DNA from: Candidatus Treponema scatequi
GTDB taxonomy: Bacteria; Spirochaetota; Spirochaetia; Treponematales; Treponemataceae
Assembly (NCBI GenBank): GCA_018066075.1
Contig: JAGHSB010000018.1
Coordinates: 1-42,046, forward strand
Reading direction: 5' to 3'
Length of the DNA: 42,046 nt
A program made the translations under genes and the position numbers. Below the pieces are notes generated by a model. That model was not told the DNA's origin, searched no databases, and saw nothing but the letters and a program-made list of their open reading frames with translations. Shown here piece after piece: positions 1 to 42,046 of the stretch (its first letter is position 1; each line of letters begins with the position of its first letter).

Positions 1-2
1 CT

Positions 3-572
3 TCTCACTGTTTTAAATTAGCAGAACAAACAGCTCTTGCCCTTATTGAAGAAATTCCAGAAATTCGCAGACTTATTCAAATGGATATCGATGCCGGCTT
101 TAAAGGCGATCCTGCTGCAAAAAGTCCTGAAGAAATCATTCTTTCTTACCCTGGACTTGAAGCCATCCTTGTTCATAGAATTGCATATTTCTTATTTAAA
201 AACGGAATTCCAATTATTCCAAGAATTATGAGTGAAGACGTACATGGTAAAACTGGTATTGATATTCATCCTGGAGCAAAAATTGGTGAATCTTTCTTTA
301 TTGATCATGGAACTGGTGTTGTTATTGGTGAAACCTGTGTTATTGGTAACAACGTAAAAATTTACCAAGGTGTTACTTTAGGAGCGCTTAGCGTTCGAAA
401 AGATCTTCAGGATAAAAAACGTCACCCAACTATTGAAGATAATGTAACAATTTACGCAAACGCAACAATTCTTGGCGGAAATACTATAATTGGTAAAAAC
501 TCCACCATCGGCGGAAACACCTGGATTACAAAATCAGTTCCAGCTGACTCTGTTATAACTCAAGGCAAATAA
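3..572 (+). CDS. cysE: Serine O-acetyltransferase, 5'-truncated by window edge
   Basis: Frame 3 is open from base 3 (SHCFKLAEQTALALIEEIPEIRRLIQMDIDAGFKGDPAAKSPEE...), so the ATG at 81 is internal. Left-handed beta-helix hexapeptide repeats and the SAT motif DVHGKTGIDIHPGAKIGESFFIDHGTGVVIGET. Confidence 0.93.
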   Translation, partial: SHCFKLAEQTALALIEEIPEIRRLIQMDIDAGFKGDPAAKSPEEIILSYPGLEAILVHRIAYFLFKNGIPIIPRIMSEDVHGKTGIDIHPGAKIGESFFIDHGTGVVIGETCVIGNNVKIYQGVTLGALSVRKDLQDKKRHPTIEDNVTIYANATILGGNTIIGKNSTIGGNTWITKSVPADSVITQGK

Positions 573-592
573 TAAAACTGAAGTTAAAAAAA

Positions 593-683
593 CAAGGTTC
601 CCAACCAGTAACACTAAAAGGGAACCTTGCCGTCCAGTATAGCTGGACATCGGAGAGAGTTTATCAGCTTATTTACAAGCTGA
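593..683 (+). other. Cluster of three tandem perfect hairpins (structured intergenic RNA or attenuator candidate)
   Basis: CAAGGTTCCC(593-602)/GGGAACCTTG(620-629); GTCCAG(632-637)/CTGGAC(643-648); TCAGCTT(664-670)/AAGCTGA(677-683). No T-tract after any of them. Confidence 0.6.
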
Positions 684-709
684 ATATAATATACATCGAG
701 TACGGAATA

Positions 710-1096
710 ATGTCAACAAAATTCAAAATTAAATTTGCAGATTTTTTCATTTTTTTTGCGTTTTTGGTAATATTTTTCCTGTTTCTGAGTACAATATTTT
801 CAGGCCGTGAAAACCCGGTTTTGTACATTTCGTCCCCGGACGCAGAATACGAATATGACCTCGGCAAAAATCAGACAGTTTCCATCGATGGCCTTATCGG
901 AAAAACGACAGTCGTAATCGAAAACAAAACAGTCTGCATTTCTGACTCGCCGTGTCCGAATAAAATCTGTGTCACAAGCGGAAAGATTTTAAAACCCGGA
1001 CAGTGGCTTTCATGTGCGCCAAACAAAATATTTGTTATAATAAAAAACAAAAATGAAAAAGCAGAAAGCTCATCACTCGACGCGATTTCGTTTTAA
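710..1096 (+). CDS. NusG domain II-containing small membrane-anchored protein
   Basis: One N-terminal TM helix, then a ~90 aa domain with CISDSPCPNKICVTSGKILKPGQWLSCAPNKIFV, typical of NusG-domain-II proteins. Confidence 0.8.
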   Translation: MSTKFKIKFADFFIFFAFLVIFFLFLSTIFSGRENPVLYISSPDAEYEYDLGKNQTVSIDGLIGKTTVVIENKTVCISDSPCPNKICVTSGKILKPGQWLSCAPNKIFVIIKNKNEKAESSSLDAISF

Positions 1097-1176
1097 ATGG
1101 AATTTCTAAAACTGCAATCGATTTCTGAAAACTATAATCAATCGAGGCGAAGAAATTCCACATAAAGGAAAAACAA

Positions 1177-2529
1177 ATGGCTAAGAAAAAAATTTCGATT
1201 TCATATAAATGTTCAAACTGTGGATTTACACAGCCGCGATGGCTTGGACGATGTCCTGAATGCAGTTCGTGGAATACGATGGAAGAATGTGTGACAGATC
1301 CAAATGCACTTACTTCTGTGAGCCCGAACAACATTGCAGTAAAAGTAAAACCGATGTCGCTTTCAAAAGTCGTTGCAATGGATGACGACAGAATCTCGAC
1401 TGGCATCGAAGAGTTTGACAGAGTTCTCGGTGGAACTGGGGCCACAAAACGATCTGCAATTTTACTTGCAGGAGAACCTGGAATCGGAAAATCAACTTTG
1501 CTATTGCAGACTGCAGCAACATTTGAAAAAAGAAATGCAGGTCTTGTCCTTTATGTTTCTGGAGAAGAATCATCAAGTCAGATTAAAGCGCGTGCTAACA
1601 GGCTCGGATTAAACTGCGATAACATTCAGATAATGTGTACGATGAGACTTGAAGACATCACTGATGCACTTGCAGAATTAAAACCAGCATTTGTAATCAT
1701 CGATTCGATTCAGACAGTTTATTCGATTGAGGGCGGAATAATTCCGGGAACTGTAAACCAGCTCAAGTACTGCACGAATGAACTTGTCGGATGGGTAAAA
1801 GAAAATGACAGCGTTTTAATTATGACATGTCATGTTACAAAAGACGGAAATATCGCAGGACCAAAAGCTCTCGAGCATATGGTCGACACTGTAATTTCTT
1901 TTGAACGCAATAACGATGAAATAAGATTTTTACGCGCATATAAAAACAGATTCGGAAGTGTTGATGAACTTGGAATTTTCGAAATGAGTGCATCAGGTTT
2001 GAAGACTGTCGGAGATCCGAGCACGATGTTCATCACACGACGAGACAGCGGAATTCCAAACGGTGTTGCAGTGAGTGCTGTCTTTGAAGGAACGAGAGTT
2101 TTCTTAGTTGAGATTCAGGCTTTGACAGTTCCGGCAAAAAGTTCTTTAACAAGAGTCTATTCAGAAAAAATTGATTCAAACAGAGTAAGCCGAGTGGCTG
2201 CCGTTCTCGAAAAAAGAACAGGAATGCATTTTTCAGATCAGGATATTTACATCAATGTCGCAGGCGGAGTTCGTCTCACAGAAAGTGCAATTGATGCAGC
2301 CCTTGCAGCAGCACTTTATTCTGCTCGAAGCGGAATTGCAGTAAAAGACAACACTGTAATTATCGGAGAACTTTCTCTTGCAGGAGAAATCAGACCTGTG
2401 TCACGCATCAAGCAGAGAGCAAAAACTGCAATCGGCCTTGGATACAAAAACGTCATCGCTCCGGCAAAAGAGGATGACATTATTTGTGTGAACGATGTTC
2501 ATGAATTAGTGCAGAAGGTGTTTAAGTAA
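1177..2529 (+). CDS. radA: DNA repair protein RadA
   Basis: N-terminal C4 zinc finger CSNCGFTQPRWLGRCPECSSWNT, Walker A GEPGIGKSTLLLQ, RadA KNRFG motif, C-terminal Lon-like domain; SD AAGGA upstream. Confidence 0.97.
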   Translation: MAKKKISISYKCSNCGFTQPRWLGRCPECSSWNTMEECVTDPNALTSVSPNNIAVKVKPMSLSKVVAMDDDRISTGIEEFDRVLGGTGATKRSAILLAGEPGIGKSTLLLQTAATFEKRNAGLVLYVSGEESSSQIKARANRLGLNCDNIQIMCTMRLEDITDALAELKPAFVIIDSIQTVYSIEGGIIPGTVNQLKYCTNELVGWVKENDSVLIMTCHVTKDGNIAGPKALEHMVDTVISFERNNDEIRFLRAYKNRFGSVDELGIFEMSASGLKTVGDPSTMFITRRDSGIPNGVAVSAVFEGTRVFLVEIQALTVPAKSSLTRVYSEKIDSNRVSRVAAVLEKRTGMHFSDQDIYINVAGGVRLTESAIDAALAAALYSARSGIAVKDNTVIIGELSLAGEIRPVSRIKQRAKTAIGLGYKNVIAPAKEDDIICVNDVHELVQKVFK

Positions 2530-2638
2530 ATAAAAATTCCAGGTTATCTGAAATTTTCTCCGTCCCAGGCAAAGACCTCTTCTGAATATTCCGTTGGAAG
2601 TTCTTTACAATTTTCCCACTTTGTATGTTCAATTTTTT

Positions 2639-4180
2639 TTATTCCCCATACCAATAGAACGGGTAATATTCATATTCAGCAGGTGGACAAGATCTGTAAT
2701 CATACGGATAGTCAGAAGTCCATGAAGTTGTTTCTACACTCTCTTCTTCGGTATTCACCTTTACAAGCGAAATTGTCATTGGGAATGCTCTGTCTTCTTT
2801 GACTTTCTTACATATGAATTCTGTCTGATAAGAATGTCGTCTTCGTAAACTCTGAGAACCGAGATATGTCGTTGTTAAATTATCAAGAACCCAGAAAGAT
2901 GTAAAAGGGAACGGATCATGTTCTGACAGTCTTATAATATTAAGACTGTTTGCCCAGCCATACTCAAATTCAAAGTCATAACCTTTAACATCCTGTAATT
3001 CTATGTTTATATCAAAAACTTTTCCGTTTATAAGCAACGCAGTTTCAACAGGTTCTGCGTAATCACCGTTGTAAAAATCATTGAAGTTATAATCATCAAA
3101 TGATTCAGGAGCTGTTTCTGGTGGATTATTTAACCACGAATGTGCACCTGTACTAAGCAATGCCAGTTCTTTTTTATCTCCTGAAATATGTCCTGAAACA
3201 TAACGGTCTGTAATTTCAAAATAACTTCTATCAGAAGATCCTGCTGTATAAACATGACATACATAATCATCTTCAACAACAAATCTGTCCGGAATAATCT
3301 CATAAATAAAAATTTTTTTGCCAGCCGGAATTTTCGTTCCGTCATCAAGAACAATATCGCATAATGCATACACCATCGCCTGTTCTTCTTTACCCGTATG
3401 ATTCAGAGACACACCTTCGATTGGACACATTATTTTCATTTTATAATCAGTCATTCTGTCTGCAGGTCTTCTTACCTGAGGACGCGTATAATCAACTGGA
3501 GAATTCATTACACTTCTGTCATTAAACATTTTCTTAAATACAGAAGCGAGAGATTTATCTTTAGTATTCAGATAATCATAAACTGTTTTAAATTCATCTT
3601 CAGCAATATTGAGAGCTGCCTTTTTTTCCGCAAAAAGAAATTTTAATATGTCATTTCTATCTGCCTTTACAAGAGAAGTATAAACACTGATACCGTCACT
3701 GTTTTTCTTTTCTTCAAATGCACCACCTTTGTAAAGGGTATAAAAAAATCCGTTCTCTATCATCCAAGGATACTGCATAAGATTATTTCCATTACGGTCT
3801 CTGATTTTTAAATCACTGAGATTATGCAGCTGGGCAGTAATAAATTCTTTATTTGGTTTTCCGCTGTTAAGATAAATAAAAATTGGATAATTAAGATTGT
3901 TATCAGCTTTATCAAATTTCATTCCTGCATCGATGAGATAATTAAAATCAGGAATGCTTAAATTTGAAATATTTCGCGTAAAGAAGTTGTAACCTTCTTT
4001 ATCAGTTTCATTAAGATCGTACTTACCTTCAGAAATTTTTTTCTTAATATTATCAGTAAGTTTATTTTCAACTTGAAAATCTATAGAAAGCACAGTGTCT
4101 GTTTTCTTTTCAGAATCTCCGCATGAAATAACTGCAAAACCTAAAACAGCAAATGCAATTAAACATAAAACTTTTTTCAT
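2639..4180 (-). CDS. Hypothetical lipoprotein with ankyrin-like N-terminal half
   Basis: Start at 4180 (MKKVLCLIAFAVLGFAVISCGDSEKK) gives a lipobox signal peptide; N-terminal half resembles ankyrin-type repeats (NYLIDAGMKFDKADNNLNYPIF). Confidence 0.75.
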   Translation of the reverse strand: MKKVLCLIAFAVLGFAVISCGDSEKKTDTVLSIDFQVENKLTDNIKKKISEGKYDLNETDKEGYNFFTRNISNLSIPDFNYLIDAGMKFDKADNNLNYPIFIYLNSGKPNKEFITAQLHNLSDLKIRDRNGNNLMQYPWMIENGFFYTLYKGGAFEEKKNSDGISVYTSLVKADRNDILKFLFAEKKAALNIAEDEFKTVYDYLNTKDKSLASVFKKMFNDRSVMNSPVDYTRPQVRRPADRMTDYKMKIMCPIEGVSLNHTGKEEQAMVYALCDIVLDDGTKIPAGKKIFIYEIIPDRFVVEDDYVCHVYTAGSSDRSYFEITDRYVSGHISGDKKELALLSTGAHSWLNNPPETAPESFDDYNFNDFYNGDYAEPVETALLINGKVFDINIELQDVKGYDFEFEYGWANSLNIIRLSEHDPFPFTSFWVLDNLTTTYLGSQSLRRRHSYQTEFICKKVKEDRAFPMTISLVKVNTEEESVETTSWTSDYPYDYRSCPPAEYEYYPFYWYGE

Positions 4181-4196
4181 AAATTCCAACTTAAAT

Positions 4197-5384
4197 TTAC
4201 ATTCCAAGATTTTTTAAAAGCAGTGCAATCTTTCCGCCTGCGATGAATGTTCCGATTGTGGAACCAAGCGATGATAAAAAGAAAACTACGAATACGCGTA
4301 GAATTTTATTTGTATACCAGCCTTTGAAGTGACATACATCATCCTGAAGTTTTTCGATGTCTTCAACTTTTGGTTTGCAGACAACTGCCTGTGTAATTCC
4401 TGTTAAAATGCCGACGCCGATTAGAGGACAAAGCGATGTAAGAGGCGCTCCGACAAATGCAACGATGATTGTAATCGGATTTGCAAGTGCAAGCAGAGAA
4501 CCGACTGCCGCAAGACTTCCGTTCCACATAACCCATTTAAATACCATGTCGCTTCCGACATCTTTTCCGTGTGCGATAAATCCGTACGCAATGAGTCCGA
4601 CGATGATGACTGGAATTGCCCAGCCGATGATTTTTCCTGCAACGCCACCAGCAGGAGCTGTTTCGATGTCACTTGTATCTGTAACTGCTTTCTGGTCTGC
4701 AATCTTTGTAAGATATGCTTCAACACCACCAAGATGCCCCGCACCCAAAACTGCAACGATGTTGTTTCCTTTTGAATTCCAGATGTGAGTTGCTAAATAT
4801 CTGTCGCGTTCATCGATGAGAACTTCTTTTACTGTCGGAAGATATTCTGCAAGTTCTCCCATCATTGTATCCATTTCATTTTCTTTCTTAAGGTTTTCAA
4901 TCTGATCTTCTGAAATTTCTTCTTTGTCAAATGCACTTGCAATAAGGGAAGCAAGAAGCTTGCACTTTCCCCAAAAATTATTTTTTGCCCACGCTCTTCT
5001 GAGAGTTACCTGAATCGGACGGTCAACAAGAGAAAACTCGATGTTGTTTTCTTTTGCGCAGTTGATTGCTGCCATCATTTCGTCGCCAGGTTTTACGCCG
5101 ACATTCTGACCCATTCTTTTCTGAAAAGAACCGAGAACAAGATTTGCAAGCATTAAAAATCCTTCGCGGCGTTTCAAAACTTTTACGATGTCGAGTTTCT
5201 TCCAGCTTTCAGGATCCATAATTGAATTGTATCTGCGTTCATCAAGTTCGATTGCAACGCAATCTGGTTTTTCATTTGTAATTTCTGTTTTTACTTCTTC
5301 GCAGCTTTCTTTTGAAACATGTGCTGTTCCGAGTAAAGTAATTTTTCTTCCGTCGAGAATAAGGACTTTTTTTGTACTACTCAT
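4197..5384 (-). CDS. TraB/PrgY family protein
   Basis: LLGTAHVSKESCEEVKTEITNEKPDCVAIELDERRY, GAGHLGG, C-terminal TM segments. Confidence 0.88.
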   Translation of the reverse strand: MSSTKKVLILDGRKITLLGTAHVSKESCEEVKTEITNEKPDCVAIELDERRYNSIMDPESWKKLDIVKVLKRREGFLMLANLVLGSFQKRMGQNVGVKPGDEMMAAINCAKENNIEFSLVDRPIQVTLRRAWAKNNFWGKCKLLASLIASAFDKEEISEDQIENLKKENEMDTMMGELAEYLPTVKEVLIDERDRYLATHIWNSKGNNIVAVLGAGHLGGVEAYLTKIADQKAVTDTSDIETAPAGGVAGKIIGWAIPVIIVGLIAYGFIAHGKDVGSDMVFKWVMWNGSLAAVGSLLALANPITIIVAFVGAPLTSLCPLIGVGILTGITQAVVCKPKVEDIEKLQDDVCHFKGWYTNKILRVFVVFFLSSLGSTIGTFIAGGKIALLLKNLGM

Positions 5385-6822
5385 TCTTTACTCTCCACTC
5401 TGCAAGTCTGAATTCAAAGAACATAGGACTCTGCATGTTTGTTACTTCACTGTAGTATTTGACTGCAAGCTGGTCTTTACCTTTGAGTTCATAATAAAGT
5501 CCAAAGTAGTAAAGCATCTTTCCGCGAGTCTGAGAGTTGTCTTCTTTCTGAATCTTAAGTGCGATGTCTGTTTCAGCATTTCCAGGTCCCATGTCGTGGT
5601 ACAATCTGATCATCTGAAATTTCAAAGTCTGTTTATCCGCAGTTTCCTTCATCACTTTTTCAAGGAACATCTTAGCCATCTGCGCTTTTCCCTGCTTTTG
5701 ATAGCAAGTTGCAATCATCAAAGGGTAAGAAATATTTTCTTTGTTATATCCGTATGCCTTTTCAAATGCGGCACGAGCTTCTTCCCAGTTTCCTTCATGC
5801 CATGCAAGAATGCCGAGTGCTTCATATGCAAAATAATATTTTGGATTTGTTTCAATTACCATGCGGTAATCTTTGAGAGCTTCTGCGAATCTGTTCTGTT
5901 CGTCATAGAGACCTGCTCTGTATGCATAAGCGAGAAAGTAATCCGGATTCAATTCGATTGCTTTTGTCCATGCCATTTCTGCATCCTTAAATTTTCCGAC
6001 AAAGCGTGAATATGTTCCGAGGTCCATGTAATATTCATAATTGTTGTCTTCGATTGCAATTGCTTTCTTTACGTTTTCAATTGCAGTCTTGTAGTTTTCT
6101 TTTTCTGCATCGAGTTTTGCAAGATACTGATATGCAATTGCTTCATTTGGATTGAGTGCAAGAATTTTTTCAAATGCAGAACGCGCATCGTCAATCTCAT
6201 TTAAATAATATGATGTCTGTCCAAGTCCGAAGAGTGCGTTGAAATCTTTTGGGTTTCCTTTGAGTGCCTTCAAGAAATAATTTTTAGCACCTTTGTATCT
6301 GTGCCCGAGAACCTGTTCCTGTCCGAGTTCTACATTTGCCATTGCATTGTTCGGATCGATTGCAAGAACTTTTGAAATCGCATTTGATTTTGCAGTTTCA
6401 CCTTTTTTGCCCTGTGCTTTTGCAACCATGATTTTCTGTTCGAGCACATCAATGTTTGAAGGATCTTTTGCTTCGAGGTCAGTTAAAACTTTTGAAGCTT
6501 CATCAAGTCTGTTTGCAGAAATCAAAAGTGAAGACTTAATGAGCATGAGTCCTGTATCAGCTTTAAGATTTTCATCGAGTTCATCAAATGAAGCGATTGC
6601 TTTTTCAAGATCACCTGACGCAAGGCTTTTCTGAAGTCCCTGTACAAACTGAACGCGAGGATTAGCTGCCCTTGACTGAGCTGTCTGCTTTGCAGGAGCA
6701 GTGGAATTTTTACCTTTGACATCGGCTGCGAAAATTCCACCTGTAAGAATAAAAATAAATGAAAGTGCTGCAAATTTTCTCTTTAATGCACTGAAATCTG
6801 TAAATTTACCGTTTTTTAACAT
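5377..6822 (-). CDS. Tetratricopeptide repeat protein with signal peptide
   Basis: Hydrophobic N-terminus; many TPR units such as ALFGLGQTSYYLNEIDDARSAFEKILALNPNEA. Confidence 0.9.
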   Translation of the reverse strand: MLKNGKFTDFSALKRKFAALSFIFILTGGIFAADVKGKNSTAPAKQTAQSRAANPRVQFVQGLQKSLASGDLEKAIASFDELDENLKADTGLMLIKSSLLISANRLDEASKVLTDLEAKDPSNIDVLEQKIMVAKAQGKKGETAKSNAISKVLAIDPNNAMANVELGQEQVLGHRYKGAKNYFLKALKGNPKDFNALFGLGQTSYYLNEIDDARSAFEKILALNPNEAIAYQYLAKLDAEKENYKTAIENVKKAIAIEDNNYEYYMDLGTYSRFVGKFKDAEMAWTKAIELNPDYFLAYAYRAGLYDEQNRFAEALKDYRMVIETNPKYYFAYEALGILAWHEGNWEEARAAFEKAYGYNKENISYPLMIATCYQKQGKAQMAKMFLEKVMKETADKQTLKFQMIRLYHDMGPGNAETDIALKIQKEDNSQTRGKMLYYFGLYYELKGKDQLAVKYYSEVTNMQSPMFFEFRLAEWRVKNE

Positions 6823-6887
6823 CTTTTTTCCTATAAAGAGTACGCAAATAGTTGATTTTCCCTTTCGACTCGACTAAACTAAACAAA

Positions 6888-8657
6888 ATGCGTAATCATA
6901 TTGTTAGAAAGTCACTGGGACTATTTGTCCTTTACGCCGTTATTATTGTCGGCATTTTTGTAATTCAATTTAGAAGCGATTCTATCATAAGAAAAACCAT
7001 TCATTCAATGAGGGTTACACTTATGGAAGCTGAAAGCACACCGGGAAACACAAGCCTTAAAAACCAGTTTCAGGTTGCTTACAACGGAATCCAGTTTATA
7101 GGTGATGAAAGTCACCCTGTTCAGTATACTTCAAACGACAAAGTCCGCAGGGCAGTTCTCCGCTCATGGAGTTCTACTGATACATCATGTACTCTTGTTT
7201 TTTCTGATGGAATTAAAATCACCTTCTCCCTTTCTGACGGCTCGGACAACGCTCCGCTCATGATTACAAGTGAATTTCCAGACAAGATATCAGATGTTTC
7301 AATTACTGCAAAGCCCCTCAGCGGTTTTACTGTAACAGACCAGAAATCAAAACAGGCTATCCTCGAAGGAAGAAATTCATCATATTCCCTTATCGCCCCG
7401 CACCTCGAAGCAAACAAGCTCGTTTTCTTACAGAATTCCAAATTTGCACGCTATAACGCTTACGTAAAACAGACAGAATTCTCAATCGACTCAGCTTCAG
7501 AACTTGCAGGCGCTTCTAGAGGAGAATGGCAGAGCACAACAAATGCACTCGGCCAGACAATCATCTCAGAATTTATGCGTCAGAGCACAAGCGACGTTTC
7601 ATTCAATACAAACCTCACAGAACAGACAGTAGTTTCTTATGCTGCAGTAATGGCAAACGCAGGCCGTTACAACGAAGCTCTCAATACAGTTCCAGAAACA
7701 TTCGTAAAAGGCACAAAACGCACATTCCAGTCGGCTCCGTTCTTCGGAGGACTTGCTAAAGTAACACCAGGTCTTGAAATCCAGATGGAAAACTATAAGA
7801 ACATGGTTTCACAGGCCCTCATCACAAAATCATGTGACCTCTTTACTCAGGACTTTATCGACGACTATCTCGTAATCAACGAAAATAACGCTTCTGTACT
7901 GGCAGTTCTTTCAATGCCTGCAGAACTTACAGACAATAACTTTACAGTTGCCCAGGCAACAGGTATCCTCAAAACTTACGCAAAACTCAAGAAAGCAGAA
8001 TCAGAAGCAGCCGAAAGACTTGCTCCTGTCCTCGAGCCTTGTGTAAAGAAAATCGCCGATGCATGTAAACTCGACAACAACAAGATTCGTATGGCAGAAA
8101 ACGATGCAAACCTTTCTGTAATCGCTGCTGTAAGCGCAGGTGATGCGTTTATTTCATATGGAATTGCGTCAAACATGTCATCAGTTGAAAAAGTAGGTTA
8201 CTTAATCGTCAACTCATATCTTTCAGACCTCGCAGGCCTTGATTTACGCACAATGTGTGAACTTTACCCGATTACAGTTCATGACAATCCGTACTACCCT
8301 CACTTTGTAAAAGTCAGAATGCTTGAAGGCATTCCTGTATGGACATGGACAATTGCCCGCGACCTCAAGATTACAATGGATGAGAACAGAACACTATACG
8401 TAGATATAGACTTCCCGCTCGGACTTACTCACTATGTTGTGATTTGTGGAATTAACCCGTTCCGCAGAATCCAGATTTATAACATGGACTTCAGAACTGA
8501 CCCTCAGTTTGAAATCTACAACTCTTCAGGTTATGTTTACAAGACAAACATGAAGGGACTTTTGTTAAAGTCTAGACATAAATCACAGCACGAAATCATC
8601 AAACTTTATTACAGAGATCTCGATGAAGCACCTTCTTCATCTGAGATTGAAGAATAG
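6888..8657 (+). CDS. Hypothetical membrane-anchored protein
   Basis: Start taken as ATG 6888 (MRNHIVRKSLGLFVLYAVIIVGIFVIQF, N-terminal TM); no family recognised for the ~560 aa ectodomain. Confidence 0.8.
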   Translation: MRNHIVRKSLGLFVLYAVIIVGIFVIQFRSDSIIRKTIHSMRVTLMEAESTPGNTSLKNQFQVAYNGIQFIGDESHPVQYTSNDKVRRAVLRSWSSTDTSCTLVFSDGIKITFSLSDGSDNAPLMITSEFPDKISDVSITAKPLSGFTVTDQKSKQAILEGRNSSYSLIAPHLEANKLVFLQNSKFARYNAYVKQTEFSIDSASELAGASRGEWQSTTNALGQTIISEFMRQSTSDVSFNTNLTEQTVVSYAAVMANAGRYNEALNTVPETFVKGTKRTFQSAPFFGGLAKVTPGLEIQMENYKNMVSQALITKSCDLFTQDFIDDYLVINENNASVLAVLSMPAELTDNNFTVAQATGILKTYAKLKKAESEAAERLAPVLEPCVKKIADACKLDNNKIRMAENDANLSVIAAVSAGDAFISYGIASNMSSVEKVGYLIVNSYLSDLAGLDLRTMCELYPITVHDNPYYPHFVKVRMLEGIPVWTWTIARDLKITMDENRTLYVDIDFPLGLTHYVVICGINPFRRIQIYNMDFRTDPQFEIYNSSGYVYKTNMKGLLLKSRHKSQHEIIKLYYRDLDEAPSSSEIEE

Positions 8658-8679
8658 AGAAAAAAATTGAAAAATTTTG

Positions 8680-8717
8680 AAAATTTGTGAGTAAAATCCA
8701 AAAATTTGTGATATAAT
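8680..8717 (+). promoter_or_regulatory. Candidate promoter with two direct repeats AAAATTTGTGA
   Basis: AAAATTTGTGA at 8680-8690 and 8701-8711 (21 bp apart), followed by TATAAT 8712-8717. Confidence 0.5.
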
Positions 8718-8737
8718 GATAGAACTTCTCTAAGTCA

Positions 8738-8773
8738 AATTCATCGCAAAATCGTACGATTTTTCTATGAATT
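8738..8773 (+). promoter_or_regulatory. 36-bp nested inverted repeat (operator or 5'UTR hairpin)
   Basis: AATTCAT-CGC-AAAATCGTACGATTTT-TCT-ATGAATT; the 16-bp core is a perfect palindrome. Confidence 0.65.
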
Positions 8774-8797
8774 GGTGACTAAAAGAAAGGAGATTTT

Positions 8798-10228
8798 GTG
8801 AACAAAAAAGATTTCCCAAAAATCCACTTTTATGATCAGGATTTTGTAGACATTTATAACAAAACTTGGAACTGGCTCGGCGATTTCTGGCTCAATCCTA
8901 AATCGGGCGAACCTGATCCAGACGGATACTTTGTTTATCCAGAAGACAAGATGTATGTTATAAATCAGTTTGACTCAATTTTCTCATCATTCTTCCTTGT
9001 TTACTCAAACAGAAACTATCCTGCAAATCAGAATCTTGATTACCTCTACGCAAGACAGGAAAAAAACGGAGCAATCCGCTGGAAGTATGATCTTAAGAAA
9101 AACAAACCGGTTCTTGACAAGTCAAATCCAGATGGAATCGGATTACCTTTATTCGCATGGGCAGAGTTTAATCTTTATCACAAATCAGCAAACAAGAGAC
9201 GCGTAAAAGAAGTAGTTCCAGTTTTGCAGAAATACATCGAATGGATCGACGCAAACTTCAAAAAGCCAAACGGCCTTTATGCAGTTCCACATGTAGCAAC
9301 AGGAATGACAAACTCGCCTCGCGATAAAGCATTCTACCCTGTAGACTTCAATGCCGCTATGGCAATCAATGCAACACACATGGCTGCCCTCGGCGACATT
9401 CTCAACGATAAAGAATTGAGTTTCCAGTACAAAAAAATGTACTTCTCACTCAAGACAAAAATCAACTCAATGATGTGGAATCCAAAAACAGGTTTCTATC
9501 ATGACCTCGATAAATCAGAAAACATTTTGCCGCAAAAAACTATCGCAGGTTTCTGGCCGCTTCTCGCAGAAATTCCAAATGCAGATAAAGCTGACATGCT
9601 CATCGCGCATTTGTCAAATCCAAAGACATTCGGAACAGATCATCCGTTCCCATCTTTGTCTGCTGACAGCCCTGACTTTAAAGAATGTGGAGAAGGATAC
9701 AGAGGTTCTGTATTCCCGGCCCTCAACTTTATGGTTATCAAAGGCCTCGAAAAATATCAGCGCTATGATCTTGCACGCGAATGTTCTATCAGACACTTGT
9801 ATTACATTCTCGAAGGTCTTTCTCCAAACGATTCAAAAATTAAGGGAGATCTTTTCGAAGCATATTTACCTACAAAAGAAGGAAAGCCAACACTCCGCGG
9901 AAAACCAAACTTCCCTCGTGCACGCTATCTTCAGGCAGTAGGACTTTCAACAATCGCCCTCATGATTGAAAACGTTGTAGGACTTTTGATCAGTTTGCCT
10001 CGCAAGACTGTAGACTGGATTATTCCTAACCTCGAAATCATGGGCATTGAAAATCTTTCACTCAAACGCAACCTCATTACAATTTTAAGTAATAAAGGAA
10101 ACCGCGGATGGGAAATTCAGATGGAAAGTGAAAAGCTTTATTACTTTACTATCAATATTCTCGACCAGAAGAAAAAGACTTTACCTATCCCATCTGGTAA
10201 ATGTTCAATGTTGATTGATAAACTTTAA
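8798..10228 (+). CDS. Trehalase/MGH1-like (GH63/GH37 clan) alpha-glycosidase
   Basis: GTG start after SD AAGGAG; (alpha/alpha)6-type motifs YARQEKNGAIRWKYDL, MNSPRDKAFYPVDFNAAM, GYRGSVFPALNFMVIKGLEKY. Confidence 0.75.
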   Translation: MNKKDFPKIHFYDQDFVDIYNKTWNWLGDFWLNPKSGEPDPDGYFVYPEDKMYVINQFDSIFSSFFLVYSNRNYPANQNLDYLYARQEKNGAIRWKYDLKKNKPVLDKSNPDGIGLPLFAWAEFNLYHKSANKRRVKEVVPVLQKYIEWIDANFKKPNGLYAVPHVATGMTNSPRDKAFYPVDFNAAMAINATHMAALGDILNDKELSFQYKKMYFSLKTKINSMMWNPKTGFYHDLDKSENILPQKTIAGFWPLLAEIPNADKADMLIAHLSNPKTFGTDHPFPSLSADSPDFKECGEGYRGSVFPALNFMVIKGLEKYQRYDLARECSIRHLYYILEGLSPNDSKIKGDLFEAYLPTKEGKPTLRGKPNFPRARYLQAVGLSTIALMIENVVGLLISLPRKTVDWIIPNLEIMGIENLSLKRNLITILSNKGNRGWEIQMESEKLYYFTINILDQKKKTLPIPSGKCSMLIDKL

Positions 10229-10240
10229 TAAGGATTAGCC

Positions 10241-11770
10241 ATGGCGACACCGGAAGCTGTAATTGAAATCGGGTCCATCGGAATCAGGCTTCTGGTGGCC
10301 GAGGTAAAAGATAATGACGAATGGGAAGTTATCGATTTCTCTGAGCTTCCTGTGGCACTTGGAAGAGATGTATTTACTACAGGTTCCATTTCAAGAGCCA
10401 ACCTTCTTTTAATTTTACAAATCTTACAGCGTTTCAAAGAACAGCTCGCATCATGGGCAATCACTCCGGAGCAGACGCATGTCATCGCTACAAGTGCACT
10501 GCGCGAAGCAAAAAACCCTGATCCGATTCTCGACCGAATCTTAACAAAGACAGGATTCAAAGTAAAAGTAATCGACGGTATCGAAGAAAACCGTCTCATG
10601 TATCTTGCCGTTACAAACAAAATCAAAGCGCTTTCAAGAAAGACAACAGACGAAGACGCAATCATTCTCGAAGTAGGCGGCGGTTCGACAGAAATGATGC
10701 TGATTAAAAAGGGAAAAATGGCCGGCGCACATTCCCTCAAAATCGGAACAATCAGAATCGAACAGAACTTAAATCTCTCAGTCGCAACAACAGACGACAT
10801 CAGACGATACATTCAGCAGTTCATCTTAAACACAAAAGGCTCGCTCAACGAAGACCTCGACTTAACAACTGTAAAACAGTTCTACTCAGTCGGTGGTGAA
10901 CCGCGACTCGCTGCACTCACATACGGAAAAAAACTCTCCGATGGAATCTGGGAAATCGACCGCGAAGAATTTGAAAAGTTTGTAAAAGAAGTTCAGACAT
11001 ATTCAACAGAAGAAATCGTTGCAAAGTTCAACATCGAATTTAACGAAGCGTCCCAGCTTTACATCGGACTTTCAATTTACGAAATGTTCATTCAGCTGAC
11101 AAACGTAAATAAAATCATCGTACTTGAAACAAACATTCGTGACGGTGCAATCATCAGTAAGATTTCAAATCCATCGAGTGAACTTCAGACAGAATTCTAT
11201 TCGCAGATTACAGCTTCTGCAATTAACCTTCTCAGAAAATATCACGGCGATATGGAACACGCTCTTTATGTTCGTGACATAAGCCTCATGATTTTTGATA
11301 CATTAAAAGATGAACTTGCGCTTGATGACCGCGCGAGAATGCTTCTTGAAGTTGCATCGATTTTGCATGATATCGGAATGTTCATCAGACTTGGTGATCA
11401 TCAGAAACACAGTGAATATATCATTCAGAACTCTGAAATCTTTGGACTCAGAAAAAATGAAAACACGATCGTTTCACAGATTTCACGCTATCATAGAGGA
11501 TCAATTTTACCGCAGGACGACGAACACTTTGCAATGCTTCCTCGCGGCGACAGAATGATAATTTTAAAACTCACTTCAATTTTGAGAATCGCAGATGCGC
11601 TTGACCGTGCACACTCACAGAAACTTAAAAATCTTTTCATCTCAAAACAGAACGACACACTCTTTATTACATCAAGAACAAAACACAACATCGTCCTTGA
11701 AAAACAGGCGCTTGCTGAAAAATCAAATATGTTTGAATACGTTTTCGGATACAGGATCATTTTGTCGTAA
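10241..11770 (+). CDS. ppx: Ppx/GppA family exopolyphosphatase with C-terminal HD-like domain
   Basis: IEIGSIGIRLLVAEV, VIATSALREAKN, LEVGGGSTEMMLI, HDIGMFI. Confidence 0.93.
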   Translation: MATPEAVIEIGSIGIRLLVAEVKDNDEWEVIDFSELPVALGRDVFTTGSISRANLLLILQILQRFKEQLASWAITPEQTHVIATSALREAKNPDPILDRILTKTGFKVKVIDGIEENRLMYLAVTNKIKALSRKTTDEDAIILEVGGGSTEMMLIKKGKMAGAHSLKIGTIRIEQNLNLSVATTDDIRRYIQQFILNTKGSLNEDLDLTTVKQFYSVGGEPRLAALTYGKKLSDGIWEIDREEFEKFVKEVQTYSTEEIVAKFNIEFNEASQLYIGLSIYEMFIQLTNVNKIIVLETNIRDGAIISKISNPSSELQTEFYSQITASAINLLRKYHGDMEHALYVRDISLMIFDTLKDELALDDRARMLLEVASILHDIGMFIRLGDHQKHSEYIIQNSEIFGLRKNENTIVSQISRYHRGSILPQDDEHFAMLPRGDRMIILKLTSILRIADALDRAHSQKLKNLFISKQNDTLFITSRTKHNIVLEKQALAEKSNMFEYVFGYRIILS

Positions 11771-11808
11771 CCGAAATCAATTGAAATACCCGGCAATCGG
11801 AGGAAACA

Positions 11809-13929
11809 ATGCAGAAGAATTTATTTTTTAACAGAGAACTTTCCTGGATAGAATTTAATAACCGCGTTTTATTTGAAGCATGCAGAAAAGACATTCCGCT
11901 TCTCGAACGCGTGCAGTTTCTTTCAATTGTTACAAGCAACTTCAATGAATTTTTCCAGGTTCGAGTTGCTTCGATTAAACGTGCTCAGAAAATTGATAAC
12001 CGTAAAAAAGATATTTCAGGATATACTCCTTCGGCACTTTTAAAACAGATTTCTGTTCGTGCACATGAAGTAGTAAATCAGAAAAATGAAGTTTTGCAGA
12101 AAGAAATATTCCCGCTTCTCGAAAAAGAAGGATATGTTTATGTAAAGCCTGACAAAATGACTCAGGAACAGAAAGTTTTCTGCCAGAAAGATTTTAACGA
12201 CAACATTCTTCCACTTTTGACTCCGCTCAGAACTGATACAGAAACATTCCCGCTCATTTCAAATTTGCAGTATCACGCTGCATTCCTTTTGAAACCGATG
12301 GCCGGAATCACTCCGATGAACAAAGAGTTTTTCATCAAAGACGGAAAACAGGCAATCGCTTTCGTTCAGATACCAAGTGGAATCAACCGCCTCATCTGGC
12401 TTCCGACAAAATCAAAGACAAAGCAGTTTACTTTGATTGACAACCTCATTCTCGAATACGGAACAAATCTCTTTCCGGGATTTGAAGTTAAAGAATCAAT
12501 GCTCTTTAATGTAATTCGTGATGCAGACTTTGCAGTTGATGAAGAGTCGGGGAACAACTTTATCGAAGCGATGGAAGAAGTTTTAATCAAAAGACAGTCT
12601 TCATTTGCCGTAAGATTAAACTGCAACAATTCAAGTGCGACAATCAAAAAGTTTTTGATGAAAAATCTCGAACTCGAACCTGATGATGTTTACGAATGCG
12701 ACCAGCTTATCGATCCGGGCTGTCTTTTGGAAATCGGAAAACTTGAAGAAACTTCAAAATATAAATTTGAAAGCTGGGAACATTTTTACTCAAAGAGTTT
12801 GCCAGAAGACGAACCATATTGGGATGTGTTAAAACAGAAAGACGTTCTTTTGCACGTTCCATACGAAAGTTATAATCCGGTCGTAAAATTTATTACAGAC
12901 GCCGCAGAAGATCCTGCTGTCATCGCAATTAAAATGACTCTTTACAGAACCGGAAATGACTCACCGATTATTTCTGCACTCAAAAAAGCTGCACAGAACG
13001 GCAAGCAGGTTACAGTACTCGTGGAACTTAAGGCGCGTTTTGACGAAGAGCGTAATATTGCATGGGCAAACGAACTTGAGCGTGCAGGCGTTATCGTAAT
13101 TCAGGGAATCGTAAACTTAAAAGTTCATGCAAAAATTTTAATGGTAATCAGAAAAGAAGATAACTCAATCAAACGATATGTTCATCTTTCAACTGGTAAC
13201 TACAATCCAAAGACTGCAAGACTTTACAGTGACCTTTCGCTTTTTACTTCGAACAGTTTGATTGCAAACGATGCAACAACTTTCTTTAACATCGTAACAG
13301 GCTATTCTGCACTTCAGTCAATGAAAGTCTTGAGCATGGCACCTGTAAACTTAAAGTCAAATATTCTTGCAATGATTCAACGAGAGATTCGTCTTTCTTC
13401 TCCTGCAAACCCGGGAATGATCATCGCAAAAATGAACTCGCTTACTCACGAAGAAGTAATCAACGCTTTGTACGACGCAAGCCGTGCCGGTGTAAAAGTT
13501 ATGCTCAACATCCGCGGAATCTGTATGCTCGTTCCTGGCGTTAAAGGAATGAGTGAAAAAATTCAGGTCATCTCAATCGTTGACCGCTATCTAGAACACG
13601 AACGAGTTTTCTATTTTAAGAATGCAGGTCAGTCAGAAATTTATCTTTCTAGTGCAGACTGGATGGATAGAAATCTTGACCGCCGAATCGAATTAATGTT
13701 CCCGGTTCTCGAACAGGACATCTTTGACGAAATTAAAGAAACACTCGATACATATTTCAAATCAAACATCAACGCACATCAGCTCAGAAGCGATGGTGTC
13801 TGGATTGCCCGCCGTCAGGTAACAGGAACTGAAAGCATCCGCGCTCAGGAAGTCCTCTACAAAAAATACAAAAAGATTTCCGACAAAAAGAAAGGACCGA
13901 AGATTCAGTTCAAAGTAAGAAGAAAATAA
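11809..13929 (+). CDS. ppk1: Polyphosphate kinase 1
   Basis: FFNRELSWIEFNNRVL, TLYRTGNDSPIISALKKAAQNGKQVTVLVELKARFDEERNI, HLSTGNYNPKTARLYSDLSLFT, DWMDRNLDRRIE. Confidence 0.98.
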   Translation: MQKNLFFNRELSWIEFNNRVLFEACRKDIPLLERVQFLSIVTSNFNEFFQVRVASIKRAQKIDNRKKDISGYTPSALLKQISVRAHEVVNQKNEVLQKEIFPLLEKEGYVYVKPDKMTQEQKVFCQKDFNDNILPLLTPLRTDTETFPLISNLQYHAAFLLKPMAGITPMNKEFFIKDGKQAIAFVQIPSGINRLIWLPTKSKTKQFTLIDNLILEYGTNLFPGFEVKESMLFNVIRDADFAVDEESGNNFIEAMEEVLIKRQSSFAVRLNCNNSSATIKKFLMKNLELEPDDVYECDQLIDPGCLLEIGKLEETSKYKFESWEHFYSKSLPEDEPYWDVLKQKDVLLHVPYESYNPVVKFITDAAEDPAVIAIKMTLYRTGNDSPIISALKKAAQNGKQVTVLVELKARFDEERNIAWANELERAGVIVIQGIVNLKVHAKILMVIRKEDNSIKRYVHLSTGNYNPKTARLYSDLSLFTSNSLIANDATTFFNIVTGYSALQSMKVLSMAPVNLKSNILAMIQREIRLSSPANPGMIIAKMNSLTHEEVINALYDASRAGVKVMLNIRGICMLVPGVKGMSEKIQVISIVDRYLEHERVFYFKNAGQSEIYLSSADWMDRNLDRRIELMFPVLEQDIFDEIKETLDTYFKSNINAHQLRSDGVWIARRQVTGTESIRAQEVLYKKYKKISDKKKGPKIQFKVRRK

Positions 13930-13983
13930 CAGCTTTATTCCAAAGATTTAATTGATTTCAATTCGTATATCCGGGAGTCTGAA

Positions 13984-15594
13984 ATGATTTTAAATTATGT
14001 TTTAAATGGAACTTGTAAAACCGCAGTCTCTTCTAATGAAGATGTCAAAATTATTGAAAAGAAAAGCGGAAACCGTTTTGTTGTTGAAGTAAAAGCATTA
14101 AATGATATCGTTTTGATTTCTGCAACAGCCGATAAACCTGTATCATTTACAAAAACAGATTTATTTTTCTTAAACGGATACCAGTCGTGGACAGACACAT
14201 TTGAATACCATTACTCTGATAAAATGCTTGATAACAACAGCATTCCACTTTATGTAAAGAAAAAATATGCACTTCACAAATATGGAGACAGCACATTTCA
14301 TAAATACAATAAAAATGTTTTACACGGATGTGATGTTGCTTACCTCAAAGGAAACGAAACACATTTCATCGGAAACTTAAATTACAAGACAGCTTACCTC
14401 TTTATCGAATATCACAAGAAAAACAACAAACTCGTTTTACTTTCAGACCTCGCAAAAATTCCACTTAAGAAAAACAAATCAATTTCTGCATTCGATTACA
14501 TTTTTAACACAGACATCGAAAAAGGAAAGAAAGAATATTTTTCTCATTTTGAAAAAACAAAAGCAAAAAAAATAATCGGATACACAAGCTGGTACAATTA
14601 CTACCAGGACATCAACGAAGAAAAGATTTTGAATGTTCTAGATACAATTTCAAAACCTTTCGAACTTTTCCAGATTGATGACGGCTTTGAACCGTTTGTC
14701 GGTGACTGGCTTACTGTCGACAAAAAGAAATTTCCAAACGGATTAAAACCAATCGTTGATAAAATTCATTCCAAAAAAATGAAGGCTGGAATCTGGCTTG
14801 CACCTTTTGCAGTTGAAACAAACTCTGACACTTTCAATAATCATAAGGACTGGCTCTGCTGTGATAAAAAAGGAAACCCTGTAAAAGTCGGCGGCAACTG
14901 GAGCTTTTTCTATGCACTCGATTTGAGTAAACCTGCTGCAGTTAATTATGTAAAAGAAACTTTGAAATATTACAAAGATCTCGGTTTTGATTTTTTCAAA
15001 CTTGACTTTCTATATGCTGCAACTGTTACAGAGCACGAAGGTTTCAGCCGAGCTCAGTTTGCACAGAAAGCTTACAAACTTTTAAGGGATGAACTGAAAG
15101 GAAAACTAATCCTCGGATGCGGAGCTGTAGTTTCAAACTGTTTCGGTCTTTTTGAATATTTGAGAATCGGCCCTGATGTTTCTTTGAAATTTGATGACGT
15201 TTGGTACATGCGAAAACTCATGCGTGAAAGACTTTCAACAAAAGTAACATTAAGAAACACAATGTACCGCCACTTCTTTGACCACAACGTCTTCTTAAAC
15301 GACCCCGATGTCTTTCTCCTCCGCGACGACAACATCGAATTAAACGAAAAACAGCGCGAAGCCCTTACCACAATCAACGCCCTCTTCGGCAGCGTTCTCA
15401 TGACAAGCGACAACCCAAAAACCTACGACGCACATAAACAGTCCCTCCTGACCAAAGCCATAGACCTCTTCAAAAACGCCACCGTCCTCTCCGTCACCAC
15501 CGGCCAAAACAACATCACCGTAACCTACAATTGCCACGGAACTGAAGAGACTTTTGTATACAATGTGAAAACTGGTTGTCTGAGTTATATGTAA
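13984..15594 (+). CDS. GH36-like alpha-galactosidase
   Basis: FFLNGYQSWTDT, GYTSWYNYYQDI, FQIDDGFEPFVGDW, AGIWLAPFAVE, DFFKLDFLYAA, GCGAVVSNCFG. Confidence 0.87.
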   Translation: MILNYVLNGTCKTAVSSNEDVKIIEKKSGNRFVVEVKALNDIVLISATADKPVSFTKTDLFFLNGYQSWTDTFEYHYSDKMLDNNSIPLYVKKKYALHKYGDSTFHKYNKNVLHGCDVAYLKGNETHFIGNLNYKTAYLFIEYHKKNNKLVLLSDLAKIPLKKNKSISAFDYIFNTDIEKGKKEYFSHFEKTKAKKIIGYTSWYNYYQDINEEKILNVLDTISKPFELFQIDDGFEPFVGDWLTVDKKKFPNGLKPIVDKIHSKKMKAGIWLAPFAVETNSDTFNNHKDWLCCDKKGNPVKVGGNWSFFYALDLSKPAAVNYVKETLKYYKDLGFDFFKLDFLYAATVTEHEGFSRAQFAQKAYKLLRDELKGKLILGCGAVVSNCFGLFEYLRIGPDVSLKFDDVWYMRKLMRERLSTKVTLRNTMYRHFFDHNVFLNDPDVFLLRDDNIELNEKQREALTTINALFGSVLMTSDNPKTYDAHKQSLLTKAIDLFKNATVLSVTTGQNNITVTYNCHGTEETFVYNVKTGCLSYM

Positions 15595-15599
15595 ATTTT

Positions 15600-15711
15600 G
15601 ACACAGATTAATACTGATTAACACAGATTTTTAAAATTAGGTGTTCACAAACAAATATCACTTCCAAAACATCATCTGCGTTAATCCTCGTAAATCTGCG
15701 TTATCTGCGTC
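15600..15711. repeat. Intergenic inverted-repeat element made of iterated ~10-bp CRCAGATTAA units
   Basis: Left arm GACACAGATTAATACTGATTAACACAGAT (15600-15628); right arm ATCTGCGTTAATCCTCGTAAATCTGCGTTATCTGCGTC (15674-15711) is its imperfect reverse complement. Confidence 0.8.
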
Positions 15712-15800
15712 TATTTATCTAACCCTTTTCAATTGACCCGCCTTCATCGAAAAATTCCACAAAACACAAACCACATGCTATAATATTTCCGAGGTGAAAA

Positions 15801-16502
15801 ATGACATTAGCATTAACAATTCTTATTCCATCGATCATTGGACTTATTCTTCAGGGAACATTCATTGCGGTTGAGCATAAAGAAAAATATGTACCGGCTG
15901 TGATTTTGAAAGGTACAGCTTCGGTTGTATTCTGTATTCTTGGATATCTGGGATATTCAACACATCTTCTCGAAGGATGTGATTCAAGTTTACCGAAGTT
16001 TGTTTTCATGGGACTTCTTTTTGGTGCACTTGGTGACATACTTTTGAACCTCCGCTTTGTATTTGAAAAAATCGGTCAGAAAATATTTCTTGCAGGAATC
16101 GCCGCATTTTTAACAGGACATATTTTGTATCTCATTGCACTCATTCCGCTTTCTGATTCACTTTTGATTTCAATCATCTGCGGCGTCGTAGTTGCAGCAG
16201 TTATTCTTACAATCATTTTCAAAAGCTTTGAATTGAAACCTGCATTTAAGATTTTTGGAATTGTTTACATCGGCGCAGTTGTATTGATGACAGCAATCGC
16301 AATCGGAAACTGCATCACAAGCGGATTTGAGAAATCTTCAGTAATTTACGCAATTGGTGCACTTTTATTTACAGTGAGCGATGTAGTTTTGATTTTCAAC
16401 ACATTCGGACCGACAACAAAGTTCAGCTTGAGAATTACAAACCTTACTCTCTACTACTTCGGACAGCTTTTCATCGCATCTTGTCTTTTCTTCTGCCGCT
16501 AG
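15801..16502 (+). CDS. Lysoplasmalogenase (YhhN/TMEM86 family) integral membrane protein
   Basis: Multi-TM with FGALGDILLNLRF, LTGHILYLIAL, FTVSDVVLIFN. Confidence 0.82.
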   Translation: MTLALTILIPSIIGLILQGTFIAVEHKEKYVPAVILKGTASVVFCILGYLGYSTHLLEGCDSSLPKFVFMGLLFGALGDILLNLRFVFEKIGQKIFLAGIAAFLTGHILYLIALIPLSDSLLISIICGVVVAAVILTIIFKSFELKPAFKIFGIVYIGAVVLMTAIAIGNCITSGFEKSSVIYAIGALLFTVSDVVLIFNTFGPTTKFSLRITNLTLYYFGQLFIASCLFFCR

Positions 16503-16506
16503 CAAA

Positions 16507-17670
16507 ATGAAAATACTTCTCGCACCGGATTCATTCAAAGGAAGTCTCTCGGCTCAAGACTTTTGCACATCATTTCAAAAAGGTGCTGCAAAAGTCAGAG
16601 ACGATGTTACTTTCGATTTTCTTCCTGTAGCTGATGGCGGAGAGGGAACTTTGCAATGCCTTCTTTCTGCGATGCAGGGCTCAATCGAAAAATGCACCGT
16701 AAAAAATTCTCTTTACGAAGATGTTGAAGCCCTTGTCGGATTTTTTGAAAACAAAAAGACTGCAGTAATTGAAGCAGCTTATGCAAACGGGCTTCCGCAG
16801 ATCAAGGGAAGAGAAAACCCTGAAGTGACGACTACTTTTGGTGTCGGACAGATGATTGATTTTGCAATTGAAAAAGGTGTCGAGAAAATTATTCTTACAC
16901 TCGGTGGAAGTTCTACAAATGACTGCGGGCTTGGAATGCTTTCTGCTCTCGGCGCAGTTTTTTTTAATAAAGAAAACAAACCTTTCGTTCCGGCAGGCGG
17001 CACGCTTTCTGACATCACAAAAATCGATTTAACAAAACTTCACGACCGCATCAAAAACATTTCATTTGTCGGAATGTGCGATGTTAAAAATCCACTCTGC
17101 GGAGAAAACGGCTGTTCGTACATCTTTGCACCGCAAAAAGGCGCAGACCCGCAAATGGTAAAACGCCTCGACTCCGGCTGCCGTCACGTCGCAGAAATCT
17201 TTTCACAAAACGACGACACATACGCGCAGCCATCAAATTCCACTAAACAAAAAACTGACTTCTCTCTCGCAGAAGGCGCAGGAGCGGCCGGTGGACTCGG
17301 GTTTGCAATTTTAGCAGGCCTCGGTGGAACTTTGCGAAGCGGAATCGATATGGTTTTAGACTTGTGCAACTTTGACGAGCGGATAAAAGACTGCGATTAC
17401 ATCGTTACGGGCGAAGGAAGCTTTGATTACCAAAGCCTCATGGGAAAAGTAATCGGCGGAATTATCGACCGCGTTGAAAAATCTCAAAAGAAAATTTCAG
17501 TTTCTGTTTTCTGCGGAAAGCTCGGACGCATCGAATCAAAACCTCAGATACTTTCGGACATCATAGAAATCAGCAAAGGCCAGGAACTTTCATACGCAAT
17601 GACACATGCAAAAGAAAATCTTGAAACTTCTGCGCAAACATGGCTCAAAAATCTTCCCTATCATACCTGA
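16507..17670 (+). CDS. Glycerate kinase (GK type 1)
   Basis: MKILLAPDSFKGSLSAQDFC, PVADGGEGTLQCLL, LGGSSTNDCGLGMLSALGA, VTGEGSFDYQSLMGKV. Confidence 0.96.
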   Translation: MKILLAPDSFKGSLSAQDFCTSFQKGAAKVRDDVTFDFLPVADGGEGTLQCLLSAMQGSIEKCTVKNSLYEDVEALVGFFENKKTAVIEAAYANGLPQIKGRENPEVTTTFGVGQMIDFAIEKGVEKIILTLGGSSTNDCGLGMLSALGAVFFNKENKPFVPAGGTLSDITKIDLTKLHDRIKNISFVGMCDVKNPLCGENGCSYIFAPQKGADPQMVKRLDSGCRHVAEIFSQNDDTYAQPSNSTKQKTDFSLAEGAGAAGGLGFAILAGLGGTLRSGIDMVLDLCNFDERIKDCDYIVTGEGSFDYQSLMGKVIGGIIDRVEKSQKKISVSVFCGKLGRIESKPQILSDIIEISKGQELSYAMTHAKENLETSAQTWLKNLPYHT

Positions 17671-17694
17671 TTTTCACTATAATATAACCAGCGT

Positions 17695-18531
17695 ATGACA
17701 AAACTTCCATCTGAAAAACTTAATCCAGTTTTAATCGCGCTCGACCTTGATGATACTCTTCTCACAAAAGATTTAACAATCGGTCCAAAGACTGTCAAAG
17801 CTCTTCAGAATTGTGCTTCTCGTGGAATTTATATCGTGCCGTGTTCTGGACGCGCAGAAAATGGTATTCTGCCGTTTGTACGTGTTTTGAATATCGCCGG
17901 AACTCAGGCCGGAAGATTTATCATTGCAATGAATGGTTCTACAATTTTTGACCTTCATAAAAGAGAAACAATATATTCAAGAAAAGTAAATGCTGATGTT
18001 CTGACTTTCGCTTACGAAGAAGCAATCAAGAGAGGCTTTGCATGTCAGGTTTACAATTCAGATACAACTTTTGCAAATGTCGACAACGAGTTTTCAAGAA
18101 TGGATGCAAAACTCTGTCACTTAAATCTCAAAGTTGTCGATGACTTTAAATCTTTTTTACAGACTGGCCACACAAAGATGCTCATTCCTGGAAAAGAAAA
18201 TGAAGTTGCAGAATTTCAGAAGTTTCTTTCAAGGGAACTCGGAGACAGGGCTGTCGTATTTACGAGCAAACCTTACTTTCTCGAAATCATGCCGCCGAAT
18301 GTAGGAAAGGGAGAAGCAATCGAATACCTTTGTCAGTATTTGCAAATTCCACTTGAAAAAGCAATGTCATTCGGCGACTCAATGAATGACGAAACTATGA
18401 TCAGAATGTGCGGTTACTCAGTCGGCATGTCAAACGGACTTAAATACATTCAGGACTGCGCAAAATTCGTAACAAGACTCTCAAACAACGAAGACGGAAT
18501 CGGCGATTTCTTGAACGAATTTGTATTTTAG
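17695..18531 (+). CDS. Cof-type HAD-IIB family phosphatase
   Basis: IALDLDDTLLTKD, VPCSGRAENG, MNGSTIFD, GDSMNDETMI. Confidence 0.95.
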   Translation: MTKLPSEKLNPVLIALDLDDTLLTKDLTIGPKTVKALQNCASRGIYIVPCSGRAENGILPFVRVLNIAGTQAGRFIIAMNGSTIFDLHKRETIYSRKVNADVLTFAYEEAIKRGFACQVYNSDTTFANVDNEFSRMDAKLCHLNLKVVDDFKSFLQTGHTKMLIPGKENEVAEFQKFLSRELGDRAVVFTSKPYFLEIMPPNVGKGEAIEYLCQYLQIPLEKAMSFGDSMNDETMIRMCGYSVGMSNGLKYIQDCAKFVTRLSNNEDGIGDFLNEFVF

Positions 18532-18594
18532 AGTACGATTTTTTTATTACTTTTTTTCCAATGTATTATACAATTTTAGTATAAGAGGTAATAA

Positions 18595-19944
18595 ATGAAA
18601 AAAATCAATTCATTACTCGCAGGTGCAATGGTACTCAGTGCCGTTATGTGCCTCACAGCATGTAAAGAGAAAGTTGAAATCACAGAATACCCTGGTTACA
18701 AGCTTTTATGGCACGATGAATTTTCAGGCCGTAAACTCGATGAAACAATCTGGAATAAAGAAGTCCGCGAACCAGGCTGGACAAACCACGAAATGCAGGC
18801 TTACACAAAAGACAAAGAAAACATCTATGTCAAAGACGGCAAACTTGTTTTGAATGCAGTTCAGCACAAACTTAAGAGCGGACGCTACTGGTACACATCA
18901 GGAAAAGTTCAGACAGCACACAAAAAAGATTTCAAATATGGAAAGATCTGCGTAAGGGCAAAAGTTCCGGTTGGACAGGGATTGTGGCCTGCAATCTGGA
19001 TGATGCCTACAGATGAAAAATACGGAAACTGGCCATGCTCTGGTGAAATTGACATCATGGAAGTTCTCGGAAGCCAGCCAGAGAAAAACTATGGAACAAT
19101 CCATTACGGTTCTCCACACGGACAGAAACAGGGAACATATCTTCTCAAGGGAACAAACTTTGGTGAAGACTTTCACGAATTCTCAATTGAATGGGAACCA
19201 GGTGAATTCAGATGGTATGTTGACGGACAGTTGTATTACACAGAAAACACATGGTTTGCAACAAGCCGTGGTGGAGAAGATTTTGAATACCCTGCTCCAT
19301 TCAATGAAAACTTCTATCTTCAGATGAACCTTGCTGTCGGTGGTGACTGGCCGGGAAAACCAGATGAAACAACAGACTTTACAAAATCAAGATTCGAAAT
19401 CGATTACGTTCGCGTATATCAGAAAGCAAGCTACAACGAAAATGTTAAAAAACCAGTTGTAGAATTTCCAAAACCAGACAAGAACGGAAACTACATCAAG
19501 AACTCTAACTTCAAAGAAGTTCATCCTCTCGACGGATCTAAAAACTGGACATTCCTTCTTGCTAACGGCGGTGAAGGTAGTGCAGAAATCAAAGACGGAC
19601 AGCTCATCATCTATTCAAAGGCTGCTGGATTTGTTGATTACTCAGTACAGCTCGTTCATCCAAAAGTTGCAAACATCAAAGGGAAGAAATACAGAATTCA
19701 GTTTGATGCAAAAGCAAGCGGCGAAAGAAACATCAAGGTTGCAGTAACTGCACCAGAAGTAAACTGGATCAGATACTTCCCTGATACTGACGTTAGCCTT
19801 ACACCAAACTGGAAAACATACACATTCGAATATGAAATGACAAGAACATCTGACCCTCTCGCTCGCCTCGAGTTCCAGCTCGGAAAGCAGGGTTCAATTG
19901 AAACTGTTTATCTTAAGAATGTAACATTAACGGAGTTAAATTAA
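18595..19944 (+). CDS. Secreted GH16 beta-glucanase (laminarinase type) lipoprotein with C-terminal CBM-like domain
   Basis: Lipobox MCLTACKEK; LLWHDEFSG; catalytic GEIDIMEVLG; C-terminal carbohydrate-binding-like region GSKNWTFLLANGGEGSAEI...RIQFDAKASGERNIKVAV. Confidence 0.92.
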   Translation: MKKINSLLAGAMVLSAVMCLTACKEKVEITEYPGYKLLWHDEFSGRKLDETIWNKEVREPGWTNHEMQAYTKDKENIYVKDGKLVLNAVQHKLKSGRYWYTSGKVQTAHKKDFKYGKICVRAKVPVGQGLWPAIWMMPTDEKYGNWPCSGEIDIMEVLGSQPEKNYGTIHYGSPHGQKQGTYLLKGTNFGEDFHEFSIEWEPGEFRWYVDGQLYYTENTWFATSRGGEDFEYPAPFNENFYLQMNLAVGGDWPGKPDETTDFTKSRFEIDYVRVYQKASYNENVKKPVVEFPKPDKNGNYIKNSNFKEVHPLDGSKNWTFLLANGGEGSAEIKDGQLIIYSKAAGFVDYSVQLVHPKVANIKGKKYRIQFDAKASGERNIKVAVTAPEVNWIRYFPDTDVSLTPNWKTYTFEYEMTRTSDPLARLEFQLGKQGSIETVYLKNVTLTELN

Positions 19945-20826
19945 TTCTTCGATTCCTGCAAATCCGTTATAACAGAAATTTTTTATAAATGGTCGGGCCA
20001 GTAAAATCTGGCTCGCACCATAATATCTTGCAAGTTCAATATCTTCTTTTTTTCTGATTCCACCGTCTACCCAGATTTCCTTACAGTAATCTTTTACAAC
20101 AGGACCGGCTTCTTTAAGAGTAAGTGCTGTGCTTCCTTTTCTTGTATCTACCCTTCCACCGTGATTTGAAAAATAAACAACATCTGGTTTTGATTCTTTT
20201 ACAAGTTCGATGTCTTCACGAGTAAATACTCCTTTCAATACAAAAGGAACATCGAGTCGTTTCATTATTTCTTCAATCTGGAATGCAGATTTTTTTTCGA
20301 GTGAAACTTTATTTCTCATCGTCACAATGTTGTATGCATCGATGTCGATTCCGATGTGACTTGCAACTTCCTGTGACCATGCAATTCTGTTTACGAGATT
20401 TTCATCCGGATATGGTTTTAAAAAGACTGCAGCTTTAATATCTTTTACTTTATCTTTTGAAAGTTCTTTTACTGCTTTGATTCCGTAAAAAAGTTTTGTA
20501 TCAGGAGTTCCGTCGCCGACAGAAAGTTTTACACCTGCCGTATCAACAGCATTGAAAAAATCGTAGTAAAAACTTTCTTCATCTTCCCAGCCGATGTTCT
20601 CTTCAGCGCCAGTAACTGGGGCTAAGCGAAGAAGAGAAATAATTTCATCTTTTGACAGATGCGGAACTTTAAACGCTCCGCCTTCATCATTGTAAAGCTT
20701 TGTCCACGCCGAACAGTTTAAGAGAAAATTTTCGTTGTTGTTGACACCACCCATTCCCGGAAGCTGACCTGTACATCCTTTTCCAAGACATACACTGCAT
20801 CCGTGACAGTGAAATTCATCAGTCAC
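19936..20826 (-). CDS. FMN-dependent alpha-hydroxy-acid dehydrogenase-like protein, Cys-cluster N-terminus
   Basis: SNHGGRVDTRKG, EIWVDGGIRKKEDI, ILLARPFIK; N-terminal CHGCSVCLGKGC. Likely GTG start at 20826 (8-nt overlap with the pfkA stop); the track's TTG start is at 20841. Confidence 0.83.
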   Translation of the reverse strand: MTDEFHCHGCSVCLGKGCTGQLPGMGGVNNNENFLLNCSAWTKLYNDEGGAFKVPHLSKDEIISLLRLAPVTGAEENIGWEDEESFYYDFFNAVDTAGVKLSVGDGTPDTKLFYGIKAVKELSKDKVKDIKAAVFLKPYPDENLVNRIAWSQEVASHIGIDIDAYNIVTMRNKVSLEKKSAFQIEEIMKRLDVPFVLKGVFTREDIELVKESKPDVVYFSNHGGRVDTRKGSTALTLKEAGPVVKDYCKEIWVDGGIRKKEDIELARYYGASQILLARPFIKNFCYNGFAGIEELI

Positions 20827-21904
20827 CAAAACTAATTCCAATTGCCTTTGCAGCCATTACAAGATTTTCATCTTCGCGAACTTTCTTAACCTGTCCTGCA
20901 ACATCCCCTAAAGGAATCGCAGTAATCGCGTGATTTTGCCAGACTAAAATATTTCCAAACTCTCCGCGTGCAAGATAATCTGCAGCTGCTGCTCCAAACA
21001 TGCTTGCCATATATCTGTCGTATGCATTTGGCGATCCGCCTCTCTGCAAATGACCTAATACTGTAACTCTAGTTTCAAGACCAGTTGCTTCTTCAATTTC
21101 TTTCGCAACTCTTTCGCCAATTGAACATCCCATCTCAGCTCTTACTTTTTTAAGTCCCTTCTTATCAAGTTTTGCTTCTTCTTTGTTGAGAGCACCTTCA
21201 GAGACTACGACGATGGAATAATTTTTACCGTCTTCTTTATTCTGTTTTATTTTCTTTGCAATGTTTTTAATGTCATATGGAATTTCAGGAAGGAGAATCA
21301 CATCAGCTCCGCCTGCGATTCCAGAACAGAGTCCGATCCATCCAACTTTATGTCCCATCACTTCTACGACCATTACACGGCTGTGACTGAAAGCAGTCGT
21401 ATGAATCTTTTCGATTGAATCAGTTGCAATTCCAACTGCTGTCTGAAAACCAAAAGTATAATCTGTGTGAACGATGTCATTGTCGATTGTCTTTGGAAGT
21501 CCGATTACATTCAAACCTGCATCTGACAAAAGACCTGCAGTCGTATTGCTTCCGTTTCCACCAAGAACAACGAGTGCGTCCAAATTCCACTTTTTATAAA
21601 ATTTCTTAATTGAATCAACTGCATTGAGTCCTGTCTTTTCAATTATGTCCTGATTTTTAAAAGGTTTTTCTCGTGTCGAACCTAAAATCGTTCCGCCGCA
21701 AACAAGAAGTGTATCTAAATCTTTCTTTTCTATTTCGATGTTCTGGCCATTTTCAAAACCTTTGTATCCGTTTTGAATGCCTATAAATTTCATTTTATAC
21801 TTGTTCATACCGGCTTCACAAAGGCCGCGAATCGCAGCATTCAAGCCCGGTGCATCTCCGCCGGATGTCAAAATTCCGACTGTTTTTACAACTGAATCGC
21901 TCAT
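20819..21904 (-). CDS. pfkA: 6-phosphofructokinase
   Basis: ILTSGGDAPGLNAAIRG, VVLGGNGSNTTAGLL, PKTIDNDI, VEVMGHKVGWI, LGHLQRGGSPNAYDR. ATG start taken at 21904. Confidence 0.95.
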   Translation of the reverse strand: MSDSVVKTVGILTSGGDAPGLNAAIRGLCEAGMNKYKMKFIGIQNGYKGFENGQNIEIEKKDLDTLLVCGGTILGSTREKPFKNQDIIEKTGLNAVDSIKKFYKKWNLDALVVLGGNGSNTTAGLLSDAGLNVIGLPKTIDNDIVHTDYTFGFQTAVGIATDSIEKIHTTAFSHSRVMVVEVMGHKVGWIGLCSGIAGGADVILLPEIPYDIKNIAKKIKQNKEDGKNYSIVVVSEGALNKEEAKLDKKGLKKVRAEMGCSIGERVAKEIEEATGLETRVTVLGHLQRGGSPNAYDRYMASMFGAAAADYLARGEFGNILVWQNHAITAIPLGDVAGQVKKVREDENLVMAAKAIGISFGD

Positions 21905-21939
21905 TTTTCTATTATAGCACATAAAACCGCTAAACTCAA
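21905..21939 (-). promoter_or_regulatory. Promoter of pfkA, leaderless geometry
   Basis: Minus strand: TTGAGT (21939-21934), 17-bp spacer, TATAAT (21916-21911), 6 nt, ATG. Confidence 0.75.
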
Positions 21940-22000
21940 TTTTTTAAATACCGATAATAAAAAGACCAAAAAGCAATTTCAAAATACAACGGAGTTTTTG

Positions 22001-24598
22001 ATGAAAAAATATCGCGCAGCACAGATTATCGCAGGACTTGCATTCTTCGTTTTAGCTGCTTTTATTTCATTTAGCTTATTAAATTCTCTTATTACGGGTG
22101 GAACTGGGGCAACCGGTTTTGTCGGGGTGAGCTGTTTTATCGGTGATATCCTCAGAAACTCATATGGAATCTGTTCGATTTTGATTCCAATTTTCTTTTT
22201 CGCAGTTTCAATGATCTGTCTTGTCGCACAGATTACTTTCAAAAAATGCATTTATATCAGTTTTTCTCTGATTCCATTCTTTACAGCTGTTTTGAGCGAG
22301 CGCATCTACAAAAACAGTCCTCACAACATGCTCGGAGCAATCGAAACTGTAAAACTTATTCTCACAATCATTGCCACACTTTTAATCATGGCAATTGAAA
22401 TTCTTTTAAGTGGAATTATCGCAGAAAAGATCATAATAAGAATTGCAAAATCACGCAAAGAAAAAAACGGTGAATCAACTGACTCTTCAGATTCAGACCG
22501 CACAGTTGAATTTGATTCAATGACACCGGACGCACAACAGTATTCTGCAAAAAATGATTCAATTACAGAAAACCTCAAATTCTCTGACGAACCTTCTTTC
22601 TTAGGAAAAAATTACAAGAGAATCCTTGCAGATGATCCGGATAAAACTCAGGCAGACATTCAGTTTGAAAAAGAACTCGACGAATACAGAACACTTCACG
22701 AACAGCAGTCAGCAGAACAGGATGACACGACAAAAGATGTTGATGATTCAGAATACGAATCACTTGAAGACCAGTTTAACGCACTCAATAAAGAAGAAGA
22801 CATCGAAGTAGAAGACTTCAATGAAGAAACAGATGTTGCAGATGATTACCCAAGTACAACAGAAATATACGAAGAATCAGAAGATAATGAAATCGAAGAA
22901 CAAGTTGTCGAAGAACCTGTCTCTGCAAACATCGCAGAACCTGCAGGAGTTGCAGATGTGTTTTCAAAGATGGATGCTGACATCGAAAGAAAACTTTCTG
23001 GCGATGAATCTGATGACGAAAAATCTGAAGATGAATTAATCGAAGATGCAATCGAATCAAGCGAAGAAGATTTTGACATCGAAACAGAAACTCCTTCTGT
23101 CCCTGTTGCAACTAAATCTGTTAAAGAAGCAGAAAGAGAAATCAAAGAAGAAAAGAAATCATCACGAAAGGTTAGAAAAGGACCATACAAAGTTCCGACA
23201 GAAGGACTTCTCGATGAATTTGAAGACCAGGAATACTGGATCATCGACAATAAAACAAACGACGCATCAGCTCAGTTAAAAGAAACTCTCGAAGAATTTA
23301 AAATCGCAGCAGAAGTTACAGGAATCAGAAAAGGTCCAGTAGTAACAATGTTTGAAATTTTACCTGCTCCTGGCGTTAAGCTTTCAAAAATCGTACAGCT
23401 TCAGGACAACATCGCACTTCGCTTAGCTGCAAGTTCTGTTCGTATTGTAGCACCTATTCCAGGAAAGAGAGCCGTTGGTATCGAAGTTCCAAATGAAAAC
23501 CGCGCTATCGTAACGTTCAGAGAATTGATTGAACAGAATCTTCCCGAATATAAAAAGATGGCAGTACCTGTTGTTCTCGGAAAAGACATTCAGGGTGAAG
23601 CGCAGCTTTTAGACATTGCAAAGACTCCTCATCTTTTGATTGCAGGTTCTACTGGTTCCGGAAAATCAGTTTGTGTAAACTCAATCATTCTTTCGATTTT
23701 GTACAAGCGAACACCAGAACAGGTTAAACTTATCCTCGTTGACCCGAAAATCGTTGAATTGAAATTATATAACGACATTCCGCATCTTCTCACACCTGTT
23801 ATCACAGAACCAAAGAAAGCATTGCAGTCACTTCAGTACTGTCTCTGCGAAATGGAAAGAAGATATGCCCTTCTCGACGGACTCGGATGCCGCGATATCG
23901 TAAGCTACAACAAGCGTGTCGAAGAAAGACACATCGCAACAGAAAAACTTCCATACATTGTTGTTATCATCGATGAGTTTGCAGACCTCATGGCAACAAC
24001 AGGAAAAGAACTTGAATCGACAATCGCAAGACTTTGTGCAATGAGCCGTGCTGTCGGAATCCATCTTGTACTTGCAACACAGCGTCCTTCTATCGATGTA
24101 ACTACAGGTCTGATTAAAGCAAACATTCCGACTCGTATTGCATTCATGGTTGCTTCAAAAATGGATAGCCGCATCATCATCGATCAAGTCGGTGCAGAAA
24201 AACTTCTCGGACGCGGTGACATGCTCTATGCAAGTGCAACAGATCCTTTCCCTGTTCGTATTCAGGGAACATATGTCAGTGATGATGAAGTTGAAAATGT
24301 AGTTGAATATGTAAAAGGTTTTGGTGAACCAGAATATATCGACGACGAAATCTTCGTTGAAACAGAAGAAGATGAAATGGCAGAACCTGGTCTCTTCGGT
24401 GGCGGAGAAGATCCGCTCTACAACAAGGCACTCGAAATCGTAATGCAGGCAGGAAAGGCATCTGCATCATATTTGCAGCGTCGCCTCTCGATCGGTTATA
24501 ACAGAGCTGCCCGTTTAGTCGAAGACATGGAAGCCCGAGGAATCGTAGGCCCAGCCAACGGAAGTAAACCGCGAGAGATTATTCATGTTCCAAATTAA
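22001..24598 (+). CDS. ftsK: DNA translocase FtsK/SpoIIIE
   Basis: N-terminal TM region, acidic linker, Walker A IAGSTGSGKSVCVNS, IIDEFADLM, ATQRPSIDVITG-like motif, C-terminal gamma winged helix ASYLQRRLSIGYNRAARLVEDME. SD GGAG before ATG 22001. Confidence 0.97.
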   Translation: MKKYRAAQIIAGLAFFVLAAFISFSLLNSLITGGTGATGFVGVSCFIGDILRNSYGICSILIPIFFFAVSMICLVAQITFKKCIYISFSLIPFFTAVLSERIYKNSPHNMLGAIETVKLILTIIATLLIMAIEILLSGIIAEKIIIRIAKSRKEKNGESTDSSDSDRTVEFDSMTPDAQQYSAKNDSITENLKFSDEPSFLGKNYKRILADDPDKTQADIQFEKELDEYRTLHEQQSAEQDDTTKDVDDSEYESLEDQFNALNKEEDIEVEDFNEETDVADDYPSTTEIYEESEDNEIEEQVVEEPVSANIAEPAGVADVFSKMDADIERKLSGDESDDEKSEDELIEDAIESSEEDFDIETETPSVPVATKSVKEAEREIKEEKKSSRKVRKGPYKVPTEGLLDEFEDQEYWIIDNKTNDASAQLKETLEEFKIAAEVTGIRKGPVVTMFEILPAPGVKLSKIVQLQDNIALRLAASSVRIVAPIPGKRAVGIEVPNENRAIVTFRELIEQNLPEYKKMAVPVVLGKDIQGEAQLLDIAKTPHLLIAGSTGSGKSVCVNSIILSILYKRTPEQVKLILVDPKIVELKLYNDIPHLLTPVITEPKKALQSLQYCLCEMERRYALLDGLGCRDIVSYNKRVEERHIATEKLPYIVVIIDEFADLMATTGKELESTIARLCAMSRAVGIHLVLATQRPSIDVTTGLIKANIPTRIAFMVASKMDSRIIIDQVGAEKLLGRGDMLYASATDPFPVRIQGTYVSDDEVENVVEYVKGFGEPEYIDDEIFVETEEDEMAEPGLFGGGEDPLYNKALEIVMQAGKASASYLQRRLSIGYNRAARLVEDMEARGIVGPANGSKPREIIHVPN

Positions 24599-24613
24599 AG
24601 AATAGTTTTAGAT

Positions 24614-24660
24614 AAAAAAATCACTTGTAAAGCCCGCGGATATTACAAGTGATTTTTTTT
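24614..24660. terminator. Rho-independent terminator between convergent genes
   Basis: AAAAAAATCACTTGTAA ... TTACAAGTGATTTTTTTT. Confidence 0.9.
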
Positions 24661-24675
24661 TGCAAAAGCAATTAT

Positions 24676-25407
24676 TTATCTTACAACTACTACAAGATTT
24701 TCGCTCGAATCAGTTGCAGGTGTCTTTTTGTAATCTGAATAAAACTCGATATTTTTAAATCCTGCTTCTTTTGCAAAATCAATTATCTCTGATTTTACGA
24801 TTGGATAAACGGAAGTCTTTTCATAAATCGGAAGTTTTTTTCCGTTTCCTGTCTCAAGTGTAGAAGTCAAAAGATAATCTTCGCCGTCTGTAGGTTCAAG
24901 TTTTCTTGAAAGAGTTACACGGATGCTGCTTTTTTCAGGAAGAGTTACTGCCTGTGGCTTTTTATAGAGATTATAATTTGCAAGCTGCAAAACAACCATT
25001 CCGTTTTCAACAAGAAGCTGCTTGCAGTCAAAGAAAAACTTTCTGAGTAAAACTTTATCGTGTATGAAAATCACTCTGTCGTTGAGACATGAAATTACGC
25101 TGTAAAATCCTTTTCCGAGAAAGCGAACCATCTCGATAGTAGACATCTGAAAAAATCTTACAGCCATAAGCTGATTTCTTCTTTTTCGTGTTGCAGAATC
25201 AAGAAGTTCTTTGATTGTTTCAAGCCCGGTAACATCTGTTACATCTTTTGCAAGTTTGTTTTCAAGAACGCCCGTTCCACAGCCTATATTTAAAAATTTT
25301 ACAGGCTTCGAAAATTCTTCTACAAGCGAATTGTAAAAATCAAACTGTTCCTGTGTAACAGGATAAAGCTCATCATAGTACTCAACCAAATTGTGAATTG
25401 ATTCCAT
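24676..25407 (-). CDS. Class I SAM-dependent methyltransferase
   Basis: FLNIGCGTGVLENKLAKDVTDVTGLE; SD GAAAGG. Confidence 0.85.
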   Translation of the reverse strand: MESIHNLVEYYDELYPVTQEQFDFYNSLVEEFSKPVKFLNIGCGTGVLENKLAKDVTDVTGLETIKELLDSATRKRRNQLMAVRFFQMSTIEMVRFLGKGFYSVISCLNDRVIFIHDKVLLRKFFFDCKQLLVENGMVVLQLANYNLYKKPQAVTLPEKSSIRVTLSRKLEPTDGEDYLLTSTLETGNGKKLPIYEKTSVYPIVKSEIIDFAKEAGFKNIEFYSDYKKTPATDSSENLVVVVR

Positions 25408-25429
25408 TTTTTTTACCTTTCTTATATTT

Positions 25430-26347
25430 TTACTTTGCTTTTCGCACTACACGAAAACCTGTATTGTAAAATCTTAAATAATCCGTTCCGCCTAATTTTT
25501 CATATGTACCGCACGGAAACTCAGCACCGGCAGAAACTTCAACAAAAGAACCGCCTTTCAAATATCTATAGCTGCCTTCTTCTGGACCTGTGTAATCAAC
25601 ATAATTTATATTTTCAAATTCATCCTGCCAGAGATAATCCCAGCACCATTCGACAACATTACCTGTCATATCATAAATGCCAAGCCCATTTGGTTTTTTG
25701 AGCCCTGCCTGATGAGTCATATCTTTTGAATTAAAAAGATACCAGGCAACTTCATCAATGTCATCGCTTCCACTGTATTTGTAAATTCTTTTTTCTTTTT
25801 TTCCGCCGGCTGCCGCCCAAACCCATTCTGCGTGAGTCGGAAGTCTGTATCCGTTTTTTGAAAAGTCTGCAGTTACAGATGCCTTTTTGATTGCAGCATC
25901 TTTTGAATAGCGCTGGATTCCTTCGATTTTATAAACTGGTTCGAGGCCTTCTTTTTCACTGAGCCTGTTGCAGAACACAACAGCATCATACCATGTAACT
26001 CTTTCTACCGGACGAAGCTCCTGATTTTCATCTGCATAAGCATCCTGACAGAAATATGAAGGCTCCGGATTACAATCCAAATCCGGTTCCATTATCGATT
26101 TATAGAGTCCCTGTGTGATTTCAAATTTGGAAATGAAAAAGTCGCTCACAGACATTGAAAAGTCAGGAGAATGTTCGTCCATGATGTCTTTTTGTGCGAT
26201 TTTGATATCAGAGATACGGTTAATCTGGGCAGCAGAGAAAGTTCCACCCTTAACCTTAATCATTTCGATGTTCTTTTTGCAGCCAGTTACAGACAAAGCC
26301 AGTACAGCAGCGCCCAATGCCACAAAAAACCTGCGACATACTTTCAT
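25430..26347 (-). CDS. SUMF1/formylglycine-generating-enzyme-like lipoprotein
   Basis: Lipobox ALSVTGCKK; FEITQGLYKSIM, PVERVTWYDAVVFCNRLSEKEGL, GYRLPTHAEWVWAAAGG, GNVVEWCWD, GFRVVRK. Confidence 0.9.
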   Translation of the reverse strand: MKVCRRFFVALGAAVLALSVTGCKKNIEMIKVKGGTFSAAQINRISDIKIAQKDIMDEHSPDFSMSVSDFFISKFEITQGLYKSIMEPDLDCNPEPSYFCQDAYADENQELRPVERVTWYDAVVFCNRLSEKEGLEPVYKIEGIQRYSKDAAIKKASVTADFSKNGYRLPTHAEWVWAAAGGKKEKRIYKYSGSDDIDEVAWYLFNSKDMTHQAGLKKPNGLGIYDMTGNVVEWCWDYLWQDEFENINYVDYTGPEEGSYRYLKGGSFVEVSAGAEFPCGTYEKLGGTDYLRFYNTGFRVVRKAK

Positions 26348-26439
26348 TAAATTCCTCAGTTTATGTAATATGATTGTTTTTTAAATGATCGCGGAAAAGA
26401 AAATTCCACTAACAAAATTATAAACCTCACAAATGGACT

Positions 26440-26473
26440 TTGTCAAAAATTATTTTTCTTATATAATGCATTT
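26440..26473 (+). promoter_or_regulatory. Promoter of era, leaderless geometry
   Basis: TTGTCA (26440-26445), 16 bp, TATAAT (26462-26467), 6 nt, ATG 26474. Confidence 0.75.
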
Positions 26474-27478
26474 ATGAGCAAAGAATTATCAGAAGAAAAA
26501 TTCAGTGTAGAAGATTTTTTTAGTGGAACTTCACAGACCCCGATCTCAATTAATCCGGACGAATACTCAAACAACAACTACGAACCTGCCGGCCCAAAAA
26601 CAGCCATGGTCGCAATCATCGGCCGACCTTCATCAGGAAAATCTACATTTCTAAACACAGCATCAGGCGAACCTGTTTCAATCGTGAGCCCGATTCCACA
26701 GACAACAAGAAACGCAATCAAAGGAATCGTAAATACATCTTTCGGTCAGCTCGTTTTCGTCGACACACCTGGATATCACCAGTCAGACAAAAAGCTTAAC
26801 CTCAAGCTCCAGCAGACAGCACGCGACCAGATTGAAGCTGCAGAATGCGTTCTCTACGTAATCGACTCAACAAGAGACTGCGGCGAAGAAGAACATATGA
26901 CTGCTGACCTCATCAAACCGTTTGCATCAAAAACAGTTATCGCAATCAATAAAATCGACGCACGAGAAAGCAAACCTCAGAAAGCACGCGCATTCATCAA
27001 AGAAGCAATTCCAGAAATCAAAGATGAACGCATAATCGAAATCTCAGCAAAAAACGATTCAAACATAAACGAAGTTTTGAAATCACTCTACGATATGGCG
27101 CCAGAGGCTCCTCACCTTTATCCTGAAGAATATTACACAGACCAGGAAGTTGGATTTAGAATCGCAGAAGTTGTCCGAGGTCAGGCAATCAATCGTCTTA
27201 CACAGGAAATTCCACACGCGCTTTATGTTGATATTGCAGATATGGAATTTAAAAATAACGGAAAAACTTTGTGGGTACGCGCATTCTTATGCGTTGAGCG
27301 CGAATCTCAGAAAGGAATCGTAATCGGAAAAGGCGCATCAATGATCAAGACAATCCGAATGGAATCTATCAAAGAACTGAAAAACATTTTCGATTACAAA
27401 GTTGACCTCGATCTTCAGGTTAAAGTTGTAAAAAACTGGAGACAGCGAGATCCAATTTTGAACAAATTGTTAAACTAG
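26474..27478 (+). CDS. era: GTPase Era
   Basis: AIIGRPSSGKSTFLN, DTPGYHQ, INKID, C-terminal KH domain GIVIGKGASMIKTIRMESIKELKNIF. Confidence 0.95.
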   Translation: MSKELSEEKFSVEDFFSGTSQTPISINPDEYSNNNYEPAGPKTAMVAIIGRPSSGKSTFLNTASGEPVSIVSPIPQTTRNAIKGIVNTSFGQLVFVDTPGYHQSDKKLNLKLQQTARDQIEAAECVLYVIDSTRDCGEEEHMTADLIKPFASKTVIAINKIDARESKPQKARAFIKEAIPEIKDERIIEISAKNDSNINEVLKSLYDMAPEAPHLYPEEYYTDQEVGFRIAEVVRGQAINRLTQEIPHALYVDIADMEFKNNGKTLWVRAFLCVERESQKGIVIGKGASMIKTIRMESIKELKNIFDYKVDLDLQVKVVKNWRQRDPILNKLLN

Positions 27479-27484
27479 AAAAAA

Positions 27485-27510
27485 AACGGGCATCTGAATT
27501 GATGCCCGTT
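27485..27510. terminator. Terminator hairpin after era
   Basis: AACGGGCATC-TGAATT-GATGCCCGTT, perfect 10-bp stem between convergent genes. Confidence 0.8.
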
Positions 27511-27564
27511 ATCATTTTAAATTGATGTCACTTCAAAACAAAAATCACTTCAAAGCCTGCGCGT

Positions 27565-28581
27565 CTAGCAGTGAATCATACTTCTCTTGATTTCTGAAAT
27601 CTTTGAAGCGCCTGTCATGTTCATTACGTCTTCAAGTTCACCTTTGTATTTATCGAGAAGCACTTTGATGCCTTCGTCTGCAGCACCAACTACTGCGCTT
27701 ACAAATGGACGCGCAATCATTACAGCGTCTGCACCGAGTGCGAGTGCCTTAAAAATATCTGTTCCGCAACGGATTCCACCGTCGACAATGACTGTCATTT
27801 TCTTTCCGACGGCTTTTACGATTTCCGGGAGTACATCAGCAGTTGCACGGCATCCATCCTGAACGCGTCCACCGTGATTTGAAACGATGATTCCTTTTGC
27901 TCCGGCTCTGAACGCTTTCTTTGCACCTTCTACAGTCATGATTCCTTTTACGATAAACGGAGCATCAACCATTGAAATTACTTCTTTCAATTCTGATTCG
28001 CTTTTAAAACCTGCAGGAGGATTAAGACCTTTCAAAAAAGGAAGTCCTGCCCCGTCAACATCCATTGCAACGGCAAAAGGTTTTGCATCTTTTACAAGAT
28101 CGTATTTCTCTTTTACCATCTGTGCACTCCAAGGCTTAATTGTCGGAACTCCCATTCCACCTGCTGCCTTCAATGCAACACCTGCTGCTTTCATTACGTC
28201 AGGATTTGTTCCATCCCCTGTAAATGCTGCAATTCCATATTTTGCACATGATGAAACTAAAACATCGTTGTAACCCATGTCAGTATATTTATCGCTGTAA
28301 TGAAGAGTTACGGCTCCGACAGGACCTGCAAAAACCGGAAGTGCAAACTTTTTTCCGAAGAGTTCGACAGACATATCGATGTTATTGTTTGTATGGATTG
28401 TATCCATATTAATTTCAATTTTCTGCCATGCGTCATAATTTTTCTGGCTTACAATTCCTGTTCCTTTTGCACCAGGACCTGGCATTTTATTTCCGCATGC
28501 GCGTCCGTTACATACAGGACAAGCTTTGCATTTGTCGCCGATTGTCTCTCTGGCTTTTTCCAATAATCCTGCGTATGTCAT
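27565..28581 (-). CDS. FMN-dependent alpha-hydroxy-acid dehydrogenase-like protein, Cys-cluster N-terminus (second paralog)
   Basis: CKACPVCNGRACGNKMPGPGAKGTG; IIVSNHGGRVQDG; VIVDGGIRCGTDIFKALALGADAVMIARPFV. ATG start at 28581 after SD GAGGAG. Confidence 0.87.
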   Translation of the reverse strand: MTYAGLLEKARETIGDKCKACPVCNGRACGNKMPGPGAKGTGIVSQKNYDAWQKIEINMDTIHTNNNIDMSVELFGKKFALPVFAGPVGAVTLHYSDKYTDMGYNDVLVSSCAKYGIAAFTGDGTNPDVMKAAGVALKAAGGMGVPTIKPWSAQMVKEKYDLVKDAKPFAVAMDVDGAGLPFLKGLNPPAGFKSESELKEVISMVDAPFIVKGIMTVEGAKKAFRAGAKGIIVSNHGGRVQDGCRATADVLPEIVKAVGKKMTVIVDGGIRCGTDIFKALALGADAVMIARPFVSAVVGAADEGIKVLLDKYKGELEDVMNMTGASKISEIKRSMIHC

Positions 28582-28631
28582 TTTGACTCCTCTGGGCTGC
28601 CACGAGATGGCAGTCATTAAACTGATTATTT

Positions 28632-29960
28632 TTAATATTTAAAATCTGGTTCTTTAATAAATTCCATTTTAGCACCAGTTACCGGGTGTATAAAACACAA
28701 AAAGCTCGAATGAAGCAAAAGTCTCTGACCTTCATCCTGAGACCCGTAGAGATTGTCGCCTACAATCGGTATTCCAAAACCGTGCTCGTCAGACGAAGCA
28801 AGACGAAGCTGATGTGTTCTTCCGGTAAGTGGAACAAATTCTACGCTCGTCACATCGCGGCCTTTCATCTTGAACACGCGAAGTTTTTTCCAGTTCGTAA
28901 TTCCTTCTTTACCGTAAACCTCGTCATAAATCTGATGCGGTCTGTCATCAACATCAAGTCGAAACTTCAATTTAAACTGCCCTTCCGTTCCATCAGGAAC
29001 TTTCAAAATTCCATCCAAAACTGCAATATATTTTTTCGAAACTTCACCCCTTTCAAACTGCATCGAAAGATTTCTGTGAGACTCTTCATCAAAAGCTAAA
29101 ACCATAAGTCCCGAAGTATCCATATCAAGCCTATGAACAGAAGGCTGTTCTATACACGACGGAAAAAGTTTTTTCACTCTGTTAACGACACAGTCCTGTT
29201 TATCAGGCCCACGACCAGGAACCGCAAGAAGACCTGAAGTTTTATTTACAACAATAATATTTTCATCACGGTATAAAATTTCAATACCTAAAATCTCTGG
29301 CAAAATCAATCCGCATTTTTCATCGCATGGCGGATAAAACTTTTTATGTTCCAGATGAGTATTAGGTTTTCCCCAGTAAAACTCTGTCATCGAAACTGGA
29401 ATCAGATTGTGAGAAAACGCATATGACAAAAGTTTCGGAGCGCAGCAGTCACCAGTTCCTGTCGGTAAAAGTTTTTCTGTTTCTTCGTTTGAATTGTATT
29501 TTATTTTTTGAGTAAGTTTTTTGAAATTAGATTTTGTCTTGTCAAAGCAAGTATAAGAATAAAGATCATATATTTTTGAAAGCGTTTCGTTACAGAGCGC
29601 AATTCTTTTTTCATCACGAAGTTTTTTCTGTTCTGCAGTTTCGCCTTCTGGTGCAATTGAAAGTTTGTGAATAAGTTTGTCGTTGTCGATTACAGCTTTA
29701 TCATATTCTGTCTGATCAACAAGCGCCGGAACAAATCCTGGTACATTCCACTTTGAATTGCACTGACCTGAAAATGCGCGAAGAACAACATAATCACTCG
29801 AACAGCCCGCGTCAAATTCCACCAAACTTTCATCACATTTTTTACAGACAAGAATGCCGAACATTCCGTTAAAATTACTTAACTCATGTCCGGCTTCAAG
29901 TTGTGAAATAAAATCGCGTGCGTATTCTTTTGCTTTTTCTTCTGGATACGGTGCGAACAT
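28632..29960 (-). CDS. RluA-family pseudouridine synthase with ~200 aa N-terminal extension
   Basis: SVHRLDMDTSGLMVLA, GRTHQLRLA; Cys-containing N-terminal region with TGTGDCCAPKLL. Confidence 0.9.
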   Translation of the reverse strand: MFAPYPEEKAKEYARDFISQLEAGHELSNFNGMFGILVCKKCDESLVEFDAGCSSDYVVLRAFSGQCNSKWNVPGFVPALVDQTEYDKAVIDNDKLIHKLSIAPEGETAEQKKLRDEKRIALCNETLSKIYDLYSYTCFDKTKSNFKKLTQKIKYNSNEETEKLLPTGTGDCCAPKLLSYAFSHNLIPVSMTEFYWGKPNTHLEHKKFYPPCDEKCGLILPEILGIEILYRDENIIVVNKTSGLLAVPGRGPDKQDCVVNRVKKLFPSCIEQPSVHRLDMDTSGLMVLAFDEESHRNLSMQFERGEVSKKYIAVLDGILKVPDGTEGQFKLKFRLDVDDRPHQIYDEVYGKEGITNWKKLRVFKMKGRDVTSVEFVPLTGRTHQLRLASSDEHGFGIPIVGDNLYGSQDEGQRLLLHSSFLCFIHPVTGAKMEFIKEPDFKY

Positions 29961-29963
29961 TTT

Positions 29964-30683
29964 TTATCTTTCGATTACTTTGCAGTCTGCATCAATTGTG
30001 AAAACGATAGGTTTGTTTTTTGTAAAGAAACCAACTTCAACAACACCGACAATCTGATTGATCTTGTCTTCCATTTCGCAAGGGTCAACTGGTTTTTCCC
30101 ATGTGATGTCCAGAAGCTGATTGCAGTTGTCCGTGATTACAGGTCCGCATTTTTTTACACCTTCGCGAAGAACACATTTTGCACCGAGTGCATTGAGTGC
30201 TGCAGTTACCGGGACTCGTGCTTCACCGATGATTTCTACAGGAAGAGGAAATTTTGTTCCGACTGTACTTACGATTTTTGTTGAGTCTGCAACGATTACA
30301 AACTGAGTTGAGTTATATGCTACGATTTTTTCGCGAAGGAGAGCTGCTCCGCCGCCTTTGATTACATTGTTATTCGGGTCAACTTCATCAGCGCCGTCAA
30401 TTGCAAGGTCGAGATGTCCGCCGATTGCCTTGTCGTTCATCGAATAAACAGGTATTCCGAGTTCTTCACAAAGGTTCTGTGTTCCGAAACTTGTTGCAAC
30501 TGCCTTGATGTCTTTTACTGTTCCGTCTTTAATTCTTGTTGCAAGATGTTTAACTGCAGGAACTGCTGTAGATCCTGTTCCGAGTCCGATTTTCATTCCA
30601 GAGAAAATCAAACCTTTTTTAATCAATGTATCAATTGCTGTCTGTGCAACCAATTCTTTCTGTTCACTCTGCGTCATCGCCAT
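29964..30683 (-). CDS. rpiA: Ribose-5-phosphate isomerase A
   Basis: GLGTGSTAVPAVKHL, DLAIDGADEVDPN, IKGGGAALLREKIVA. ATG at 30677 is also possible. Confidence 0.96.
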   Translation of the reverse strand: MAMTQSEQKELVAQTAIDTLIKKGLIFSGMKIGLGTGSTAVPAVKHLATRIKDGTVKDIKAVATSFGTQNLCEELGIPVYSMNDKAIGGHLDLAIDGADEVDPNNNVIKGGGAALLREKIVAYNSTQFVIVADSTKIVSTVGTKFPLPVEIIGEARVPVTAALNALGAKCVLREGVKKCGPVITDNCNQLLDITWEKPVDPCEMEDKINQIVGVVEVGFFTKNKPIVFTIDADCKVIER

Positions 30684-32172
30684 ATTCGACTCCCGTAAAA
30701 ATCTTAAACTGTTTGTGGCCCTGATACTTCAACATTGTGTAACCGTTTGATACGCGACATCCTGCAGCAATTGCACGAGCCATCATCGGTGTTACTTCCG
30801 GAGAATAGATGATGTCATAAACACTTTCCGTCCCCTTGAAATTATAGAAGTAGAGAGGATCATTATTTGTACTTGAAGATGCATATAAGCCTGCTCCGAC
30901 TGAAGTTGTCTGAATGATGATGTCAGAATAAAATTCAAGATCAAAAAGACAATCAGGATTCAAAGCAGAATATGCAAATCCATATTTATCTGCGATAAGT
31001 TTTGCATTCGAAACTGTTCTGTTAAAAATACATGCACGACCACCGAGCTGCTTTACAGCATATGCAACTGAACGTGCAGCACCGCCTGCTCCGATAATTG
31101 CAACGCGTCGTCTTCTTAATTTTTCAACTCCAAGAAATTCACAGAGAGCTTTTGAGAAACCGCCTGCATCTGTATTAAATCCAGACCAGCCTTCTTCTCT
31201 TCTTACGATTGTATTTGAAGCTCTGATTTCACCGACTTCTTCATCGATGTCATGAAGTTCTGTCAGAACATTTTCTTTGTGTGGAATTGTAACAGACAAT
31301 CCTTTTACTCCGACTGTTTCTGCAAACTCAATTGCTTCTGTAATTTTCGGAGTTCTGATTGGAACGTAAACGGCATTGATGTTGTTCTTTACATAGCCTT
31401 TGTTGTGAAGTTCTGGGCTTGATGTAAAAGGAAGAGGCCATCCTGTAATTCCAAAGATGTCTGTTGTTTCATTTATGTCTCTAAAGTGATAGATGTCATT
31501 TAAAGTTATCGGATCGAGATGTCCGAGATTGTTTGTGTGATCTGCTGTTTCGAGCGGTGATGTATATGTTAAATATGAATGAGTCTTTGCAGCAAGAATG
31601 CGTGAAGGTAAACCAAGAGGTCCCATTGCGCAGAGAATATGATCATATTCAGTAAAGTTTTTTGAAACTTCAAAAAGTCGAGTTACATCTGAAAGTGACT
31701 GCGGCATAAAAGCGATTTTTGGAATTTCGTAACCAGTTTTTCTCATCGCATCACATTTTTCAACAATGTCAGAAACAGGTCCCTTCATGTCATGAAAGCT
31801 TCTGATGATATGAGTTCCAAACGCCATCGCAGCATCCTGAAGACTTGGAATATGAAAGTCATCTTCAAAATCTACGTATGCAAAATTATTTTTTTCATCC
31901 TGATCAGCAAATGCCATTGCACGCGCAAAAAGCATCGTACGGGCAGCTTCACCGCCAAGATAAGCACCGCCATCAACACGACGACGAATTGTTAATATAC
32001 ATGGAATGTTTGCAAGATGTGGAAATTTTCTGATATGAAGACATTCGTCTTCATCAAGATAATCAGCCCTTAACTCGACGAGATCGATGTAAGGGCGATA
32101 TTTTTCGATAAGCTTTAAGTTCTGCTGGATTGTCGGACATGTCAGTGTCAGACAGATTAAAGGCTTTGTCAT
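30664..32172 (-). CDS. aroDE: Fused type I 3-dehydroquinate dehydratase / shikimate dehydrogenase
   Basis: N-terminal LVELRADYLD...HIIRSFHDM...KIAFMP (AroD type I); C-terminal ITGWPLPFTSSPELHNKGY, TIPHKENV, NTDAGGF, IIGAGGAARSVAYA (AroE). Confidence 0.93.
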   Translation of the reverse strand: MTKPLICLTLTCPTIQQNLKLIEKYRPYIDLVELRADYLDEDECLHIRKFPHLANIPCILTIRRRVDGGAYLGGEAARTMLFARAMAFADQDEKNNFAYVDFEDDFHIPSLQDAAMAFGTHIIRSFHDMKGPVSDIVEKCDAMRKTGYEIPKIAFMPQSLSDVTRLFEVSKNFTEYDHILCAMGPLGLPSRILAAKTHSYLTYTSPLETADHTNNLGHLDPITLNDIYHFRDINETTDIFGITGWPLPFTSSPELHNKGYVKNNINAVYVPIRTPKITEAIEFAETVGVKGLSVTIPHKENVLTELHDIDEEVGEIRASNTIVRREEGWSGFNTDAGGFSKALCEFLGVEKLRRRRVAIIGAGGAARSVAYAVKQLGGRACIFNRTVSNAKLIADKYGFAYSALNPDCLFDLEFYSDIIIQTTSVGAGLYASSSTNNDPLYFYNFKGTESVYDIIYSPEVTPMMARAIAAGCRVSNGYTMLKYQGHKQFKIFTGVEYGDDAE

Positions 32173-32184
32173 CTTATAACGAAA

Positions 32185-33327
32185 TTACTGAATTGCTACG
32201 CGTTCTACTTCGCGATCCAAAACACTGAGCACAATTGTTGATCCGTGTGGAACAGCATAAGGTACTGTAAGATTTCCGCCGATGTGTGAGAATGAAGCAA
32301 AACCATAGCGGCTTCCTTCCTGAGGAATAACATCAAGTTTTACAGGGACAGCATATGGATACTCAGGAATTGCAGCTGAGAAAATTCCATGAACATAACC
32401 TGTTGTATCACGATTTGCATAATCTTCAGCAGCTTCATCTTCTGTTTTATTTTTGATGCTTGTATTATTTGAGCCTGATGCATCATCCTGAGCTTTAACT
32501 TCTGGCATTGCAAATTCAAGGATAACATGTGAATATTCTGCAACTTCAGTTTTATTTGATTTACCTTTCAATGTCTGCTTAACTACAGTTCCAGGTTTTT
32601 CATCTCCTGCTGCTACATGCTGTGTAAAATCAAAAGTAAGTTTTGTGTTTGCCATTGCAGCAAGAACTTCTTTGATTGTCTTTCCTGTCATATCCGGAAC
32701 CTGAACAGTTACTTTCTGAGGTCCTGCAGAAACGATAAGCTTCAATTCGATAGGCTGAGTAATAGGAGTTCCTTCCTGAGGTTCCTGTTCAAGAATAGTT
32801 CCTGCTGGTGCTCCGTCGATTTTGAAAATAGGAGTTCCAATTGTAAGTGAAGGAACTTCAGAACCTGCATAAAGTGCATCAAGTGTATTTTTCAATGCAT
32901 CGAGGTTTGTACCTACATAGTTTTTTACATGATCAAATACGATACCGCGTGAAACAACCAAAGTAACGCGTGTTCCACCTTTAGCTACAGTTCCACTTTT
33001 AGGACTCTGAGAAATAACCTGTCCTGCAAGTCCCGGAGTATCTGCATAGCGCATCTGAAGGCGTGGATAAAATTCCTTTTCCTGTAAAATAAGTTCTGCC
33101 TGATAGATGTTTTTTCCTACAACATCAGGAACAACTTCATGTTCATAGCCCTTATTGAAAGCAATGAAAATAATGAGTGTAAAAAATCCCATTAATAAAA
33201 ATAATGCAACTGTATAAACAATAAAAGCAGGTCCGCAAGACTGCATTGCTTCTTTTGTATTTGTAAAAGAAACGCCGACTTTTGAGATAAATTCTTTGAT
33301 TGATTTCATTGGGTTTTTGTCTGACAT
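32185..33327 (-). CDS. Membrane-anchored PASTA-domain protein without kinase
   Basis: One N-terminal TM; about three PASTA units (VPDVVGKNIYQAELILQEKEF..., FDHVKNYVGTNLDALKN..., VPDMTGKTIKEVLAAMANTKL...). Confidence 0.88.
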   Translation of the reverse strand: MSDKNPMKSIKEFISKVGVSFTNTKEAMQSCGPAFIVYTVALFLLMGFFTLIIFIAFNKGYEHEVVPDVVGKNIYQAELILQEKEFYPRLQMRYADTPGLAGQVISQSPKSGTVAKGGTRVTLVVSRGIVFDHVKNYVGTNLDALKNTLDALYAGSEVPSLTIGTPIFKIDGAPAGTILEQEPQEGTPITQPIELKLIVSAGPQKVTVQVPDMTGKTIKEVLAAMANTKLTFDFTQHVAAGDEKPGTVVKQTLKGKSNKTEVAEYSHVILEFAMPEVKAQDDASGSNNTSIKNKTEDEAAEDYANRDTTGYVHGIFSAAIPEYPYAVPVKLDVIPQEGSRYGFASFSHIGGNLTVPYAVPHGSTIVLSVLDREVERVAIQ

Positions 33328-33384
33328 AAAAATATCACCTGTCTATAAATATACGATTTATACTATTATAACTGTTAAAAGGGC

Positions 33385-34392
33385 CTACTTCAATACTTTG
33401 CCGATAAAATCACGGCTGCCGTTCATGAAATCCTTGTATCCCATGACATTTTTACCCTGTTTCTGGAGCTTTGTGACGCTCAAAATGCCCTCTCCGCACT
33501 TAATCCAGATGCCCGAAGGCTTGTCAAATACAAGAACTGTCCCCGGTCCAGCGCCTTCAATCTGTTCTTTTGTTATGGTGGAATTTGCCCCGGCGGCTTT
33601 TTCTAAGTCAAAAGCCCTGGCTTCGAGCAATCGGAGAGATTCAGGTTTGTCTTCTGTTCCTGCTTCGCAGAACGCGATTGGGTCTGGGTTATATGCACGG
33701 ATTTTTGCATCGATTTCAAGGGCTGACTTTGTCCAGTCGATTTTTCCGTCTTCTTTTCTGATGATCTCTGTATAGCTTGCTTCTCCTGACTGAGGAGTTC
33801 CAGATGGAAGTGAGCCAGTTTCTGATACAGTTTTTAAAATACCCGCAATCAGATCTGCCCCGGACACAGCAGCGTCGTTCAACAAAGTGCCGGCAGTTTC
33901 AGTTCCACTTAACGAAACTTTTTTCTGTGCAAGGATATCGCCTTCGTCCATCGCAAGAGACAGAGTCTGAATTGTAAAAGCAGTTTCTGTATCGCGGTTC
34001 AAAATCGCTGCGTTGACAGGAGTACAGCCGCGATACTTTGGAAGAAGTGACGGATGAAGATTTATTCCGCCAAATTTGAAAAGCGATAAAAACTTTGGTC
34101 CGAAGATGTGACCATATGCAAAGCAAACGAGCATATCGCATCCGAGTTTTGAAATCTCTTCGCGGCACGCTGCATCAAGATGCTCCGGTGTAAAAACCGG
34201 AATGTCAGATGAAAGACTTGCAGCCATCTGGGCAACCGGAGTCGGAATCAATTCTTTATGACGGCCTTTTGCAGTCGGAGGATTTGTCAAAACACCAGCG
34301 ATTTCAAAACCGTTTGCAGCTGCGTTATTAAAAAGTATTTTCAAAGTTTCTGCAGATGCATCCGGGCTTCCTGCGTAAAGAATTTTTATCAT
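33385..34392 (-). CDS. fmt: Methionyl-tRNA formyltransferase
   Basis: INLHPSLLPKYRGCTPVNAAILNRDTETAFTIQ, DEGDILAQ. Confidence 0.95.
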   Translation of the reverse strand: MIKILYAGSPDASAETLKILFNNAAANGFEIAGVLTNPPTAKGRHKELIPTPVAQMAASLSSDIPVFTPEHLDAACREEISKLGCDMLVCFAYGHIFGPKFLSLFKFGGINLHPSLLPKYRGCTPVNAAILNRDTETAFTIQTLSLAMDEGDILAQKKVSLSGTETAGTLLNDAAVSGADLIAGILKTVSETGSLPSGTPQSGEASYTEIIRKEDGKIDWTKSALEIDAKIRAYNPDPIAFCEAGTEDKPESLRLLEARAFDLEKAAGANSTITKEQIEGAGPGTVLVFDKPSGIWIKCGEGILSVTKLQKQGKNVMGYKDFMNGSRDFIGKVLK

Positions 34393-34416
34393 TTGAACTC
34401 CTCTTTGTATAATCGA

Positions 34417-34449
34417 AAAAAAGATTCTGCGTTAAACAGAATCTTTTTT
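34417..34449. terminator. Terminator between def and fmt
   Basis: AAAAAAGATTCTG-CGTTAAA-CAGAATCTTTTTT. Confidence 0.85.
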
Positions 34450-34453
34450 AACT

Positions 34454-35029
34454 TTATTTTCCTTTTGCGGCTTTTGCAGCTTTGATTGCTGCTATTTTTC
34501 TTTCTTTAGCTTCTTTTGCTTTCTGCTTTTCTGCATAACGGGCAGCACGTTTTTTCATTGTTGCTTCTGTTTCTTTTGCAAACTCTGGATCGCCTTTGTC
34601 AATGAATACGATTCCATCAAGGTGATCGTATTCATGCTGAATTACGCGAGCCAAAAGTCCGTCAGCTTCAAGAAGAAATTTCTTTCCATTTTCGTCGAGC
34701 GCCTGAACAGTTACTTTTGAAGGACGCTTGATGTTTTCGTAAATCTTTGGAATGCTTAAGCATCCTTCTTCGTAATCAACTAAATCAGATGAAGTAGAAA
34801 TAATCTGCGGATTTACAAACACGCGGCGAACATCGTCATCAGCTGTTACAACAAAAAATCTTTTACTTATATCAACCTGAGGTGCTGCAAGTCCTACACC
34901 GTTTGCTTCATCCATTGTCTCAAACATTTCAAGACACAACGCACGAAACTCATCATTAATTTCTTCAGGCTTAACTTCAACAGCAACCTTTCGTAAAACT
35001 TCTTCGCCAAGTTTTGTAATTCGTAACAT
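34454..35029 (-). CDS. def: Peptide deformylase
   Basis: GVGLAAPQV, EEGCLSIP, IQHEYDHLDGIVF. Start taken as MLRITKLGEEVL. Confidence 0.97.
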   Translation of the reverse strand: MLRITKLGEEVLRKVAVEVKPEEINDEFRALCLEMFETMDEANGVGLAAPQVDISKRFFVVTADDDVRRVFVNPQIISTSSDLVDYEEGCLSIPKIYENIKRPSKVTVQALDENGKKFLLEADGLLARVIQHEYDHLDGIVFIDKGDPEFAKETEATMKKRAARYAEKQKAKEAKERKIAAIKAAKAAKGK

Positions 35030-35088
35030 ATCCATTCCTTTTTACAAGTGGAATTTATTTCTACCACTTTCTAATTTATAACTTCTGT

Positions 35089-36456
35089 CTATTTATCAAG
35101 TCTTATTCTTGCAGCTCTCGCGTGAGCAGCCAAGCCTTCTGCATCACCCATAAAGCCTGCAGAAGTTGCTGACTTAATCATTCCCTCTGAACCTTTCTTT
35201 GCGCGCAAAGTTGTTACAGTCTTGAGGAACATTCTTACGCTCAAGCCACCTGAATAGTGAGCAACACCAGATGTAGGAAGTGTGTGGTTAAGACCAGCTG
35301 CGTAATCACCGAATACTTCTGCTGCGTAGTGACCGATGAAAAGTGATCCGTAATTGCAAACCATGTTAACAAGTTTGTCACGCATTGCACCTTCATCAAG
35401 AGCAATCTCAAGGTGTTCAGGAGCTTTTTTATTTGCAAGCTCTGCTGCTTCTTCGAGAGATGAAGTAATGATGATTCTTCCGTATGTATCGATGCTCTGT
35501 CTTGCTACTTCTTTTGTAGAAAGAGTTTCGAGCTGTTTTTCAATTTCTTCAGAAACTTTTTTTGCAAAGTCTTCGTCCGGAGTTGCAAGCGCTGCCTGTG
35601 CAACAACATCATGTTCTGCCTGAGCAAGCATGTCAGCTGCAACCCATGCAGGATTTGCAGACTTGTCAGCGATGACAAATACTTCTGTCGGACCTGCAAT
35701 CATATCAATTCCAACTTTACCATATACCTGCTGTTTTGCAGCGGCAACAAATTTGTTTCCAGGGCCTACGATGACATCAACATTTGGAATCGATTCAGTT
35801 CCATAAGCCATTGCAGCAACCGCCTGAGAACCACCGACAGCGTAACACTTTGTAACGCCGCAGATGTATGCTGCTGCCAGGATTCCTTCGTCAGCATAAG
35901 GCTTGCCGCCGACAAATGGTTTACCTGGAACGCCGAGTCCCTGAGCCTTAGCTTTTTCAAGATCATCCGGGTGAACGCGAGGAGGTGTGCATAATACGAT
36001 TTCTTTGACGCCTGCAGCTGCAGCCGGTGTGATAGTCATTACAACAGATGACAAAAGCGGAAAGCGTCCGGCCGGAACATAAGCACCAGCACGCTCAACA
36101 GGAATTGTTTTCTGACCAGTGAAAAGTCCTGGCGAAAGTTCCACTTCAAAATCATCAAAAGATTCTCTCTGTTTTAACGCAAACTTATAAGCAAGATCGT
36201 GAGAATGACAGATTGCATTGTAAATATCAGGCTGATTTGCCTTCATTTTGTCGGCGCACGCTTTGAGTTCGCTTTCCGGAATAAAAAAAGAAGCCGGAGC
36301 CGAAACATCAAACTTTTCGCCATACTTTTTAAGAGCAGCGTCACCGTTTTCAATAACATCTTTGATGACGTTCTGTACAACTTCATTAGTTCCACTAAAA
36401 TTACGACCGTCGAACCACTCAGGTTCAACTTGATTTGCTTTTAAGATTTTAATCAT
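35089..36456 (-). CDS. hisD: Histidinol dehydrogenase
   Basis: VPAGRFPLLSSVVMTITPAAAAGV, GPGNKFVAAAKQQVYGKVGIDMIAGPTEV, AEHDVVAQAAL, YAAGLNHTLPTSGVAHYSGGLSV. Confidence 0.96.
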   Translation of the reverse strand: MIKILKANQVEPEWFDGRNFSGTNEVVQNVIKDVIENGDAALKKYGEKFDVSAPASFFIPESELKACADKMKANQPDIYNAICHSHDLAYKFALKQRESFDDFEVELSPGLFTGQKTIPVERAGAYVPAGRFPLLSSVVMTITPAAAAGVKEIVLCTPPRVHPDDLEKAKAQGLGVPGKPFVGGKPYADEGILAAAYICGVTKCYAVGGSQAVAAMAYGTESIPNVDVIVGPGNKFVAAAKQQVYGKVGIDMIAGPTEVFVIADKSANPAWVAADMLAQAEHDVVAQAALATPDEDFAKKVSEEIEKQLETLSTKEVARQSIDTYGRIIITSSLEEAAELANKKAPEHLEIALDEGAMRDKLVNMVCNYGSLFIGHYAAEVFGDYAAGLNHTLPTSGVAHYSGGLSVRMFLKTVTTLRAKKGSEGMIKSATSAGFMGDAEGLAAHARAARIRLDK

Positions 36457-36491
36457 ACCGCAATTTTAGCAGATTTTGGCGTTTGTTACAA
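36457..36491 (-). promoter_or_regulatory. Promoter of hisD, leaderless geometry
   Basis: Minus strand: TTGTAA (36491-36486), 17 bp, TAAAAT (36468-36463), 6 nt, ATG. Confidence 0.7.
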
Positions 36492-36500
36492 TTAAAGCCG

Positions 36501-37058
36501 TTATTTAATGGATTTACCGACTGCGAAAGCGTCTGCGACTGCCTTTCCGATAACGCGGTATTTATGGTTTGCGCTGTCGTAAGTTACTGGCTGGAGTTTT
36601 TCAGGGTCAATTTTGCCATCTGTGATTATTGAGTCGTCTGCCGAGATGTTTACAATGTTTCCGATGAGCTGTTCTGTCTTGTCATCGTAACTTACCATTT
36701 CGCATTCGAGGGTCATCTTGAGTTCTTCGAAATATGGAGCATCGACTTTGGAACTTTTAACTGCTGTAAGTCCTGCTTTTTTGATTTTATCTGGAACTTC
36801 TTTGCCCGACACAAGTCCGACATAATCACATGCTGCGATATTTTTTGCATCTGCCATACTTACGGTAAATGCCTTTCTCGCCTTTAAGTTGATTGTAGTT
36901 TTATGAGATTCTGCAACACAAATGCAGATCTGGTTGTCGTTGTAAATTCCACCCCATGCAGCATTCATTGCATTTGGAGTGCCGTCTTCGTTGTAAGTTC
37001 CGATGATTAAAACCGGCATCGGATACAAAAATGTTTTTTTTCCAAAATCAGTTCTCAT
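36501..37058 (-). CDS. Flavin reductase family protein
   Basis: PVLIIGTYNEDGTPNAMNAAWGGIYNDNQICICVAESHKTTINLKARKAFTVSMAD. Confidence 0.9.
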   Translation of the reverse strand: MRTDFGKKTFLYPMPVLIIGTYNEDGTPNAMNAAWGGIYNDNQICICVAESHKTTINLKARKAFTVSMADAKNIAACDYVGLVSGKEVPDKIKKAGLTAVKSSKVDAPYFEELKMTLECEMVSYDDKTEQLIGNIVNISADDSIITDGKIDPEKLQPVTYDSANHKYRVIGKAVADAFAVGKSIK

Positions 37059-37073
37059 ATTTTACTCCTGACA

Positions 37074-37107
37074 AAAAATACAGCTTTATTTCAGCTGCAT
37101 TTTTCAT
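37074..37107 (-). terminator. Probable terminator after plsC-like gene
   Basis: Minus strand GCAGCT-GAAATAA-AGCTGT followed by ATTTTTTG. Confidence 0.55.
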
Positions 37108-37112
37108 TCGAT

Positions 37113-37841
37113 TTATTTCTGATATTTATCAAGTTCTTTCTGAATGCGCGCTTTTACAAGTTCTGCCATTTCAGTTGTTGAAAGGCCTTCGTATTCTTTT
37201 GGTGAAATAGGTTTAAGATAGTGAATCTGAATCGGATATGTAGTTCTGTATCCTTTGTCAAAAATTTTAAATGAATCAATTACGCAAACTGGTACAATCG
37301 GACACTTTGCACGTTTTGGACTTTTAAAACATCCTGTCTGAAATTTTGTAAGTTTTCCGTCTTCCTGTTCGTAGCCGCCTTCTGGAAAAACGAGATAGTT
37401 TATTCCACTCTTAAGTTCTTCTGTTACTTCGTCAAAACTCTTGAGCAGTTTATGCATTTTGCGATAATGAAGTTTCTTTGATTTGATCATCTTGCAGACT
37501 TCAGATATGAAAGGTCTGTGTGTTGCACGGTCATCAAGGATTACTCCGACTCTGCGTGGAAAACAGTACCAGATTGCAAGCGGGTCAAATTTTTCCTGAT
37601 GGTTGGAACAAAGATAAAAGCCGTCTTTCTTTGGAATATTTTCAAGTCCGTATGATTCAACTTTCAATCCTGATGTATCAATCAGAATTTTAATCAATTT
37701 AATGCATTCATCATATTTCTGCTGCGATGTAAATTTTTTGCTGTTTGCAACATACATCATTCGCGGATAATGACGCATTATTTTGATGAAGTTTCTTGTG
37801 AGTACTTTAAATAATATTGAAAAGCTTCTTCTTGTTGTCAC
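37113..37841 (-). CDS. plsC: 1-acyl-sn-glycerol-3-phosphate acyltransferase-like protein
   Basis: CSNHQEKFDPLAIW (NHxxxxD-type), FPEGGYEQEDGKLTKFQTG; GTG start overlapping the upstream TAG (TAGTG). Confidence 0.83.
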   Translation of the reverse strand: MTTRRSFSILFKVLTRNFIKIMRHYPRMMYVANSKKFTSQQKYDECIKLIKILIDTSGLKVESYGLENIPKKDGFYLCSNHQEKFDPLAIWYCFPRRVGVILDDRATHRPFISEVCKMIKSKKLHYRKMHKLLKSFDEVTEELKSGINYLVFPEGGYEQEDGKLTKFQTGCFKSPKRAKCPIVPVCVIDSFKIFDKGYRTTYPIQIHYLKPISPKEYEGLSTTEMAELVKARIQKELDKYQK

Positions 37842-39652
37842 TAAAGTGCACAGCCCCTGAACTCTTCGATTTTGTTAAACCCTTTTCGCTTCATGAAATC
37901 TTTAAGTCCATCTATTATTTCTACCATACTATTTGGATTTGCGAAAGTATTTGTTCCAACTTGTACGGCTGTGGCTCCGGCCATTATAAATTCCACAGCA
38001 TCCTGCCATGTTGCAATACCACCAATGGCAATAACCGGCACCTGCTTATTTATCGGCAAATTTTTAACTGCAGAACATACCTCATACACAAGACGAAGCG
38101 CTATCGGACGAACAGCAGGACCACCAAATCCAGCCTTCACTTTATCAAATACAGGACGACCCTTTTCGATATCAATTGCAACACCCTGGAAAGAATTGCA
38201 GAGAACGATTCCGTCAGCGCCAGCTTCGATACATGAAAGGGCAACTCCGACAACATCACTTGCCTGAGGAGTAAGTTTTACAATCAAAGGTTTTTTAGTA
38301 ATTTTTCTGATTGCCTTTGTCGCACTGGCAGCAGCCTGACAGCTCATTCCAAGAGCAGCACCGCCGGCAGATACGTTAGGACATGAAATGTTCAATTCGA
38401 TGATTGGAACATCTGTCTTGTCGAGAAGTTTTGCACCTTCTATATATGTATCAAGTGACGAACCTGAAAGATTTGCAATTGTCACTGGTTTTAATTTTAA
38501 CATTTCTGGAAGTTCATGTTCGATAAAATGCGGAATGCCAGGATTCTGAAGTCCGATTGAGTTCATGAGGCCTGAAGGAGTTTCCCAGAGACGAATGCCG
38601 CTGTTTCCCTGGCGAGGTTCGAGAGTGAGACCTTTGCTCGAAATTGCACCGAGTTTATTTACGTCAAATACATCGCGGTATTCTGTTCCGAATCCGAAAG
38701 TACCAGAGCTTCCGATTACAGGATTTGAAAGAACAACATCGCGAATTTTTACAGAGAGATCTGGTTTTACATTTTTATTTTTTCTTGCAGCGACAATCTG
38801 TTCTGCACAAGCAGATGTTTTTGAGAAAATTAATTTATCGCCTTCAAATACAGGACCATCTTTGCAGCAGCGTTTGTAACCGTCAACTGTTTCAATTGTA
38901 CATCCAAGGCATACGCCCATTCCACAAGCCATTCGGCTTTCCATGCTGAGATATGATTTAACATCTGCAGCTTTACAGATCGACTGAACATATGAAAGCA
39001 TTGGAAGTGGTCCGCATGCATAAACAATGTCGTATTCAGAAATCTTTTTTTCATCGAGCGCTGCACTGAGCATTCCTTTAATTCCGACTGAACCGTCATC
39101 AGTTGTAACGACTAATTTTTTGGCTTTGACATTTTTTACGCCATACTTTCCGCTTTTGAAACATGCATAAAAATCGTATGACTTTGGTTCGAGAGTTTCT
39201 GCAAATCCGGAAACTGGAGCAACACCGATTCCACCGCCGATGATACAGATTTTTGAATTCTTTTTTGGCTTAGGAAAAATATTTCCGAGCGGGCCGAGAA
39301 TGTCGACTGAATCATTTTTTTCGAATTCGCAAAGTTCTGTCGTGCCTTTGCCTTTTTTGAGAATTAAAAATTCGATTGAAGCATCGAACTTTCCTTTTTC
39401 TGTTTTGCTTTCACCGAGTATGTCTGTGTGATAAACAGAAATAGGACGACCTAAAAGACATTTTCCTTTTGTCGCACGAAGCATGTAAAACTGTCCTGCA
39501 ATCGGGAGTGATTTCTGTTTTGCAGTTACGTTTACTTTAATTGAAAAAACGCTTCCTTCTGGAACGGCACCTTTTACGATTGTGTTTGCACTTACAGTTC
39601 CCTGAGCATAAACCGGAATTGTATTTCCGTGACAGTCTTTTGTTTCAGCCAT
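37841..39652 (-). CDS. Fused dihydroorotate dehydrogenase: PyrK-like electron transfer domain plus PyrD (class 1B) catalytic domain
   Basis: N-terminal FAD/NAD module (GRPISVYH, GGGIGVAPV, CGPLPML), 2Fe-2S motif CGMGVCLGCTIETVDGYKRCCKDGPVF, then SVKIRDVVLSNPVIGSSGTFGFG, ELNISCPNVSAGG, VAIGGIATWQDAVEFIMAGATAVQVGT in one frame. Confidence 0.93.
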   Translation of the reverse strand: MAETKDCHGNTIPVYAQGTVSANTIVKGAVPEGSVFSIKVNVTAKQKSLPIAGQFYMLRATKGKCLLGRPISVYHTDILGESKTEKGKFDASIEFLILKKGKGTTELCEFEKNDSVDILGPLGNIFPKPKKNSKICIIGGGIGVAPVSGFAETLEPKSYDFYACFKSGKYGVKNVKAKKLVVTTDDGSVGIKGMLSAALDEKKISEYDIVYACGPLPMLSYVQSICKAADVKSYLSMESRMACGMGVCLGCTIETVDGYKRCCKDGPVFEGDKLIFSKTSACAEQIVAARKNKNVKPDLSVKIRDVVLSNPVIGSSGTFGFGTEYRDVFDVNKLGAISSKGLTLEPRQGNSGIRLWETPSGLMNSIGLQNPGIPHFIEHELPEMLKLKPVTIANLSGSSLDTYIEGAKLLDKTDVPIIELNISCPNVSAGGAALGMSCQAAASATKAIRKITKKPLIVKLTPQASDVVGVALSCIEAGADGIVLCNSFQGVAIDIEKGRPVFDKVKAGFGGPAVRPIALRLVYEVCSAVKNLPINKQVPVIAIGGIATWQDAVEFIMAGATAVQVGTNTFANPNSMVEIIDGLKDFMKRKGFNKIEEFRGCAL

Positions 39653-39711
39653 TTTTAATTCTCCATTAAAATAACTTTTTATATAAACGCAATCTCGCGA
39701 TAGCGTTCAAA

Positions 39712-40623
39712 TTAAAAACTCATCAATTCTTTTTTTGAATCGATTGCAGCTTTTGCACTTGCATCAATGATGTCATCCATTGTCAAAGTGTTTGCATTTC
39801 TCTTTTCTTCAAGCTCTGAATCTTTTTTCCAGGCGCACAAAATTCCACGTGAACTGTTTACAGTTCCACCGCATTTTTCCAAAAGGATTGCGCAGATTTT
39901 TGCAGCTCCACCCTGAGCACCGTATCCCGGAATTAAAAAGAAAACTTCAGGATATGCATCGCGAAGAGCACGTGCATCGCTTTCTTCTGTACAGCCGACT
40001 ACTGCTCCGACTGGAGAGCAGCCTTCATCAGGATATTCTTTTTTGCTTTCTGAAAGAATGTTGTTGAGTTCGTTTCCGACACGATCAAGTACACGACCAC
40101 CGTTTTTAAGTTCCTGCTGTTCAATGTCGACCATTCCAGGATTTGAAGTTCTGAGGAGAACAAAGATTCCTTTTGAACCGTTTGCAAGAGTTGTGTATTC
40201 TATGAAAGGTTTTAAAGTGTCAAAACCCATGTAAGGATTTATCGTAATAATGTCTGTCTCAAAATCGCCTTTGAAATGAGCACGCGCATAGGCTTGAGCA
40301 GTTGCAGCGATATCACCGCGCTTAACATCGCTGATAGCAACAAAGCCCGCATCACGAACAGCTTTCACTGTCTTTGCGTAAACTTCCATTCCCTTTAAGC
40401 CCATCGCTTCATAATAAGCAATCTGAATCTTAAAGCAGCATGCACTTTCATCTATTTTAATGCGTTCAATCAAGGCAAGATTGTAAGCTAGAACTGCATC
40501 TGCAGGCGATGAATAATTTTTGATAATGTTTTCTGGAATATAAGAAGGATCAGTATCAAGACCAACACAAAGCGGCCCGAATTTTCTGGCCGCATCCTGT
40601 AATTTCTGCATTGCGTGTTTCAT
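39712..40623 (-). CDS. pyrF: Orotidine 5'-phosphate decarboxylase (PyrF type 2)
   Basis: CVGLDTDPSYIP, VKAVRDAGFVAISDVKRGDIAATAQAYA, NPYMGFDTLKPF, IPGYGAQGG. Confidence 0.95.
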   Translation of the reverse strand: MKHAMQKLQDAARKFGPLCVGLDTDPSYIPENIIKNYSSPADAVLAYNLALIERIKIDESACCFKIQIAYYEAMGLKGMEVYAKTVKAVRDAGFVAISDVKRGDIAATAQAYARAHFKGDFETDIITINPYMGFDTLKPFIEYTTLANGSKGIFVLLRTSNPGMVDIEQQELKNGGRVLDRVGNELNNILSESKKEYPDEGCSPVGAVVGCTEESDARALRDAYPEVFFLIPGYGAQGGAAKICAILLEKCGGTVNSSRGILCAWKKDSELEEKRNANTLTMDDIIDASAKAAIDSKKELMSF

Positions 40624-40658
40624 AACTATAGTATAACAATTTTTGCAGATATTGACTA
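40624..40658 (-). promoter_or_regulatory. Promoter of pyrF, leaderless geometry
   Basis: Minus strand: TAGTCA (40658-40653), 17 bp, TATACT (40635-40630), 6 nt, ATG. Confidence 0.6.
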
Positions 40659-40681
40659 TAAGTTTTTTTCAGGTGAAATTT

Positions 40682-41377
40682 CTAAGGCCAGCGAACTGTT
40701 TCTGTTTTAACTTCTTCTGGTCCTGACCATTTTGATCTTGTCGTAATTACAATCTTACCTTTTTCATTATGACCACCAGACTGCCATTCACCTTTATAAA
40801 CATCATAAGTCATCTTTTCAAACTTAAACTCAACATAATTATAATCGCCGCCTTCCCAGAAAGTATCTGCAGCAACAATTTTCTCTATGCTGAGATCAGG
40901 AGTCACACTGCAGATATCAGAGTAAAAGCAAGATCCTGCTCCATATTTTGCATATCTACGCAAATTTAATATGCAACCCTTTCCAAGACTAACACCTTCT
41001 GCTTCTTCAAATTGTGGAGGCATATAAAAAGTTGCTTTACTTTCAGGAATAAACGAAACTTTCAGAAAATCACCGCTGAACCATCGGCCGCACATAAATC
41101 CAGTCTGACCGTCTTTTTTAATTTTATACCAGTTTGCATACGCATCATCTGCGTACATTTTTTCATCACACTTTGAAATTACTTCAACAATGTCTCCGGC
41201 TTTAACTTGAAACAATTTTTCATAATTAGTTCCCGGACCGCTTCTTACATTGATGACTTCTTCAGTTACAATGCACTTTCCTTTGTAACTGAAAGAATCA
41301 TGAAAAGTACTCCCGCCGGCAAACGCACAAATTCCAAATATAAAACAGACCGCAGACAAAAATATTTTTTTCGACAA
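40682..41377 (-). CDS. Secreted SH3-domain protein
   Basis: Likely TTG start at 41377 after AAGGAG gives signal peptide MSKKIFLSAVCFIFGICAFAGG; bacterial SH3 EEVINVRSGPGTNYEKLFQVKAGDIVEVIS. Confidence 0.8.
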   Translation of the reverse strand: MSKKIFLSAVCFIFGICAFAGGSTFHDSFSYKGKCIVTEEVINVRSGPGTNYEKLFQVKAGDIVEVISKCDEKMYADDAYANWYKIKKDGQTGFMCGRWFSGDFLKVSFIPESKATFYMPPQFEEAEGVSLGKGCILNLRRYAKYGAGSCFYSDICSVTPDLSIEKIVAADTFWEGGDYNYVEFKFEKMTYDVYKGEWQSGGHNEKGKIVITTRSKWSGPEEVKTETVRWP

Positions 41378-41401
41378 TATAAGATTTCTCCTTACCAAAA
41401 T

Positions 41402-41455
41402 CTCAATTGCAATACCTGGCTCAATCGTAATACCCGGCTCAATTGTAATACCAGA
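41402..41455. repeat. Three tandem 18-bp direct repeats
   Basis: CTCAATTGCAATACCTGG / CTCAATCGTAATACCCGG / CTCAATTGTAATACCAGA. Confidence 0.9.
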
Positions 41456-41456
41456 G

Positions 41457-42029
41457 TCACTCCTCGCGCAAACTCTCTTTCTCCTTCGGCATTATCTTAA
41501 TTCCAAGAAGCTCATCTTCTTTATCAACAAGATATGGAGCAGCTGCAATTTTCGCAAGTGTTTTTAACGTTTTTTCAAATTTCGATTTATCCGATTTTTT
41601 TGAAAGCCTTTCTATTTTACTTTTAATAAAATCTGTAACAATTTCGAGTGCTTCTTCATAATCTTCTGTGAGAATGTAAAGTTTTATGCAGAACATCTGA
41701 TTTATTGTACCTGCAAAACCGCCATACATAGTATTTGCTCTTTCATTTTCTGTATAGCTGTAAATATCAGCAGAAGAAAGCATGCTTCGAATCAATGCAC
41801 AATCAGCGCGATTACCAATATTCAAAAAGTGCTGATACTTTTTGCCATCCTGAACCTGCTCAAACATCTTGTCTTCAAAATCAGTATAATCAATTTTTTC
41901 TTCGCCAACATTATCTTTAATATCTTCATTTCTGATTTTATCAAAAACCTTATCAAGAAAAAATTTAACGATTAAAAACAAAATCCAAACAATTCCCAAA
42001 AAAATATATACTCTATATTTCAGAGGCAT
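41457..42029 (-). CDS. Hypothetical membrane-anchored protein, DUF2007-like
   Basis: N-terminal TM (YRVYIFLGIVWILFLIVKFFL); NIGNRADCALIRSMLSSADIYSYTENE resembles DUF2007-type signal-transducing domains. ATG 42029 after AGGAG. Confidence 0.65.
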   Translation of the reverse strand: MPLKYRVYIFLGIVWILFLIVKFFLDKVFDKIRNEDIKDNVGEEKIDYTDFEDKMFEQVQDGKKYQHFLNIGNRADCALIRSMLSSADIYSYTENERANTMYGGFAGTINQMFCIKLYILTEDYEEALEIVTDFIKSKIERLSKKSDKSKFEKTLKTLAKIAAAPYLVDKEDELLGIKIMPKEKESLREE

Positions 42030-42046
42030 ATTCAAGACTCCTGAAC

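Follow-up and report, generated by a model that had tools for sequence, protein, structure and literature searches.

A gene-less inverted repeat in Candidatus Treponema scatequi is a probable derivative of a small mobile element carrying a GxxExxY nuclease gene

Organization of the window element

The window analysed here is a 42,046-nucleotide stretch of Candidatus Treponema scatequi DNA (contig JAGHSB010000018.1, positions 1 to 42,046), and it contains a 112-bp inverted repeat composed of CRCAGAT heptamers. The element is intergenic, beginning 5 bp past the stop codon of the upstream gene and lying ~90 bp ahead of the next start codon at 15801, such that both neighbouring genes are outside it. 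From their translations, the upstream gene (13984–15594, plus strand, 536 aa) is alpha-galactosidase-like and the downstream gene (15801–16502, plus strand, 233 aa) codes for a YhhN/lysoplasmalogenase-like membrane protein. The left arm (15600–15629, plus strand) has three heptamers with a 10-bp period, reading inward: CACAGAT (15602–15608), TACTGAT (15612–15618) and CACAGAT (15622–15628). The right arm (15674–15711, minus strand) has four, at 15674–15680 (ATCTGCG), 15684–15690 (ATCCTCG, two bases off the core), 15694–15700 and 15703–15709, spaced by 10, 10 and finally 9 bp; from the outside in and complemented these read CGCAGAT, CGCAGAT, CGAGGAT and CGCAGAT. Segments 15601–15628 and 15674–15701 are 75% complementary and are separated by 45 nt, and the 44-bp interior between the arms (15630–15673) has neither an open reading frame nor a recognisable remnant of the GxxExxY gene discussed below. 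A first-pass annotation of this DNA had described inverted arms of 10-bp period enclosing about 45 bp, and its core coordinates are correct; it was also right that the mismatches between the arms of this copy are A.C on the plus strand and G.U in a minus-strand transcript.

Allowing up to 3 mismatches, pattern ATCTGYGTTAATCTGYGT matches the window four times, every match being inside the element, and none of 100 dinucleotide shuffles gave four (0.13 expected).

Copies in the same genome and in its relatives

The same pattern occurs 37 times in the complete assembly (2.31 Mb in 280 contigs), compared with 3 times for a reversed control pattern, showing that the window element is repeated; this and the other genome-wide repeat counts are from pattern searches. 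Beyond the window copy there are ~15 further paired or single arms: the pairs are on contigs C84, C149 (two), C210 and C58, and arms without a partner are on C53, C147, C101, C134, C179, C9, C143 and C278. The repeat is patchy among 59 relatives, being absent from most and present at more than 60 sites in some (G019 and G022). We found 16 paired copies in 0.79 Mb of G019 and 16 in 0.80 Mb of its close relative G060, in two common lengths, together with 15 and 18 single arms, respectively. A typical genome has one copy of the GxxExxY gene and dozens of gene-less copies. The first-pass annotation had suspected related repeats in other bacteria and proposed a genome-wide search; the window copy is indeed not a lone one, and matches are present in its own genome, in relatives and in many other genomes.

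A GxxExxY gene between arms of the same type

The sole PF13366 gene of this genome lies on contig C58 (L066:1489–1851), has arms on both sides, and encodes a 120-aa protein that is a clear member of the GxxExxY family (TIGR04256, E = 3e-42; PF13366, PDDEXK_3), which is catalogued without a function. The arms beside the gene (L066:1442–1472 and 1855–1889) are of the same type as the window left arm, which is 84% identical to the second of these (E = 6e-4), and window positions 15688–15725 are 92% identical over 38 bp to an arm just 3′ of the GxxExxY gene (L066:1984–2020; E = 2e-9). The window copy thus has the arm unit sequence found at the GxxExxY gene of its own genome, as a gene-less form would, and differs from the full-length form in having arms without a gene.

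Repeats and gene also occur together within the genus, PF13366 being present in seven of the eight genomes in which two or more repeat matches occur and in 4 of 28 others (Fisher P = 2.8e-4). Four genomes (G019, G021, G022 and G060) have a gene-bearing element between hisG and hisB (his and pot gene names were assigned by reading translations), and gene remnants with internal deletions but intact arms are present at L080 (G009) and L083 (G004).

Association of arms and gene across phyla

The test for arms used the 80 GxxExxY loci of GTDB genomes that were closest to an arm-flanked query protein, of which 78 were scored; they come from Spirochaetota, Planctomycetota, several proteobacterial classes, Acidobacteriota, Bacteroidota, Chloroflexota, Nitrospirota, Methanosarcinales and others. 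Each was scored for inverted repetition between the two 200-bp segments that flank the gene, with a cut-off score of at least 14. Inverted arms span the gene at 56 of the 78 loci (72%), a proportion that may overstate the whole GxxExxY family because the loci were chosen by nearness to an arm-flanked query; none of 240 shifted windows at the same loci reached 14 (maximum 13), and the rate for cross-locus pairs was 11%. Relatives at L060–L063 and L068 are without heptamer arms, and some GxxExxY genes have other palindromes instead.

The arms are ~32 bp long, 90% identical to each other and 30–40 bp from the gene, giving a total of ~490 bp with no second gene between them. Their autocorrelation has a sole peak, at lag 10 (0.53 versus at most 0.31 elsewhere), and they are directed inward rather than outward by 47 to 4. 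Unit sequences are lineage-specific and include CRCAGAT, CACGGAT, CACGAAT, CACAGAG (Bacteroides), and CACGAAA and CGGAATAAA (viral contigs). Arms with other unit sequences are also found in a plasmid-record Bacteroides, Bernardetia, G050 and G004, and at two of three viral-contig GxxExxY loci; a phage search found no GxxExxY relative. Familiar CACAGAGGACGCAGAG-type intergenic repeats flank GxxExxY genes in Bacteroides finegoldii (L226, next to radA) and in Bernardetia (L230).

Because the units are short and AT-rich, a chance origin, or low-complexity expansion of a 10-bp tandem repeat, might be entertained. The excess of matches in the window, the retention of inverted order and the shifted-window result leave this a negligible probability, and the gene association together with the controls refutes it.

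Boundaries, co-variation and presence or absence of the element

DNA homology between organisms spans the gene and both arms. At 11 of 11 right ends it stops no more than about 18 bp from the outer end of the arm, mostly within 10 bp, and in only 1 of 40 pairs does it continue more than 30 bp past that end. A Brocadiaceae and a Methanosarcinales locus are 76% identical in DNA across ~400 bp of the element. As judged from these alignments, arms and gene form one unit that ends at the outer arm ends. Two GxxExxY elements of one Bacteroidales genome (L131 and L143) are 83% identical in DNA sequence ending at the right arm, and have different surroundings.

Arm identity is correlated with protein identity (Mantel r = 0.29, P = 0.001), including when only between-phylum pairs are compared (r = 0.25, P = 0.001). 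This is expected if the protein recognises the arms, and joint horizontal transfer of gene and arms would contribute too.

Several copies are present or absent at orthologous sites. In G019 a copy of the 146-bp class lies between hisH and hisF directly after GAGAACTATATAAA, and the end of the HisH frame is altered, whereas the two genes nearly abut in G021, G022, G027 and G004, where the site is empty. The hisG-hisB site is likewise empty in other genomes, including that of the window, where there is an ordinary gap of ~20–60 bp. Two more sites differ between G019 and G060 (L188/L293 and L193/L266). The first-pass annotation had proposed comparing relatives for mobility, and these copies do differ in presence between genomes; the window copy has no empty-site counterpart among relatives because local synteny is not kept there. 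Terminal direct repeats that could represent a target-site duplication are no commoner than in a cross-locus control.

An element with its leader of the potC-potD type (L204:1379–1472 in G019, compared with L244 in G022) is 99% identical between these genomes, whereas the flanking coding DNA differs by ~20%, a pattern that points to constraint or conversion at that site more than to neutral decay.

The gene between the arms, the boundaries of the unit, the co-variation, the gene-less and remnant copies and their presence or absence at orthologous sites are all observed at the level of sequence. We propose, with a probability of about two in three, that the window element is a MITE-like form, lacking the gene, derived from a small mobile element consisting of arms and a Cas4/RecB-like nuclease gene. 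The full-length form of this element measures ~490 bp and has a pair of inverted arms, each with three to four CRCNGAT-type heptamers 9–10 bp apart, that enclose the GxxExxY gene. Counting against this explanation are the many copies that are single arms, the lack of target-site duplications above control, the relatives without heptamer arms, the conservation of the potC-potD element and the missing empty-site counterpart of the window copy.

Pairing between the arms

The first-pass annotation had raised the maintenance of a minus-strand RNA hairpin; if kept by selection, this might be a regulatory or processing structure. The window copy folds better than shuffled sequences, about equally on both strands (z = −3.8 plus, −3.2 minus), its own mismatches happen to favour the minus strand, and the conserved potC-potD element and leader could also be read in this way. 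The strand preference does not extend to other copies, however. Among the 56 GxxExxY elements, arm-to-arm transition mismatches would form G.U pairs in the gene-sense strand in 56 cases, compared with 46 in the opposite strand (binomial P = 0.37); there are 97 transversion mismatches, and 11 elements have all of their mismatches on one strand compared with 10.1 expected. The 32 paired copies of G019 and G060 split 23:23 by strand, with 113 transversions. A/G covariation across copies, which the first-pass annotation had proposed as a test, therefore shows no consistent strand preference.

The spacers argue similarly. In the G019 and G060 pairs the two arms agree at 96% within the heptamers and at only 18% within the 3-bp spacers, compared with 36% for shuffled partners, indicating that the conserved feature is not the pairing of a stem; heptamers at one-turn spacing fit a protein bound along one face of the double helix better than they fit an RNA stem. 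Matching below chance may reflect the common descent of two types of arm, and we do not claim selection for mismatches. In the GTDB-wide set the spacers match at 72% versus 57% for shuffled partners, a result that is biased upward because the set was chosen by arm score. A whole gene is often enclosed by the arms, and a search of the window against Rfam gave no match above the gathering threshold. Taking these observations together, we regard a selected RNA hairpin as very unlikely.

The arms in G019 and G060 (L186–L204 and L260–L299) look like distinct types, with an outer spacer of TAG/AGG versus TTA/TAA, which would give the element an intrinsic orientation.

The GxxExxY protein and a possible mechanism

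An AlphaFold2 model of the GxxExxY protein built from a 65-row alignment has a pLDDT of 95, and its best Foldseek match in the PDB is SSO0001 (E = 1e-5, TM 0.60), followed by lambda-exonuclease-like nucleases; a sequence search of the PDB found nothing. We take SSO0001 (PDB 4ic1) to be a Cas4 protein. Residues E27, D66, E76 and Q90 are invariant and K78 and Y94 are more than 90% conserved, and D66, E76/K78, Q90 and Y94 are the D..ExK..QxxxY residues of the Cas4/lambda-exonuclease-like lineage. The D..ExK motif and the fold place the protein among the PD-(D/E)XK enzymes, and it is predicted to be a nuclease. It shares fold and motif with Cas4, but at only 120 aa it is shorter and is not beside cas genes in the loci read. 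Comparison with anti-phage system models gave only weak similarity to Cas4 and AbiEii.

If the protein recognises the arms, several nuclease protomers could bind the phased heptamers along one face of the DNA, and the inverted orientation of the arms would bring two such assemblies together. The nuclease would then most likely cut at its own arms, allowing the element to move or to be duplicated by host repair; the single GxxExxY gene of the genome could also mobilise gene-less copies in trans. Mobility driven by the nuclease is a proposal, and whether GxxExxY and its 10-bp-phased arms constitute an undescribed class of mobile element in bacteria and archaea, in which a lone Cas4/RecB-like nuclease mobilises itself and large families of gene-less repeats, we judge to be evenly balanced.

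Alternatively, GxxExxY may not be the mobility enzyme. It could instead be cargo, or a nuclease serving the host or its defence, and act at the arms, which would be recognition or protected sites, with the arms being spread by another transposase or by recombination. The lack of target-site duplications would fit, and Cas4-like nucleases, which the fold resembles, have other jobs. Nonetheless, gene and enclosing arms make up a single transferable unit in different phyla and in archaea, gene-less copies are mainly where the gene is present, there is no second gene between the arms, and Y1_Tnp is missing from six of the eight genomes tested. We consider this alternative unlikely, and prefer the arm-and-nuclease mobile element.

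Relationship to known systems

The closest parallel is the RAYT/REPIN system, in which a REP-associated tyrosine transposase is associated with REP doublets that form hairpins (Bertels and Rainey 2011, PMC3116915). Both have two inverted palindromic units around a short spacer, in intergenic positions and in many gene-less copies per genome, with a lineage-specific repeat sequence and a single endonuclease gene flanked by the same repeats, and the window element is likewise an intergenic inverted doublet repeated in its genome. A classical REP/REPIN moved by a RAYT (HUH, Y1_Tnp) transposase is nonetheless highly improbable. The gene between the arms is a Cas4/RecB-like PD-(D/E)XK nuclease and not an HUH Y1 enzyme, the arms have three to four heptamers of 10-bp period in place of single REP palindromes, and the unpaired spacers of the Treponema-like copies indicate that a hairpin is not the conserved feature. 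Y1_Tnp (PF01797) was not found in G000 (the window's genome), G004, G019, G021, G022 or G027, which refutes a RAYT origin for these genomes.

Like MITEs and insertion sequences with terminal inverted repeats, GxxExxY elements have inverted ends, gene-less derivatives, internal-deletion remnants and empty orthologous sites; unlike them, they have no DDE transposase and no detected target-site duplication, and their terminal repeats are helically phased heptamers. In the open-licence literature searched, the GxxExxY family is mentioned in two papers, only in passing, with no link to flanking arms found, and the repeat sequences occur in no paper.

The proposed element links the 'CGCAGATGAACGCAGAT'-type intergenic repeats with the GxxExxY nuclease family, both widespread and so far unexplained, and is a first concrete lead on the purpose of both. 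If correct, it would account for intergenic repeats of an anonymous class found in many genomes and would assign a function to a large protein family. It would also mean that a cross-domain element is driven by a PD-(D/E)XK nuclease without any other transposase gene, and that the REPIN lifestyle has been reached independently a second time. Direct tests become possible, both of binding and cutting by the nuclease at its own arms and of the dependence of gene-less copy movement on the nuclease.

Other elements at GxxExxY genes

The hisG-hisB site of G004 (L079, compared with L074 and L070) contains a different GxxExxY element with CACAGAG-type arms, such that this site has been hit by two types. 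A second palindrome family is present in Treponema-like genomes, consisting of CACACGGATTCG or AACAAACGGATTTGTTC followed by CTAACG, and flanks other GxxExxY genes (L060, L062, L065, L069, L072, L073 and L227). In G053 (L067:1200–1900), dense tandem CGCGAAT/CGCTAAT palindromes lie beside a GxxExxY match together with a run of N.
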